From Saprospiraceae bacterium (GTDB taxonomy: Bacteria > Bacteroidota > Bacteroidia > Chitinophagales > Saprospiraceae): DNA of 64,000 nt. The position numbers were made by a program, and so were the translations under genes. A model generated the notes under the pieces. It was given only the letters and a program-made list of their open reading frames with translations, was not told the DNA's origin and did no database searches. The DNA is taken from NCBI GenBank assembly GCA_028280415.1, contig JANQLV010000047.1, positions 62,001 through 126,000 of the forward strand, in the 5' to 3' direction. How positions within the stretch are numbered: the first letter of the stretch is position 1; each line of letters starts with the position of its first letter. Shown piece by piece: positions 1 to 64,000 of the stretch.

Positions 1-97
1 CTCTGAGTCCTCTTGGATTGAGTGGCCGGTCCCGGTCCCGCAAAGACATGTCTTCCCAACTGGATTTTGCATGCCGAATAAAAAAAATGGTTTTCAT
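1..97 (-). CDS. SixA-like histidine phosphatase, N-terminal fragment
   Basis: This is the first 32 codons of a gene that runs leftwards off the window. Reading the minus strand from the ATG at 97, the protein starts MKTIFFIRHAKSSW and continues through RDRPLNPRGLR. The RHA(K)SSW catalytic-histidine motif near residue 8 followed by RPLxxRG near residue 24 is the hallmark start of the SixA-type branch of the histidine phosphatase (phosphoglycerate mutase-like) superfamily. These enzymes remove phosphate from phosphohistidine or small phosphoesters through a covalent phosphohistidine intermediate. The gene is divergent from rlmH. No Shine-Dalgarno is visible, which is normal for this phylum. Family assignment is good from the motif; the substrate cannot be told from a fragment. 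Confidence 0.8.
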   Translation of the reverse strand, partial: MKTIFFIRHAKSSWEDMSLRDRDRPLNPRGLR

Positions 98-165
98 GAG
101 AGTGACGTTACTAATATTGTTTGTTATTAAGTGTTCCTTTAAATCTGGACTTTTATCTTAGTCTG

Positions 166-173
166 CAAATATA
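166..173 (-). promoter_or_regulatory. Candidate -7 box for the left-edge phosphatase
   Basis: On the minus strand this reads TATATTTG, a full match to the Bacteroidota -7 consensus TAnnTTTG, 68 bases upstream of the ATG at 97. The nearest TTG-type -33 element is about 25 bases away, longer than the usual 17-23, so only the -7 half is well supported. Confidence 0.4.
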
Positions 174-279
174 AACGATTATCCTGCCCTTTTCTTTTCA
201 AATTTCCGAAAAATTGAATTATCATTGCCAATAAGTAAACACATATTAGCTATTTTACTCCATCAATGATATCCTGTTT

Positions 280-753
280 ATGAAAGTTGCTTTTTGGATG
301 ATTGGTAAAACTGCTTTTTCATACATTGGAGAAGGAATGGATATTTATATAAAACGCTTGCGCAGGTATCTGCCCTTTGAGGCAGAGATTATACCAGATG
401 TCAAACAAGCCAAACACCTCTCTCCCGAAGAACTCAAGAAAAAAGAAGGACTATTAATTTTAAAAAAGCTAAAAGACGATGATCTTTTGATCTTATTGGA
501 TGAAAAGGGAAAGACTTATGCTTCCATAGCTTTCGCAAAATATCTGGAAGCACAATTAAGCAGGTCAAAAAAACGCATTGTTTTTCAAATTGGTGGTGCT
601 TATGGTTTTTCAGAGGCCGTTTATCAAAGAGCAGATGCCAAGCTATCGCTATCGAAAATGACTTTTTCTCATCAGATGATTCGTTTATTTCTGGTCGAAC
701 AGATTTATCGCGCGATGACGATTTTAAAAGGCGAACCCTATCATAATGCGTAG
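280..753 (+). CDS. rlmH: 23S rRNA pseudouridine-1915 N3-methyltransferase RlmH
   Basis: The protein has 157 residues, close to the usual length of about 155. RlmH is a SPOUT-class methyltransferase that uses S-adenosylmethionine to methylate pseudouridine 1915 of 23S rRNA in helix 69 of assembled ribosomes. The SAM-binding knot motif IGGAYGF is at about residues 104-110. It is followed by the family C-terminal block with SLSKMTFSHQMIR and LVEQIYRA, and the end GEPYH (usually PYHK/R; here HNA). The ATG at 280 gives the expected N terminus. The gene is divergent from the left-edge phosphatase and starts a run of four plus-strand genes, with 58 bases to the rhomboid gene. Identification is secure. 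Confidence 0.96.
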   Translation: MKVAFWMIGKTAFSYIGEGMDIYIKRLRRYLPFEAEIIPDVKQAKHLSPEELKKKEGLLILKKLKDDDLLILLDEKGKTYASIAFAKYLEAQLSRSKKRIVFQIGGAYGFSEAVYQRADAKLSLSKMTFSHQMIRLFLVEQIYRAMTILKGEPYHNA

Positions 754-811
754 TGCTTATGTGGATTAAGAAATTGATTTTAATAAAAATTGGAAGCCTA
801 AACCTGGTTTT

Positions 812-1495
812 ATGTCTATAACATTGACTTTAATATTAGTTGTCATGACCTCCCTGATCTCCTATCAGGCCTTTGGCAATGAATTAATGAAACAAAAACT
901 AATCTTTTATCCGGTATCCATTAAAGAGCGTGGAGAGCTTTATCGCTTCATTACACATGGATTTATCCATGGCGATCTGATGCACCTCATTGTCAATATG
1001 TATGTTTTATACGTTTTTGGTGATCATATAGAATACATTTTCACTTCAGAACAGGAACTGATCTTTCATTCAGGCGCTACTATAAAAGGTTTTGGACCAG
1101 TCAAAGGTCGCATTATATTTTTGATTTTGTACCTGGGAGCAATCATCATCTCCAGTATTCCCCAGTATTTTCGCCATCAGGATAATGGCTTCTATCGGGC
1201 ACTGGGAGCTTCCGGAGGGACTTCCGCAATAGTTTTTGCCTATATCTTGTTTGACCCATGGGCATGGTTCAAATTCCCGCCTTTACCCGCAATTCTATTA
1301 GGAGTCGGTTATTTACTCTATTCTTCCTATATGGATAAAAGAGGTGGCGATAATATTGGTCATAATGCCCATTTCTGGGGATCCGTTTATGGTTTTGTTT
1401 TCACAATCGCCATGGCTGCTATATTTCAACCGGATATGTTGCAAATGTTTATCGATCACTTTTTAGCTGGTCCGAGAGCCCCGAATAATTTCTAG
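812..1495 (+). CDS. Rhomboid family intramembrane serine protease
   Basis: A 227-residue polytopic membrane protein. Rhomboids cleave transmembrane helices within the membrane using a Ser-His dyad. The nucleophile motif GASGG is at about residues 132-136 (Ser134). The catalytic histidine lies in the NAHFWG block (His187). The HxxxN oxyanion motif is at residues 58-62. About six hydrophobic segments are visible, with an extra hydrophilic loop at about residues 78-100 between the first and second helices. The gene ends two bases before the next start, so it is probably cotranslated with the YdcF-like gene. The class is clear; the physiological substrate is unknown. Confidence 0.93.
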   Translation: MSITLTLILVVMTSLISYQAFGNELMKQKLIFYPVSIKERGELYRFITHGFIHGDLMHLIVNMYVLYVFGDHIEYIFTSEQELIFHSGATIKGFGPVKGRIIFLILYLGAIIISSIPQYFRHQDNGFYRALGASGGTSAIVFAYILFDPWAWFKFPPLPAILLGVGYLLYSSYMDKRGGDNIGHNAHFWGSVYGFVFTIAMAAIFQPDMLQMFIDHFLAGPRAPNNF

Positions 1496-1497
1496 AT

Positions 1498-2262
1498 ATG
1501 TTTTTTGTCCTTTCAAAAGTCCTTTATTTTCTCATTGTTCCACTTAACTGGATTGTGGGTCTGTTGCTTTATGCCGTATTTGGTAAAAATCAAAAGTGGA
1601 AAAAACGCTGTCGTAATCTGGCTGTCGGTTTATTAATATTTTTCTCCAATCACTTTATTTTCAATCTGGTCATTAAAGCCTGGGAATCCGATGTAATACC
1701 GGTATCCCAACTGGAAACGTACGACATCGGAATAGTACTGGGCGGCTATTCAAATTTTGAGATATACCCCAGAGATCGTTATAATTTTTCAAAAAGAGCC
1801 AATCGATTGACCCAGGCAGTAGAATTATACAAAAAAGGAATTATAAAAAAGATGTTACTTACCGGAGGCTCTGGAAGTATTCTACTCGATGAAAGAAGCG
1901 AAGCAGCAGAGGTGGAATCTTATCTGCGCTCCATGGGGATAAAACAAGAGGATATCATCCTGGAACCAGATTCCAGAAATACGCATGAAAACGCAGTTTT
2001 TACCAAAGCGATTTTGGACCAATCTTATCCAGATGCCAAGTGCCTGCTCATTACATCCGGTTTCCATATGCGAAGATCAAAGGGCTGTTTTAAAAAAGAA
2101 GCGGTAGCCTTTACCGCATTCTCTACCGATGTAATCGCAGAACGTATAAGAGTTACTCCCAACTCTATCTTTTTTCCAAATCATGACGGGTTATGGCGCT
2201 GGGAAATGCTATTGAAGGAATGGGTTGGATACATCGTTTACTGGTTGAGAGGATATATTTAA
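1498..2262 (+). CDS. YdcF/SanA/ElyC-family (DUF218) membrane protein
   Basis: A 254-residue protein with two N-terminal hydrophobic segments (about residues 5-28 and 40-58) followed by a DUF218 domain. Family signatures are the start strand IGIVLGG at about residues 77-83, LLTGGSG, the SRNTHENA block and the ITSGFHMRRS block. Members such as SanA and ElyC act in envelope barrier function or peptidoglycan precursor metabolism, but the biochemical reaction of the family is not settled. The start lies two bases after the rhomboid stop codon. The 3' end is followed 20 bases later by the Nudix start, suggesting one transcript for the three genes. Confidence 0.88.
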   Translation: MFFVLSKVLYFLIVPLNWIVGLLLYAVFGKNQKWKKRCRNLAVGLLIFFSNHFIFNLVIKAWESDVIPVSQLETYDIGIVLGGYSNFEIYPRDRYNFSKRANRLTQAVELYKKGIIKKMLLTGGSGSILLDERSEAAEVESYLRSMGIKQEDIILEPDSRNTHENAVFTKAILDQSYPDAKCLLITSGFHMRRSKGCFKKEAVAFTAFSTDVIAERIRVTPNSIFFPNHDGLWRWEMLLKEWVGYIVYWLRGYI

Positions 2263-2282
2263 AAATAAGAAAAATAAAAAAT

Positions 2283-2828
2283 ATGAATCCCTGGAAAACG
2301 AATTCAGTTAAACAGGTTTATGATAATGCCTGGATACAAGTCACACATTGCGAAGTTATTAATCCAAAAGGCGGTGAGGGTATCTATGGCGTTGTACATT
2401 TCAAGAATCTGGCTATGGGCATTGTTCCTCTGGATGCGGATCTAAATACCTGGCTGGTGGGCCAGTACAGATATACGATGAATGAATATACCTGGGAAAT
2501 CCCGGAAGGCGGTGCGCTCCTGGGTACTTCTCCTTTGGAAGCAGCCAAAAGGGAGCTTATTGAAGAAACGGGAATCCGGGCAGCCCGCTGGACCAAAATA
2601 CTCGATTTACAAGTATCAAACAGTGTTACCAATGAACGCGGGATGGCTTTTCTGGCACAGGAACTGGCTTTCGGGGAAGCCGAACCAGAAGATACCGAAG
2701 AATTAAAAATCAAAAAATTACCTTTCGATGAGGTTTACCAGATGGTTATCGACGGACGCATAACGGATTCCCTTTCCGTAGCTGCCATATTTAAAGTCAA
2801 ACATTTACTCGATCAAGGGGAAATCTAG
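2283..2828 (+). CDS. Nudix hydrolase, ADP-ribose pyrophosphatase-like
   Basis: I chose the ATG at 2283, giving 181 residues that start MNPWKTNSVKQ. A longer frame open from 2193 would overlap the upstream gene. The Nudix box has REL-IEETGI intact, which supplies the metal-binding REUXEEXGU core. The preceding IPEGGALLGT segment matches the ADP-ribose/ADP-sugar branch, whose members hydrolyse ADP-ribose to AMP and ribose 5-phosphate. One deviation is visible: the glutamate expected eight residues before the REL is threonine. The core metal ligands are present, so activity is still expected. It is the last gene of the rlmH-side plus-strand run and converges on the DUF4249 gene. Confidence 0.88.
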   Translation: MNPWKTNSVKQVYDNAWIQVTHCEVINPKGGEGIYGVVHFKNLAMGIVPLDADLNTWLVGQYRYTMNEYTWEIPEGGALLGTSPLEAAKRELIEETGIRAARWTKILDLQVSNSVTNERGMAFLAQELAFGEAEPEDTEELKIKKLPFDEVYQMVIDGRITDSLSVAAIFKVKHLLDQGEI

Positions 2829-2881
2829 TTTTAATTATCTCTTAATTTCACAATCAGAATAACTAATACCCGGAATATCCT

Positions 2882-3775
2882 CTAAAGCGGAATTCTATAC
2901 TCCGGGCCAACTGCCTCCAGGGAAAATATGCCGTAGCCGTTTTCAATATTGCTGAAAATCACTGCAGGTTCGGCAAAAGGATTGTCTTCGGAATTTTCGT
3001 AAGCTCTGATAGATGTTTCACGAAAGTATTTATCAGATGAAAGATGCACCAGATTTACAATCAGTGCCGGATTCTCCCAGAATTCATCCACAAACAAATC
3101 ATAGGCATATAACCTTAATTCATAAGTGTTTCCATCAAAAATGATATCTGGTAAATAGATACCATCATTGGTAAAATTGACGGCAGGATCATTAGAATCA
3201 AAATAGTAATCCTGTCGATAAGTTATATCTTCTATTGTAAATTCAAAATACACCTCGACTTTATAATAGTTGGCGACATCTTTTTGATCCTTAAATTTGA
3301 TCACCAATTCATCTACTCTTTCACCTTCCGGATCGATTGTTCCATCTTTTTCAAAACTTGCCGAGATAATATCGATTTGATCCGGCATTCGTTGCATAGA
3401 ATTTACAGACTCAAAACCTTCCTTTTCCACGCGCAATTCGTAGGTATCATTTTCGTTACCAAGCAGCCCTTCAATTTCCCAGCCGTAAAAGCCCTGATCA
3501 ATATATGGTAAAGTATGAAAGAGTTCCCCATTTTTGAAGAGTTCTACCTTCGCATCCGTAATGGTTTCGGGATTTTCCTGCTCCAGAACTCCAATACTGC
3601 TGGTCACATAGGCAAGCAAGATGGAATCCTGATTTGAAAGATTACAGGTCACCGCTAGGGCCGGCGTGTGTTCGGGAATATCCACATCAACAACCTGATC
3701 AAAAAAATCATCTTTACAAGCTGTCAATAAAGCAGTTATACATATCAATAAAACTATAACTTTAATATTTTGCAT
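2882..3775 (-). CDS. DUF4249 family lipoprotein
   Basis: A 297-residue predicted lipoprotein with a hydrophobic signal and lipobox LLTAC (Cys20). The mature part is a beta-rich domain that starts with the DUF4249 pattern of a short acidic segment, then PALAVTCNLSNQDSI, and later strands with KVELFKNG. DUF4249 proteins in Bacteroidota are typically encoded next to a TonB-dependent receptor with a carboxypeptidase-like plug extension, as here, where the receptor ends 25 bases upstream on the same strand. By analogy with SusCD pairs it probably sits on the outer membrane as a partner of the receptor. The ligand is unknown. Confidence 0.85.
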   Translation of the reverse strand: MQNIKVIVLLICITALLTACKDDFFDQVVDVDIPEHTPALAVTCNLSNQDSILLAYVTSSIGVLEQENPETITDAKVELFKNGELFHTLPYIDQGFYGWEIEGLLGNENDTYELRVEKEGFESVNSMQRMPDQIDIISASFEKDGTIDPEGERVDELVIKFKDQKDVANYYKVEVYFEFTIEDITYRQDYYFDSNDPAVNFTNDGIYLPDIIFDGNTYELRLYAYDLFVDEFWENPALIVNLVHLSSDKYFRETSIRAYENSEDNPFAEPAVIFSNIENGYGIFSLEAVGPEYRIPL

Positions 3776-3800
3776 CGCTTCTTCTTTTTTATCAATTATT

Positions 3801-6167
3801 TTAAAACTTAAATCTCCATGATACGGAAGGAACTATTGGAAAAAGGCTTACCTGTCGGAAAGTACGATTTCCCTGATCATCCCTGCCAGAATAAATAAAA
3901 TAGGGATTATTCCGGTTATAGATATTATAAGCTCCAATCGTCCACCAACGTTCGTAAATTCTCTTCTTTTTGTAAAACTCAATGTTAATATCAAGCCGGT
4001 GGTAGGCGGCCATCCTAAAAGCATTTTTCTTGCCAATGGTCTCTACTTCTCTTATGTATACCTGCTGATTTTGCAAATCCACGTAAATAGGTGTGGTGTA
4101 TCTAAACAATGGCAAAGTAATAGAATTCCCGGTACCATAAACCCAAGCTCCAGTTATTGAAACATTTTTATTGATTTGATGAGAAAGCACCAGGGAAACA
4201 TCGTGGCGACGATCGTATTTAAAAGGATACCTTTCCCCTCCGTTGATTTCCGCAAATTGCCGCCAGTTCCAACTCAAGGTATAACCTAGCCACCCGGTCG
4301 TTTTCCCTTTCTTTTTTTGTAAAAACAATTCCAGTCCATAGGATTCTCCGTCTCCCTGTGTAACCTTGTCCTGCCAGTCGTTTTCCAATCCGATAAAGTC
4401 AACTCCTTCCTTATAAGAAACCACATTTTTCATTTGCTTATAATAAGCTTCGACACTAAACTCATATTCATCCCACAAGGTTTTTGCAACTCCCCCGGCC
4501 ACCTGCCAGGCCGTTTGTGGTCGTATCCTTTTGGTACTCGGAACCCACAGATCGGTAGGCAAACTCAGCGATTCATTGGTCAGCAAATTGATATATTGAG
4601 CCATTGTATTGAAGGAAGCTTTAATGGCCAGATCATTATTTAGCAAATACCTCAGGCCAATTCTCGGCTGAACCGAATAATAAAACTCGCTCTCGTTCCC
4701 CCGAACCTTGAATCCCGAAGCATGGACCCCCAGATTGGCTCTAAAGGCACCAAAACTCATTTCATCTTCTAAATAAAGCGTATATTCAAAAGATTTGGCT
4801 TCCTGAGATCCCAGAATCGTATCAAAATCAATATCATCCGATTGGACTTCAAACTGAAAAGCTCCGGGATCATATCGATGGTGAGTGATGCTTGTTCCGA
4901 AGCGGATATAATGATTGGGATTGGGGATGTAATCAAAATCAATTTTACCTGCCCAGTCATAAATTCCCGAGGTATACTTTGCGGAATAAGCATCGAGATT
5001 TTCCCCGTACTTGTCTTCTACCGCAGCGGTCAAATTGAAATTAAACTGGCTGTACGTCAGGGTAGTATTTGCAAATAATTTATTGGTGATCAGGTAATTC
5101 CATCTCAATGCCGCAGTGATATTTCCCCAATCCGTCTGATTGTTTAGTTTAAAATAGTCCCCATCCTCATAAGTTTCTTTAGAATCCACACCAAACACAT
5201 CAGAACCGGAATAGGTGCTAAAATACAAGCGATGTTTATCGTTAAACTTGTGATTAATTTTTGCATTCAGATCGTAGAAAAACAATTTGAGGTTAAAACT
5301 TTCTCCTTCCTCAACTTGAGATTTAATAAAGGGCCTGGCCAGCAGATCAATATAAGTTCGACGGCCAGAAACGATGAAAGAAGTATTCTCTGATCCCAGA
5401 GGGCCTTCTAAAGTCAGTTTGGAAGAAACCAGACCAATAGACCCCTCCCCTCGTAATTTTGAGGTATTTCCTTCTTTCATATTGATCTCCAAAACTGAAG
5501 AAAGCCGACCACCGTAACGAGCGGGAAAGCCTCCTTTGGTCAGGGTAACGTTTTTAATCGCATCCGCATTAAAAACAGAAAAGAAACCTAAAAGGTGTGA
5601 AACATTATAGACCGGAACACCATCCAGCAAAACCAGATTCTGGTCAGGACTTCCACCACGTACATATAAGCCATTTTGCCCCTCTCCACCGGACTGAACA
5701 CCGGGAAGGAGTTGAAGTGTTTTCAAAACATCAACCTCCCCTAATAATGCAGGTACTTTTTTAATTTGCTCTACAGGTACTTCTACCCTGCTCATTTGAG
5801 TTTCTTCTTCAATCCGGTCAAACTTTTCAGCGACTACTTCCACTGCCTCTAACTCCACGGCACTGGACAATTTAAAATTCATACTGATATCTTTATCTAG
5901 TAATAACTTAACCGTTTTCGTTTCAAAACCGATATAAGAAATTGATAGAACCACTGAATCTTTAGGCAGGGTCAAACTAAAAAAGCCATAAGTATTGGAA
6001 ACGGTCCCTTTTCCGCTTTTTTGATCGAAAACATTAGCGGAGATCAGCTCTTCTCCAGAAGCAGCATCAGAGATATATCCACTAAGCGTAAAGCGTTGTT
6101 GAGTATTCTGTGCAGACAAGTTTAAAAAATAGCATACAAAGCAAAGTACTTGTAAAATAGTTTTCAT
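3801..6167 (-). CDS. TonB-dependent receptor with carboxypeptidase-regulatory-like N-terminal domain
   Basis: The protein has 788 residues. A signal peptide (about 1-20, ending NLSAQ) is followed by a CarboxypepD_reg-like domain (about 25-105, with DAASGEELISANV and YGFFSL). Next comes a TonB plug (about 125-235, with LYVRGGSPDQN and LDGVPVYN), and then a long 22-stranded-type barrel ending in an aromatic C terminus (SWRFKF). It would import a ligand across the outer membrane using TonB energy. It is transcribed ahead of the DUF4249 lipoprotein as a two-gene unit. No obvious metal or sugar gene lies beside it, so the substrate cannot be inferred. It is divergent from the LytTR regulator. Confidence 0.93.
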   Translation of the reverse strand: MKTILQVLCFVCYFLNLSAQNTQQRFTLSGYISDAASGEELISANVFDQKSGKGTVSNTYGFFSLTLPKDSVVLSISYIGFETKTVKLLLDKDISMNFKLSSAVELEAVEVVAEKFDRIEEETQMSRVEVPVEQIKKVPALLGEVDVLKTLQLLPGVQSGGEGQNGLYVRGGSPDQNLVLLDGVPVYNVSHLLGFFSVFNADAIKNVTLTKGGFPARYGGRLSSVLEINMKEGNTSKLRGEGSIGLVSSKLTLEGPLGSENTSFIVSGRRTYIDLLARPFIKSQVEEGESFNLKLFFYDLNAKINHKFNDKHRLYFSTYSGSDVFGVDSKETYEDGDYFKLNNQTDWGNITAALRWNYLITNKLFANTTLTYSQFNFNLTAAVEDKYGENLDAYSAKYTSGIYDWAGKIDFDYIPNPNHYIRFGTSITHHRYDPGAFQFEVQSDDIDFDTILGSQEAKSFEYTLYLEDEMSFGAFRANLGVHASGFKVRGNESEFYYSVQPRIGLRYLLNNDLAIKASFNTMAQYINLLTNESLSLPTDLWVPSTKRIRPQTAWQVAGGVAKTLWDEYEFSVEAYYKQMKNVVSYKEGVDFIGLENDWQDKVTQGDGESYGLELFLQKKKGKTTGWLGYTLSWNWRQFAEINGGERYPFKYDRRHDVSLVLSHQINKNVSITGAWVYGTGNSITLPLFRYTTPIYVDLQNQQVYIREVETIGKKNAFRMAAYHRLDINIEFYKKKRIYERWWTIGAYNIYNRNNPYFIYSGRDDQGNRTFRQVSLFPIVPSVSWRFKF

Positions 6168-6522
6168 AAAGACACTTAAATTTTTTGACTATTGTCTCAT
6201 TCGTATCACAATCAATAAAGATTAGGGTTCTATCATCAAGTGAACGAAGAGCAATGTAGGATGTTACTGTTATAACAGAGCAAGTCAAAAGCCCTTACGT
6301 TGTATGATACGATATATTAGAAGGAAACGTGTGGTAATGAGCCTTTTTTAACAAATCACTAAGCTTTTTAGAGCAAACATTTGAAAACCTTACTAGAAAT
6401 GCAGTAAATATTAAGATGAAATGATCGTTCCTCTTTTGGGTATTTTCGCAATTGAACCCTTCTGTTTAAATCGCAAATCCAACAAGTTTTCTTACATTTA
6501 TTTCTAAAAGCGCCATAAGACA
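6168..6522. other. Intergenic region between the divergent receptor and LytTR genes
   Basis: This 355-base AT-rich spacer contains no supported coding sequence or RNA gene. A one-mismatch -7 box (TATTTTCG at 6441-6448) points toward the LytTR gene, but without a clear -33 element. Because it is the shared upstream region of a receptor operon and a DNA-binding regulator, it is a plausible site for LytTR operators, but I could not identify a repeated pair. Confidence 0.4.
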
Positions 6523-7392
6523 TTGAAACGATTTTTAAACAAGCCTTTTCCCTATAGCAAGCCCCAAAATCTGTGGTATACTGCGGTATTTATCGGACTT
6601 TTCGTTTCCCTGTTTCTATTTATATTCAAACCATTTGAACTGGACAGATTAGAACACACTATTTTAGTCAAAACCACTGCCATTTACGGTTTGATAAGTT
6701 TTCTAATCATAATTATTACAAACAAAATTCCCGTTCATTTCTTTCCCAAATTATTCAATGAAGACAGCTGGACCGTTTGGAAAGAGTTTACGCAGTTGAT
6801 TTTTATTACTCTGATGATTGCAATAGGCAATTACCTCTATACTGTCTACGCAGGGTTTATGCCTTTCAATGGCAGTGCTTTTACAAGAATGCTAATATGG
6901 ACTTTGTCAATAGCCAGCATTATTGTGGGTGGAACATTGGTTATCAGAAGTAACCTTGCTTTACGCAGGCATTTGAGGGATGCACAAATTATGAATCAAC
7001 ATATTTTGGATCAGGTAGGTAAAATGGAGCTGCCAAAGCACCAGGAAAAAATGGTACTTCTAGAATCAGAAATTGAAAAACAGAATTTAAGCATTCCTTC
7101 TTCCAACATTGTTTATTTAACCAGTGTAGGTAATTACATCGATTGTTTTTATCTGGATTCAAATGATGTATTAAGTTCCGGAAGGATCAGAAACCGCATG
7201 AAAACCATGGAACAAAAGCTCGAAAAATATCCCGAATTTTTCAGATGTCATCGAGCTTTTATCGTCAATAAATCCCTGATCCGATCCGTCGATGGTAATG
7301 CCAAGGGATACAGTTTATGGCTGAAACATATTGATAAACCGATTCCCGTAGCTCGCAGCAAATCACAGGCATTACAAGCTATTTTAAGCTAA
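6523..7392 (+). CDS. Membrane-anchored LytTR-type DNA-binding regulator
   Basis: A 289-residue protein that appears to start at TTG 6523; the next in-frame ATG is about 100 codons in and would remove membrane helices. Four hydrophobic segments fill roughly residues 16-35, 45-65, 88-110 and 120-142. A short coiled linker follows, then a LytTR domain from about residue 190 with YLTSVGNYIDCFY, then RNRMKTMEQ and FFRCHRAFIVN, which are standard LytTR blocks. LytTR domains bind paired direct repeats upstream of target promoters. No receiver or kinase domain is present, so signal input must come through the membrane part or a partner. Target genes are probably the barrel and membrane genes just downstream. 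Confidence 0.87.
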   Translation: MKRFLNKPFPYSKPQNLWYTAVFIGLFVSLFLFIFKPFELDRLEHTILVKTTAIYGLISFLIIIITNKIPVHFFPKLFNEDSWTVWKEFTQLIFITLMIAIGNYLYTVYAGFMPFNGSAFTRMLIWTLSIASIIVGGTLVIRSNLALRRHLRDAQIMNQHILDQVGKMELPKHQEKMVLLESEIEKQNLSIPSSNIVYLTSVGNYIDCFYLDSNDVLSSGRIRNRMKTMEQKLEKYPEFFRCHRAFIVNKSLIRSVDGNAKGYSLWLKHIDKPIPVARSKSQALQAILS

Positions 7393-7554
7393 ATTTTGGA
7401 GGGCCATTCATCCCAAAAACAGCCATTTCATACCTTTAAACGGCTTTTTATACCTATCCTTTACAAGATATCCCAGCAATTTTTATCCTAGTCAGGTTTC
7501 CGCTAATCTTGTAGTAGCAGATCAACAAACGATGAATCAAAATTGCTATTTATC

Positions 7555-8853
7555 ATGAAAAAAATCCTTTTGCTTCTTACAATTCAATTATTGGCAACCC
7601 TTTTTAGCTCACTAGTGGCACAACCTTATCTGGATGGAAATCGCAGGTACAGTTTTGCCCAAACTGTAATTGGTCTGGACTTACAATATCTACCCCAAAA
7701 TGGCAAGTCCGCTTTTATAAACAGTAGTAATAATGTCCAGGATTACAAATTTGGAAATACACTGATTCCCAGGTTAACCATTTCCGGCTTACACTTCTGG
7801 GGGCATGCCGAATTCTATATCCATATCCCCCTGGCAAATTTTAATCTGAAATCTGTTGAGGGTGTAAAGGCTACTTTTAGTACTTCGGTTGAAACGGGTA
7901 TGAAATTCTTTCCCTGGCGAATCGAACACCATAAGCTTCGCCCCTTTGTCGGTTTTTCTCTTAATACCGTATACTTCACACAATCTTCCGATCAAAACGG
8001 CGATGGAACGGATTGGGTAAAAGCAAGAATTCCGCTGCATGCCGGTTTTACTTTCAACCATAAAAACAGTCTGATCGAGCTTGGAATGTCTTTTTATCAT
8101 CATAGGCAATCAGAATACTATATCGATAGAGCAATCAGCAGACAAATTGAAAGTCCATCACTTACTTTTAATATCGGCTATAAATTTTATTTCGACACAA
8201 CTTTGGGAGCTTCTACCTGGACAGAAAACGGTTACTTTGACAAAAAGATCAATGCAATGTCCGAAGAAAGATTACTGGATGGTTTATCGGTAGGTTTGGG
8301 CTATTCAAGTGTATTTTTCGTCAGAGAGTCTTCTTACAATAATGAAATTCGCCCTTTTCTGGGGAATCACAAAAATGGTAACACCTTTTTTGAACTGGGC
8401 TTGGGCTATTACTTTTTTAGACCAGACATTCACCTCAATATTTCGTATCGAAAAATGGGCGCTAGTCTAGGTGCATACGGCCTAAGTCAAGAACTATCCC
8501 GAAATGCAATTACGCTGGAAGCTTACAAATTTATAGGAGATTATCATGGTTTTGTTCCTTTCATCGGACCTGCAATCAGTTTCGAGCGGTTAAAAGCCAA
8601 AGAAACCGATCAGGAACAAAGCATTTTTGATATTAAGGAAAATAAGATTGCTCCAGGAATTATATTCGGATGGGATATCCGGCCGACCAGGTTGCAAAGC
8701 TTTGTTTTAAGAACCAACCTCAGGTATTTCCCGGCACTTCATCTCAACCCTTCCGACGATTTGAAAATTTCATTTGATAATATCGAATTCAACTTCATTC
8801 AGGTCGTTTACTATCCGGGAGTGACCAAACGAATCAAGAAGTTCAGGTTTTAA
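7555..8853 (+). CDS. Predicted outer-membrane beta-barrel protein, unknown function
   Basis: The ATG at 7555 gives 432 residues with a clean signal peptide ending in SSLVAQ. The mature protein alternates short amphipathic strands rich in Tyr, Phe and Gly with polar turns (for example GLGYYFFRP and FNIGYKFYF). It seems to fall into two barrel-like halves of about 200 residues, split near an SEERLLDGLSVGLGYSS segment, and the end is KKFRF. No named domain is recognised. It follows the LytTR gene by 162 bases and precedes a membrane protein by 32 bases, so it may be the regulated output of this cluster. It could be one large barrel or two related barrels in tandem. Confidence 0.75.
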   Translation: MKKILLLLTIQLLATLFSSLVAQPYLDGNRRYSFAQTVIGLDLQYLPQNGKSAFINSSNNVQDYKFGNTLIPRLTISGLHFWGHAEFYIHIPLANFNLKSVEGVKATFSTSVETGMKFFPWRIEHHKLRPFVGFSLNTVYFTQSSDQNGDGTDWVKARIPLHAGFTFNHKNSLIELGMSFYHHRQSEYYIDRAISRQIESPSLTFNIGYKFYFDTTLGASTWTENGYFDKKINAMSEERLLDGLSVGLGYSSVFFVRESSYNNEIRPFLGNHKNGNTFFELGLGYYFFRPDIHLNISYRKMGASLGAYGLSQELSRNAITLEAYKFIGDYHGFVPFIGPAISFERLKAKETDQEQSIFDIKENKIAPGIIFGWDIRPTRLQSFVLRTNLRYFPALHLNPSDDLKISFDNIEFNFIQVVYYPGVTKRIKKFRF

Positions 8854-8885
8854 TACTTGCTGTAAACCATTAAAACCCAACTAAT

Positions 8886-9530
8886 ATGGATTTTATATTT
8901 AACGTATTACTGATCATACATGTCATCTCTGGATTCACCGCTTTGATTGTAGGACTTATTCCTATGATTGCAAAAAAAGGTGGCAAACTTCATAATCAAA
9001 GCGGTTTAATTTACTTCTGGTCGATGTTTGGCGTTTTTATCAGTAGCCAACCCATGGCACTAATCAAAAGCAATGCCTTTTTATTTACCATAGGTATATT
9101 CAGCTTTTATCTGGCCCTGAGCGGATATCGTTTTTCAAAACGAAAAGGTTGGGAGCATTTACAGAGCTTTGACAAGATTTATATGTTCATCACCTTTATT
9201 ACCAGTTTGATTATGCTCGGATATGCTATTTATCTAGCCAGTACAGGAATACTCTACACTGCCATTATTCTGGGCGTTTTCGGTACGATTTGCTTTCTTT
9301 TCTCTTCCAGGGATTTGAAGAGATTCGGAAAAAAGAGTAAACCCAAACACTGGATAATTTTGCATCTCGTCAGAATGATTGGTGCCTATATTGCCACTTT
9401 TACCGCATTCGCAGTAACGAATATCCATTTTTTACCGGGACTGGTACTCTGGATAATGCCAACGGTAATTGGTATTGCAGGCAGTATTTTGGCAGCCAAC
9501 CATTTTCGGAAAAAGTATAAAATTGTATAA
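8886..9530 (+). CDS. Small multi-pass membrane protein, DUF2306-like
   Basis: A 214-residue integral membrane protein with about six hydrophobic segments and basic loops between them. The N-terminal HVISGFTALIVGLIPM segment, followed by KKGGKLHNQSG, resembles the DUF2306/YoaT-like group of predicted inner-membrane proteins. The conserved histidines in helices 1 and 2 and at about residue 158 could suggest a cofactor or metal role, but this is inference. It follows the barrel gene by 32 bases and is the last gene of the unit, ending convergently with the acyltransferase gene. Function is unknown. Confidence 0.7.
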   Translation: MDFIFNVLLIIHVISGFTALIVGLIPMIAKKGGKLHNQSGLIYFWSMFGVFISSQPMALIKSNAFLFTIGIFSFYLALSGYRFSKRKGWEHLQSFDKIYMFITFITSLIMLGYAIYLASTGILYTAIILGVFGTICFLFSSRDLKRFGKKSKPKHWIILHLVRMIGAYIATFTAFAVTNIHFLPGLVLWIMPTVIGIAGSILAANHFRKKYKIV

Positions 9531-9628
9531 AGGCAAGGATAGTTTTATATGATTCGGTTATGTTTTGACTATTAAATTTCCGTCCTGGCTTTTTCTTTAG
9601 GAATAAGTCATTCGAAATAAAAACCATT

Positions 9629-11344
9629 TTACAGACTGGTCAATACTGGCTTCATTTTTCCGATTTTCTTATGAAGATTATAGTTTTCCAGGCGATTATG
9701 ATAATAGTACAGGGTATTAAAATCTTCGCTGACTAAATTTCCTTCCTTATTAAATTTGAGCGGATTCAAAGCATGAAAATTTCCGACGTTTTCTACACCG
9801 TGTCGAATCAGGTTCAACGTATCCATTCGAATTTGCTCGGATAATTTGATTTCCCCACATTGTTCCATTTCAATTAACTCATCTTTGAGTATTTCAATAA
9901 CCTGACGCACCTGATCTATTTCAAAAACATAATCTTCACAAGGCAATCTCAATATACCATAGAGGTCGAGATCTGCATTCTGATTAAATAGTATATTAAA
10001 TACAGCAAATGATACCAGATGGCTGCTTAAAACAATATTGTCCTTGTGAAATCGATCTGCAATTTTCTCAGCTAATACCCGGGTATACTCCTGTTCTCTC
10101 TGCAGGTTTGCGGTAATTATATTATCCGTTTTAAAATAGTCTTCGATATCAATTTCATTTCCCCATTTATCAAAGCTTCTCCCCTCTTCATCAACAAAAT
10201 TGCCAACAACATCCATCGGTTTTCCAAAAGACAAAGTAATATCCGAACTTTTTGAAAAGAGCCGCCAGATAAAGCGCAAAATCTTTCTTCGGCTATAGGA
10301 AGCATCCTTTATTTGTAAAAAATGTTCTTTACCCGTTTTCTTCAAATGTTGTTCGATAAGGAATTTGGCTTCCAGTACAAAATGATAACCGAGAATCAAT
10401 GGAACAATAAATACTTTTTCCTTTTTACCTTCTTCGCATAACATCCTTTGCGCTTCAACCGCTGTTCCCATCAGGCCCATCTTTAGTTTGGTTTCCATAG
10501 CTCCGGAGCGGGAGCGTGTACCTCCGGGAAAAAAGAGAGAATTTGTACCTCTTTTGATAGAAAGCGTAGACATCGCTTTCAAGGTTTCCAGATAAATTGG
10601 ATTTTTCTTTCTTCGATCTACCCGATAGGCTCCGAGCCGGTTCATAAAATAAGCCGTATAGCCCGTATTGTAGAGATTGAGCCCTGCTCCGTAGGAAAAG
10701 GAAGGTAAACCGAGTACGGCATCCATCGCATAGCCAATCAGAATGCTATCCAAATTGCTAAAATGCGTAGGGACAACCACAACGGTTCCTCTGGTCATTA
10801 AACTACGGATCGTATCTGTTTCGCCCATTACTTTCAGGCGATCAATTAACTGATGCTTACCGCCCCATAGTCGCCGGAAGTTTCGGCTCGCTGCGGTATT
10901 CAACAATCGACTGAAAAAAGCCGTCAAAAATTTTCTGGCAAATAAAAAAGTTTTGATTTTAAAAGTGCCTACGATTTCCTCCGAATAGGTTGAAATAATA
11001 GTTTTGAGAATTTGTTCATTGGAAGCTTTGGCAGCTTCTGCTTCTTTGTCCAAAGATTTTCGTACCAGGTTTTTTCTAACCTTATTCCAGAACTGCCTTT
11101 CCTTCGGTGGATCTACTTTCCAGGGTTCTTCTTTCACCCGGATTCGCTCCAGGTAAATCGTCTTAGCCAAAAGATCACTAACGACTTCCGGCTTTTTATT
11201 CGTTAATTTATCTAAAGTGAATTGGTTAATCTCTCTGATAAAGGCCTCTCTGTCCTCACTCAATTTATATATGGGCCAATCTTCGATCCGCTCAATAACC
11301 GGAGGGTACTTTTTGATTTCTTTTTTAAGACTGGATTGTACCAT
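9629..11344 (-). CDS. Glycerolipid acyltransferase (PlsB/LPLAT superfamily)
   Basis: The protein has 571 residues. The acyltransferase active-site motif HFSNLD (HX4D, His194 and Asp199) is followed by the acyl-acceptor motif FPGGTRSRSG (about 272-281) and a late VPLILGYHF block. The enzyme would transfer a fatty acyl chain to glycerol 3-phosphate or a lysophospholipid at the inner membrane. Its large size and RSRSG sequence are closer to PlsB than to short PlsC proteins. One difference is that the glutamate of the classical (F/V)PEG motif is glycine. The start overlaps the engB 3' end by 20 bases on the same strand, implying translational coupling. Substrate position (sn-1 or sn-2) is uncertain. 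Confidence 0.86.
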   Translation of the reverse strand: MVQSSLKKEIKKYPPVIERIEDWPIYKLSEDREAFIREINQFTLDKLTNKKPEVVSDLLAKTIYLERIRVKEEPWKVDPPKERQFWNKVRKNLVRKSLDKEAEAAKASNEQILKTIISTYSEEIVGTFKIKTFLFARKFLTAFFSRLLNTAASRNFRRLWGGKHQLIDRLKVMGETDTIRSLMTRGTVVVVPTHFSNLDSILIGYAMDAVLGLPSFSYGAGLNLYNTGYTAYFMNRLGAYRVDRRKKNPIYLETLKAMSTLSIKRGTNSLFFPGGTRSRSGAMETKLKMGLMGTAVEAQRMLCEEGKKEKVFIVPLILGYHFVLEAKFLIEQHLKKTGKEHFLQIKDASYSRRKILRFIWRLFSKSSDITLSFGKPMDVVGNFVDEEGRSFDKWGNEIDIEDYFKTDNIITANLQREQEYTRVLAEKIADRFHKDNIVLSSHLVSFAVFNILFNQNADLDLYGILRLPCEDYVFEIDQVRQVIEILKDELIEMEQCGEIKLSEQIRMDTLNLIRHGVENVGNFHALNPLKFNKEGNLVSEDFNTLYYYHNRLENYNLHKKIGKMKPVLTSL

Positions 11345-11942
11345 AAAATTGAGTATTTAGTTCATTGATAAAATCCAGTATCTCCTCCTGACCTGTCTTT
11401 TTCTCCGAAGAAGTAATAAATTCCTGCGGAAGTTCATTCCAATATTTATGCATCTCATCCCGAAACATCTGCAACTGTTTATTGCGTTTACTGATCCCCA
11501 TTTTATCGGTTTTGGTATATACGATGACGAATGGTATTCTCATTTTCCCCATCCAGTTCATAAACTCGATATCGATTTGCTGGGGAGGTACATTCAGGTC
11601 AATCAATGTAAATGCACAGCCAAGAGTTTGGCGCTTGAGCATATAACCCTCAATCATTTTTTCCCACTCGTATCGCTTTTTCTTGGAAATTTTAGCGTAA
11701 CCATAGCCCGGAAGATCAACAATATACCAGGATTTATCAATCAGGTAATAATTAAGTGTTTGAGTTTTTCCGGGTTTATTGGAAACCTTGGCAAGATCTC
11801 TGCGCCCGCAAAGCATATTGATCAAAGATGATTTTCCCACATTTGATCTTCCAATAAAGGCATATTCGGGCTTCCTATCTCCCGGACACTGTCGCTCGGA
11901 TACAAAACTTCCCACAAACATCGATTCTTTAATCTTCAACAT
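11325..11942 (-). CDS. engB: Ribosome biogenesis GTPase EngB (YihA/YsxC)
   Basis: I prefer the ATG at 11942 (205 residues) over a TTG three codons upstream. All G motifs are visible: G1 GRSNVGKSS, G3 DLPGYG, G4 TKTD and G5 TSSE. EngB is an essential TrmE-Era-type GTPase needed for late large-subunit ribosome assembly in the cytoplasm. Length is typical (about 195-210 residues). It is the upstream partner of the acyltransferase gene, with a 20-base overlap. Confidence 0.95.
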   Translation of the reverse strand: MLKIKESMFVGSFVSERQCPGDRKPEYAFIGRSNVGKSSLINMLCGRRDLAKVSNKPGKTQTLNYYLIDKSWYIVDLPGYGYAKISKKKRYEWEKMIEGYMLKRQTLGCAFTLIDLNVPPQQIDIEFMNWMGKMRIPFVIVYTKTDKMGISKRNKQLQMFRDEMHKYWNELPQEFITSSEKKTGQEEILDFINELNTQFYGTIQS

Positions 11943-12012
11943 CTTCTTCAATTTAAAACGCTAAGGTAATAGAAAATAGAGAAAGATCAGACACCTGGAA
12001 ACACATATAAGC

Positions 12013-14676
12013 CTACCTCTGCTTAATGGCTTTTCCCGCCCATTGCCAATGCGCTGTATTTACATTGATATTATAATAGCCTGTTGGCCAGGAGGCGGTC
12101 AATATTTCTAATAAATTTCTTCCCGAATGAATACTTTGTTGATCGTAATAAACTGGTCTTCCGAGGAGATCAGTAATTCGAATTTCAATGGGATAATTAG
12201 CGGGTGTTTCGATATTAAGATAAAGGATATCATTAAATCCAGGGTTCGGAAAAAGCTTAATTGAAATTTTTTCCTGAAAACAGTCATTGGATACTATCTT
12301 CGTGAAATAAAAGGTACCATCGTTCTCCACAATTTTAATTCTATAATAATTTTGAAGATTTTCAGACTGATCAAAATCCCTATACTCGTAATATTTAACA
12401 GATTGAATCGATGCAGAAGGAACAAGTGCTCCTATATTATTCCAGGTTAGCCCATCACTACTTCTTTCGATTTGATATGTATTAATATCCAATTCGTTAA
12501 ATACTTGCCAAGCCAAGGTGACAACATCACTTTCACATTTTACATCAAAAGAAAACACCTCAACGGGTAAGGGACCTTCCGCACAGTCAATATTTTCAAC
12601 AGTATCAATTTGCAAAAAAAGATCATCAAAATAAGAATCGTTATCGGAACCAGCATTTCGGGTACCCGTCAATACTACTTTGATAGATCTAGTCAATGGA
12701 GGGATCAACTCGTTGCTATTCAACAACACCCAGGGGTCACTAGTCGTACTCAATTCTATGGAAGAAGCAATGACATTTGAAGAAGCATCTAAAAAGTCGA
12801 GTTTCATAGATGGTTCATCACTTCCGCTGTAGTTTGATAAATATCCTCCAAAAAAGGCTTCACTGATCCCCTGATCAATTTTATCCGCATAGTTTTCGAC
12901 ATCTATAGTTTGAAATACTTCAGAGAAATCTGTTTCATTACCATCACAAAGACCTCCTACTGCAAAGTAGTAAGTTCCGCTGTAAGGTGCTTCTCCATTA
13001 CATTCCCCGTCGGTCAGGGATTCAATTATCCCTGTTTCAACGGTCCAGTCATTCACGCCATCCTCCGCGCCTGCATTCAATAATAAATTATCGGTGAGCC
13101 CGGAAGTTCCCGTCTCAAAAGACACAGGACTCGACCAATCACTCCACTCCAAATACTGATCTCTGTAACGTACTCTCCAACAGTAATTAGAATTTTCGTT
13201 TAGACCATTCACCTCTTCATTCGTTAAATCATCATCGGCCTGAGTATTGATCTCATTATACCAGTTTTCGTGCTGTCTCCAACTTTCGAAAACCGGAGCA
13301 GAAAAATCACCGCAGTCGGTTGAAATTTGCCAATGACTCGCCTGATGCTGATCGTTGGGATCATTAAAAGCATCGGCCTGAAGAATAAAACAATCTGGAC
13401 TTACCTCTTCCGCCGAAGGAAATATTCCGCTTGGTTGTTGCGGAGCCGTTGCATTCTTCTTAATTGTAATTTGATCTTGTTCTTCATTATCTATAGTCGT
13501 CGATTGATCTCCTCGAGTTATTCTTTTTAATACAAATTGAGGATCGTTTCCCGCTTGTACTTCCAATAATACAAAGCCATATTCATCAATTGAAACTGAA
13601 AATTCTTCGTAGTCGGCATTGGGGAATTCTCCCCAGTTATCAATCGCACCACCGGCAGTTGCAGCATTTACCCAAAGATGGTTATGGTCCCTGGATTGCC
13701 CACGAGAATAACCGTGTGTATGACCAAAAAAGTGAATGGATGGTTTTCCACAATCGCTTGAAAAATTTTCTAGAAGACTGATCACATCACCTGTATAATC
13801 CAATTCCCCGGGAGTCCACAATTCGGATTTGTAAGGATGGTGCAGTTGTGCAAAAACAAAATCGATATCATCATCTTGGCAAGCCTCATCCAAAGTCTGC
13901 TCCAACCAGTCCAACTGTTCTTGTAAGCGAAAACCACTATTGGAATTTAAGCCAATGATTCGGACATTGGAATAATCTTTATAATACCAATGTTCCAGAT
14001 AGCCCGTTGATCCATTTTCGGGAAGTGAAAAGTATTGAAAGTAATAATTACTATTTGCCTCGTGATTCCCCAGTACCGGGTATACAGGAACTTTTGAAAA
14101 AAGAGGTTCCGCTTGTCCAAAAAAATCGTTTTGCCATTGAGCATAATTATTTCCATTCTGTACTAAATCTCCCGGAACTAAAACAAAGCCCAGATGTTCT
14201 GCGATATCATCTTCACCATACTGTGTTTCAAAATAATCAAGTACTCCGTCTTGTACTACTTCCTGGAATTTTAAGGGAAATGAGTTATCCTTTTGCATAT
14301 CACTCATGGCTATCAAATTAAAGGACTGTTCGGAGGATTTTAATGGAGGGGTAATAAATTCAGAAATGGAAGAAGATACTGCATCAGAAGTTACCTGATA
14401 ATAGTACCTCGTATTAGCAGACAAACCAACAAGCTTAGTCGTGTGCAACATATTGGTCCCCGAGGTGGTTTCGGAACCTGCGTTGACCGATTGATCCAGG
14501 TTACTATTGCTTGTCCCCCAACTTACCGAATGGCTGGAACCTCCATCGGTTTCCCATAATATCTTAATGGAATTCGGTTCCGCATCCTGTAAATATGGAT
14601 GAACTAAAATTGTTTGTGCAAATAATGAGCAAGTAATAAAAAGACTAAACAAGCAGCTAATAATACGCCTAAACAT
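12013..14676 (-). CDS. Secreted metallophosphoesterase with purple acid phosphatase-like N-terminal domain and T9SS sorting domain
   Basis: The protein has 887 residues. A signal peptide (ends CSLFAQ) is followed by an Ig/FnIII-like domain of the purple acid phosphatase N-terminal type (about 25-110, with NTRYYYQV). A calcineurin-like phosphoesterase core follows (about 115-375), with metal-ligand motifs SDMQ, PGD, GNHE and GHTHGYSR. Then come FnIII-like repeats, a galactose-binding-like jelly-roll (about 535-690) and a type A T9SS C-terminal domain (LFPNPGFND, then GRPVYYD, then GYYNINV). It should be exported by Sec, moved over the outer membrane by T9SS and act extracellularly on phosphoesters. 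The gene stands alone between engB and a barrel gene. Confidence 0.92.
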   Translation of the reverse strand: MFRRIISCLFSLFITCSLFAQTILVHPYLQDAEPNSIKILWETDGGSSHSVSWGTSNSNLDQSVNAGSETTSGTNMLHTTKLVGLSANTRYYYQVTSDAVSSSISEFITPPLKSSEQSFNLIAMSDMQKDNSFPLKFQEVVQDGVLDYFETQYGEDDIAEHLGFVLVPGDLVQNGNNYAQWQNDFFGQAEPLFSKVPVYPVLGNHEANSNYYFQYFSLPENGSTGYLEHWYYKDYSNVRIIGLNSNSGFRLQEQLDWLEQTLDEACQDDDIDFVFAQLHHPYKSELWTPGELDYTGDVISLLENFSSDCGKPSIHFFGHTHGYSRGQSRDHNHLWVNAATAGGAIDNWGEFPNADYEEFSVSIDEYGFVLLEVQAGNDPQFVLKRITRGDQSTTIDNEEQDQITIKKNATAPQQPSGIFPSAEEVSPDCFILQADAFNDPNDQHQASHWQISTDCGDFSAPVFESWRQHENWYNEINTQADDDLTNEEVNGLNENSNYCWRVRYRDQYLEWSDWSSPVSFETGTSGLTDNLLLNAGAEDGVNDWTVETGIIESLTDGECNGEAPYSGTYYFAVGGLCDGNETDFSEVFQTIDVENYADKIDQGISEAFFGGYLSNYSGSDEPSMKLDFLDASSNVIASSIELSTTSDPWVLLNSNELIPPLTRSIKVVLTGTRNAGSDNDSYFDDLFLQIDTVENIDCAEGPLPVEVFSFDVKCESDVVTLAWQVFNELDINTYQIERSSDGLTWNNIGALVPSASIQSVKYYEYRDFDQSENLQNYYRIKIVENDGTFYFTKIVSNDCFQEKISIKLFPNPGFNDILYLNIETPANYPIEIRITDLLGRPVYYDQQSIHSGRNLLEILTASWPTGYYNINVNTAHWQWAGKAIKQR

Positions 14677-14984
14677 AATAATAACAATTATTTGTAAGTA
14701 AAAGGAGTAAAGACTTCTGTATCAAGGATTGGAAATGTTTGTTTTCAAACAAAGTATTTAACAGTAATTTACAGAATTTTCCGTCAAAATCGGCATAGCT
14801 CTTAAAAATTTGTTAAAGGCTGTTAAAAAATGCTTGATCGGCGATTTCATTGAGTCAAAGGGTTAAACTCGCTAAAACTTACACACGGTTAGATACTAAA
14901 TCAGAAATAGAGATAGTTTAATAAAACCAAAGATTTTGCGGGTTGCAATTAAATCCCGATTTGTAAAAACTAAAATCTATCGTT
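14677..14984. other. Intergenic region upstream of the divergent phosphoesterase and PorT-like genes
   Basis: No gene is supported in these 308 bases. They contain a short perfect inverted repeat at 14738-14753 (TTTGTTTTCAAACAAA), which could be an operator, and an AT-rich stretch with several GTTAA motifs. A TTTTG followed 17 bases later by an imperfect nnGATTTG lies near 14934-14963 and may be the promoter of the plus-strand gene, but it does not meet the full consensus. Confidence 0.35.
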
Positions 14985-15623
14985 ATGAAAAAGTCATTGT
15001 TGCTATTAGTCGTTTGTTTTTTAGCCTTTCAAAGTCTTCAAGCTCAAGTAAAAGCCGGTATCCGTGGTGGAATGAGTACTATGGATGTAGTTCCGGGTGA
15101 ATTGATTATTACAGATAGTGAATCTGCTAAGCAGTTTGGTCTTTCCGTTGCCGATGCAAACTATGGTATCCACATGGGTTTATTCGCACAAGCGAAAATC
15201 GGACGGTTTTATATTCAGCCCGAAGTACTTTTCAATTCCAGTTCTGTCAATTATAACTTAAAGGATTTTTCCGGAGGGCAAGTAGTTAATGTTATTAAAA
15301 CCGAAAGTTTCCAAAATCTAGATTTACCCCTGATGTTAGGACTGGATTATGGTTTACTGCGCTTACAGGGTGGTCCGGTAGCACATGTACACATCAATAG
15401 TACATCAGAATTATTCGATATAGACGGCTACGGTCAGAAATTCGATGAAATGACCTGGGGCTATCGCGCAGGTATCGGTTTGGACCTGTGGAAGCTTATG
15501 ATCGATTTGAATTACGAGGGCAATTTCCAGAAGTTTGGCGATCATATCTCCTTCTTTGGTCAAGACTTCAATTTTGATAGAGCTCCGGGTAGATTCGTCG
15601 CCTCAGTAGGAATCAGCTTCTAA
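14985..15623 (+). CDS. PorT-family/outer membrane beta-barrel protein
   Basis: A 212-residue protein with signal peptide ending QSLQAQ, followed by VKAGIRGGMSTMD, the typical first strand of the OMP_b-brl_2 (PorT-like) family. The remaining sequence consists of about eight amphipathic strands (for example RFYIQPEVLFNSSS and WGYRAGIGLDLWKLMIDL) and closes with VASVGISF. Small barrels of this family sit in the outer membrane. Some act in T9SS and many have no assigned role. A strong intrinsic terminator lies 57 bases after its stop codon, so it is a monocistronic gene. Confidence 0.85.
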   Translation: MKKSLLLLVVCFLAFQSLQAQVKAGIRGGMSTMDVVPGELIITDSESAKQFGLSVADANYGIHMGLFAQAKIGRFYIQPEVLFNSSSVNYNLKDFSGGQVVNVIKTESFQNLDLPLMLGLDYGLLRLQGGPVAHVHINSTSELFDIDGYGQKFDEMTWGYRAGIGLDLWKLMIDLNYEGNFQKFGDHISFFGQDFNFDRAPGRFVASVGISF

Positions 15624-15680
15624 TCTACTCTTTAAGATAAGATATATAAAGTCGATTTTGTTTCATACTAATCCTGTTCG

Positions 15681-15711
15681 AACGGTCTGCAATATTGCGG
15701 GCCGTTTTTTT
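15681..15711 (+). terminator. Rho-independent terminator after the PorT-like gene
   Basis: An 11-base-pair stem AACGGTCTGCA / TGCGGGCCGTT (with two G-T wobbles) encloses a four-base loop and is followed directly by a run of seven T residues on the plus strand. It sits 57 bases after the stop at 15623 and ends at the 3' end of the convergent gene. There is no A-run on the other side, so it works mainly for plus-strand transcription. Confidence 0.85.
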
Positions 15712-16510
15712 AATTCTTATTATTATAAGCAAGGCCAATCGTAAAAGTCGGTGCCGCCCCTTGATGCTCAGCTTTGAATGCTCCAAATGTCCCCAGGTTA
15801 ATCCACCAATTTTTATAAGCATTAAAAGATAGTTTTAAACCAGGCGCTAAAAATTGACCGTTATTATGGTATAAAACGGATTCATCCGCCTCCGGGTCAG
15901 TAGTGTCGGTGAAATTAAGCGCTCCATCAATATGGAACATCAGGTATAATTGCTTTTTATCCAACTTAATGTTAGCCCCTACCTCCGCTTCGATAATGCT
16001 CTGATTGGGTATATTATCCCGGTATCTGTAAGCCAAAGAAAGGTAGCCGAAAAAGTTATTATTGGATAAGCCTCCGCTTAGTCCGACGTCAATCGCGTGT
16101 TGATTAAATCCAGTTCGAACAATTCCATCTCTAGATGCTGTGGGGGCTGTGTAACCGTAGAAAATGGCCAGTGGTATTTTCTTTAGTAGCTGATGTTTTA
16201 CTTTTAGCTGTAGATCACCAAGCCCGGACAAATCCAGGTTATTAGAACTAACTGCCTTAAACGGTACATTAAATATAAGTTCGGTATTATTTGTTACGCT
16301 GTAGGTTCCAAAAAGGCCGATCGTATTATCTGTTGTCTCAAAAGCAGATTCTGTAACATCTCCATCACTACCAAATATTTGATCGTAGGAAAGAAAGGTA
16401 GCCGAAACCTGGGCATAGATTGATCCTTTTGCATTCACCCAAGGATTTTGTGCAGCTGCGTTGAAGGAAAAAGATAGGAACAGGGCAAACCGTAAAACTC
16501 TCCTTAGCAT
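15710..16510 (-). CDS. Outer-membrane barrel protein (transporter-like), unknown substrate
   Basis: A 266-residue protein with signal peptide ending FNAAAQ and then NPWVNAKGSIYAQVS. The body is made of transmembrane beta strands: FGTYSVTNNTELIFNVPF, then GLGDLQLKVKHQLL and FYGYTAPTAS. This resembles proteins annotated as the MetA-pathway-of-phenol-degradation/transporter group of barrels, which are widespread and mostly uncharacterised. The last strand FTIGLAYNN is followed closely by the stop. It is transcribed alone, convergent with the PorT-like gene and upstream of the permease by strand order. Confidence 0.75.
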   Translation of the reverse strand: MLRRVLRFALFLSFSFNAAAQNPWVNAKGSIYAQVSATFLSYDQIFGSDGDVTESAFETTDNTIGLFGTYSVTNNTELIFNVPFKAVSSNNLDLSGLGDLQLKVKHQLLKKIPLAIFYGYTAPTASRDGIVRTGFNQHAIDVGLSGGLSNNNFFGYLSLAYRYRDNIPNQSIIEAEVGANIKLDKKQLYLMFHIDGALNFTDTTDPEADESVLYHNNGQFLAPGLKLSFNAYKNWWINLGTFGAFKAEHQGAAPTFTIGLAYNNKN

Positions 16511-16641
16511 TTCATTTAATTTTACATTATTAATTTAATCTTCCAATCTGTGCGAGTATCTGGAAGTTCCAAGATCGAAACGTTCTATTTTATTAAAAGT
16601 TAGAAAAACATCTAAAATCTGTCTTACAGCAGTCCTTGGTT

Positions 16642-17691
16642 TTATCTACCGATCCGAATTCTCGGATCCAGGAAAGCATAGAGAATATCCACAAGAATGT
16701 TTAAGACAACAAAGATCGAAGCGGTCAACAAAACAGCTCCCAATACAAGCGGAATATCATAAGACAAAAGTGCATCTACGGTCAATTGCCCCAAGCCGTT
16801 ATAATCGAATACATTTTCCACAAAAAAAGCTCCAGCCAATAAGGCTGCAAACCAACCCGAAGCGGCGGTCAATACCGGGTTTAATGCATTTCGCAAAGCA
16901 TGTTTAAAGACAACGCCATAATACGAAAGTCCTTTGGCTTTGGCCGTTCGAATATAATCCTGAGACAAGACATCCAGCATTGCAGATCGGGTTAATTGAG
17001 TAATAATTGCAATCGGACGAATACCCAGTGCAACAGCCGGTAAAATCAGATTTTTCCAAAATATCTTTTTATCCCCAAAATCATCCAGGCCAAAAAGGCT
17101 GCCACTGACTTCAAAGTATTTAAAATAATACGCAAAAATCAAGGCAAGGATCATTGCCGATACATAACTGGGTATGGAGATACCTATTACTGAAGTGATC
17201 ACGGCAGAGTTATCAAACCAATTATTATGATTAAGAGCAGAAATTACCCCCAGTACGACCCCTACCAAGAGGCCAAGTAAAATAGCCGCTAATGCCAGGA
17301 TAGCTGTCTGTGGCAACTTCTCCAGCAGCATTTCACCTACATTTCTTCCCGATTGGAAAGATTCGCGGAGATAGGGCCTTTTAAGCACGAGCGCCTTATC
17401 ACCAAACGGAATTAGCTTTAAATAATGATATTTTTCCCGGGCAGTTTCCGAATTCTCATGAATAGATACAGGTGAAATATCCCTCAAATAATAAAGTAAC
17501 TGTACGAAAAGAGACCTGTCCAGCCCCAATTCCTTTTTTTTCATCTCGAGCGTAGAACTATCATAGCGTTGACCAAAGGTCAGACGTTCCGGTTCAACCG
17601 GAGCCAGGTAAATGATAGAAGAAATGATTATCACGACGAGGAACAATACCGCGATACCCTGAATCAGCCTTTTGAAAATAAATTTTAGCAT
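16642..17691 (-). CDS. OppB/DppB-type ABC transporter permease (orphan)
   Basis: A 349-residue inner-membrane permease with an N-terminal helix and about five more helices. The EAA loop typical of binding-protein-dependent permeases is visible at about residues 240-260 (YIRTAKAKGLSYY, then HALRNALNPV). The N-terminal LIQGIAVLFLVVII and the periplasmic loop ELGLDRSLFVQLLYYL are characteristic of the DppB/OppB peptide/nickel family. In Bacteroidota the partner permease, ATPases and binding protein are often encoded elsewhere, and none is present here. It follows glpK by 12 bases on the same strand, so the two are likely cotranscribed. The substrate, probably oligopeptides, is inferred from the family only. 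Confidence 0.9.
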   Translation of the reverse strand: MLKFIFKRLIQGIAVLFLVVIIISSIIYLAPVEPERLTFGQRYDSSTLEMKKKELGLDRSLFVQLLYYLRDISPVSIHENSETAREKYHYLKLIPFGDKALVLKRPYLRESFQSGRNVGEMLLEKLPQTAILALAAILLGLLVGVVLGVISALNHNNWFDNSAVITSVIGISIPSYVSAMILALIFAYYFKYFEVSGSLFGLDDFGDKKIFWKNLILPAVALGIRPIAIITQLTRSAMLDVLSQDYIRTAKAKGLSYYGVVFKHALRNALNPVLTAASGWFAALLAGAFFVENVFDYNGLGQLTVDALLSYDIPLVLGAVLLTASIFVVLNILVDILYAFLDPRIRIGR

Positions 17692-17703
17692 TATTGCTTT
17701 GCT

Positions 17704-19206
<1,503 letters not shown>

Positions 19207-19439
19207 TCAGATTTAAGGCCTCTGGATTTAGGTTTTATTGGTAGAAAAATATCAAAATATTTAAACCAGCAACTTGCTTCTTAAGCCCGATTATTTGTCC
19301 GCTCTAATATAGAAAAATATATTTTAACAGCAGGCTTTAACTTTTTCAATCCAAGTTATGTTTATCTTCGTACAGGAGGGGCTTTGTAAAAAGAAAAAGC
19401 ACCATATTATTTAGCTCAATTATCAATTTAATAGATACA

Positions 19440-21053
19440 ATGACAGTCTTAAGCAGTACTATGCAAACTATCAGAATTCCTTTTTCAAAGGTTCCACAAT
19501 TTTCTAAAAAAGATGTAGCATACGTAGAAGAGAATTCAGCATTTCATCCTTTTTTCAAATATCAGGTAAACATTGAATCTTTCGAACAGGTAATCAAGGA
19601 TAAACAAAAAGAAAATATCGACCGAAACACATTAGTCCGGGTCCTGCATAAGCAATATAAAAACCTCGAAACATCTGTCAAAACACAATCCAATATTGAA
19701 GCGCTTATCGAGGAAAATACTTTTACGATCACCACCGCTCATCAGCCAAGTTTGTTTACCGGACCACTCTACTATATTTACAAAATCGTTTCCGTCCTGA
19801 ATCTTTGTGAACAACTTAATGAACGCTACCCTGCCTGTCGTTTTGTTCCCATATTTGTTACTGGTGGAGAAGATCACGATTTTGAAGAAGTGAATCACGT
19901 TCACCTGTTCAATAAGAAATTAGTTTGGGAAAGTCCGGAACAGGGAAGCGTTGGCATGATGAAAACCGAAAGTCTTCAGGCTGTTATAGAGGAATTAAAA
20001 GAAATTTTGGGAAATAGTGAAAAAGCAAGTAAGATTTTAGAAACTATCTCGGTTACGCACAATAGAAATGAAACCTATTCCCAGGCAGTAATTGATATGG
20101 TCAATGAGATTTTTGGAAATGATGGTCTGGTAATACTCAATATGAATCAAGTTGATCTCAAGCGCTTACTAATTCCGATTATCCGGGAAGAAATTTTTGA
20201 AAATCCATCTATTGATATCGTCAATAAAGAAAGGGCGAAAATTGAAGCGGCGGGTTTCAAACCCCAGGCTTTTCCAAGAAAAATCAATTTTTTCTATTTG
20301 CGGGAACAATTAAGGGCCCGGATAGAATTCGAGGAAGGTGTATATAAAGTTTTGGATTCCGGTTTTCAGTTTTCAAAAGTGGAAATGGAGCGCGAAATTG
20401 AGGAATATCCGGAGCGGTTTAGCCCCAATGTAATCATGCGACCGATTTACCAGGAAAAAATACTGCCCAATTTGGCTTATGTTGGTGGAGGTGGTGAAAT
20501 TGCATATTGGTTAGAGCGGAAAACACAGTTTGAACATTTTGGAATTAATTTTCCAATGCTGGTCAGAAGGGATTCTGTTTTGTGGGTAGATAAAGGTTCT
20601 TGTAAAAAACTGGAAAAGCTCAACCTCGATATTCTGGACTTTTTCCAAAAGGAAGATGAAATCATCCGACAATTTGTCGAAGCGCAAAGTAGCGAAGCAA
20701 TTGATCTTTCCAGACAAAAAGCAAGTCTTGGTCAAGTATTCGAAGAGATCAAAGTTTTAGCGGAGAACATCGATCCCACACTGGGTAAAGCCATTATGGC
20801 CGAGCAAACCAAACAATTTAAAGTAGTAGATCAACTCGAAAGCCGGATTATTCGGGCAGAAAAACAAAAGCACGATACAGCGATTAATCAGATCCGAGGG
20901 CTCAAGCAAAAGCTCTTCCCCAATGATGGTCTGCAGGAACGTTATGATAATTTCATTGCCTTTTATTTCAAATACGGAGATGATTTTATTGAAACTTTAA
21001 AAGCAGAACTTGATCCTCTGGAGAAAAAAATGACAATTATTCTGGATAGATAA
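19440..21053 (+). CDS. bshC: Bacillithiol biosynthesis cysteine-adding enzyme BshC
   Basis: The protein has 537 residues, matching the family length. BshC joins cysteine to glucosaminyl-malate in the last step of bacillithiol synthesis. Signatures are TTAHQPSLFTGPLYY (about 98-112), PIFVTGGEDHDFEEVNH (about 137-153), the VIMRPIYQE block and a C-terminal coiled-coil arm (about 440-525). The ATG at 19440 gives a slightly long N terminus; a second ATG at 19461 (MQTIRIPF) is also possible. A YtxJ-type bacillithiol-system protein is encoded at 33091, which supports real bacillithiol use by this organism. A partial -7 box (TATCTTCG, 19363-19370) lies upstream. Confidence 0.94.
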   Translation: MTVLSSTMQTIRIPFSKVPQFSKKDVAYVEENSAFHPFFKYQVNIESFEQVIKDKQKENIDRNTLVRVLHKQYKNLETSVKTQSNIEALIEENTFTITTAHQPSLFTGPLYYIYKIVSVLNLCEQLNERYPACRFVPIFVTGGEDHDFEEVNHVHLFNKKLVWESPEQGSVGMMKTESLQAVIEELKEILGNSEKASKILETISVTHNRNETYSQAVIDMVNEIFGNDGLVILNMNQVDLKRLLIPIIREEIFENPSIDIVNKERAKIEAAGFKPQAFPRKINFFYLREQLRARIEFEEGVYKVLDSGFQFSKVEMEREIEEYPERFSPNVIMRPIYQEKILPNLAYVGGGGEIAYWLERKTQFEHFGINFPMLVRRDSVLWVDKGSCKKLEKLNLDILDFFQKEDEIIRQFVEAQSSEAIDLSRQKASLGQVFEEIKVLAENIDPTLGKAIMAEQTKQFKVVDQLESRIIRAEKQKHDTAINQIRGLKQKLFPNDGLQERYDNFIAFYFKYGDDFIETLKAELDPLEKKMTIILDR

Positions 21054-21083
21054 GTATCTTGGGACCCTGTAATCACTTTTTAT

Positions 21084-23210
21084 ATGAGTCGCATTATATT
21101 ATTTTTTCTTTTCTGCTTTTTTTCTCCTCATTTTTTATCTGCACAAGGCGGCAATGTATTTATGAGCTACGATCTGGCAAAAACAGGTTGTGATCTTCCC
21201 GGCTACGAAGATTATTTACCGGGAGGGCCTCATGACCTTTCTAAACGCCGCAAGCAAAAAGAGATTATTTACCGGCCCCCAACACCTCCGCCTCCCCCGG
21301 CTGGTCCTGTACAAAAAATACAACTAGCATCCTTTGAAGTATTTGAAGCATTTCAAAAGGAACTGCCAATCATTTTTCAAAAACTAAAAAAAGAACAAGG
21401 GCCAACAGAAACGGAAAGACGCATTGAACTGACCAATGGCCACTATGCTTATTGGGAAAAAGAGCAATGGGGGATAAAAAATGCTGAAGATAAAATCGTT
21501 TTGGAGCCAACTTTCAAACATATCATTCCCGATACGATCGCCAAAGGATTTATGGGTTACATCGGAGCAACATGCAGCTATTATTCCAGCGAAGGTAAAG
21601 CAATAATCAATACGCCATTCTACAGCATTTCACCTGTTAATTCCCGTCAGTTCATCGTACAAAGTAAAACGGGTTACGGTTTGGTTAATGAAAAAGATAT
21701 ATTAATTGAACCCAATTGTAAATTAATAAAACATATAAAAGGCGCTCCGGATTTTTTTAAAGTCAAAGATAAAAATGGCGTCGAGCTACTTTATCTGGAA
21801 GATGGTAAAACCAGTATTGCCTTTCCGGTTTTTGATAAAAAAGATATCAGAATTTATGGTGATCAATACTTTTGGACCAGTGATCAACTAATCGATATTC
21901 AAAATAAAAAAAGATTATTTAGCTGTTCGGAAGATTACGGTATTGATGTAATTGATTTTGAAAAGCGCATTTATAAACTTGTCAGAAAAGATAAAAGACG
22001 GCGATTCTTCAAAGCTCTATTTGATCAGGAGGGCAATATCATCAAACAAGACTCTTTCTCCAATGTTAATGCCTTCGACAAAAATGGATTGGCGGCAGCC
22101 TATTCCACAAAAAAAGTGAAGCTTCCAAAAATCCCACGACCGGTCTTCCCTGCCGGATTGATCAATAAAGACTTTGAATGGGTTTTAGAGCCTGCTTACA
22201 AAGCTATACACTTAAAGGAAAATTATTATTTACTGGATCGATACTTTCTTAGAGGAGCTGCGAATAAACAAGGGAAATTGATAATACCTGCTGAATACTC
22301 CAAAACTATTGTAGAACTGAATGGCAAGCAGCTTTTTGCCTCCGGAGGTTTGCACGAAGCGGAAGCCAAATTGATAGATATTGAAACGGGAGAAATTATA
22401 AAAGATAAAATGCCCTTTCAATCTTATAAATCATTTGAATTCTGTGGAGAGGAGTATTATATGTTGAATATAGATGGTTCAAATGAACAAATCGTGCATA
22501 AAGATTTTAGTCCCTTTACCAAAGCCCATAAATATATTCACAAATGGAGAGATTGCCTGATTGCAGAAGATTACAAAATGCTTCATAAAGATACGAGTAA
22601 GCTCTATAACTGCGCCGGCGATTTAGTGACTTTCAATATTGGCGACAGAGAAATCTCGAGTTTTAAAAAGCTCAAATCAGTAGTAAAAGATTTGAACTAT
22701 ATCGAATTAAATGATGGCGATACCTTTCTCTGGAAGGAGAATGGTTTAACGATTCCTCTTGATTATAGTATCACCGGATATAGTATACGTTATGCTAATT
22801 ATCTCAATCTGGCGATTCTGCCGACGGACAATGGAATGCGGATGGTTGATCCTAATGGGGCAAGCATATTACCCTATTTTTTTAACCATTTCACCGTTTT
22901 CGACCCTGTCAGCGGATTGGGTAAATACACCGCTTCGCTAAAGAAAGACGGAGCAAAACAAACTGTTGAAGGTTATATCGACTACAATGGAAATTTCATT
23001 TTTATAGGAAGGTATGAATACATGCAGTATCTTGGTTTTGGTTTGTTTAAGGCGAGGAAAAATGGAATGTGGGGCGTAATTGACAGAAATAACAAAATAA
23101 TTCTACCCTATAATCCTGATCCTTATCGTATACAAGATGGTTTGATTATTCTGGAAAGCGAATATCAGAAACGAAAAGTCTACGATATTCTCGGCAATCT
23201 TATCCACTAA
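21084..23210 (+). CDS. Secreted WG-repeat protein
   Basis: A 708-residue protein with a signal peptide ending FLSAQG, then a short proline-rich stretch (residues about 70-82). A long chain of degenerate WG repeats follows, visible as EQWGIKNAEDKIVLEPTF, then TGYGLVNEKDILIEP, RGAANKQGKLIIPAEY and NGMWGVIDRNNKIILPY. WG repeats form a beta-structure of unclear role and are common in Bacteroidota. No catalytic domain is seen. It follows bshC by 30 bases on the same strand and may share its transcript. Probably periplasmic or surface-exposed; the function is unknown. Confidence 0.8.
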   Translation: MSRIILFFLFCFFSPHFLSAQGGNVFMSYDLAKTGCDLPGYEDYLPGGPHDLSKRRKQKEIIYRPPTPPPPPAGPVQKIQLASFEVFEAFQKELPIIFQKLKKEQGPTETERRIELTNGHYAYWEKEQWGIKNAEDKIVLEPTFKHIIPDTIAKGFMGYIGATCSYYSSEGKAIINTPFYSISPVNSRQFIVQSKTGYGLVNEKDILIEPNCKLIKHIKGAPDFFKVKDKNGVELLYLEDGKTSIAFPVFDKKDIRIYGDQYFWTSDQLIDIQNKKRLFSCSEDYGIDVIDFEKRIYKLVRKDKRRRFFKALFDQEGNIIKQDSFSNVNAFDKNGLAAAYSTKKVKLPKIPRPVFPAGLINKDFEWVLEPAYKAIHLKENYYLLDRYFLRGAANKQGKLIIPAEYSKTIVELNGKQLFASGGLHEAEAKLIDIETGEIIKDKMPFQSYKSFEFCGEEYYMLNIDGSNEQIVHKDFSPFTKAHKYIHKWRDCLIAEDYKMLHKDTSKLYNCAGDLVTFNIGDREISSFKKLKSVVKDLNYIELNDGDTFLWKENGLTIPLDYSITGYSIRYANYLNLAILPTDNGMRMVDPNGASILPYFFNHFTVFDPVSGLGKYTASLKKDGAKQTVEGYIDYNGNFIFIGRYEYMQYLGFGLFKARKNGMWGVIDRNNKIILPYNPDPYRIQDGLIILESEYQKRKVYDILGNLIH

Positions 23211-23264
23211 TTCAAAGGGCTGGCATCGGTATAGTCAAACCGCCTCGGACTAGATTACTAAGGG

Positions 23265-23296
23265 ATAGATAACAAGGGATGCTGCCCTTGATCTAT
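23265..23296. other. Intergenic hairpin between convergent genes
   Basis: The arms ATAGAT-AA-CAAGGG and CCCTTG-ATCTAT pair over 12 bases with a two-base bulge and a six-base loop. It lies between the ends of the WG-repeat gene and accD. No T-run follows on either strand, so a terminator role is possible but not clear. Confidence 0.35.
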
Positions 23297-23330
23297 TATA
23301 TGCAAAGCCAAAATTTGGTTTGAATTATTT

Positions 23331-24167
23331 TTAGAAAAAAGAAAGCATATCCCCTACCTTGTTTTTCAAATCTTTCCGATCCACGATAAAATCGAGAAAA
23401 CCATGTTCCAGTAAAAACTCGGATCGCTGGAATCCTTCCGGTAAATCGCGTTTAATGGTTTCTTTGATTACCCTGGGGCCGGCAAATCCGATCAAGGCTT
23501 CCGGTTCTGCAAAATTGATATCCCCAAGCATGGCAAAAGAAGCCGTTACCCCTCCCGTTGTCGGATCGGTAAGGAAAGAGAAGTAAGGAACACCGGATTT
23601 AGAAAGTTTGGAAAGCTTGGCGCTGGTCTTGGCCATTTGCATCAGGGAAAAAGCAGATTCCATCATACGTGCTCCTCCGGATTTTGAAATAACCATCAGC
23701 GGTGTGCGATTCTCCAATGCAAAATCAATGGCTAATGAAATCTTTTCACCAACTACCGAGCCCATTGAACCTCCAATGAAACTAAAGTCCATCGCAGCAA
23801 TAATAATCGGAAGTTTATTGATTTTGCCATGTGCAACAGATATAGCATCATCAAGGCTGGTTTTTTCCCGGGCAGCTTCCAGTCGCTTGTCATAGGGCTT
23901 CAGATCGGTAAAATTGAGAAAATCTGTTGCTATTAAATCCGTAAATAATTCTTCGTATTTCCCATCAAAAAGCAAATCAAAATAATCATGAGAGCCGATG
24001 CGAATATGATAATTACAGTGAGGACATTTGTAAAAATTGTCCTTCACCTCTTTCATTGTACTGGCCTGCTTACAATTTTTGCATTTATACCACAAGCCAT
24101 CAGGTGCTTCTTTCTTATCCTTCGTAGATGTAATTATTCCGTCTTTCAGCCTTTTAAACCACCCCAT
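23331..24167 (-). CDS. accD: Acetyl-CoA carboxylase carboxyltransferase subunit beta
   Basis: The protein has 278 residues. AccD forms with AccA the carboxyltransferase that moves CO2 from biotin to acetyl-CoA, the first step of fatty acid synthesis. An N-terminal four-cysteine zinc ribbon is visible (Cys29, Cys32, Cys48, Cys51). The crotonase-like carboxyltransferase fold has conserved SGGARMMESAFSLMQMAKT and PTTGGVTASFAMLGD segments, and the length fits the family. A perfect 15-base palindrome lies 35 bases upstream of the start and may be an operator. Confidence 0.97.
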   Translation of the reverse strand: MGWFKRLKDGIITSTKDKKEAPDGLWYKCKNCKQASTMKEVKDNFYKCPHCNYHIRIGSHDYFDLLFDGKYEELFTDLIATDFLNFTDLKPYDKRLEAAREKTSLDDAISVAHGKINKLPIIIAAMDFSFIGGSMGSVVGEKISLAIDFALENRTPLMVISKSGGARMMESAFSLMQMAKTSAKLSKLSKSGVPYFSFLTDPTTGGVTASFAMLGDINFAEPEALIGFAGPRVIKETIKRDLPEGFQRSEFLLEHGFLDFIVDRKDLKNKVGDMLSFF

Positions 24168-24201
24168 AGGAAATTATTTTTTTTATGCGATACATAGGTA
24201 A

Positions 24202-24216
24202 CTGATCCGGGATCAG
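24202..24216. promoter_or_regulatory. Perfect palindrome upstream of accD, candidate operator
   Basis: CTGATCCGGGATCAG is a 7+1+7 perfect inverted repeat located between a TAACTTTG -7 box (24237-24244 on the minus strand) and the accD start. If transcription starts near 24230, the palindrome is in the early leader, where a repressor could block elongation. No matching regulator is encoded in the window. Confidence 0.4.
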
Positions 24217-24236
24217 CATGGATTTTTACTTGTAAT

Positions 24237-24244
24237 CAAAGTTA
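24237..24244 (-). promoter_or_regulatory. Candidate -7 box for accD
   Basis: On the minus strand this is TAACTTTG, a full match to TAnnTTTG, 70 bases upstream of the accD start. A TTTTTG element lies 14 bases further upstream, shorter than the usual spacing, so the promoter is moderate. Confidence 0.4.
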
Positions 24245-24382
24245 ATAATCAGATTTTACAAAAATAAATCTTTTTTACAAAGGCGAAGTAAAGAGCAAAA
24301 ACCCAAAGCGCTGTATTTCAATAAATTACAGTTTAAAAAATAAAATATCTCTACTCAATCCTTAACTTTCTAATGATGTAAG

Positions 24383-25444
24383 TCACTCGTTTTCAGATAC
24401 TTTTACCGAAAATTCCGAATAATTGAAAGATTTTACGGTATTTACAAAAACTTTTACATTATCCAATGGTGTATCGGGATAAACGCCATGTCCCAAATTC
24501 ACAATATGCTTTGAATCAAAAGCCCGGATCATCGCTTTGGTTTTGGTTTCTACTTCTGCAGCCTGAGCATAAAGCAGGCAAGGATCGAGATTCCCCTGCA
24601 CTACCCTTTCCGGCCCCAGTATCGAACGAGCATAATCCGCCTTAATATTCCAGTCCAGTCCAATTACCTGACAATTCAGCTTATTCAGTTCCCCTAAAGA
24701 AGCCCAGGCGCCTTTCGCAAATACCGTCTTTGGTACCTCATCAATCGCATCACAAATCTTCCGGATATAGGGCAAAGCAAACAATTCATATTGATCTGCC
24801 GGAAGAATGCCCGCCCAGGAATCAAATATTTGAATCAGATCAGCACCGTGCCGGGCCTTAAGCTTTAAATAAGCAATACTGGAATTCGTAATTTTTTCTA
24901 AAAGCCGATGGGCCAATTGCGGCTCCTGATAAAGAAAACGGCGAGCCTTGGAAAAGGTCTTACTTCCGCCTCCTTCAATCATATAACAAAGAATGGTCCA
25001 GGGCGCTCCGCAGAAGCCGATTAAGGGAATTCGGTTATCCAGCTCTTTTTTAGTAATGTCCAGAGCATCATAAACATAACCTAATTGCTCAGCGGCGGCA
25101 CTGCCATCAATCAAAGCATCAATATCCCGAGCACTTTGAATCGTCCTCGGAAAGCGAGGTCCAACTTTCTCAATTAATTCATAAGTCAGGCCCATCGCTT
25201 CCGGAATTACCAAAATATCCGAAAAAATAATAGCCGCATCTACATCCAGTTCATCCACAGGCTGTATGGTTACTTCAGCTGCCAGATGAGGTGTTTCTAC
25301 CAACTCTTTAAAACCAGATAATTTTGCTCTCAAAGCACGATACTGTGGAAGGATTCGACCAGCCTGACGCATCAACCACACCGGAGGACGCTCCACCGTC
25401 TCCCCCATTGCAGTTCTTAGAAATAAATCATTTTTTAAACTCAT
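24383..25444 (-). CDS. hemE: Uroporphyrinogen decarboxylase
   Basis: The ATG at 25444 gives 353 residues starting [15 protein letters not shown]; a TTG 18 bases upstream would add six residues. HemE removes four carboxyl groups from uroporphyrinogen III to make coproporphyrinogen III in haem synthesis. The substrate-binding block [17 protein letters not shown], the [12 protein letters not shown] block and [13 protein letters not shown] are all present. It is monocistronic, between accD and pdhB. Haem supply is relevant to the cytochrome encoded at 59470. Confidence 0.97.
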
Positions 25445-25560
25445 TGTCCAAATATCAGCCAATTTTTTAAAACTCCGATGTTTTATATATTGTTTTTACG
25501 CAGGTTTTACAAAAATGTAATTGAAAGAAAATTTTAACTGAGTAAAATAAAATATCAAAA

Positions 25561-25600
25561 TAAAACGGCTTGTAGATTAAAATCCACAAGCCGTTTTAAA
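25561..25600 (-). terminator. Terminator after pdhB
   Basis: A 17-base-pair inverted repeat (arms 25561-25577 and 25582-25598, one mismatch) with a four-base loop lies 28 bases beyond the pdhB stop. On the minus strand the stem AAGCCGTTTTA is followed by a T-rich tail (TTTTGATATTTTATTTT). It lies in the hemE leader, so it isolates hemE from readthrough. Confidence 0.8.
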
Positions 25601-25626
25601 ATTTACAATCGAATAGTCCTATTCGA

Positions 25627-26613
25627 TTAGGAGTTTATATAAGAAATTTCTTTAGCCGCTTTGATAATTTTTTCCGGATTCGGCAAATAGGCCTCGACAA
25701 AAGGCGCAGCGTAGGGTAAAGATGTATCTGCAGAATTAACTCTGGCAATTGGTGCATCCAAATAGTCAAAAGCATGTTTTTGAACCTGGAAAGTTACCTC
25801 AGCAGATACACCGGCAAATGGCCAGGATTCATCTACCACAATCAGCCGGTTGGTTTTCTTGACAGATTCCACAATCGTATCTAAATCCAGTGGGCGAATA
25901 GTTCTCAGATCGATCACCTCAGCCGAAATCCCTTCTTTTTCCAATTCATCCGCTGCATTCAGACAAGTAAGAACCTGTTTATTGAAAGAAACAATCGTTA
26001 CATCACTTCCCCGTCTTCTGACAGCCGCTACACCAATCGGAACCAGGTATTCCTCTTCAGGTACGATTCCTTTATGCCCGTACAGCAATTCAGATTCCAT
26101 AATACACACCGGATCATCATCCCGAATTGCGGATTTTAATAAACCTTTTGCATCATAGGGATCGATACAAGAGATCACTTTCAAGCCGGGTACATTAGCC
26201 ATCCAGCTTTCAAAAGTTTGTGAATGCTGCTGAGCGAGTTGTCCCGCAGCACCGGAAGGTCCCCGGAAAACAATCGGACACTGAAATTGACTAGCCGATT
26301 GCGAAAGCGTCTTGGCTGCATTGTTTACAATTTGATCAAAAGCCAAAACCGCAAAGTTCCAGGTCATGAATTCTACAATCGGACGCAAACCGTTCATAGC
26401 CGCTCCCACACCGATACCGGCAAAGCCAAGTTCGGAAATTGGAGTATCAATCACACGTCTTGGACCAAACTCATCTAACATTCCTTTACTCACCTTATAT
26501 GCGCCGTTATACTCGGCCACTTCCTCTCCCATCAAAAAGACCGTTTCATCTCTGCGCATTTCCTCTGACATTCCTTCCCGTAGGGCATCTCTAAGTGCTA
26601 TTTCTCTTGACAT
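25627..26613 (-). CDS. pdhB: Pyruvate dehydrogenase E1 component subunit beta
   Basis: A 328-residue E1-beta with the expected start REIALRDALREGMSEEM, the thiamine-site GEEVAEYNGAYKVS block, the core PISELGFAGIGVGAAMNG, and the late DESWPFAGVSAEV segment. With E1-alpha it decarboxylates pyruvate and passes the acetyl group to E2. The alpha subunit, E2 and E3 are not nearby, so the complex genes are dispersed, as is usual in Bacteroidota. It is monocistronic with its own terminator. Confidence 0.95.
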   Translation of the reverse strand: MSREIALRDALREGMSEEMRRDETVFLMGEEVAEYNGAYKVSKGMLDEFGPRRVIDTPISELGFAGIGVGAAMNGLRPIVEFMTWNFAVLAFDQIVNNAAKTLSQSASQFQCPIVFRGPSGAAGQLAQQHSQTFESWMANVPGLKVISCIDPYDAKGLLKSAIRDDDPVCIMESELLYGHKGIVPEEEYLVPIGVAAVRRRGSDVTIVSFNKQVLTCLNAADELEKEGISAEVIDLRTIRPLDLDTIVESVKKTNRLIVVDESWPFAGVSAEVTFQVQKHAFDYLDAPIARVNSADTSLPYAAPFVEAYLPNPEKIIKAAKEISYINS

Positions 26614-26782
26614 ATTCTCTTTGATATTATTTTAAAAATGATGACAAAATTAAGAATAAAGCACTTATTAAAAAATTACAAAGAGATTTTGTTCAGTCAA
26701 TCGCGCCTTCTTATGATAAAAGTCGCTAGTTTTATGCAAATCACCGCAAATAAAGCCTAATCAGAACTTATTGAAACAAGGA

Positions 26783-28141
26783 TTAGGGAATGTAAATCAA
26801 CCCTATTCCAAGTCCTGTCAAGACAGAAGTATGTTTTAGATCAATCAGCTCTGCAAAGCCATAATTTTGCAGTCGAAAATCCCCTCGAACGCGAATTGAA
26901 AACTGGTTATTAATAGCGTATCCTAGATAAGGCTGCAATTGATAAGCCATGAAAAAATCAGGTTTGAGAGATGGCGTATTTTGTTCATCAGAATAGTCGG
27001 TAAGGAAGGCCCGCTCATTCAAAATCCTTCCACTTTGACTATTGACAAAATTCAAACTTAAACCAAAATCCAAGCCGTATTGAAGCCTGTTCTTTTGTAC
27101 TCCCAGGCTCAGCATAAGAGGAATGGAAATAAAAGTATGTTTATTATAATGCCGCACTCTGCGCTCTGCTTCGGCATTAATAAGTTCTGTCCCCGGAACC
27201 CCATCTCTCCAGATCAAAGTATCCCATTTACGGGTATAATCAAACTCTTCCTGGGATTGAAAATATTCAATTCCCGTTTTAAAACTTATTCTCCGTTTAA
27301 TTCTGTAACTCAACTCCGCCGATAGAGAAAAGCCTAACTCGGGCGAGAAGCTATCCTCCAGTACTTCCCCCAAAGCATCTTCTGTACCATTTTCAAATTT
27401 ATTAGACAAAACATGGCCACCGCTGAATATACCTAAACTCAAACGTTTGGCTTTCCCTTTCACTTTGACAATTCCTGGTAATGCTATGGTTTCTTTTGCA
27501 TTCTCCATTTTTAAAGGTAACAACAACTCAAGCACAGGAACTTTTTGTGTAACTTCAAAGCCCTCTCTTTCAGAGAGCGTAAATCCAGTGAGATCGGTCT
27601 CATCCTTAGCCAGACCGGATTGCCCAATTAATTCATTTTGAGTACTTGAGGTATACTCTTTTAGATCATGCTCTGGAACAGGATTAGCTATTGTCGTATT
27701 TTTTAAGCCCTGGTTTATAATATCCTCTTGCTTTCCTTGTGAATCTTGACTTTTTTTACTCTTTTGGTTTTCATCATCTATCTCGAATCTGAATGGAGCC
27801 AACAAAGATTTATCCTCTGCTTTTTCTTTAGTCGGGCTTATTTCTGCATTTAAGTCTTCTTTACCAAGAGCAGGCTCCTTTAATTCACCGGATTTAATCG
27901 TATCTGTATAGATTGCGGTGCCTTTGGGGTTTTCGTTTCCATTGCGGAGAAGCATAAGTATTGCAAAACCTGTCAGCAAAAATGCCAATAGCAGCCATCT
28001 CCAAACTGGAATCCCCTTTTTGGAAGGGGCATCTTCTCCAATATTTGGTTCAATAGCAGCCCAAAGATCATCCGCATCTACCCTACCCTCAGAACTTGCA
28101 TCACGCAATCGATTTTTAATCCTTTTTTCAAAATCTTCCAT
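26783..28141 (-). CDS. Anti-sigma-factor-like membrane protein with C-terminal beta-barrel-like domain
   Basis: A 452-residue protein. Residues 1-45 are charged and helical (MEDFEKRIKNRLRDAS, then DADDLWAAIEP), followed by one transmembrane segment (about 46-65, WRWLLLAFLLTGFAILMLL). A low-complexity periplasmic linker spans about 66-225. From about 235 the sequence looks like an outer-membrane barrel (SLGIFSGGHVLSN, RISFKTGIEYF, IPLMLSLGVQ, and the final TGLGIGLIYIP). It starts two bases after the sigma factor gene ends, the normal place for an anti-sigma factor. No zinc-binding anti-sigma motif is visible. The topology, an inner-membrane anchor plus barrel in one chain, is unusual. The barrel part might instead be a periplasmic beta domain. 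Confidence 0.7.
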   Translation of the reverse strand: MEDFEKRIKNRLRDASSEGRVDADDLWAAIEPNIGEDAPSKKGIPVWRWLLLAFLLTGFAILMLLRNGNENPKGTAIYTDTIKSGELKEPALGKEDLNAEISPTKEKAEDKSLLAPFRFEIDDENQKSKKSQDSQGKQEDIINQGLKNTTIANPVPEHDLKEYTSSTQNELIGQSGLAKDETDLTGFTLSEREGFEVTQKVPVLELLLPLKMENAKETIALPGIVKVKGKAKRLSLGIFSGGHVLSNKFENGTEDALGEVLEDSFSPELGFSLSAELSYRIKRRISFKTGIEYFQSQEEFDYTRKWDTLIWRDGVPGTELINAEAERRVRHYNKHTFISIPLMLSLGVQKNRLQYGLDFGLSLNFVNSQSGRILNERAFLTDYSDEQNTPSLKPDFFMAYQLQPYLGYAINNQFSIRVRGDFRLQNYGFAELIDLKHTSVLTGLGIGLIYIP

Positions 28142-28143
28142 GA

Positions 28144-28719
28144 TTAATTGTTTTTAACATCCGGAAAAAAATGATCTATAAAACGCTTATCCAATCCAAT
28201 TCTTTTTTTTAACCAGGCTCTGGATCTCGTCAATCTTTGCCGGGAGAGCGATGGACTTATATTAAGCATTTTAGAAATTTCTTTATGAGAAAAGCCATCT
28301 ATGATATAAAGATTGAATACTTCAAAATACTCGGATGGCATATTTTTCAAAAAAGCCAGAATCTCCTCATTCGTCATATCGTCCAGAACCTTGGCATCAA
28401 TCATCCGATCGTGTAAATTGATAACAAACTCTACCGTATTTACTTTACCATTTTGTGTATTGCATTTGAGACAATTGTTGATAACGATTTTGCTGGCCCA
28501 GGTCTTAAAACTTGCTTTTCTTTCATCAAACTGATTGATGCTTTTAAAAATCCGGATAAATGATTCCTGCAATACGTCCTTTAAAAAGGACTCATCTCTC
28601 AAATATCTCCTGCTCAACATTTCCAAATAAGGCAATAATAAGTCGTATAAAATGCGCTGCGCCTCAGGTTTCTTCTCCCGGCACATCGCAATTAAAACTG
28701 GACTTATTTTCGTTTTCAA
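28144..28719 (-). CDS. ECF-type RNA polymerase sigma-70 factor
   Basis: A 191-residue sigma factor starting at TTG 28719; an ATG at 28686 would remove 11 residues, some of which align with the family. Region 2 is visible as DVLQESFIRIFKSINQFD, then KTWASKIVINNCLK. Region 4 is visible as FNLYIIDGFSHKEISKMLN and SRQRLTRSRAWLKKR, the helix-turn-helix that binds the -35 element. Such sigma factors respond to envelope signals and are held by a membrane anti-sigma factor, here the product of the following gene. The seven-repeat lipoprotein gene lies immediately upstream on the same strand and could be a target. Confidence 0.92.
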   Translation of the reverse strand: MKTKISPVLIAMCREKKPEAQRILYDLLLPYLEMLSRRYLRDESFLKDVLQESFIRIFKSINQFDERKASFKTWASKIVINNCLKCNTQNGKVNTVEFVINLHDRMIDAKVLDDMTNEEILAFLKNMPSEYFEVFNLYIIDGFSHKEISKMLNISPSLSRQRLTRSRAWLKKRIGLDKRFIDHFFPDVKNN

Positions 28720-28857
28720 AATGTATCTGTAATTAATAGATTGGAAAGAGCTAGTTTTATACTACTCTTTCCATCCAATCTTAAGTAAATGTTTTAGACA
28801 GAATCTTAATATAATTCTTTAAAGCTATTTCGCTTAGCATTTACCCAACAAAATTGC

Positions 28858-29691
28858 TTAAATCTCACATTCACAATTGCTGTTAATCGTTCCCGGTGTG
28901 TTCATTATGAAACAGTCATCACCGATATTGGCCTGTATATCCGGGCAGTCATACTCTTCAAGTTCACATTCGCAATTATTATTAACTGTACCTGCTCCGC
29001 CCGCAGGAGTTGAACAATCATCTCCAATATTCAAGCCCAGGTTCGGACAATCTACTCCTGAGTTCATTACACATTCGCAATTGGCATCAACAACTCCGAT
29101 AACGCCTAATGCCGTAACACAATCATCGCCAATATTCAAGCCTATATCCGGGCAGTCCACTGCTCCATTTTCTTCGCATTCGCAATTAGCATTAACCGTT
29201 CCGGCATTGCCCGAAGGAGTTGAACAATCATCTCCGATATTTAGGGAGATATCCGGACAATCATATTGAACGACCATTTCGCATTCACAATTGGCATTGA
29301 CGACTCCAATGGTATTTTGTATAATACAATCGTCTCCGATGTTAGCTTGCAAATCCTCACAATCGTAAGTGCCTGATTCAATTTCGCATTCACAATCCTG
29401 GTTAATCGTTCCTGTTTGCCCCATAGGGTTCGAACAATCATCTCCAATATTGGCTTGTAAATCCTCACAATCATAGGTGTTTGCAAAATCACATTCACAA
29501 TCATCATTAACAATTCCTATCATTCCAGCGGCCGTCGTACAGGTGTCTCCGATATTTAGCTGAATGTTTTCACAATCAAATAGTGGAGTCAATGTTGTTT
29601 CATCAATGTTTTCCTTGTTACAAGAGCTCAGCACCACCGTACATAGGGCAAGTGCAATAAAACAAAGTTTTAAAAGGTTACTTATATTCAT
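28858..29691 (-). CDS. Lipoprotein made of seven cysteine-rich repeats
   Basis: A 277-residue predicted lipoprotein with lipobox LSSC (Cys24) and a short linker. From residue 39 to the end it has seven repeats of 30-36 residues: DCPDIxLNIGDDC, then a variable 8-10 residue segment, then G(T/V)(V/I)NxNCECE. Each repeat has four cysteines, 28 in all, and acidic DxxDDC positions that could bind calcium or form disulfides. Similar DC..NIGDxC..NCxC units occur in other Bacteroidota surface proteins, where their role is not known. Located upstream of the ECF sigma gene, in the same direction. No enzyme domain is present. Confidence 0.8.
   Translation of the reverse strand: MNISNLLKLCFIALALCTVVLSSCNKENIDETTLTPLFDCENIQLNIGDTCTTAAGMIGIVNDDCECDFANTYDCEDLQANIGDDCSNPMGQTGTINQDCECEIESGTYDCEDLQANIGDDCIIQNTIGVVNANCECEMVVQYDCPDISLNIGDDCSTPSGNAGTVNANCECEENGAVDCPDIGLNIGDDCVTALGVIGVVDANCECVMNSGVDCPNLGLNIGDDCSTPAGGAGTVNNNCECELEEYDCPDIQANIGDDCFIMNTPGTINSNCECEI
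28861..29577 (-). repeat. Seven-unit tandem protein repeat
   Basis: Seven units with lengths of 35, 36, 34, 35, 35, 34 and 30 codons fill residues 39-277 of the lipoprotein. The NIGDDC core is nearly invariant (NIGDTC in unit 1), and the NCECE end is present in most units. The variable middle differs between units, which argues for old duplication with divergence rather than recent slippage. Confidence 0.85.
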
Positions 29692-29726
29692 TTTCAGTTT
29701 TTTTTATTGTTTATAAAAATCTCTGA

Positions 29727-29754
29727 TTGCAATCTATAATAACTTATATCTTTG
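29727..29754 (+). promoter_or_regulatory. Candidate promoter for the thioredoxin-like lipoprotein gene
   Basis: TTG at 29727-29729 is followed after 17 bases by TATCTTTG (29747-29754), matching the Bacteroidota -33/-7 consensus and spacing. It is about 127 bases upstream of the ATG at 29882. A second -7 match (TAATTTTG, 29854-29861) lies nearer the gene but lacks a -33 element. Confidence 0.55.
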
Positions 29755-29881
29755 AAGGAACGCTGATGTGACAGCAATTTCTATTTTTTTAGAATTTTTG
29801 GTTAACATTTTTAAAAAACTGCTTTTTTAAACCCCAAACGGCTTGATTTTCGTTAATTTTGCAAAGAAAATAAACATTCGA

Positions 29882-31309
29882 ATGAAACATTATTATTTAT
29901 TTCTAGCATTTGGCATCCTGTTTTTTGCCTGCCAAAACGATTCAGCAGATAACAAACCGGTCAAACTGGATCAAAAAGTTACATCCGTGATTCAGGGAAC
30001 GATCGTTAATCCCAATTATCCGAATGTAATCGTTGAAAGCATGGGAGAACAGCATACCGCTGCCATCACCAATGGTCAATTTACCCTCAACCTCTTATTG
30101 GATGAGCCGAAAATATATAATATCCGTTATGGACGCAGAACAGGGCAATTATTTATCAATCCCGGAGATTCTGTAAAATTCTCCACCACTGCAAGAGAAT
30201 TTTCACAAGTGATGAATTATAGCGGAGATCGATCTATCGAGAATAATTATTTGACCGAAAAATTCAATAATGACCGGACGGTCAAATCGCTTAAGGTAAA
30301 AACCTATAAGCTGGAAGAGCAGGAATTCATCAATGCCGTGGAAGCTGAGAAGCTGGCGAATCAGCAAAAGTTTGAAGATTTCACCAAAGGAAAAGATATT
30401 GATCCTTTTTTCAAGTTTTTAATGGAATCTGAAATATATTACGAATGGGCTAATGATCGCTTGATTTACCCAAGATATCACCAGTTTTATACAAAAGACC
30501 AATCTTTTGAGGTAAGTCCGGTTTATTATGATTTTCAAAGAGGCATTGATCTGAATGATCCTGCCAAATTGTACTCTCCGAATTTCGTATCCTTTATTTC
30601 TAATTATATAGACACAAAAGTTGCAAAACTACTCGAACAGGAACCGGATATTCAGAATAGAGATGCCGGAGTAGCAAACAGCAAATTCGACATTATTCAA
30701 AAAAGCTTTAGCCAGAAAGAGATTCAGGAATTCCTGATGTATAATACCCTGAAAATGCATATCAAATACGAAGGCGCGAATGGCACGGCGGCTTTATTAG
30801 AAACTTTTGATAAGGTAAACAACAATCTCAACTTCAAAAGAGATATACAAAAGGATTATTCCGTCTGGAAAGATCTGGAAGCCGGAAAGGTTGCCCCAAC
30901 TTTTGCTTATCAGGATATTGATGGTAATATGCATGATATAGCCGATTACAAAGGAAAGTTTATCTACGTTGACATTTGGGCAACCTGGTGCGGACCTTGT
31001 AAAAAGGAATTGCCTTATCTGGAAGCATTACAGGAAGAATACAAAGACAATGACAAAATACTTTTTACCAGTATATCGATCGACAAAGATCGAAGTGCCT
31101 GGGAAAGAATGGTCAAAGATAAAGATATGAAAGGCTTGCAACTGTTTGCGGAAAATGAATGGCGGGCCTCTATTGTCCGCGATTATAAAATTGCTGGTAT
31201 TCCCCGTTTTCTATTGATTGATGATGAGGGGAAAATCATTTCTGCACATGCCCCCAGACCTTCATCCCCAAAAATCAAAGCACAGTTAAAGCGTTTGGTG
31301 GAAGGATAA
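29882..31309 (+). CDS. TlpA-like thioredoxin-fold lipoprotein
   Basis: The ATG at 29882 gives 475 residues with lipobox FFAC (Cys17). A DUF4369-like beta domain follows (about 30-110, with VIQGTIVNPNYPNVIVE), then a helical spacer and a thioredoxin domain (about 335-475). The redox motif WCGPC lies at about residues 369-373 in IWATWCGPCKKELPYLE, and the cis-proline is in IAGIPRFLLID. Proteins of this type act as membrane-anchored periplasmic thiol-disulfide oxidoreductases. It has its own promoter match, and a hairpin with a following T-rich stretch lies after the stop. Confidence 0.9.
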   Translation: MKHYYLFLAFGILFFACQNDSADNKPVKLDQKVTSVIQGTIVNPNYPNVIVESMGEQHTAAITNGQFTLNLLLDEPKIYNIRYGRRTGQLFINPGDSVKFSTTAREFSQVMNYSGDRSIENNYLTEKFNNDRTVKSLKVKTYKLEEQEFINAVEAEKLANQQKFEDFTKGKDIDPFFKFLMESEIYYEWANDRLIYPRYHQFYTKDQSFEVSPVYYDFQRGIDLNDPAKLYSPNFVSFISNYIDTKVAKLLEQEPDIQNRDAGVANSKFDIIQKSFSQKEIQEFLMYNTLKMHIKYEGANGTAALLETFDKVNNNLNFKRDIQKDYSVWKDLEAGKVAPTFAYQDIDGNMHDIADYKGKFIYVDIWATWCGPCKKELPYLEALQEEYKDNDKILFTSISIDKDRSAWERMVKDKDMKGLQLFAENEWRASIVRDYKIAGIPRFLLIDDEGKIISAHAPRPSSPKIKAQLKRLVEG

Positions 31310-31331
31310 GCTTGATTCTGTTTACTCTTTT

Positions 31332-31377
31332 ACAGGCCGATGATCATGCTTTGCGCTGCTAACCGGCCTGTTGTTTT
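31332..31377. terminator. Hairpin between convergent thioredoxin and ligase genes
   Basis: ACAGGCCG (31332-31339) and CGGCCTGT (31364-31371) form an eight-base-pair GC-rich stem with a 24-base loop, followed by TGTTTTCCC. The loop is long for an intrinsic terminator and the T-run is short, but its place between two convergent stop codons fits termination. Confidence 0.45.
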
Positions 31378-31387
31378 CCCGTTGAAC

Positions 31388-32755
31388 TTAAAGCTTCAAT
31401 TTCCCGTTTTCGAGTAGTCCATTAAAAGTCCCGGAGGTCATCAACAATAAATTTCGGTGTTTCCACTTCTGAGCTTTGAGGAATTCGACAAACTTCTTAT
31501 TGTTCGAAAAAACACGGAGATTGGGATGTTTAAAGGCTTTATTGATGTCTTCCGCTTTGATGACCGGGAGGCGTTTCATTTTCAAAGTATGTTTGCTAAA
31601 ATAAACGACTGCTTCATCCGCCAGTTCCATTGTTGCCGCATATTCTTTTAAAAACTTCTTATTCAAACTACTAAACGTGTGCAATTCCACACAGGCCAAA
31701 AGTTGGCGATCCGGGTATTGTCTTTTCACTGCACGGATAGTAGCCCTGACTTTTGAAGGAGCGTGGGCAAAGTCTTGAAAAGCAATAGAGCTTTTTTTCT
31801 CCCAAAGTGTTTGCAGGCGTTTTGCTGCTCCATCAAAACTTTCAATTGCCTTAAAGAAATCTTTGGTTTTTACACCTAACTCCTTACACACCAGATATGC
31901 AGCTTTCAGGTTTTCCATATTGTGTTTGCCAAAAATCCTGAGCGGTAGTGCTTTTTCTTTATCTGTCAGCAGAATCGTTTTTCCATTTTTAATCTTACTA
32001 CTAAAACCCTGATAAGAATGAGTTTTTAGTTTTGGATACTTATCAATCAGCTTAGCCAGTTCTTTATCGTTTTTATAATAAAAGACCATAGCTTTTTTGG
32101 GGATGGTCTGTAAAAAGCGGTTAAACTGTTCTACATATTCTTCAAAACTTGGAAAAACATTGATATGATCCCAGGCAATCCCGGTTATTACTGATATTTG
32201 AGGTTTATAATGCAAAAACTTGGGATTCCGGTCGATTGGTGAAGAAAGGTATTCATCTCCTTCAATCACTATGATCGGCGCATCCGAAAGCTGAACCATA
32301 CGCTCGAATCCCTCCAGTTGCGCTCCGACCAGATAATCAAAGCGCATATCCTTTTTGTACTTCTTCGAGTCGAGGGATTTCAGAACATGCAAAATCATAG
32401 AAGTCGTAGTGGTTTTACCATGACTTCCGGCAATAACCACCCGCTGTTTATTCAGGCTGTGTTGAAAAATGAATTCCGGGTAAGACATCACCCGGAGTTT
32501 TAAATCAAGGGCTTTTTTTAACTCGGGATTATCTTTTCTGGCATGCATTCCCAGGATTACGACATCAATGTCCTTTGATATTTTTTCGGGATACCAACCT
32601 TCTTTGGCTGGTAAGAGTCCTGTTAGCTTAAGGCGATCTCTGGCTGGATTGTAAATTTCGTCATCCGAACCGGATACGGTATGATGATTGTAATGTAAGG
32701 CTAGAGCCAGGTTATGCATTGCACTACCTCCAATAGCGATCAAATGTATTCGCAT
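31388..32755 (-). CDS. mpl: Mpl-type peptidoglycan recycling ligase
   Basis: A 455-residue Mur-ligase-family protein. The N-terminal Rossmann motif IGGSAMHNLALAL, the ATP-binding P-loop GSHGKTTTTSM, the IEGDEYLSS block, and the central-domain FGKHNMENLKAA match Mpl (UDP-N-acetylmuramate:L-alanyl-gamma-D-glutamyl-meso-diaminopimelate ligase). Mpl attaches a recycled tripeptide to UDP-N-acetylmuramate in the cytoplasm. Length (about 450) also fits. MurC is the main alternative, but the SDDEIYNPARDRL region and overall pattern favour Mpl. The start is divergent from the micro-lipoprotein gene. Confidence 0.88.
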   Translation of the reverse strand: MRIHLIAIGGSAMHNLALALHYNHHTVSGSDDEIYNPARDRLKLTGLLPAKEGWYPEKISKDIDVVILGMHARKDNPELKKALDLKLRVMSYPEFIFQHSLNKQRVVIAGSHGKTTTTSMILHVLKSLDSKKYKKDMRFDYLVGAQLEGFERMVQLSDAPIIVIEGDEYLSSPIDRNPKFLHYKPQISVITGIAWDHINVFPSFEEYVEQFNRFLQTIPKKAMVFYYKNDKELAKLIDKYPKLKTHSYQGFSSKIKNGKTILLTDKEKALPLRIFGKHNMENLKAAYLVCKELGVKTKDFFKAIESFDGAAKRLQTLWEKKSSIAFQDFAHAPSKVRATIRAVKRQYPDRQLLACVELHTFSSLNKKFLKEYAATMELADEAVVYFSKHTLKMKRLPVIKAEDINKAFKHPNLRVFSNNKKFVEFLKAQKWKHRNLLLMTSGTFNGLLENGKLKL

Positions 32756-32848
32756 TTAAAAGGGTTTAAGGCCAGCAAATATAGAAAAACATCAAATAGC
32801 GGACAGCATTCTCTAAATACTAAGGGGTAAAAAAATAACGTTTTAGGG

Positions 32849-32881
32849 TTTTGCCTTGTTATATTATTATATTTAACTTTG
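32849..32881 (+). promoter_or_regulatory. Promoter of the micro-lipoprotein/YtxJ unit
   Basis: TTTTG (32849-32853) is followed after 20 bases by TAACTTTG (32874-32881), a full match in both sequence and spacing to the Bacteroidota promoter consensus. The expected start of transcription is about 35 bases upstream of the ATG at 32924. Confidence 0.7.
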
Positions 32882-32923
32882 TATCCGATACAAAACTGTA
32901 TCTTCAAAACAAAAATTCTTAAA

Positions 32924-33088
32924 ATGAATTCTAGAATTATCAAAAAAGTAATTCCATTTGTTATCCTTTTAGCTGCAATTGCTACTTTTAGTTCCTGTAA
33001 TCGAGGAATGGGATGTCCTTCTTTTTCTGTTGACCAGGTAGTCAAAGTAGTAGATAATGTATCTTCTGCCGTAATCACAAAAGAATAA
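32924..33088 (+). CDS. Micro-lipoprotein of 54 residues
   Basis: The ATG at 32924 encodes 54 residues. After KKVIPFVILLAAIATF there is a lipobox FSSC (Cys25), leaving a mature peptide of only about 30 residues (CNRGMGCPSFSVDQ, then a short amphipathic tail). The GMGCP element carries a second cysteine. A full promoter match lies just upstream, and the stop is two bases before the YtxJ start, so this is a real gene in a two-gene operon. Short lipoproteins with this type of ending occur in Bacteroidota without a known role. Link to thiol redox control is inferred only from the operon. Confidence 0.75.
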   Translation: MNSRIIKKVIPFVILLAAIATFSSCNRGMGCPSFSVDQVVKVVDNVSSAVITKE

Positions 33089-33090
33089 TA

Positions 33091-33447
33091 TTGGAAAAAT
33101 TTAGCTGGATCTTATTGGAGCGTACCAATCAACTGGACGACCTAGTAGAACGCTCCTACTCCACTCCCTGTCTCATTTTCAAGCATAGCACCAAGTGCTT
33201 TATTAGCGACGTTGCACTGAGAAGACTAGAGCAAAAATGGTCAAAGTTTATTCCCCCGGGTAGTATTTCAACGTATTTTGTTGATGCCATCGCCCATCGG
33301 AAAGTGTCTAAAGGTATTTGTCAGGTATTCGAAGAAAACCACGAAACACCACAGATTCTTTTGATTGAAAAGGGGGAATGTATCCTGGAAGCTTCGAATA
33401 TGGACATCCACGCCGAAGAGATTGCAGAAATGCTGGAAGAAGTCTAA
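33091..33447 (+). CDS. ytxJ: YtxJ-family bacillithiol-system redox protein
   Basis: A 118-residue thioredoxin-fold protein starting at TTG 33091, two bases after the lipoprotein stop; no other usable start exists before residue 100. The family signature LIFKHSTKCFISDVALRRLE (about 28-47) contains one reactive cysteine (KCFIS), as in YtxJ/BrxC monothiol bacilliredoxins, which remove bacillithiol from modified protein thiols. The late TPQILLIEKGE matches the cis-proline strand. Together with bshC this supports bacillithiol-based redox control. The TTG start probably lowers expression and couples it to the lipoprotein. Confidence 0.87.
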   Translation: MEKFSWILLERTNQLDDLVERSYSTPCLIFKHSTKCFISDVALRRLEQKWSKFIPPGSISTYFVDAIAHRKVSKGICQVFEENHETPQILLIEKGECILEASNMDIHAEEIAEMLEEV

Positions 33448-33488
33448 GGCTTGTTTTGTTTCCAAACTGATTTGATCTGTTGGATAAT

Positions 33489-35939
33489 TCAATAGCTAAA
33501 CCTCAGCCGGAACCGGTAGGCCAGATTTTCCTTGTAATCATCAAAAGCATAAGCTCCTGTACGATAGTACACACCCATCCCTACTCCAAGATACATTAAG
33601 TTAAAATAATTGAATCGGAGCAGATTATCAATCTGCAAGCCCGTTTCATAATAACCTTTTTCCATTGTTTGAAAATCGATGAGTTGATGCATTTCGGGTT
33701 GATCCAGCATGCCAAAACCGACATTTTGAATCACAGATATCTCGGGTTTCCAGTTTTTTATTTTTAAAAGGTGGCTTTCAAAATTATGCTTGAAGAAAAG
33801 ATGAACAAAGCGATCGGAAAGAAACTCGTATAAATCCATAGTCTGAAAAACATAATCCACTTCGAGCCATTGAAAACCGCGTCCAATTCCTCCCGAGCCA
33901 AATAATTTACTAAAAATTACTTCTCCCTGAGTCCATCCTCCTTCCAGACGAATTTCGGTAGTTCCCAAATGAGGTGTTCGGAAATTATCTTCAATAGAGA
34001 CGAGTAATTTTTGATAATCAAAATCGCCATCCAAAAAACCTTCCAGGCCCTTGCGATAGGAAAGGAAAATCTCCGGATAATCTGAACTAACCGTTTCCGT
34101 TCCCATGAATCTAATTATCTTCTCATTAAACCGGAATCTTATATCCAGGCCAATTTCGGCAAAATTAAATCCGGTGTTTCCAATATCCGTACCTGCCAAA
34201 CGATAAGCATATAAAGGACTAAGCCGGGATTGGTCCAGAGACAAATTGAAAGATGCATAGCCAAGCCCTTTCCCGGCAAGGCTAATCCTGTGATTCCGTA
34301 TGTTATCCATCCGTCCTGCAAAGATCCGCCTGGTAAAAACAGAGTTATTAATCTGAAAATCTGCTACGGAAGGTTCTCTGATTTCATCCCTGAAATCATA
34401 TCTGAGTCTCAACCTGTCTCTGGGAAGCAAATTCAGCTGTAAATATCCGCCGTACTTCCAAGCCTCATCTTTAAATCCGTAACCGCCAAAAGCACCTATT
34501 TCGAAAAACTTGCTTAACCGATCATTCGTAGCCAGCCCCAGTCCAAGTCTTGTGCCTTCAAAGTCGTTAAAATTGAGTACACGAGTGAGTAGTATATCGG
34601 CTTTTCCAATTGGCAGGCGTCCATTGGCCAATGATTCCGTCAGATTCAGATACAGGTCAAAATTCTTTTTCGCTCCAAGTGAATCCATAAAACTGTAGGT
34701 TTGCTTTTCTTTTTCTGTCAAAGCCTTGTATCGGTATCTGTTCCAGATAGAATCTTTTCGTGTACTGGCATCCTTAATGCTATATGCTTCACTGTAACGA
34801 AAATCTTTTTTCTTCAATTCCGGCTCCAATACCACCTCATCGATATAACTCTTTCCGGTTATTCTCATGCCGATTAGTTTATGTGGATATTTAGTAGCTT
34901 CAATTTCAAAATTGAGCTGTTGGGGAAACCATTGACGATTATCTAGAAAAGCATAGCTCTGCTCAATTACCATTCTTATAAAAGATTTATCATAAGGACG
35001 GGCAATAACATTTTGAATCGCAAAAGAATTGGAATTGATATAAAGCAGACCTTCCAGGCCTTCAAAATTTTTTCCTTTACGAGGATGATAAGAAATTATG
35101 AAAACGGTATCCTGGTTTTGAAAGAGGCTATCTTCTAGATTAAAAAAGTACTTTTTGGTACTTCCCGGACTAATCGGATTCAGATAAGCCTTGTCCAGTA
35201 TTTCCAGATAAGTATTGTAAAAAGAAAAAGGTTGAATATCGTTAGCCAGAGCTACAAAACTGGGATGTTTAAATCCGGAAACCCGGTTATGGATGACTTT
35301 GTCTTTGGTTTTATCCGGTTTTAAAAACTGGCGTTCACTCAGGGATTCCATCAACAGCAGATGTCTTTCCTCCGTATTTTTGCGCAGCTGATTGAATCTT
35401 TTAATTCTCTGTTGTCTAAGGCTATTCTCTGAAGTGTCCCCTTTTTCTTCAATGAAGGCTTCAAATTCTTTTTCATTGGGCAAAAGTTCAACAATGAGCT
35501 TATTATAAACCTGACATTGATAGGCACCCAAATATTCGGGTTGATTAATTTTTCGGTTGCGAATAGCATTTCGAATAATTCTGTGCGCAGGGTTCTCCCC
35601 GGCCACTACCAATGCCTCCGGAAGATCGGCAGCTATAGATTTCAAAACTATCCTGAGATTGGTTTCCCCTGGCTGTAGTTCATAAATCAATGTTTCAAAA
35701 CCAACATAACTAAAAGTAAGAGAAGGGATGGCAGCATTTGATTCAATCCTGAAACGACCATTTATATCCGTCGTTATTCCCTGTCCGTTTTGATCACCAA
35801 TCAAAATATTAACAAAAGCAAGTTCTTCTTTTTTTTCATCTACAACTATTCCTTCAAGCAAAGTCTCTTGTCCAATCACTCCAATTATATAAAACAGGGA
35901 AAAACAAATAGCCAGAAAAGATCGATTCATCAGCTTCAT
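33489..35939 (-). CDS. DUF5686 and carboxypeptidase-regulatory-like domain outer membrane protein
   Basis: The protein has 816 residues. A signal peptide (ends VIGQ) is followed by a CarboxypepD_reg-like domain (about 25-110, with LEGIVVDEKKEELAFVNI and SYVGFETLIYE). DUF5686 follows from about residue 120 (AHRIIRNAIRNRKIN, then YQCQVYNKL) and continues into a C-terminal barrel (last strand YRFRLRFSY). Members are large TonB-receptor-sized proteins without a plug domain. They are common in Bacteroidota and have no established function. An ATG nine bases downstream (35930) is an alternative start. Convergent with ytxJ. Confidence 0.87.
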   Translation of the reverse strand: MKLMNRSFLAICFSLFYIIGVIGQETLLEGIVVDEKKEELAFVNILIGDQNGQGITTDINGRFRIESNAAIPSLTFSYVGFETLIYELQPGETNLRIVLKSIAADLPEALVVAGENPAHRIIRNAIRNRKINQPEYLGAYQCQVYNKLIVELLPNEKEFEAFIEEKGDTSENSLRQQRIKRFNQLRKNTEERHLLLMESLSERQFLKPDKTKDKVIHNRVSGFKHPSFVALANDIQPFSFYNTYLEILDKAYLNPISPGSTKKYFFNLEDSLFQNQDTVFIISYHPRKGKNFEGLEGLLYINSNSFAIQNVIARPYDKSFIRMVIEQSYAFLDNRQWFPQQLNFEIEATKYPHKLIGMRITGKSYIDEVVLEPELKKKDFRYSEAYSIKDASTRKDSIWNRYRYKALTEKEKQTYSFMDSLGAKKNFDLYLNLTESLANGRLPIGKADILLTRVLNFNDFEGTRLGLGLATNDRLSKFFEIGAFGGYGFKDEAWKYGGYLQLNLLPRDRLRLRYDFRDEIREPSVADFQINNSVFTRRIFAGRMDNIRNHRISLAGKGLGYASFNLSLDQSRLSPLYAYRLAGTDIGNTGFNFAEIGLDIRFRFNEKIIRFMGTETVSSDYPEIFLSYRKGLEGFLDGDFDYQKLLVSIEDNFRTPHLGTTEIRLEGGWTQGEVIFSKLFGSGGIGRGFQWLEVDYVFQTMDLYEFLSDRFVHLFFKHNFESHLLKIKNWKPEISVIQNVGFGMLDQPEMHQLIDFQTMEKGYYETGLQIDNLLRFNYFNLMYLGVGMGVYYRTGAYAFDDYKENLAYRFRLRFSY

Positions 35940-36393
35940 ATTTTAAGCAAAAACATTAGCAATATATCAGGTGTTATCAAGCAATTAAGCACAATAAAAA
36001 TAAAATTATCGAGTTTGTTTCCACTGAACTAGCCCGACATTGTATCTTTGGCAAGATAGATCAAATATATTCAAGAAAAAAGGCTAAAACAGCTAATAAA
36101 ATTGTTTAACCCAAAACCTCAAGTGTTAAGAAGAAAAGTTAAAACTTCAATGGTCCAAGCGGCTAAAAATCACCATTTTATATAATGGTTAAAATTTCAT
36201 TTTCCAAATTGTTAAGAAAAATTAACAGCCTTGATCGCTCACAAAAATCCTCTTTTTCTAAATATTGTCAGCAAAGGAAAATTTGTCATTAAACCCGAAT
36301 ACTTCAAAATGGCTGAGATAGAGCAAGAAGATACGTATAAGCACTGATGTTTGGAACAAGGTGTCCTAAAGGGTGATCTATTCTTTATCGTAT
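35940..36393. other. Long divergent intergenic region upstream of DUF5686 and mnmD
   Basis: The region has 454 bases and no confirmed gene. It holds a minus-strand -7 box TATATTTG (36062-36069) suited to the DUF5686 gene and a plus-strand TATCTTTG (36043-36050), about 340 bases before mnmD. It also holds a weak hairpin (36172-36189). Close to mnmD, a 12-codon frame (ATG 36309) ends in TGA overlapping ATG 36347 (TGATG). The nine-codon frame from there ends in TGA overlapping GTG 36373, a possible mnmD start. These could be leader peptides, but evidence is thin. Confidence 0.35.
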
Positions 36394-37065
36394 ATGAAGG
36401 AAGATAAAATATATATAACAGCAGACGGTTCTCACTCTATTCAATCGGCTGAGTTTGAGGTAAGTTACCATTCGAAATATGGTGCCATTCAGGAAGCTTA
36501 TCATGTCTTCATCAATGCCGCGCTCAGATTCAAAGCCGTTATTCAAAAAGACATCAGCATTTTAGAAGTTGGTTTTGGAACCGGACTCAATGCTTTTGTT
36601 ACACTGCTAGAGGCTTTAAAACGAAATATAAACATTTCCTATACAGGTCTGGAGGCTTTTCCAATTAGTATTGAACATGCGACTAGCCTGAACTACCCAA
36701 AACTTTTAGATCAGACACAGGAGCAGCTGTTTTTAGAAATGCATCGTTCCGCCTGGAATACCCCAATAACTTTACACGAACAATTCCTTTTTGAAAAGCA
36801 GTTAGTCAAAATCGAATCCATTGATTTCCGGGAACAGTTTGATATCATTTATTTCGATGCATTTGCTCCAGGTGCACAACCGGAACTATGGACCGCCGAG
36901 GTCATGGAAAAGATGTATCAGGCACTCAAAGAAAACGGGATACTGACTACCTATTGTGCAAAGGGTTCGGTAAAACGTACCTTAAAAAAAGTGGGTTTTA
37001 CAATCGAGGCATTGCCCGGGCCACCAGGCAAGAGGGAGATGACGCGGGCTCTGAAAATACCTTGA
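36394..37065 (+). CDS. mnmD: tRNA U34 methyltransferase MnmD
   Basis: The ATG at 36394 gives 223 residues starting MKEDKIYITADGSHS; a GTG at 36373 would add seven. MnmD is the stand-alone version of the methyltransferase half of MnmC and adds the methyl group that completes mnm5(s2)U at wobble position 34. Motifs: SAM-binding VGFGTGLNAF (about 58-67), FDIIYFDAFAPG with the DAFAP catalytic block, LTTYCAKGSVKR and the ending GPPGKREMTRA. The N-terminal DGSHS and YHSKYGAIQEAYHVF blocks confirm the family. The gene stands alone and converges on the OmpA-family gene with only ten bases between stops. Confidence 0.93.
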   Translation: MKEDKIYITADGSHSIQSAEFEVSYHSKYGAIQEAYHVFINAALRFKAVIQKDISILEVGFGTGLNAFVTLLEALKRNINISYTGLEAFPISIEHATSLNYPKLLDQTQEQLFLEMHRSAWNTPITLHEQFLFEKQLVKIESIDFREQFDIIYFDAFAPGAQPELWTAEVMEKMYQALKENGILTTYCAKGSVKRTLKKVGFTIEALPGPPGKREMTRALKIP

Positions 37066-37075
37066 AAATCATTTG

Positions 37076-39223
37076 CTAATAACGGAAAACAAATTCTGTT
37101 CGCCGGTTTTTCAAATGCTGTGATCTCGAACAGCCGATGCCATCCGAGCATTCGTTTAGCAACTCTGCTTCTCCTTTCCCGGTGGCGGTGACTCGTTCCC
37201 CGGAAATCCCCTTGGACAAAATGAATCTCCGCACTTCTCCAGCTCTTTTTTCCGATAGGCGCCGGTTGTAAACTTTACTGCCTCTGGAATCCGTATGTGA
37301 AACGATCTCCAATTGCCAATCCGGATGTTCTTTCAATTTTTCTACTACAAGCTCTACTTCTTTCCTGGCTGCTTTATCCAAAAGATAAGCATCGAAACCA
37401 TAATGAATTTTCGCTATTTCTGTATTAATGATATTTTCGGAATAGTCATCATCGGAGCCCGATACCTCCTCATTTATTATTAAAAACTCAGTGCGTCGGC
37501 TTTCCGGAAGTTTTTTACTGGCCATATCTTCACCTCTACCCTCTGCAATGATTCTGGAGGATTCTATCCCTCTTTCCACCAAATAGTTTTGTACCTCACC
37601 GGCTCTTTGATCAGAGAGCCAATTGTTATATACCTCCGTGCCTGTAATATCCGTGTAAGAATTAACAGCGAGTTTTAAAGCAGGGTTTACTTTCAGGTAG
37701 CTTATCAAATCATCCAAATACTGATGATCTTTTTCCGAAATCCTGTAACTGTCAAAATCGTGGTAAATATGAGGAATTTCAGGATACAATTTCATGGTTG
37801 TGTTATCAATGGCTTCCACGGTATTCTCAGCGATCAATGCTGCTTTTTCTTCCCTGAACTTTCGATCTCCTTCTTCGGTCAGTATTCTCTCTTCTCCTTC
37901 CGCTATATCTTCGGCTATGGATATACTTTCCAGCATAGCTTTATTTTTTTCATTTCTTTCTTTTAGTTCCTTTCCACTCAAAGGCTGAGTTGTTTTAAAT
38001 TCATTTGTATTGGGATTGTTTCGGGCAATGTCCCTTGTCTCAATCTCAAAAAGCTGGATCACCGCTTCCATTGGTTCCGGGCGCTTGCAGTCTTTATTTT
38101 TTGTACTGATAAAAATTTCGTTTAAATAAAAACCTTCCGGAAAAGCTTTGATTGAATATTCTGCTTGGCAGGCCAGACAAAATTCGAATTTTCCGGTTTT
38201 ATCCGTCCTTGTTTCCAGACTGGCGTTCGTTTTCGAATCATTGGCAGTAATCCGAACATTCTCAATCGGCAAGGCTTGCTTGCCCTTATTCACTAACTGT
38301 CCTGCAATTAAGATACAATCTTCCAGTTCCCATTGATAAATATCGCTCCCTCCTTTGCCTCCTTCTCGATCCGAACTTAAATATCCTCCGTATCTGTTTT
38401 TAAAAATATAAATTCCAAAGTCATCTTTTGGAGAATTTAGGGCCAATCCGGGGTTCAAAGGTATTTGCCAATTTCCGGGCGACTGTTCATAAGTCATATA
38501 AATATCCAGTCCCCCATTTCCACCAGTTCGATTGGAAGAAAAATAAAGACCCTTATCTTTATCCATAAAAGGGTACAACTCATTATGAGGAGAATTAACA
38601 ACAGGCCCAAGGTTAACCGGTCCAGTCCAGTCACCATCCTTTTTATCCGAATAATATAAATCCGTTCCGCCTAGTCCTCCGGGACGATTAGAAGCAAAAT
38701 AAATCCTTTTGCCATCTGCTGAAAAAGCCGGATGACCTGATAGATATCCTTCCACGTTAATACTCAGTTTCGAAATATTTTGCCATTGTCCATTGATATT
38801 TTCGGCAGAGTAAAGATGGACCCTTTTTGTCCCCGGCTCTGCTCTGGAAAATACCAGTTCCTGCCCGTCAGGACTAACTGTTGCTACGCCTTCTTTTAGA
38901 ACCGAATTAATAGAACTTTGATAAAATACCGGAGCATCCGGTATACCCGTTTCTGTATAGGCTGAATAATAAAAATTCGAATCATCTTGGTGATTTGAAT
39001 CTCTCTCCTGTCGATTTGTGGAAAACAGGAGACCTGCCGAATATTCTATAGCGCAATAATCCTGTGTGGAAGAATTCAACACATCAACCGCACTTATCCC
39101 GATTGTTTTGTCTTCAGCTGCAAATATCTCCCACATTGGAGGTGTAGGGAAAATTACCTTTTGCGCCTGTACAAAAAGGGATAAGCAAAGCATAATCATC
39201 GCTGTGATTAACTTTCTCATCAT
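37076..39223 (-). CDS. OmpA-family protein with PD40 propeller and two tandem OmpA domains
   Basis: The ATG at 39223 gives 715 residues. A signal peptide (ends LFVQAQ) is followed by a six-bladed-type PD40/WD40-like propeller (about 45-300, with repeated GKRIYFASNRPGG, KGLYFSSNRTGG and YGGYLSSDREGG). A carboxypeptidase-regulatory-like domain spans about 300-385. Two consecutive OmpA peptidoglycan-binding domains follow (about 490-595 and 605-715). Each keeps the Asp (YTD, HTD) and Arg (SDQRAGEV, SEKRAGEV) that bind diaminopimelate. It probably links the outer membrane to peptidoglycan, like PorE/P60-type proteins. The double OmpA domain is not usual. Confidence 0.88.
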   Translation of the reverse strand: MMRKLITAMIMLCLSLFVQAQKVIFPTPPMWEIFAAEDKTIGISAVDVLNSSTQDYCAIEYSAGLLFSTNRQERDSNHQDDSNFYYSAYTETGIPDAPVFYQSSINSVLKEGVATVSPDGQELVFSRAEPGTKRVHLYSAENINGQWQNISKLSINVEGYLSGHPAFSADGKRIYFASNRPGGLGGTDLYYSDKKDGDWTGPVNLGPVVNSPHNELYPFMDKDKGLYFSSNRTGGNGGLDIYMTYEQSPGNWQIPLNPGLALNSPKDDFGIYIFKNRYGGYLSSDREGGKGGSDIYQWELEDCILIAGQLVNKGKQALPIENVRITANDSKTNASLETRTDKTGKFEFCLACQAEYSIKAFPEGFYLNEIFISTKNKDCKRPEPMEAVIQLFEIETRDIARNNPNTNEFKTTQPLSGKELKERNEKNKAMLESISIAEDIAEGEERILTEEGDRKFREEKAALIAENTVEAIDNTTMKLYPEIPHIYHDFDSYRISEKDHQYLDDLISYLKVNPALKLAVNSYTDITGTEVYNNWLSDQRAGEVQNYLVERGIESSRIIAEGRGEDMASKKLPESRRTEFLIINEEVSGSDDDYSENIINTEIAKIHYGFDAYLLDKAARKEVELVVEKLKEHPDWQLEIVSHTDSRGSKVYNRRLSEKRAGEVRRFILSKGISGERVTATGKGEAELLNECSDGIGCSRSQHLKNRRTEFVFRY

Positions 39224-39498
39224 CAATTGTTTTAAAATAACTCAAGTGATAAACTATGCTAGCCAAACATAGCTATCAAGCGTGGTGTGTAGTTCTTTCA
39301 GAGATGTAATTCGATTATGATAAAACCGAGTTGTAATTCCGGCCAGCTTTTAATTCGCAGTAAACATACAAATATATTTTCAATATTAAAACAAAATCTA
39401 ATATATAAAAATCATTTTTCCTTGCTTTCAATTGCTGTAACAATCCTTTTAAACTGGTATTTTTTTCCTATTTTACGCAAAATTAAAAATCAATCATT

Positions 39499-41118
39499 AT
39501 GCGAAAACTTGCCCTGCACTGGCAGATTTTAATTGGGATGATCCTCGGAGTCGTTTTTGGCTTCATTGCCACTTTGACGGGTTATGTTAATGAGTCCGGA
39601 ACGCTTATCATTGACCAAAAGGAAAAGATGAACGAACCGGTTCTGGCTGGCCCTGATACCCTCATTTTTACGGTAAAAAGCATTTCTACCGGCAAAAAAG
39701 AAGAACTTAAAGCTTTACTTCACCCCAGCGATTACGATGTTATATCGAGTGCAGGGTTTTATAACGTCCTTGAAATTGAAGATTCGAAAGAAATCAAAAC
39801 AGTTGATCTGATCAAACCTTCTGATAGTGAAAAATATGCTTTCTTAAAAGTCACTTCGAAACTCCCCAACCGTTTCTCGGTTAAGCCTGCAAGTTCATTT
39901 GTCAAAGATTGGATTAAACCGTTCGGAACAATATTTATAAATCTGCTCAAACTAATTGCAATTCCTCTGATTATTGCTTCACTAATTAAAGGAATTTCGG
40001 ATTTGCAAGATATCTCCAAACTATCGCGGATGGGAGGAAGAACAATTGGTTTGTACATTATGACTACCATAGTTGCTGTAAGCCTGGGTTTATTGATCGT
40101 AAATATTTTTCAACCGGGCAACAGTATTTCCGAAGAAACGAGAACAGAATTGCTCGAAAATTTTTCAGGAGATGCCAATGAAAGAATTGCAGCAGCCGAA
40201 GCTCAAAAAGAACAGGGACCTTTACAGCCTTTAATTGATCTTGTACCTTCCAATATTTTTGATGCCGCATCCAAAAACGGTAATATGCTTCAGGTCATAT
40301 TTTTTGTCGTTTTCTTCGGGATTGGTCTGATTCTTATTCCAAAAGAAAAATCAAAACAGGTGAAGGAGTTTTTTGATAGTCTCAACGAAGTAATTCTGAA
40401 ATTGATTGATTTGATCATGCTCGGGGCACCTTATGGTGTATTTGCCTTGTTGGCTGCCTTGGTCGTTGAATCGCCAAGTGGTGATTTGTTCCTTGCACTA
40501 ATAAAATACTCCCTTTGCGTAGTAGCTGGTCTGGGTATAATGATTTTTGTTTTCCACCCGATATTGGTCAAAACTTTTACGGGTAAAAGCTATCGCTTTT
40601 TTCTCAACGGAATCTCTCCCGCACAACTTCTTGCTTTTTCAACCAGCTCAAGTGCAGCTACCTTACCTGTAACGATGGAACGCGTAGAAGAACATATGGG
40701 CGTCGAAAGAGAAGTTGCCAGTTTTGTGCTGCCAATCGGTGCAACGATCAATATGGACGGAACCAGCTTGTATCAAGCCGTGGCAGCGGTATTCATCGCC
40801 CAGGCTTTTGGCATTGATCTCAACCTCGGGGATCAACTCACAATCGTGTTAACTGCCACCCTCGCCTCCATTGGTTCAGCGGCAGTGCCCGGAGCAGGTA
40901 TGGTAATGCTGGTTATTGTTTTGGGAGCTATAGGTGTTCCGGAATTTGGGCTTGCCCTGATCTTCGCAGTGGACAGACCACTTGATATGTGTCGGACAGT
41001 TGTCAATGTCACAGGTGATGCCACTGTTTCCATGTTAGTTGCCAAAAGTGTTGGTAAATTGGGCACACCTAAAGTTAAAAACTGGGATGATCATTATCAA
41101 CCGGAGACGAGCAATTAA
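39499..41118 (+). CDS. Dicarboxylate/amino acid:cation symporter (DAACS family)
   Basis: A 539-residue secondary transporter. Hallmark motifs: SSSAATLPVTMERV (re-entrant serine-rich loop), GATINMDGTSLYQAVAAVFIAQ (substrate/sodium site) and VDRPLDMCRTVVNVTGDA. It imports glutamate, aspartate or C4-dicarboxylates with sodium or protons at the inner membrane. A hydrophilic insertion of about 100 residues (about 30-130) separates the first transmembrane helix from the next, making the protein about 100 residues longer than typical GltP/GltT. The insertion looks like a small beta-alpha domain facing the periplasm. It lies 31 bases before the T9SS propeller gene on the same strand. Confidence 0.93.
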   Translation: MRKLALHWQILIGMILGVVFGFIATLTGYVNESGTLIIDQKEKMNEPVLAGPDTLIFTVKSISTGKKEELKALLHPSDYDVISSAGFYNVLEIEDSKEIKTVDLIKPSDSEKYAFLKVTSKLPNRFSVKPASSFVKDWIKPFGTIFINLLKLIAIPLIIASLIKGISDLQDISKLSRMGGRTIGLYIMTTIVAVSLGLLIVNIFQPGNSISEETRTELLENFSGDANERIAAAEAQKEQGPLQPLIDLVPSNIFDAASKNGNMLQVIFFVVFFGIGLILIPKEKSKQVKEFFDSLNEVILKLIDLIMLGAPYGVFALLAALVVESPSGDLFLALIKYSLCVVAGLGIMIFVFHPILVKTFTGKSYRFFLNGISPAQLLAFSTSSSAATLPVTMERVEEHMGVEREVASFVLPIGATINMDGTSLYQAVAAVFIAQAFGIDLNLGDQLTIVLTATLASIGSAAVPGAGMVMLVIVLGAIGVPEFGLALIFAVDRPLDMCRTVVNVTGDATVSMLVAKSVGKLGTPKVKNWDDHYQPETSN

Positions 41119-41149
41119 AGCTAGTTACTGAATAAAACTGTATCAACAG

Positions 41150-43756
41150 ATGAAACAACTCAAAAATATCCTAATCCTTTTTAGCCTTTTGTTGGCTGGC
41201 TTATTCTATTTTTTATACAATAATACTACTCAAGCCCTGGAAGTGGTCCCTCTATATCCCGCTCCTACTAATGGTACAACCGAAATTAGAGAAGGTGGTG
41301 ATGATGGAGATAGTCAGGCAAAGCGAGAAGCATGGTTCGAATTAATGCACAGTGCAGCTCCAGGTACCGACTGGAAAAGGATTGAGTATCAGACTAGTAT
41401 GAGCAGGCATATCAACCGAAACAGGTTAAGAAATTCTGCAAATAACCGGGGAGATGAAGAAACAGTTGCCAATGGCCACCTGACGGGTCAGTGGAACGAA
41501 CGGGGAAGTATCAATCAGGCCGGTTCTGTATTTGTAACTGAATACGATCCGCAAACGGATGAGATTTATCTGATCTCGGCGGGAGGTTCTCTGTTTAAAG
41601 GTAGTAGAGCAGGTAATGACTGGGTGGTCCTAAACGATGATCTCCGTTTTGAAAACAATCTTCTTAAGAAAATACAAATTGCCAGCGGCGAACGCTTGCT
41701 CGCCAATATAGTCGATTTACCACATTATTCGGATGACGACGGACAAACCTGGACTCCGGCAACTGGTATTGACTTTACGAATTCAAACGGAAGAAGTCTT
41801 TGGCCGGTGGTCATCGAGCAGGCAGATAGTAATAAGGTATATATGCTCTCCAAATCGTCGTTTTGGGATGATTATAATCTCTACTTTTCCAATGATAATG
41901 GTGAGACTTACAGTGTAATCGCTGGATTTGACGATAGCAATAGTCAAAAATATGTTATGCAGAAGCCCCACCACTCCGATGAGATTTATCTGATTGAAAA
42001 ATCAAATAATACCTCCATCAGATTATATAAAGTCAACCAGGAGATCAATCAAATTGAATTGTTAACTCAAAACGATAATTTCGGTTTTGGGAACGTAAGG
42101 GCAAACCTCGCTTCTGTGCAGGTCGATAATGTAACCAGATTTGTAGTATATGATGACAATAATGATGTCTATCAATCAGAAGATTTTGGAAATACCTGGA
42201 CCCTTAAAGGGCAAATGCCCACTCGTCCCTGGTCCGTCGGTATGTATGTCTCTCCTAGTAATCCGGATTTCATTACCTATGGCGAAGTAGAATGTTATGT
42301 AAGCCCAAATGGCGGAACAGACTGGTTCAAACTCAATAACTGGTGGGATTATTACGGAGATGTAAACGGAAGTTTGCATGCAGATATGATGTACTTCAAT
42401 GAATTTGAAATGTCAAACGGAGAGTCTTTTATTTTAAATAGTAATCATGGCGGGCTAAATATCTCTTATGATTTTTACGATACCAAAGACAACCTGGGCC
42501 TGGCTAATCTTAATGTCAGTCAGTATTATGATGTTGTCACTGACCCAACTGATCCTTCTTATATTTATGCCGGTTCTCAGGATCAGGGATTTCAAAGGGC
42601 TCTTTCATTTGATAGTGAAGAAATTGTGTCTTTCGAGCAGGTTATTTCGGGAGACTACGGGCATATCGTCTTTGCCGAAGGTGGTGAAAGGATGTGGACG
42701 GTTTATCCCGGTGGTTGGGTAACATTATATAACTTTCCTCAATTCGGAAATATCAGTGCTTCCTGGGAAGTCAACTCTCCGGACGAAACGGTATGGATAC
42801 CACCAATAATGCCAAGCCCCGATCCAACAGAAAATGCAGTTTATCTCGCTGGTGGGAACATGGAAGGTGGACCAGGTTCTTATCTGATCAAATTAAGCTA
42901 TAACAGCAATCTACAAAGCATTGATACGGCACAAATTGATTACAACTTCCAGTCCTTTTCCGGCGGAGGAACTATTTCAATGATGCGAACGTCTCCTTTG
43001 AACCAGAACCACTGGTACGTATCAACCACCAATGGGCGCTTCTTTTATTCAACGGATGGAGGTAATAGCTGGGAGCAAAATATTCAGTTTATTCCGGAAG
43101 GTCATTATTTGTACGGTTCAGCAATTTACCCTTCAAAACTGGACGAGAACACCATCTACTTTGGCGGTTCCGGTTATTCTAATCCTGCGGTCTATAAATC
43201 AACTGATGGAGGGGAGAATTTTACTGCTATGAATGATGGACTTCCACCAACATTGGTTTTTGAAATTGCAGCCAATGAAGACGAGTCTATGCTTTTTGCA
43301 GCTACCGAAGCAGGGCCTTATGTCTATGTTGTTGCTGATGAACAATGGTATGATATGTCTGGGATTGGAGCTCCTAATCAAACCTATTGGTCCGTTGAAT
43401 ACGTAGAAGAATTCCAAACCATCCGATTCGGGACTTATGGCCGGGGTATCTGGGATTTTCAGATCAAAGATGAAGTCAGCACTTCTCAGCCCTATTTAGC
43501 TAATGATGCGTTAAATATTTTCCCTAATCCTACCAGTGATCTACTCAATATTCAACTGGAAAAGGTGGAAGCTGAAACGCTAAATCTAACTATTCGGGAT
43601 ATTAAGGGAAGAGAGATTTTTCAGCGGTCCTATGAACTTTTAGCCGGACAGGATTTCTCGGAACAACTTTCTCTTGCCAATCTTGTCAAAGGCAATTATT
43701 TGATTAGTTTAAGTTATGGAAATAAACTTGCGACTAAAAAATTTGTCGTTCAATAG
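41150..43756 (+). CDS. T9SS-exported BNR/sortilin-like propeller protein
   Basis: The protein has 868 residues. An N-terminal signal (about 1-30) is followed by a large beta-propeller region with Asp-box/BNR-type motifs (YSDDDGQTWTPATG, FYSTDGGNSWEQN, YKSTDGGENFTAMNDG). A type A T9SS sorting domain lies at about 785-868 (NIFPNPTSDLLNIQLE, then DIKGREIFQRSY, then GNYLISLSYG). These motifs are shared with sialidases and VPS10 sortilin propellers, but no sialidase catalytic set is seen. It should be exposed on the cell surface or released. It follows the symporter by 31 bases and probably has a related architecture to the 54040 protein. Confidence 0.87.
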   Translation: MKQLKNILILFSLLLAGLFYFLYNNTTQALEVVPLYPAPTNGTTEIREGGDDGDSQAKREAWFELMHSAAPGTDWKRIEYQTSMSRHINRNRLRNSANNRGDEETVANGHLTGQWNERGSINQAGSVFVTEYDPQTDEIYLISAGGSLFKGSRAGNDWVVLNDDLRFENNLLKKIQIASGERLLANIVDLPHYSDDDGQTWTPATGIDFTNSNGRSLWPVVIEQADSNKVYMLSKSSFWDDYNLYFSNDNGETYSVIAGFDDSNSQKYVMQKPHHSDEIYLIEKSNNTSIRLYKVNQEINQIELLTQNDNFGFGNVRANLASVQVDNVTRFVVYDDNNDVYQSEDFGNTWTLKGQMPTRPWSVGMYVSPSNPDFITYGEVECYVSPNGGTDWFKLNNWWDYYGDVNGSLHADMMYFNEFEMSNGESFILNSNHGGLNISYDFYDTKDNLGLANLNVSQYYDVVTDPTDPSYIYAGSQDQGFQRALSFDSEEIVSFEQVISGDYGHIVFAEGGERMWTVYPGGWVTLYNFPQFGNISASWEVNSPDETVWIPPIMPSPDPTENAVYLAGGNMEGGPGSYLIKLSYNSNLQSIDTAQIDYNFQSFSGGGTISMMRTSPLNQNHWYVSTTNGRFFYSTDGGNSWEQNIQFIPEGHYLYGSAIYPSKLDENTIYFGGSGYSNPAVYKSTDGGENFTAMNDGLPPTLVFEIAANEDESMLFAATEAGPYVYVVADEQWYDMSGIGAPNQTYWSVEYVEEFQTIRFGTYGRGIWDFQIKDEVSTSQPYLANDALNIFPNPTSDLLNIQLEKVEAETLNLTIRDIKGREIFQRSYELLAGQDFSEQLSLANLVKGNYLISLSYGNKLATKKFVVQ

Positions 43757-43940
43757 GTCGGTTATTCTAAAATCATTAAGCAAAAGCCCTCGGCTTTCAA
43801 CTAAGTATTTAAACTTAATTTAACACCAGGTATATACAATTTTTGTATGTTACAAACAGTTTGTTAATTGTTTATAAAAGATAAATCATCAACCGGGATG
43901 ATTTTATACCTATCTGTTTTTTAAAAATGAATTTTTGATA

Positions 43941-44768
43941 ATGAACACTAAGCTTTTTCTTTGTTTATTAGCCTTTTTATCAATAGCGGAAATCAGTACG
44001 GCGCAAATCCAGATAGACTGGCTCGACATCACAGAAGATCAATCGGGAGAGGATATCAAATTATACGCTTCTAACCGGGGACATTGTCCGGTCACTGTTT
44101 CCATGGGTTTTAAAAAACTATTAAATCTGAAAGCGGATGCGGAATTACCAATCTTAAAAGTAATACCAAACGATGGAGAAGAACATCTCATCGTCACCTT
44201 ATCTGTAATAAGTTCCAAAAGGGATTCGGAGTATATATTTGATTTCCAGTACGCAATCGGTAATACGATTAATACCGTACATGATGAAGATTATGCTTAT
44301 ACCTTACCTTTTCAAAAGGGTAAAGAAAGTGTTATCGGTCAGGGTTATCATGGAAAGTTTTCACATCATAATATTTATGCCCTGGATTTTGACCTAATAG
44401 AGGGAACAGAAGTATTGGCTGCCAGAGGCGGGGTGGTTATCGCAACCAAGGAAGATTCCAATTCAGGTTGTAAAAATCCCAAATGCAAATCGCTTGCTAA
44501 CTATGTTTTGATATACCACGATGACGGTACTTTTGGCTCTTATGTGCATCTGAAAGAAAACGGTGCAGCGGTTAAAGCCGGAGATAAAGTCAAAGCAGGT
44601 CAACTTATCGGTTATAGTGGTAACACAGGTTGGTCGAGTGGCCCGCATCTTCATTTTGAAGTATATATTCCGGAAATGAATCGCCGTAAATCGGTAAAAA
44701 CCAAATTTCGTATAGGAAATGATAAAGTAGATTATCTGGAAGAAAAGAAAACCTATACCTCTAAATAG
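43941..44768 (+). CDS. M23-family metallopeptidase
   Basis: The ATG at 43941 gives 275 residues with signal peptide ending EISTAQ. A beta-rich N-terminal part (about 25-125) precedes an M23 LytM domain (about 135-245). Zinc and catalytic residues are visible in HHNIYALDFD (His143, Asp149), YVHL (His203) and the GPHLHFEV motif (His236, His238). Such enzymes cleave peptidoglycan cross-bridges or secreted peptides in the periplasm or outside the cell. Full zinc ligands are present, so activity is expected. It starts a three-gene plus-strand run with a barrel protein and an alpha/beta hydrolase. Confidence 0.92.
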   Translation: MNTKLFLCLLAFLSIAEISTAQIQIDWLDITEDQSGEDIKLYASNRGHCPVTVSMGFKKLLNLKADAELPILKVIPNDGEEHLIVTLSVISSKRDSEYIFDFQYAIGNTINTVHDEDYAYTLPFQKGKESVIGQGYHGKFSHHNIYALDFDLIEGTEVLAARGGVVIATKEDSNSGCKNPKCKSLANYVLIYHDDGTFGSYVHLKENGAAVKAGDKVKAGQLIGYSGNTGWSSGPHLHFEVYIPEMNRRKSVKTKFRIGNDKVDYLEEKKTYTSK

Positions 44769-44816
44769 CTTTTGGGGAAATGACCTTCCCCGGATATTTC
44801 ATTACACATAACTATA

Positions 44817-45383
44817 ATGAGAAACAGGCAATTCCTCTTGCTTTCCCTGATTTTTACTTTCCTTCTGAGCACTAAAGTAAAAGGACAAATATCCTATGAT
44901 GACTTACCAGGTATATCTATTGGAGTCGGATATTTCGGAGAGCTTATAACACATCCCGGACTAGTCATATACGGTGAAGTAGCATTGAATAAAGGCCGCA
45001 ATCAATTGCTTACGCGATTAAACCTTATAAATTACCGGCATAAAGGGCATACCCGAAACCATTTATTACTTCCCGAAATAATTTTTAGAAGAAATACTAA
45101 AAAGCTAAATCATTGGGAAGCTTCGATTGGTTTAGGTACACTTTATCAAAAAGCAGATAGCCGAGTATATGAATTTGAAGAAGGAGCATTCATCAGAAAG
45201 AATTCGGGATGGTTTTATTTTGCGCCATCTCTGGGAGTCAGGTATGGGCGTACTATTAGTTTAAGTAATGGAAATATTCTGACTCCGAATATTGGCGGAA
45301 GGCTTTTTTATCAATATCCGTTTAATGATTTTTGGTTGTTAAGAACGGCTATTGATCTATCTGTTTCCTATCAAATAAAATGA
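44817..45383 (+). CDS. Predicted outer-membrane barrel protein, unknown
   Basis: A 188-residue protein with signal peptide ending KVKGQ, then short amphipathic strands (ISIGVGYFGELITH, then GVRYGRTISLSNG, and finally AIDLSVSYQIK), consistent with a small eight-stranded outer-membrane barrel. No named family is recognised. It follows the M23 peptidase by 48 bases and overlaps the alpha/beta hydrolase start by four bases (ATGA), so all three probably share one transcript. Confidence 0.72.
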   Translation: MRNRQFLLLSLIFTFLLSTKVKGQISYDDLPGISIGVGYFGELITHPGLVIYGEVALNKGRNQLLTRLNLINYRHKGHTRNHLLLPEIIFRRNTKKLNHWEASIGLGTLYQKADSRVYEFEEGAFIRKNSGWFYFAPSLGVRYGRTISLSNGNILTPNIGGRLFYQYPFNDFWLLRTAIDLSVSYQIK

Positions 45384-46402
45384 TAATGTACAAAATTGTA
45401 GTTTACATTTTTTCAATTGTTTTGCTCCATTCCTGTAATAAAGAACCATTAGGAAGTGATTATGTATTCATCCGTCATAAAGGGGCCGATATGCCGGTAT
45501 GGGCGAAAGGTAATTTAGATGCTGATGTTTTCATTATTTATCTTCACGGTGGTCCGGGCGGAAGCAGCTTTATTGATATCCACAATAATTTTTTCTCGGA
45601 TATTGAAGATCAGTATGCTATGGTTTACTATGACCAGAGAGCATCCGGAAACAGTATCGGTCACAGCGACGAGGCTTTACTTACCTTGGAACAATTTGTA
45701 GAAGACCTCGATATTATTGTGCAATATGTACAAGCTACTTATGCCCCGCAAAGGATTGTATTGCTAGGGCATAGCTGGGGAGGTACTTTAGGAACCGCCT
45801 ATTTATTGAACACCGAATATCGCGATAAAATTGCTGGCTGGATTGAAGTAGATGGTGGTCATAATCTCGGACAGGGAGCTTATCAATACTCCAGAGATTA
45901 TGTACTGAATGTAGCCGATAGCCTGATCGAAAGGCAAGTAGATACGAATAAATGGGAAGAAATTAAAGCGTATTATCAGGATAAGCCCACCTGGAGAGAT
46001 TCCGATATAATTATCCAGCACAGCAAAAATGTAACTGAAGCCGGAGGATATTTTTACGATGATGCCAACCGGGATGGTCTCGTGGGACTCAACAAAATAC
46101 TTTTCTCGGAAACTGACTTTTTAGCTTTGTTAGCTCAGAACAAACAGGTGATTAAAAATATGGATGTCTGGCATTATGATTTTACGGATCGCCTGGGTGA
46201 AATTGCAATACCTAAATTAGTTTTATGGGGCATAGCCGATGGTATTCTTCCCGTTGAATTAGCTTATGAAGCTAAAGATGCCATGAATCTGGAGGATGAT
46301 CAATTTTACATCTTTCAGGAATCTGCTCATTCTCCGCATTACGAACAAACCGCATTATTTAATCAAAAAGTTATTTCATTTATCGAAAATTATATAGAAT
46401 AA
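45380..46402 (+). CDS. Alpha/beta hydrolase lipoprotein, proline iminopeptidase-like
   Basis: A 340-residue predicted lipoprotein with lipobox LLHSC (Cys19). The alpha/beta hydrolase core has oxyanion motif HGGPGG (about 56-61), YDQRASGNS, nucleophile elbow GHSWGG (Ser132), and a late GIADGILPVE (Asp) and SAHSPHYEQ (His). The HGGPGG plus YDQRGxG pattern is that of the proline iminopeptidase (S33) family, which frees N-terminal proline from peptides. It would act in the periplasm or on the surface. It overlaps the barrel gene by four bases and lies in an operon with an M23 peptidase, fitting peptide breakdown. Confidence 0.88.
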   Translation: MIMYKIVVYIFSIVLLHSCNKEPLGSDYVFIRHKGADMPVWAKGNLDADVFIIYLHGGPGGSSFIDIHNNFFSDIEDQYAMVYYDQRASGNSIGHSDEALLTLEQFVEDLDIIVQYVQATYAPQRIVLLGHSWGGTLGTAYLLNTEYRDKIAGWIEVDGGHNLGQGAYQYSRDYVLNVADSLIERQVDTNKWEEIKAYYQDKPTWRDSDIIIQHSKNVTEAGGYFYDDANRDGLVGLNKILFSETDFLALLAQNKQVIKNMDVWHYDFTDRLGEIAIPKLVLWGIADGILPVELAYEAKDAMNLEDDQFYIFQESAHSPHYEQTALFNQKVISFIENYIE

Positions 46403-46552
46403 ACAAAACCTTGTGGAAAATATAAATGATGCTTTTAGCCTTTAATTGAATATTCGCTAAATAGCTACACATCCTGTATTAGGAAGCTCAATCAGGCAAC
46501 ATTCTAAATCTATTTTCCGTATTAATCCTGAATCAAAACCAAAATAAAACTG

Positions 46553-47095
46553 ATGGAAGTTACTACGCAAACACTAGGCATCGGCTCCAGGGTAAAACAC
46601 CCCGCCTATGGAGAAGGAGTCGTTATTCGATTACACAAAGTGGCTTATGAGATTTGTTTTATGACCTATGGCATCAAGGATGTGGGTCGTAATTATGAAA
46701 AACTGGAGATTATTGAAGCAATAGAGGCACAAGAGGTCGTTTCTTTTACGCAAGCGGAAGAATCTCTGATAAAAATCCTCAAGCATTGGTCGGATGTCAG
46801 CGAAGCTGTCGAATTGGGGGATAAATGGAATGATGGCTTGATGATACTCAAACCCGGAGATGAAAATCTGAAATCAAAAGAGATTCCAATTGAGAGTTTT
46901 TTTCATAAAATTGTAATGGTACGGGATAGAATCAGAGTGATGGAACAAAGAATTAATTCAAGTGTAAATCTAAGCGATGAAGAAAAAGTAAATCTCCAGC
47001 AATACATTACCAGAATTTATGGTAGCTTGACCACTTTTAATGTATTATTCAAATATAAAGAAGATTATTTCGTTGGCGAAAAAAGCAAATCCTAG
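46553..47095 (+). CDS. Conserved unknown protein with SH3/Tudor-like N-terminal segment
   Basis: A 180-residue soluble protein with no signal peptide. The first about 50 residues (GSRVKHPAYGEGVVIRL, then YGIKDVGRNYEKLEII) resemble the small barrel segments found in the C terminus of UvrD/PcrA helicases and in CarD-like proteins, where they bind RNA polymerase or nucleic acid. The rest is helical and acidic with a HWSDVSEAVELGDKWNDG segment. I do not recognise a named family. Proteins of this pattern appear widely conserved in this phylum, so it is likely a real gene. It stands alone between the hydrolase and the TlpA-like lipoprotein. Confidence 0.65.
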   Translation: MEVTTQTLGIGSRVKHPAYGEGVVIRLHKVAYEICFMTYGIKDVGRNYEKLEIIEAIEAQEVVSFTQAEESLIKILKHWSDVSEAVELGDKWNDGLMILKPGDENLKSKEIPIESFFHKIVMVRDRIRVMEQRINSSVNLSDEEKVNLQQYITRIYGSLTTFNVLFKYKEDYFVGEKSKS

Positions 47096-47164
47096 CACTT
47101 GGAATTTTCTTTTTCCAGTTCATCAGATGGAATAACGAAAACAAAAAACCTTTAGATATACCGA

Positions 47165-47191
47165 TTGTTTTATCCAAGAATTGTAATTTTG
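47165..47191 (+). promoter_or_regulatory. Candidate promoter for the second TlpA-like gene
   Basis: TTG at 47165-47167 followed after 16 bases by TAATTTTG (47184-47191), close to the expected Bacteroidota spacing; the ATG at 47218 is 27 bases downstream of the -7 box. Confidence 0.5.
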
Positions 47192-47217
47192 AATAATACT
47201 ATAAATCTTAATTTTAT

Positions 47218-48555
47218 ATGCATCGGTATTATCCTTTGATTTTATTTCTGGCGCTTACTTTATTTTTTAGCAGTTGTCTTACTTTTGAACATCAATATTC
47301 TCTTATCCCTCCCGGGAAATGGCGTGCCGTACTGGAATTGAGCCCTTCCGGAATTCCGGTACAAACCGGCAAACGTGCCAAAGATAAAATTGTGCAAAGT
47401 ATCGATGAAGTGACCGAAGGTGAGTTACCTTTTAATTTTGAAGTTATTTATACGGATGATACTACATTTTATATCGAAATCATAAATGGCCCGGAACGAA
47501 TAAAGGTCTCCGATATTGAAACCTGGCACAGTCGTGAAACCAATGATGACTCTATCCGCATCAATTTTCCGGTCTACGGCACCTATATCAAAGCTGGTTT
47601 TGAAGATGATAAGATTGAGGGAGAGTGGTTTGTTCCCTATCGTGGCTCCGATTATAAAATTCCGTTTAGAGCCCGTTTTGGCAAAGGTCATCGATTTACT
47701 CAACTAAAGAAAACACCGATCACTGATATCAGTGGAAAATGGGAAACCACATTTCAGGATGATTCGCCTTATAAAGCCATCGGCGAATTCCAACAGGAAG
47801 GAAATCACCTGACCGGTACTTTTGTCACTGAAACCGGAGATTACCGATATCTGGAAGGCAGTGTTCAGCATGATAAACTATATCTTTCCTGCTTTGATGG
47901 TTCGCACGCTTTTCTCTTCGAAGCAAAGGTCATGAAAGACAGCACACTTCTGGGCTCTTTTCAATCCGGTGCCCATTATAAAACAATTTGGAACGCCTTC
48001 CGTAATGATAATTTTGACTTAGGTGATCCCGATACTTTGACCTATCTTAAAGAAGGATACGAGCGAATTGCTTTTGAATTTGAAAATACAGAGGGGAATA
48101 TGGTTAGTCTGGATGATGAACGATATCAGAATAAGGTGAAAATTGTACAAATTATGGGTACCTGGTGTCCCAATTGCCGGGATGAGACTACTTTCCTCGT
48201 AGACTATCTCAAAAAAAATCAGACCCAGGATTTGGAAGTAATCGCTATTGGTTTTGAAAGATACCGGGAAAAGGAGAAATCCATGCAGGCATTATTAAAT
48301 TATAAAAAGAATTTTGGAATGGAATATGAGGTTTTATTGGGCGGATATTACGATAAAAAAGAAGCCGCCGAAACACTGCCAATGCTCAATCATATCCTGT
48401 CCTACCCTACTATGATTTTTATAGATCGCGACAATCAGGTACGGCGTATTCATACTGGTTTTTCCGGTCCTGCAACTAGTGATTATAAAGCCTTTGTATC
48501 GGATTTCGAACAGTATCTGGAGCAGCTGTTAAATGAACAAAACCAACTTAACTAA
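47218..48555 (+). CDS. TlpA-like thioredoxin-fold lipoprotein
   Basis: A 445-residue predicted lipoprotein with lipobox FSSC (Cys21). The middle (about 25-270) is beta-rich and resembles a lipocalin-like/redoxin-preceding domain found in this group (GKWRAVLELSPSG, then ISGKWETTFQ). The C-terminal part (about 285-440) is a thioredoxin fold with redox motif CPNC (about 317-320, in IMGTWCPNCRDETTF), and the cis-proline is in LSYPTMIFID. It should act as a periplasmic thiol oxidoreductase. The proline in the CxxC motif differs from the WCGPC of the gene at 29882, suggesting a different redox potential. Confidence 0.85.
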   Translation: MHRYYPLILFLALTLFFSSCLTFEHQYSLIPPGKWRAVLELSPSGIPVQTGKRAKDKIVQSIDEVTEGELPFNFEVIYTDDTTFYIEIINGPERIKVSDIETWHSRETNDDSIRINFPVYGTYIKAGFEDDKIEGEWFVPYRGSDYKIPFRARFGKGHRFTQLKKTPITDISGKWETTFQDDSPYKAIGEFQQEGNHLTGTFVTETGDYRYLEGSVQHDKLYLSCFDGSHAFLFEAKVMKDSTLLGSFQSGAHYKTIWNAFRNDNFDLGDPDTLTYLKEGYERIAFEFENTEGNMVSLDDERYQNKVKIVQIMGTWCPNCRDETTFLVDYLKKNQTQDLEVIAIGFERYREKEKSMQALLNYKKNFGMEYEVLLGGYYDKKEAAETLPMLNHILSYPTMIFIDRDNQVRRIHTGFSGPATSDYKAFVSDFEQYLEQLLNEQNQLN

Positions 48556-48630
48556 AAATATTCGGGTAAGTAAACGTTCCATTTTTATACTTAATTTTTG
48601 CAAATTATAAACACACACAAATTAATTCCT

Positions 48631-51555
48631 ATGCCAGCTAATCTGTACATCGCTTTTTGTGAAGACAATCAATCTGTAGCAAATGAAATTAGTAAGAAAC
48701 TAAGCCCCTCAGGGTTTAAATTCGAATTACTCAGCTCAAAAACAGTAGGTGATAATTTGGAAGGGCTTACTTATTTAATTGCTCGTACCAAGGGCCCGGG
48801 AATGTTATTACTAAGCGATAATTTTCTCAAGGATGAGCGGTGTATGATCAATATGCTGAGCTTTTTACAAAACTCCGCTGTTGCCGAAAAAATGCAAATT
48901 GTAGTTATTGACGGGCAATATCAGAACGAAACAGTCGAGACGGCTTTTGACCGGGTCAGCAATGTTATTCAATATATGAATTACTGGCAGGAAAAATACC
49001 TTGAAATGCGCAAGCAAAAGCGATCCCTTGATTCCGCTAGCGAAACAAGCCTCAATGACCGGCTTCAAAGAGTAAAGGATATATCTAGTGAAATTGGAGA
49101 TTTTCTACGCCTGGTTCGCAATAAGGATTTCTGGACTCAGGATCAGTTTGTTTATAATAATTATGAGGTTTTCTTTAAAAAGTTTGGCAACAAATCATTG
49201 CATGATAATTTTACCAAGTCTGCAAAAACAGTTGCTCCAACAGAGACCAAAGCAAGTTCAGCACCTCCTGCGATGCCTACCCCGGAAGCTCCGACGGTTT
49301 CCGGAAAAGAAACCACACCTGAAGTACTATCGATCAATGATCGCTTTGCTAAAAAACCTTCAGTAGCAAAAGAAGTACCTCCCCCCACTCCATCAAAAGT
49401 AGTTCCCCCCCCCGAACCCAAACCAGAACCGGTGATGGAAAAAACAAAAATGACCGAAGAAAGCCAAAAAGTAATTACGGTCAATGAAATGTTTGAAAAG
49501 ACTGAATCTGATTCTTCTTCAGAAAAGAATAAATCCTTATCTCTTGTCGAACAAGCTATCCAAGCGGCAAATCGAATTAAAAAAATCCATGATGAACAAG
49601 CTCCCAAAGAGGAAGAAGAGATTGAAGAGGTACTTGCAGAAGTTGAAAACTTTGATGTTTCAGATACCTTAGCCATAAAACCTGAATTGGAGAATCCCGA
49701 TCTGGAAAAGGATAATCTGGAATCCCAGAAAGCCCTGGAATCTGTTTTTAAAAATGATGCAGTCGAAGAAATTTCGGAGGATGAAGTTATAGAAGAGCTG
49801 GACATCCCAATGGAAGATGAAGCTTTAAGTCCTGAAATGGATACAGAAGAAGCATTCTCAAACACAATGGGCGAGATGGAAAACTTTTACGAAGAAGAAG
49901 ATGATGATGATATAGACGTTATGGAAGGTCTGGAAATTGAAGATGATGACGAGGAAGAAATTGAAGAAGAGTTTGAAGAAATCTATTCTGATGAAGAAAT
50001 CGAAGATATAGAAGAAGAGATTGAAATTGAAGATGTCGTTTTTCCGGAGGATGTTCCTGGAGTAGATTTAACAGAACACATTAATGCAGCTCAAAGCCTT
50101 CTCAAAAAAGGAGCAGTTACAGAAGGAGTTCAAATGTTTGAAGGACTACTTCAACAACATCCGGAAGATGCAGCACTCCGTTTTGCCTATGCCATAGCAC
50201 TTTGGCAGGAAGTGCATAAACCTAAACTAGCGATTCAGCAGTTGGAAAGGACAATCAAGATTGATTCCGATTTTGTACCGGCTTACAGGGCTTTAGGAGA
50301 ACTGGCAGAGCAAAACAATGATTTCTTGCTCGCTAAAGGTTACTTCGAGAAAGTTATTTACCTGAATCCGGATGAGTCGGGTATTTATTATAAACTAGGT
50401 CTTATCACGGCGGGATTTTATGCCGAAAAACCAAAACTTGCCGCGAAATACTTCAAAAAAGCTATTCAACAAGAGCCCAACAAGGAAGATGCTTACTATC
50501 GGCTGGGATTACTGCAAAGTGAGTTTTTAGAAAAAGACAAAAAAGCTTTAGATAATTTCCATAAAACACTGGAAATCAACCCTGTTCACCCTTTTGCCAA
50601 TTATGATATTGCGCTATTATATCATAAGATGGGGGATCAGAAAAATGCAGCAGTTTACTACAAAAAAGCCTGGACCATCAATCCTGAAATTAAAACCAGT
50701 GAAAACGATAAAGCATTTTTTTATGAAGAGCCAGTTGCGGACTTAAGTTCGGAGACTGCTACTGTTCAGATGCATAAGCCCCTTTATGATAATGATAAAA
50801 TAATTCTCATTACAGGGGCTACTTCCGGAATTGGCCGGGCTACCGCGGAAATATTTGCTTCACATGGCTTTAGGATAATCATTACAGGGCGACGCGTTGA
50901 AAGATTGAAAATATTGAAAACTTTTTTTGAAGGCAAATACAATACTTCTGTAAAAACTTTACAGTTTGATGTCCGAAACATTGATGCTGTAAAATCTATA
51001 ATCAACAACCTGGAAGAAGAGTGGCAAAATATCGATGTTCTAATTAATAATGCTGGATTAGCCAAAGGCTTTGCCCCTGTGCACGAAGGGGATATTGATC
51101 ACTGGGAAACGATGATTGACACCAATATCAAAGGATTGCTTTATTTGACCAGAGCAGTAAGTCCGTCTATGGTGAAGCGGCGTTCCGGTCAGATTATAAA
51201 TGTCTGTTCTACAGCTGGCAAGGAAGTCTATCCCAATGGCAATGTTTATTGCGCCACCAAGTACGCAGTCGATGCTCTAACCAAAGGAATGCGCCTCGAT
51301 TTATATAAGCACAACATACGAGTTGGTCAGGTCAGTCCGGCCCATGTTGAAGAAACGGAATTTGCCAGAGTGAGATTTGAAGATGAAGAAAAAGCAAAAA
51401 TCTACGAAGATTTCCAGCCTTTGAAATCAAGCGACGTAGCAGATGCCATTTTCTATATGGTGAATACTCCAGCACATGTTAATGTCCAGGATATTGTTTT
51501 GATGGGACGTCAACAGGCAAACAGTACGAATATTGATCGTTCGGGCAGAGATTAA
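48631..51555 (+). CDS. Fusion protein: TIR-like domain, TPR region and short-chain dehydrogenase
   Basis: The ATG at 48631 gives 974 residues. Residues 1-150 read like a TIR-type Rossmann-like domain (NLYIAFCEDNQSVANEISKK, LLLSDNFLKDERC), but the glutamate used for NAD cleavage in active TIRs appears replaced by Asn. A charged, proline-rich and then acidic linker follows (about 205-475), then TPR repeats (about 480-700) and a complete SDR enzyme (about 715-974). The SDR has TGATSGIG, NNAG and the active-site YCATK. The SDR part matches the YdfG-like NADP-dependent 3-hydroxyacid dehydrogenase group and starts with a possible internal ATG at 50770. The TIR call is tentative; the TPR and SDR are firm. 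Confidence 0.8.
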   Translation: MPANLYIAFCEDNQSVANEISKKLSPSGFKFELLSSKTVGDNLEGLTYLIARTKGPGMLLLSDNFLKDERCMINMLSFLQNSAVAEKMQIVVIDGQYQNETVETAFDRVSNVIQYMNYWQEKYLEMRKQKRSLDSASETSLNDRLQRVKDISSEIGDFLRLVRNKDFWTQDQFVYNNYEVFFKKFGNKSLHDNFTKSAKTVAPTETKASSAPPAMPTPEAPTVSGKETTPEVLSINDRFAKKPSVAKEVPPPTPSKVVPPPEPKPEPVMEKTKMTEESQKVITVNEMFEKTESDSSSEKNKSLSLVEQAIQAANRIKKIHDEQAPKEEEEIEEVLAEVENFDVSDTLAIKPELENPDLEKDNLESQKALESVFKNDAVEEISEDEVIEELDIPMEDEALSPEMDTEEAFSNTMGEMENFYEEEDDDDIDVMEGLEIEDDDEEEIEEEFEEIYSDEEIEDIEEEIEIEDVVFPEDVPGVDLTEHINAAQSLLKKGAVTEGVQMFEGLLQQHPEDAALRFAYAIALWQEVHKPKLAIQQLERTIKIDSDFVPAYRALGELAEQNNDFLLAKGYFEKVIYLNPDESGIYYKLGLITAGFYAEKPKLAAKYFKKAIQQEPNKEDAYYRLGLLQSEFLEKDKKALDNFHKTLEINPVHPFANYDIALLYHKMGDQKNAAVYYKKAWTINPEIKTSENDKAFFYEEPVADLSSETATVQMHKPLYDNDKIILITGATSGIGRATAEIFASHGFRIIITGRRVERLKILKTFFEGKYNTSVKTLQFDVRNIDAVKSIINNLEEEWQNIDVLINNAGLAKGFAPVHEGDIDHWETMIDTNIKGLLYLTRAVSPSMVKRRSGQIINVCSTAGKEVYPNGNVYCATKYAVDALTKGMRLDLYKHNIRVGQVSPAHVEETEFARVRFEDEEKAKIYEDFQPLKSSDVADAIFYMVNTPAHVNVQDIVLMGRQQANSTNIDRSGRD

Positions 51556-51596
51556 TTTCCAGACTCCTCATCCGAATATAAATTTGACTGACGAGT

Positions 51597-54026
51597 TTAC
51601 AATTTAATCAGACTTTCAACATAAATTAACGCTTCGGTTTGGAATATGACCTTGTAGAATCCGGAGCTCAAATGCTTAAGATCCAGATCGGTATCTCCAC
51701 TAATGTTTTGCTGGAATACCAGCCTGCCCGTAACATCTTTTATATGTAGCATCAGATTACTTTCCATTGTGGTAGAAATCCGTAGGGTTTCACTTACCGG
51801 ATTTGGAAAAATCCTGATCCCCGATTCATCAGGATCATTCACACTTATTATCAAATCTTCCCCATCGCAATTTTCATCAATCCCATTATTGGGAATCTCT
51901 TCTGCTCCGGGATTAACAGAAGCTTCCATATCGTCACAATCGACAAATAAATCAAAACCATCTCCATCAAAATCGAAGGTCGAAAGCATTCTATTCTCAG
52001 TTGTATTGGTAATAATAGGTGGGTTTAAATCAAAATAAATACCTGCTGTATTATTGATCTCTGTCATTTCCGGCAAGCCGTCTTTGGTTTTAATTCGATA
52101 ATTCACATATCCCTGGCTTCCCTCGAAATCAGAGGTACTATCCGGCAAAAAGATATTTCGGAATTCGAAGGTCAAATATTGATTCTCTTCCATAAAGGTA
52201 GATAAAACCTCTTCATGACTACTACTGATTACCTGAAAAGTCGTTGGATCAAGATTAGCATCCAGCGTATCCCTTATCACAACATCATATGCTTCGGCAT
52301 TTCCTGTGTTTTGAAAACGAATCGTATAAATCAAATCTTCTTCGAATAAGGTGTAACCATTCATTCGACTTGGATTGATCAGCTTATCATTCGGATCATA
52401 AGAGCATTCAACTATCCCCCGATAGGCATTGGGTGTTGAAGTAGAGAAACCATTTTGATCTTCATAATCCATATAACTCAAAAAGGCTAAATTACCCCCA
52501 ATCTCAAAATCAGGAGGGCCGGGTATTCTCACTCTGATCTGCTTAAGAACCCCTTGTCCTGGAAACAGTTCTTCATAGGACCAGCCATAAGTATGAGGCG
52601 GAATAATAGTATCTGGCGGATCAATAAATTCTACCTCTAAATTATTCGGATCCGCCTCAAAATATAGATAACCATCCGCCACGGTGTTCCCAAGGTTTTT
52701 GCCCAACACATCAAATGTAATAAACTCCAGGCAACGGAAATTAGGCGAATTAATGGTAGTAATAAATTGAGAGTTTAGAACAGTGGGATAAAGACCGAAG
52801 TAAACCGTATCGATAAGGTTATTCAAACTTAGATTTACATTATAAGAAGTCATGGAATTAGTCGGAGCCCAGTCTTCAGATAAGAAATCATTGAGACTTA
52901 TTGTATAATCTCCTAATTCCAAAATTTTATACCCGCCATTAGCACTATTTGAGTAAGAGGTATAATTTCCGGGATTGATGGATACATAAAAACTTGGATC
53001 ACTTGGAAAAAAGTCTTCCTGATCTAATATTCCATCCTGATCAGCATCATAAAAAAGAAAATAATACAAGGCCCCAAAGATATCATCACAGGTATCTAAA
53101 ATTTCAGAATCAGAATTACATCCCCCTGCATTATCCTGAATTTGTATATCAGTAGTTTGTTGATCCAGTAAGAAACAAATAGCAGGAATGGAACATTCAC
53201 TCAACAAAGGATTCTCAGAAATATGGAGTATATCTCCCGAAATTTCTGATACATTGGATAGTGCATTCAAATTTGTAAGAGCAGGATTTTCTTTTATATA
53301 AACGTCACCAATTATTGTATGCAAATTATTTAAACCTTCAAAATCGTTTACCTGTGTAGAATTAACGGAAAGCCCCCCAATATGTTCTAAACTCTCTAAT
53401 CCACTAAAACTGCTTAAATTTTCCGTGGGTAGCAGGAGGTTTCCACCTACAAACTCAAGACTATTCAGGCCTTCGAAGTTTTCGATCAGCGAAAACGCAA
53501 TAGTGAGGTTTCCATCAACGTATTTTAAATTTTCCAGCCCTTCATAATTAATAAGCGTTGAATCATAGGTAACCCTGAAATTTCCCCCAATACGATTCAA
53601 ATTGTTTAAGTGACTAAAATCAGCAATTGATGTCCCCTCATCAATTTGCAATAAATTGCCAACATATTTCAAATTGTCCAGGCCTTTAAAGCTCGTTAAA
53701 CTATTATTACTAAGGTAAATACCTCCATAAATACTATCCAGATTTTCCAGGCCTTCAAAATTATCCAGTGAATTATTATAATCGACAGCCAAAGTACCTT
53801 TAATTACTTCTACCGATGAAAGTCCTGTTAGATCGAGATTAGGTTCCCCCAGGTTACTAAAAACCACAGTGCCCAATATCTCCGTACAACCCGGATTCAA
53901 AATGGCAAAACTATCAATTTGTCCCTGCGTATTAAATACTATTCCGTCGGGCAAGCAAGACTGAGCAAGTATATTCCAATTGAGCAACAGGAATCCTGCC
54001 AGAAGAGCGTAAGTTTTAATTTTCAT
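51597..54026 (-). CDS. T9SS-exported leucine-rich/L-domain protein with MopE-like metal motif
   Basis: The ATG at 54026 gives 809 residues. A signal peptide (ends ILAQ) is followed by an LRR-like receptor L-domain region (about 40-290, with repeated LxNLxxIxGxLxIxxN). A DUF7619-type conserved repeat domain follows (about 540-690, with [13 protein letters not shown] and [20 protein letters not shown]). Then come a MopE-like putative metal-binding motif ([33 protein letters not shown]) and a T9SS C-terminal domain ([14 protein letters not shown]). It would be exported to the surface. It follows the next gene on the minus strand after 13 bases, so the two form an operon. Confidence 0.87.
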
Positions 54027-54039
54027 AAATTTCAAATTA

Positions 54040-57000
54040 TTAATTCACAACAAATTTCCCCCTGAATCTTTGCCCCTCTTTTATCAGCTCATAAAGATAA
54101 ATTCCCGAATCTTTTAAATCCGTTTTGCTAATTAAAAAAGAGTGCTCTCCGGAGGATAGATTTGATTGACTCGAAAAAACCAATTGGCCATTCAAAGCAA
54201 AAATCCTTAACTCAGCCTCTCCTTCACTTTCCATAAAAAACGAAAGACTTGACTGCTCTTGCATCGGATTAGGATATAAAACTGCAGGAGTTGCTATTTC
54301 ATTTCCCTGTTTTTCTATGATAATTCGAGGTTCAAAAATATGTAAGGCTCGATCATAAACTTCCGGTCGAAGCTGATTGTCGGTTTCCAGCGCTACTATT
54401 TCACTTAAATCAAGATCAGCTAATGCTTTGATTTTCAAATAAAATATAGCAGCACCTTCTGTTAAATCAACAGATTGCGGATCACTCCAGCTGATTCTTA
54501 AAACATTTTCTTTAAACGAATAATTATTGGCCCCCAGGTTTAAATAGGCAGATGCTTCGATTCCTTCAAAATAAATCGGAGCATTCAGGTTCAAGGCAAA
54601 TTGAAAACCGGTAAGCGTTTGGGCCTCTTTTATTGTTAAAGGGATCTGGTATTCTTTCCCTCTTTTCAATTTTTCATTTTCAATATAAAAATCCAGAAAA
54701 GGATCAGTTCTTTGTTCCGCCGTTTCATTAGTAAGCATCCCCGGATTTGCACTTCCGTTGACATCTCCTACCTTTATTCCTATAAAATCAGCGTTTGGAC
54801 TATTTTGAAAAGCAGCACAATCGACGCCTTCCGGAAAATCATCTAAAAAAGGCGATTCGGGATTGGTAAATTCAAAATCAGCCGGAATAAATCTCCAGGA
54901 TTCCGAATTGGGAAAAGTATTAGAATCAAAAAGCAAGACTTTACGAGCCAGAACGATATCAAAAGTACTTAGACTACCTGAATTATTAACATCCCCGGCA
55001 ATTATTTTATAAGGTGAATCCAGCGTATCAACAAACAGGATATGTGATTGCATGAGCAATAAATCAAAAGTACTCAAGCCATTTCGAATATTGATATCTT
55101 TTTGTGGGACCACTTCACAATTAGCACTCAATGTAATATCCTGAAGCAGATAATCTCCATTTTCATCAACCATAATTGTCTGGTTCTCGGAACTGATCAT
55201 TACAGAATCAATTCCTTGTCCCGATTCCGTCCGGACATTTCCGGCAATAATGATTCCCTCGCTAAGATTATTGAGTATGGTATCAATAGGATAAGTATAA
55301 ATCGCCCGGCCAAAAGTTCCGGCTATCAATTCATTATTGACTTCGTTCCATTCCAGATCATAGGTGGTCACTATGGGCATACCTGTTCCCAAAGCATGCC
55401 AAGTCGTACCTCCATTGGTAGTTCCAAAAATTCCTCCATCCGTTGCTACAAAAAGAATTTGATCCTCTTGTCCCGGCAGAATCAAAATATCATTAACTGC
55501 GATATCGGGAAGGTTTCCTGCGATACTAGTCCAGTTGGTCCCCCGATCTGTTGACTTATAAACTCTAGGGAAAGGTTCATTATAGCGATAACCGGAAATT
55601 GTCAGATAGACCTGATCTACATATTCTGGAGAAGCTTTTATTGAAGTAATATAACGATTGGGCAGGTCGGCATGTAAAGAGTCCCAATCCGTACCTCCAT
55701 TTTCACTGCGCCAAACATTCGCATCGGTTGTTCCTACATAAAGCAGTCCTTCCTGTAAGGGAGATTCATCAATAGTAGTAATCGTATGAAAGGGATTTCC
55801 AAATATGTTTCCATCTGTCAAATCAGGGCTTATTGATTCCCAAACCGGCCAGTTTGAAGTCAGTCCGGTATATAGTTTGAAAGTTCCCGTGTACAACCTA
55901 TCCGGATCATGCGGGCTAATAATGTATTGCATATCCCAATGGCGGCGATCATTAGGTCCGATACCCGTTGTAAATGAAGTAAATCCACTTAATCCGGTAG
56001 TACTTCTGAAAATATTTCCATTTTGGGTTTCAGCATATACTACATTGGAATCTGTCGGATGAAAGCGCATTTGAAAACCATCGCCTCCCAGTAATTTACC
56101 CCAGGTATCATTACTGACTGCTTCATCGCCTCCCCAGCTACCGTTATCCTGAGAACCTCCATAGTAATTTTGTGGGCGATGTGGATCGTAAGACACCCTA
56201 TAAAATTGCGTTGCCGGTATACTTTCTATATCTGCATAATTAAAAGAACCATTTTCCTTTTTGTAGGCACCACCATCGGTAGCCAGTAAAATATCTCTTT
56301 CGAAATTGAAAACCAAATCGTGGTGATCAACATGCGGTACGGTAGTACTACCTCCGGTTGCCGAAGCCCAAAGCGTCCCATTATTAGAGGTAAACCAGGT
56401 TGTAATTCCCAGTAAATAAATCCATTGATCATTTATCGGATGAATCCTGATTTTGCCAAAATACCATCCAAAACCACCAAGTGCAGAGTTGTCCAGCCCG
56501 TTTTGATTGCTGGTGGGAATAGCTGTCCAGCTATCCCCCGCATTTTCCGTTCGATAAATACCTTCCAGTTGTTGATTTTGACCGACGTACATACAGACCA
56601 AAATATCAGAATCAGAATCGGCCATAGCCAAACCAATACGCCCCTGCTCCCCCGTCGGCAATCCATTAGTCAGCACCTCCCAGTTTTGTCCCCCATCTAC
56701 TGTTTTATGAATTTTGGCATTGGGGCCAAATACAATAGATTCTTCGTTATTCCGTATCCGATCCCAGCTTGCGGCATACAAAATCTGAGGATCATCCGGG
56801 TTAATGACCATATCAATAATACCGGCCTGATTGCTTACAAAAAGAATCTGCTCCCAGTTCAAACCTCCATCTACAGACTTATAAAGTCCTCTATCATTAT
56901 TCCTTTCAAAAGGCAGGCCCATACAGGATGCATAAACAATATTCGAGTTAAGTGGGTCAATGATTATTTTGGAAACAATTCTTTGGTCACTAAGTCCCAG

Positions 57001-57549
57001 ATGTGTCCAGGTTGTTCCTCCATCCGTTGATTTATATATCCCGTTTCCAATAGCCGGATAGCCCGTAATATTGGGATCGCCAGTTCCTACATAAATGGTT
57101 TCGGTATCCGAGGGATCCATAGCGACATCCCCTATCGCCAAAAAGGGTTGATCATCAAAAATCGGATTCCAGTTAACGCCACCATCCGTCGTTTTAAAAA
57201 CGCCTCCTGTGGCATATCCCAGATAAATGATATCTTCATCTGTCGGATGTACTTCAATTGAATTAATTCTCGCACCTGATCTTCCCGGGCCGCGATTCAT
57301 CCAGGCCGCATCAAAACCCGGAACATTATTTCGTTGATTTCTTGCAGTTATACTTGATTGCAAACCCGCCTCATAAGCTTTGGTATCAAATTTCCGATAA
57401 GGATAGGATCGTTGAAAGGAAAAAAGATCGTTGGGATACTCTTTATACTGCTGAATATTTCTAGCCTTTTCTAATGCTTCTTCATGATTAGAACATTGAG
57501 TTAAAAGCAATAAAGTAAAACCCAAGGTCAGATATGTTATGCGGATCAT
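54040..57549 (-). CDS. Large T9SS propeller protein with dockerin- and cohesin-like domains
   Basis: The protein has 1169 residues. A hydrophobic signal ends in LTQC, resembling a lipobox but with unusual Gln at -1. A long VPS10/BNR propeller (about 75-770) has many Asp-box motifs ([39 protein letters not shown]). A dockerin type I-like pair follows (about 850-905, with [21 protein letters not shown]), then a cohesin-like domain (about 980-1080) and a T9SS sorting domain (about 1090-1169, [11 protein letters not shown]). It should be displayed on the cell surface. A dockerin and a cohesin in one chain could allow self-assembly, but this is inference. Operonic with the gene at 51597. Confidence 0.87.
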
Positions 57550-57765
57550 TATTGTGATTTGTATTATTACAAATATCGGTCGAAAGCTTTATGCAATTCA
57601 AGAATCTGCATTATATAGATTCACAAAAGCAAAAAAGCGCCAAATCAGAGACAAAAATACTCTAAAAATAGCTGATATAAAAGCCCTTGTCTACAATCTT
57701 TGTATCCCCTAGCCACACTAGGCTTTGCAAGCTTTTTTCTATCTTGCACAGTCACAAAGGATGAT

Positions 57766-59004
57766 ATGGAAAAAATAAACAGAAGACAATTTCTCTTACA
57801 GGGAGGGATTTCAGCTATGAGCCTTGCACTCGGTAGCAATATCGTTTTTGGAAAGCATTTACCCGCAGGATGGCTCCCGGTTGCACTGGAAGAAAATACA
57901 GTATTTGAACCACTTCCTGGTAAACATCCAGAACTAGTGATTCTCAATGATCGCCCGATAAATGCAGAAACTCCTGCGCACTTACTGGATGATTTAATTA
58001 CGCCGAATGATTTGTTTTTTGTTAGAAATAATGGCTTAGCTCCGAATAAAACGAGTATTGATCCAGATAAATGGACTTTGCAAATTGATGGTGAAGCCGC
58101 CGCTAAGAAACAAGCATATAGCCTTCCAGAGTTAAAAAAACGCTTCAAACATTATACTTACCAACTGACCCTTGAATGTGGTGGAAACGGAAGAAAAGAA
58201 TTTAATCCTCCCGCCAAAGGAAATCAATGGTCGACGGGAGCGGTGGGCTGTGCCGAATGGACCGGAGTTCGCTTAAAAGATGTACTGGAAGATACAGGTA
58301 TAAAATCCAATGCCGTTTATATCGGATACTATGGCAAAGACCAGCATATCAGTGGAGACCCAAAGAAAGAGCCCATTTCAAGAGGTGTGCCCATTCATAA
58401 AGCACTGGAAGAAGAAAGCCTGATCGCCTGGTCAATGAATGGAAAAGATATACCCTTACTCAATGGTTATCCGCTCAGGTTGGTATTTGGCGGCTGGCCT
58501 GCTTCCTGTTCCGGGAAATGGCTCGAGCGAATCAGCATCCGGGATCGTATACATGATGGTGCTAAAATGAAAGGACAGGCATATCGAATCCCCTGTAAGC
58601 CTGTAGCTCCGGGGAGTAAGGTAGAAGACAAAGACATGTGTATCATTGAAAGTATGCCGGTTAAATCCTTGATTACTTTTCCCAAAACGGGGGCAATGAT
58701 CAAAAAAGGTCAAAGCCTTCCGCTTAGAGGGCATGCCTGGGCAGGTGACTTGCGGGTAAAGTCCGTTTCCTATTCTATAGATTTTGGCAGTACCTGGAAA
58801 AAATGTGATTTAAGAGCTCCTGCCAATCGTTTAGCCTGGCAACATTTCTCAGCTGAAATCGCTTTTCCCGAATCGGGCTATTACGAAGTCTGGGCAAAGG
58901 CAGAAGATGAAAATGGCATATCACAACCGATGCTTTTACCCGGCTGGAACCCCAAAGGTTATCTAAACAATGCCTGCCATCGAATTGCTGTAAAAGTTTC
59001 CTGA
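57766..59004 (+). CDS. Sulfite oxidase family molybdenum enzyme (SorA-like)
   Basis: The ATG at 57766 gives 412 residues. The N terminus has a twin-arginine motif RRQFLLQGG (about 6-14), so the folded enzyme is probably sent by Tat to the periplasm. The oxidoreductase molybdopterin domain has its molybdenum-binding cysteine in LECGGNGR (Cys138), with VGCAEWTGV and LNGYPLRLVFGGWPASCSGKW. A C-terminal dimerisation domain (about 300-412, with SYSIDFGSTWKKCDL) completes the sulfite oxidase fold. It would oxidise sulfite to sulfate. A membrane-anchored cytochrome c is encoded 465 bases downstream, matching a SorAB-like electron path. Substrate is inferred from context. Confidence 0.88.
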   Translation: MEKINRRQFLLQGGISAMSLALGSNIVFGKHLPAGWLPVALEENTVFEPLPGKHPELVILNDRPINAETPAHLLDDLITPNDLFFVRNNGLAPNKTSIDPDKWTLQIDGEAAAKKQAYSLPELKKRFKHYTYQLTLECGGNGRKEFNPPAKGNQWSTGAVGCAEWTGVRLKDVLEDTGIKSNAVYIGYYGKDQHISGDPKKEPISRGVPIHKALEEESLIAWSMNGKDIPLLNGYPLRLVFGGWPASCSGKWLERISIRDRIHDGAKMKGQAYRIPCKPVAPGSKVEDKDMCIIESMPVKSLITFPKTGAMIKKGQSLPLRGHAWAGDLRVKSVSYSIDFGSTWKKCDLRAPANRLAWQHFSAEIAFPESGYYEVWAKAEDENGISQPMLLPGWNPKGYLNNACHRIAVKVS

Positions 59005-59204
59005 TTATAAATCAAGCGACTAAGAAAAATAGTTGGAATTTCATCCTACTTCCAAACAGCATTACACCTGCTTTAAACGTTAATAATTTTAAAATAACAT
59101 TGCTATCAGCTAATAAAATGAACCATCCTTTCGTTTGTTTTTTCAAATACTAGAAAATACCAATATGTAGGTATCAAAAACACTAAGCAAAATCTACTAT
59201 CAAA

Positions 59205-59336
59205 ATGACAACAAATTCTAAAATCAAGACGTATCGATCTTACGATGAAATCCCCAAAGCGGACAAAAGCATTTCCGACAAATCAACAAATGCACCTTAC
59301 GAATTTCTCAAACAGTTTTACGATCTGGTAGCCTGA
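59205..59336 (+). CDS. Small hypothetical protein, 43 residues
   Basis: An ATG at 59205 opens a 43-codon frame ending TGA at 59336, with sequence features typical of a real peptide: YRSYDEIPKADKSIS, then APYEFLKQFYDLVA. It has no signal peptide or transmembrane segment. It lies in the 465-base gap between the sulfite oxidase and cytochrome genes on the same strand. Its length and acidic, lysine-rich composition allow a small partner protein, but it could be chance. No homologue is recognised. Confidence 0.4.
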   Translation: MTTNSKIKTYRSYDEIPKADKSISDKSTNAPYEFLKQFYDLVA

Positions 59337-59407
59337 CTCTTGCAGATTGATCATATTTTGCCTCGTTTTAAATTCTGGTTTTTCAATAAAAAAATTCTGG
59401 AATTTAC

Positions 59408-59440
59408 TTTTGCGAAATAGAATACGAAAAGTTAGTTTTG
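59408..59440 (+). promoter_or_regulatory. Promoter of the cytochrome gene
   Basis: TTTTG (59408-59412) and TAGTTTTG (59433-59440) are separated by 20 bases, a full match in sequence and spacing to the Bacteroidota promoter. It lies 30 bases upstream of the cytochrome ATG, so the cytochrome has its own promoter and is not only read from the sulfite oxidase gene. Confidence 0.7.
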
Positions 59441-59469
59441 CTCAGCTTACCAATTGAGCATTTACAAAC

Positions 59470-59961
59470 ATGAGCGAGCAGCAACAAGGAAAGCCTAAAC
59501 CGGAATGGTGGAACAGCTTTAAAATTTTAATGAGCATTTCTAAAATGATCGTCCTTGTAAGCGCGGGCTCAATCTTATACGCTGCTTTTAGCGATTATTT
59601 CAACACCTCTTCTACTCCACCCTACCCAACTACCAATTTATCAACTGAAGACGACTGGGATAAAATCGAAAACGGTATTCATCTCAAAACCGGATTAATT
59701 TATGATCGGGGCTTTGATCAAGTCAGGGCAAACTGTACCGTCTGTCATTCCGCTAAGCTGATAATTCAAAACCGGGCAGACCGGGATGGATGGGCGCAAA
59801 TGATCAGTTGGATGCAGCAAGAACAAGGTTTGTGGGATCTTGGAAAGAATGAATCTGTCATATTAGATTATCTATCCACTCATTATGCTCCGCTAGAGAA
59901 AGGAAGGCGCGATAATTTGAATATCGCGGAGATCGAATGGTATATTTTAGATTTAGAATAA
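59470..59961 (+). CDS. Membrane-anchored monoheme cytochrome c (SorB-like)
   Basis: A 163-residue protein with one N-terminal hydrophobic helix (about 20-40) and a haem c motif CTVCH (Cys89, Cys92, His93) in a short domain. The haem distal ligand is probably Met111 or Met115 in WAQMISWMQQ. Position after a sulfite oxidase gene, size and single haem fit the small electron-accepting subunit of SorAB-type sulfite dehydrogenases, but here the subunit is membrane-anchored. It would pass electrons from the molybdenum enzyme to the respiratory chain. It has its own promoter. A different electron donor cannot be ruled out. Confidence 0.82.
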   Translation: MSEQQQGKPKPEWWNSFKILMSISKMIVLVSAGSILYAAFSDYFNTSSTPPYPTTNLSTEDDWDKIENGIHLKTGLIYDRGFDQVRANCTVCHSAKLIIQNRADRDGWAQMISWMQQEQGLWDLGKNESVILDYLSTHYAPLEKGRRDNLNIAEIEWYILDLE

Positions 59962-60260
59962 GGCCAAAATCAGGTCCTAATGTTAAATTATGGTGTTAAT
60001 TCTCTAAAAAACACAGAGTTTAATTGAAATTTAGCCCTACTCTTCTATCATTTTAGTATATTTATATACCTCATTCAATGTGCGCGAAATGTTAAGTGGA
60101 TCTTAGAATTTCGGAACATACTAGATCGATCCAATTATTTGAGTGGATTCTAAAAGTTGTTCTCAATGCTAGGCCATTTTTACAGTAAATAACTTAAAAA
60201 TGCTTCCCTCGGCTTCTTCTGAAGCCATAGATTTTTATTGCTCTTAAAACAATACTACTA
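59962..60260. other. Intergenic region upstream of the giant adhesin gene
   Basis: No gene or RNA is supported in these 299 bases, and no full promoter consensus was found. An in-frame stop lies about ten codons before the ATG at 60261, which fixes the start of the next gene. Confidence 0.4.
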
Positions 60261-63200
60261 ATGCACTATCGAAGCTTTGAACCAACGAACGCTATTACTA
60301 TTATTGCTCCTGTTTTCGCAAGGGGTTTTCTTACACTCATTTTTCTACTATCATCATTTTACCTCTTAGCACAGCCACCAAATGACAGTCCCTGTGCACC
60401 TGTGGTAGTCACTCCTGATGGTTCCTGTGCAATGGGTACTACTGTAGACGCTACATTTGACTTTAATGATCCAGGTTGTTTTGACAATAGTGGTTCATCA
60501 GTCTGGTATGAAGTAACCTTAGGAGCAGGTATGGATTTTCTGGAAATAAACCTTTCGAATACAAGTATCGCAACCGCAGGTCCTGTTTCAATGAACGTAT
60601 ATACTTTTGACGTAGATTGTAATGGTAACTTTACTCAAATTCCTGGTGGTGATTTTTGTGATCAAATAGGTGCTGGCTTTGACCTGATACTTACTGGCCT
60701 GACAGGAGGAACGACCTACTATGTTCAGTTTATTAGTACATCATTTGAGGCAGGAGAGTTTTTAATTTGTTTTACTGAAGATGGCCCCGCTCCTTGTCCT
60801 TCCCCCGATGAATGTAACGGGGCCACCGAAGTCACCTTTCCCGGCCCTACTTTCCTATCTTGTATTGATGGTTGTAATACGGGCGCTTCTCCCTCTCCTT
60901 TCAATCCTGGTGATGATTGTTTTGATTTTCAAAATGAAACGACTTGGTACTATTTTGTCCCAGTCCCTCCGGTCAATGGTGCACTTCCTTATTATTATGA
61001 TATTACGGTAACGAGTGATGATCTTAGTCAGCCTCAAATTGCAGTTTTTCAAAATTGTAATGCCCTAAATCAGTTAGTATGTTCAACCGGTACAAATGGA
61101 GAGGCACAGGTGATTTTTAATTCAGAGGATTACCCTATAGAGAACTATCTGATCGCAGTTTCAGACGCAGGTGGCAGTACCGGGCAATACGAACTTTGCG
61201 TAGAGCCTTTTCAATTTATTGAATGTAATACTGATAGCGACATTGAAGTAGTATCTACCTCTCTGGGTTCTCCTTTGACTGGTCCATTCCAGCCAGGAGA
61301 AGATGTTGAAATCTGTTTAAACGTAAATGTCTTTAATTCTGGCCCCGAAACAAATTGTAGTTTTTTACATGGTCTTATCCCACGTTTTGGGCAAGGCTGG
61401 GACCTTTCTTCTTTTAATTTCAATCAAGAACCAGCAAACATTTCAGTACCTATGACCAATAATACTGGTGCCGGAAGTTGGGATTGGGTTCCGCTTTTCA
61501 ATGTATTTTACAATAATATACCAGATGGTTTTCATGCGCCTGGTACGCCGATGGCCTCTGGCTGGTGGTATCGTGGACACGAAGGACTTAATCCCGGATG
61601 TCCAGACCCCACTGATCCAAATTGTACCCGAGGAGATGGTATTGATCCTGATTTATGTAGTAATGGAAATGACATGAGCTGGCAGGTTTGTTTTGTACTG
61701 ACCACTAATCCTTATCCTGATTGTAATATCGTCAATGAGGACGATTGTACCATATCATTTCGAACATACGGAGATGGAGAGACTGGTGGAAATACCGGAG
61801 CAGGATGTTATACCGATCAGGAATGGGTACTACCTTTGAGTTTAAATTGTTGCGCGACCCCTTTTGTCACGCCATTAACAAATCAAGAACTTTGTAATGG
61901 GGAATCCACCAACTTTCCAATCAGTAGTGACCTGGACCCCGATGTTAGTTATACCTGGACAGTATCTAATAATACGGTTGGTGCTACGCCTTGCCCTTCT
62001 AACTGTCCTACCAGCATTGAACAAACACTTACTAATAGTTCTTTAAGTCCCGTAACAGTTGTGTATACGGTTTTTCCAATTGATGAAGTCAATAATTGCC
62101 AGGGACCACCAGTAGAATTTCAAGCTACTGTCTTTCCGGAACTAGGGCTGGATATCGTTCCACCTTTTCCAGTATGCCCAGGTGGTTGTACTAATATCAA
62201 CACTGCCGTTACCGGAGGACAAGGACCTTATAATTATCAATGGATCGGGGGGCTTTTTGGAGCTAATCCCCAGGCATGTCCACCTGATACGACAACCTAT
62301 TATTTAACTGTAACAGATGCTAATTTTTGTACCATAAGTGATTCTACAACCGTGGTGGTCAACCCTCCTCCCGTTGTTGAAATTACTACGGATCCGGATA
62401 TTGTTGAAATTTGTGAAAATGATCCCGAATACCCAATTGAAATTACCGCTACTGTTACCAATGACAATGGTACTAGCTTCTATTTGTACAACTGGGGAAT
62501 TCATGGCTCAGGATTAGGCACCTTAGAGGCCGAAGTTTCTGATTTTTATATGGTAACCGTTACAGATGTTTTGACGCAATGTTCTGGGGAATCGTTTATT
62601 GGAATTACTGTACATCCTGTCCCGGAATCATCAATTGATGATCCAGGATTAATTTGCGGCGCCTTAGATAATTTTTGTTTGAATGGACTTCCGGCTGGAG
62701 GAGAATGGGAAAGTAGTGATATTACGCTTGATGGTTTTGGTTGTTTTAATCCATCAAACGAGACGGAGGGCATAAAGAACGTTTGTTATACTTTTACTGA
62801 TAATTTTACTCAATGCGATTCTACTTATTGCATAGATATTGAAATCTCTGCCTTTCCGGTTTTAACTACGCCTGATGATCTTGCAGTTTGTGACAGTTAT
62901 ACTTTGCCTGACATTCAAGGGCAAAATTTGCCTGGTTCGGAAGCTTACTATGATGCCCCCGATGGTGGAGGTACTCAGTATAATCCCGGAGATGTCATCA
63001 ACAGCTCTACCTTACTCTATATTTACGTAGATGATGGTTCGGGAATATGTGGAGATGAAGTTTCATTTAATATAAACATAGAAATAAGTCCAGTCTTAGA
63101 TGAACCATCTGATGTTGAATCCTGTGGCACCTATACTTTGCCAAATATAACGGGAGTTAACCTTACAGGTAATGAAGCTTTTTATACTTCGCCCAATGGT

Positions 63201-64000
63201 CTTGGAACGTCCTACAATCCAGGAGAAGAAATCACTACAGATCAAACCTTATATATCTATGATGAAACCAGTACAGGTAGCTGCTTAGATCAGGAAAGCT
63301 TTGACATTAATATATTCAGTCAGCCTGAATTAAGTATAATTGATAATGTCATTGCATGTGATGAGTATACCCTGGCTTCCATCGGCGGTAACAATCTTAG
63401 TGGTAATGAAGCCTATTTTGATCAAGCGGGTGGCAATGGTAATCAATATAATCCTGGTGACATTATTACTGCAGATATTACACTTTATGCCTATGATGAA
63501 GCGGGCATTGATAACTGTTTTGACGAGCAGCAATTTTCTATTACGATTAATCAAACACCCGAAAATACATTTACGGTAACTAGTCCTATTTGTGAAAATG
63601 GCTCCTCTACAATAACCTATACCGGTGATGCAGATGCTAGTGCTACTTATAATTGGAATTTTAATGGAGGGACCATTTTAAGTGGTAGTGGACAAGGACC
63701 ATACGAAATTGAATGGAGCACCGACGGCACTTATACCGTAAGTTTAAGCGTTGAACAAGGCTCTTGTCTTTCTGCAGTTTCAGATCAATCTGTGGTCGTT
63801 GATCCGAGTATAAACCCACCTGTGATAAATTGTAATCCAACGACTAATTCTATTGAATTTAGCTGGGACGATGTAAGTGGAGCAATCAGTTATGATGTAA
63901 CGGTTTTAAATGGTCCGGCAGGTACCATCAATGGAAATACGTTCAATGTAGATGGATTAATTCCAGGGCAAATTGTAGAAATTGAGGTAGAAGCAATAGG
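60261..64000 (+). CDS. Giant secreted adhesin-like protein, N-terminal part (open at the right edge)
   Basis: From ATG 60261 the frame stays open for 1246 codons to the window edge. The signal peptide has its hydrophobic core at about residues 23-38 and ends YLLAQ. Two cysteine-rich N-terminal domains (about 45-330, with SSVWYEVTLGAGMDFLEI and ETTWYYFVPVP) follow, then PKD/SprB-like segments (TAVTGGQGPYNYQW, about 645-660). Three tandem repeats of exactly 78 residues begin at Cys877 (CDSYTLPDIQGQNL). A PKD-like domain (about 1115-1175) and an FnIII-like domain at the edge complete the visible part. Such proteins in Bacteroidota carry a gliding-motility or T9SS C-terminal domain, which here would lie outside the window. 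Confidence 0.85.
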   Translation, partial: MHYRSFEPTNAITIIAPVFARGFLTLIFLLSSFYLLAQPPNDSPCAPVVVTPDGSCAMGTTVDATFDFNDPGCFDNSGSSVWYEVTLGAGMDFLEINLSNTSIATAGPVSMNVYTFDVDCNGNFTQIPGGDFCDQIGAGFDLILTGLTGGTTYYVQFISTSFEAGEFLICFTEDGPAPCPSPDECNGATEVTFPGPTFLSCIDGCNTGASPSPFNPGDDCFDFQNETTWYYFVPVPPVNGALPYYYDITVTSDDLSQPQIAVFQNCNALNQLVCSTGTNGEAQVIFNSEDYPIENYLIAVSDAGGSTGQYELCVEPFQFIECNTDSDIEVVSTSLGSPLTGPFQPGEDVEICLNVNVFNSGPETNCSFLHGLIPRFGQGWDLSSFNFNQEPANISVPMTNNTGAGSWDWVPLFNVFYNNIPDGFHAPGTPMASGWWYRGHEGLNPGCPDPTDPNCTRGDGIDPDLCSNGNDMSWQVCFVLTTNPYPDCNIVNEDDCTISFRTYGDGETGGNTGAGCYTDQEWVLPLSLNCCATPFVTPLTNQELCNGESTNFPISSDLDPDVSYTWTVSNNTVGATPCPSNCPTSIEQTLTNSSLSPVTVVYTVFPIDEVNNCQGPPVEFQATVFPELGLDIVPPFPVCPGGCTNINTAVTGGQGPYNYQWIGGLFGANPQACPPDTTTYYLTVTDANFCTISDSTTVVVNPPPVVEITTDPDIVEICENDPEYPIEITATVTNDNGTSFYLYNWGIHGSGLGTLEAEVSDFYMVTVTDVLTQCSGESFIGITVHPVPESSIDDPGLICGALDNFCLNGLPAGGEWESSDITLDGFGCFNPSNETEGIKNVCYTFTDNFTQCDSTYCIDIEISAFPVLTTPDDLAVCDSYTLPDIQGQNLPGSEAYYDAPDGGGTQYNPGDVINSSTLLYIYVDDGSGICGDEVSFNINIEISPVLDEPSDVESCGTYTLPNITGVNLTGNEAFYTSPNGLGTSYNPGEEITTDQTLYIYDETSTGSCLDQESFDINIFSQPELSIIDNVIACDEYTLASIGGNNLSGNEAYFDQAGGNGNQYNPGDIITADITLYAYDEAGIDNCFDEQQFSITINQTPENTFTVTSPICENGSSTITYTGDADASATYNWNFNGGTILSGSGQGPYEIEWSTDGTYTVSLSVEQGSCLSAVSDQSVVVDPSINPPVINCNPTTNSIEFSWDDVSGAISYDVTVLNGPAGTINGNTFNVDGLIPGQIVEIEVEAI
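62889..63590 (+). repeat. Three tandem 234-bp repeats in the right-edge adhesin
   Basis: The anchor cysteine codons are at 62889, 63123 and 63357, giving a period of exactly 234 bases twice. Each unit encodes CxxYTLPxIxGxNLxGxEA, then YNPGDxI and TLYIYxD. The nucleotide sequences have diverged, so length is conserved by selection rather than by recent copying. The pattern is known from Bacteroidota gliding-motility-associated surface proteins. Confidence 0.85.

Follow-up and report, generated by a model that had tools for sequence, protein, structure and literature searches.

Bacterial TIR domains are mostly discussed as NAD-consuming enzymes of defence or virulence. In a survey of TIR domains, more than 70% had a glutamate between strands C and D, a residue needed for NADase activity (PMC7075850), and the same glutamate was required by all enzymatic TIRs examined in a second study (PMC10022894). 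Adaptor TIRs act through assembly rather than catalysis (PMC7075850, PMC8110528). The short-chain dehydrogenase (SDR) YdfG is an NADP+-dependent enzyme with broad specificity on 3-hydroxy acids, as stated in the passage of PMC10881976 that cites Fujisawa 2003. TIR-TPR proteins and YdfG enzymes are each already known, and our search of the open-licence literature found no description of a TIR-TPR-SDR protein.

Here we describe such a protein from Saprospiraceae bacterium. The window is the whole 64,000-nt stretch that was analysed, part of contig JANQLV010000047.1 (GCA_028280415.1), and coordinates refer to it. A first reading, made from the sequence only, had proposed that a TIR-like domain, TPRs and an SDR share one 974-residue chain. 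They do: a single open frame carries all three parts, as identified by Pfam and NCBIfam models and by a family profile.

Gene layout and the dehydrogenase domain

46553..47095, + strand: second conserved neighbour, 180 aa, without a Pfam match (60 of 106 loci, some genomes counted twice)
47218..48555, + strand: conserved upstream neighbour, a TlpA/ResA-like thiol-disulfide oxidoreductase with a lipoprotein-like signal, 445 aa
48631..51555, + strand: TIR-TPR-SDR fusion gene, 974 aa, uninterrupted frame from ATG 48631 to stop 51555
48631..49230, + strand: TIR-like domain with helical extension, residues 1-200 (TIR_2, MyD88 profile match, AlphaFold)
48850..48852, + strand: codon of N74, at the site of the TIR NADase glutamate, C71+3 (alignment of 77 members)
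48973..49023, + strand: Y115-R131 (YMNYWQEKYLEMRKQKR), the best-conserved block of the N-domain (alignment of 77 members)
49243..50058, + strand: disordered linker, proline-rich then acidic, residues 205-476 (pLDDT <50 over most of it)
50068..50730, + strand: TPR array, residues 480-700 (Pfam TPR models; helical repeats, pLDDT >90)
50740..50784, + strand: short disordered TPR-SDR linker that includes ATG 50770 (pLDDT <50)
50794..51525, + strand: YdfG-type short-chain dehydrogenase domain, residues 722-965 (NF007829, E 1.6e-71; 3asu, E 1.7e-59)

The full-length AlphaFold model has three confident modules, at about residues 1-200, 480-700 and 720-970, mostly with pLDDT >90. Between them, pLDDT falls below 50 at 205-301, 323-450, 452-476 and 704-718, and the overall pTM of 0.39 is what one would expect for folded modules joined by flexible segments. 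The proline-rich, acidic linker of the sequence-only reading is confirmed and is modelled as disordered, with pLDDT <50 for most of 205-476, and Pfam and NCBIfam matches at about 484-700 confirm the TPR part. The downstream gene is convergent (51597-54035, - strand) and encodes a T9SS-sorted protein with Recep_L, DUF7619 and a MopE-type metal-binding motif.

The suggestion that a separate short enzyme could be made from the ATG at 50770 found no support. Such an ATG is present in the window gene, but the matching stretch contains one in only 4 of 44 members, which rules out the internal start as a conserved feature. We also rejected a linker motif, NDRF/NEMF, that recurs in the window protein and is found in 1 member. 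The TPR-SDR segment is heptad-like in some members and could form a coiled coil there.

The SDR part is motif-complete, as first read: the classical SDR motifs and the S-Y-K residues are all present in the window protein. Its best NCBIfam model is YdfG (NF007829, E 1.6e-71), and among solved structures it is closest to PDB 3asu (E 1.7e-59), with an alignment that covers nearly all of the SDR part. Its score of 240.6 bits stays below the equivalog cut-off of 411 bits; by its sequence, the domain is a YdfG relative and not a proven YdfG. Among 44 members, S860, K877, R754-R755, NNAG and GxxxGIG are invariant, and Y873 is present in 43. The GRR that follows strand 2 is invariant, in keeping with NADP(H), and since the SDR motifs are intact, we infer that the domain is an active NADP(H)-dependent 3-hydroxy-acid dehydrogenase.

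The TIR-like domain and its glutamate position

Recognition of the N-domain as a TIR depends on the use of the whole family. Taken alone, the window domain matches TIR_2 with E=0.078, below the cut-off, and phmmer found no useful match for it in the PDB. In contrast, 22 of 24 family members match TIR_2 (best E 2.7e-7), and a profile of the N-domain family finds the TIR of MyD88 as the closest solved TIR (E ~6e-6). The AlphaFold model of the N-domain (pLDDT 94) has a flavodoxin/TIR-type fold, so a Rossmann-like fold, on which the earlier TIR assignment had been made to depend, is predicted. Judged by secondary structure, its first four strands and their helices follow the TIR order; at the expected place of the fifth strand, which was not seen, there is a long helical hairpin (109-132, 135-164). 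In Foldseek, TIR structures are among the top hits with probabilities of 0.98-1.00 (TIR-STING, flax L6 and the RPP1 TIR at 0.99-1.00), though with E values of only ~1e-3 and TM scores of 0.38-0.49, and receiver domains come next. We therefore regard the N-domain as a divergent TIR whose C-terminal half is unusual, an assignment from profiles and models that is firm at the family level and weak for the window sequence alone. A Pfam match to G1_gp67_C (E 2e-5) occurs in 1 of 24 members only and was taken as a chance match. Elsewhere in the genome, outside the window, at least eight further proteins match TIR_2 (L199-L204), and the one checked (L203) keeps the glutamate motif.

As the sequence-only reading had suspected, the position of the NADase glutamate is occupied by asparagine: it is N74, three residues past C71. 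Among 77 homologues the residue here is G, Q, N, E, R, D or another, and glutamate occurs in 10. Nine other N-domain positions are invariant in the same 77 members (N64, F106, Y115, N117, W119, Q120, Y123, R127 and S152). TIR relatives that have the same helical extension but other partners keep the glutamate (C-M-x-E) and form a clade separate from the SDR-linked TIRs (SH-aLRT 99). The window TIR thus probably lacks the usual NADase catalysis, judging from the alignment.

Could the domain nonetheless be an active NADase, a cyclic-ADPR signalling or defence TIR fused to an SDR by happenstance? Glutamate does occur in those 10 members, seven of which fall in one subclade where NADase activity may therefore be possible, and there are weak matches to ThsB in 4 of 24 members. 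However, the other 67 members, including the window protein, are without it, and PADLOC returned no match for the window protein. The locus also differs from a Thoeris-type layout, in which a ThsB-like TIR has a defence effector as its partner; here the neighbours are the TlpA-like oxidoreductase and the 180 aa protein. The gene is usually single-copy, and its locus is conserved and flanked by genes unrelated to defence, unlike patchy defence islands. Altogether, we consider an active NADase or defence TIR very improbable.

In close pairs the median dN/dS is 0.037 for the TIR, 0.05 for the TPRs, 0.033 for the SDR and ~0.19 for the linkers, all rough values given the high synonymous distances in many pairs. 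These values show strong purifying selection on all three folded parts, with the TIR as constrained as the dehydrogenase, which suggests that the TIR has been retained for a purpose other than the usual NADase mechanism. One such use would be that of a sensor-regulator, in which the TIR would bind, but not cleave, NAD(P)(H) or an ADP-ribose product and would tune the dehydrogenase to the redox or stress state of the cell via the TPR arm. The constraint on the TIR would suit this, as would the nucleotide-binding fold of enzymatic TIRs and the use of NADP(H) by the SDR. However, direct coupling would be hard across a disordered TIR-TPR linker that spans 27 to 378 residues in 89 members (median 188 aa, 29% D+E), we identified no nucleotide-contact residue in the TIR, and fused and split forms coexist, as described below. 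We regard a sensor-regulator as rather unlikely.

Distribution, probable fission and absence of the TIR-TPR block

The sequence-only reading had called for a search for the same domain order in other Saprospiria. Our scan of genome contigs kept 80 loci. Complete TIR-TPR-SDR ORFs, 800-1259 aa long and from other Saprospiraceae, account for 61 of them, and contig ends truncate most of the rest. Carriers include the cultured Phaeodactylibacter luteus, P. xiamenensis and Flavilitoribacter nigricans. The N-domain has a match in 145 of 248 Saprospiraceae genomes (73 of 112 genera), usually as one copy. Seven of these genomes show no more than weak matches to other TIR proteins, and without them the count is 138 genomes and ~68 of the 112 genera. 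The SDR, at E <=1e-60, reaches 99 of the 112 genera. Beyond the family the N-domain is nearly absent: 295 sampled genomes of the class yielded 4 weak matches, to other TIR proteins.

Some members are truncated where a contig ends, and a run of N interrupts one and a frameshift another, as might be expected if the fusion were an artefact of assembly or annotation, or if two genes had been read as one. The apparent splits in G003 and G024 are contig ends, and those at L091 (a frameshift in one MAG) and L141 (the run of N) are likewise not biological. The artefact reading is refuted by independent genomes, since the 61 complete ORFs include those of cultured species and single-contig genomes such as G088, and we give it practically no weight.

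True separation does occur. A stop between the TPR and SDR parts in relatives had been named as evidence against the fusion; among the genera examined, it was found only in g71, which does not count against the fusion for the family as a whole. In the three g71 genomes the TIR-TPR frame ends in a stop and the SDR frame begins ~10-15 bp later. The g71 SDRs nest among fused members in the SDR tree, with modest support, so the split appears to be a later fission. Ten SDR-only genomes form one group in the same tree (SH-aLRT 94), and no N-domain was found elsewhere in these genomes at E 1e-5. Where members of the family have the SDR only, the TlpA-like gene in most cases lies directly 5' of it, which indicates that the TIR-TPR block is simply missing there. 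Conversely, one genome (G128) has at the same locus (L113, 5992-8511) an 843 aa TIR-TPR protein without an SDR, which ends instead in a short tail rich in lysine and glutamate; the best SDR elsewhere in that genome is only 36% identical. The SDR-only clade and G128 together imply that neither half is strictly dependent on its partner. The locus is one in which the TIR-TPR block is present or absent between genes that otherwise lie side by side.

The surroundings are conserved as well. Of 106 loci, 95 have a TlpA/ResA-like oxidoreductase (~443 aa), which nearly always lies immediately upstream, and 60 have a protein of ~177 aa before it, with some genomes counted twice in both figures. The 180 aa protein of the window is 73% identical to its P. 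xiamenensis counterpart. This pair (46553-47095 and 47218-48555 in the window) precedes the SDR gene family-wide, with or without the TIR-TPR block, and neither gene was found near the SDR in 18 genomes from other orders.

These variants bear on whether the covalent link matters. TIR-TPR could be a functional unit of its own, its link to the SDR a by-product of operon position with little function; G128, the separate genes of g71 and the absence of the block from the SDR-only clade would all fit. However, the fusion persists across much of the family, in 61 complete ORFs, and the split genus still has both genes adjacent, 10-15 bp apart. We find such independence improbable.

Proposed role and comparison with known systems

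An assembly or signalling role, as first suggested, remains the likeliest reading. In the form that we favour, by a modest lean, a non-catalytic TIR and a TPR scaffold position or assemble a dehydrogenase that is single-copy and vertically kept in Saprospiraceae. The C-terminal YdfG-type SDR would catalyse NADP(H)-dependent 3-hydroxy-acid dehydrogenation, and the long, disordered acidic linker would tether it to the TPR array and to a TIR-derived domain now independent of the NADase glutamate. TIR and TPRs would then provide scaffolding, through self-association or partner binding, and bring the dehydrogenase into a specific complex, perhaps in parallel to adaptor TIRs such as MyD88, which work by assembly and not by catalysis.

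Several lines of evidence argue for this scaffold. There are 61 complete fused ORFs, and dN/dS is low in the three folded parts relative to the linkers. The glutamate site varies while N64, Y115, N117, W119, Q120, Y123 and R127 do not, and glutamate is kept in the separate clade of TIRs with other partners. By profile, the closest solved TIR is that of MyD88, an adaptor. In the three g71 genomes the split TIR-TPR gene still lies directly 5' of the SDR gene. The SDR active-site and GRR residues are conserved, and the three confident modules are joined by flexible linkers. The scaffold reading is weakened by the glutamate in 10 of 77 members, by the ten SDR-only genomes that do without the arm and by G128, which does without the SDR. 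More broadly, and more tentatively, since we hold it at somewhat less than even, a TIR lineage may have given up its usual catalytic residue and joined core metabolism, with the arm organising a dehydrogenase in most Saprospiraceae genera, a housekeeping and non-immune use. The family offers a bacterial test of whether a TIR can be maintained purely for protein assembly, and natural variants in which the arm is fused, split off or absent, or in which the TIR bears glutamate, allow comparison.

How does the protein compare with its closest described relatives? With YdfG (NF007829; PDB 3asu), the SDR part has in common TGxxxGIG, GRR, NNAG, S-Y-K and TEFxxVRF. However, 3asu is a stand-alone enzyme of 248 aa, whereas the window SDR carries a 700-residue arm and scores below the equivalog cut-off. 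MyD88 is the best solved profile match of the TIR, and its C+3 position, by alignment, is also not glutamate; in contrast to MyD88, the window protein has no death domain, has TPRs and an SDR, and shows four strands and a helical hairpin in its model. The actinobacterial Group 6 TIR-TPR proteins (PMC7075850), compared by domain order alone, are likewise large, with an N-terminal TIR and TPRs, but belong to another phylum, with no SDR reported.

Related too are Bacteroidota TIRs with the helical extension (L153-L156, L159-L162), which match the family profile along almost the full domain, the YW segment included. Their partners are a Roco-EAD11 with LRR (L153), a dynamin-like GTPase (L161/L162) or AlbA (L160), and others have a tail with what looks like a membrane segment (L154-L156, L159). 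These TIRs with other partners keep the glutamate and form their own clade, whereas the SDR-linked TIRs mostly lack it. Across much of this family, the TIRs are nearly always single-copy, sit at a conserved locus, are strongly constrained, mostly lack the glutamate and are joined to a metabolic enzyme.
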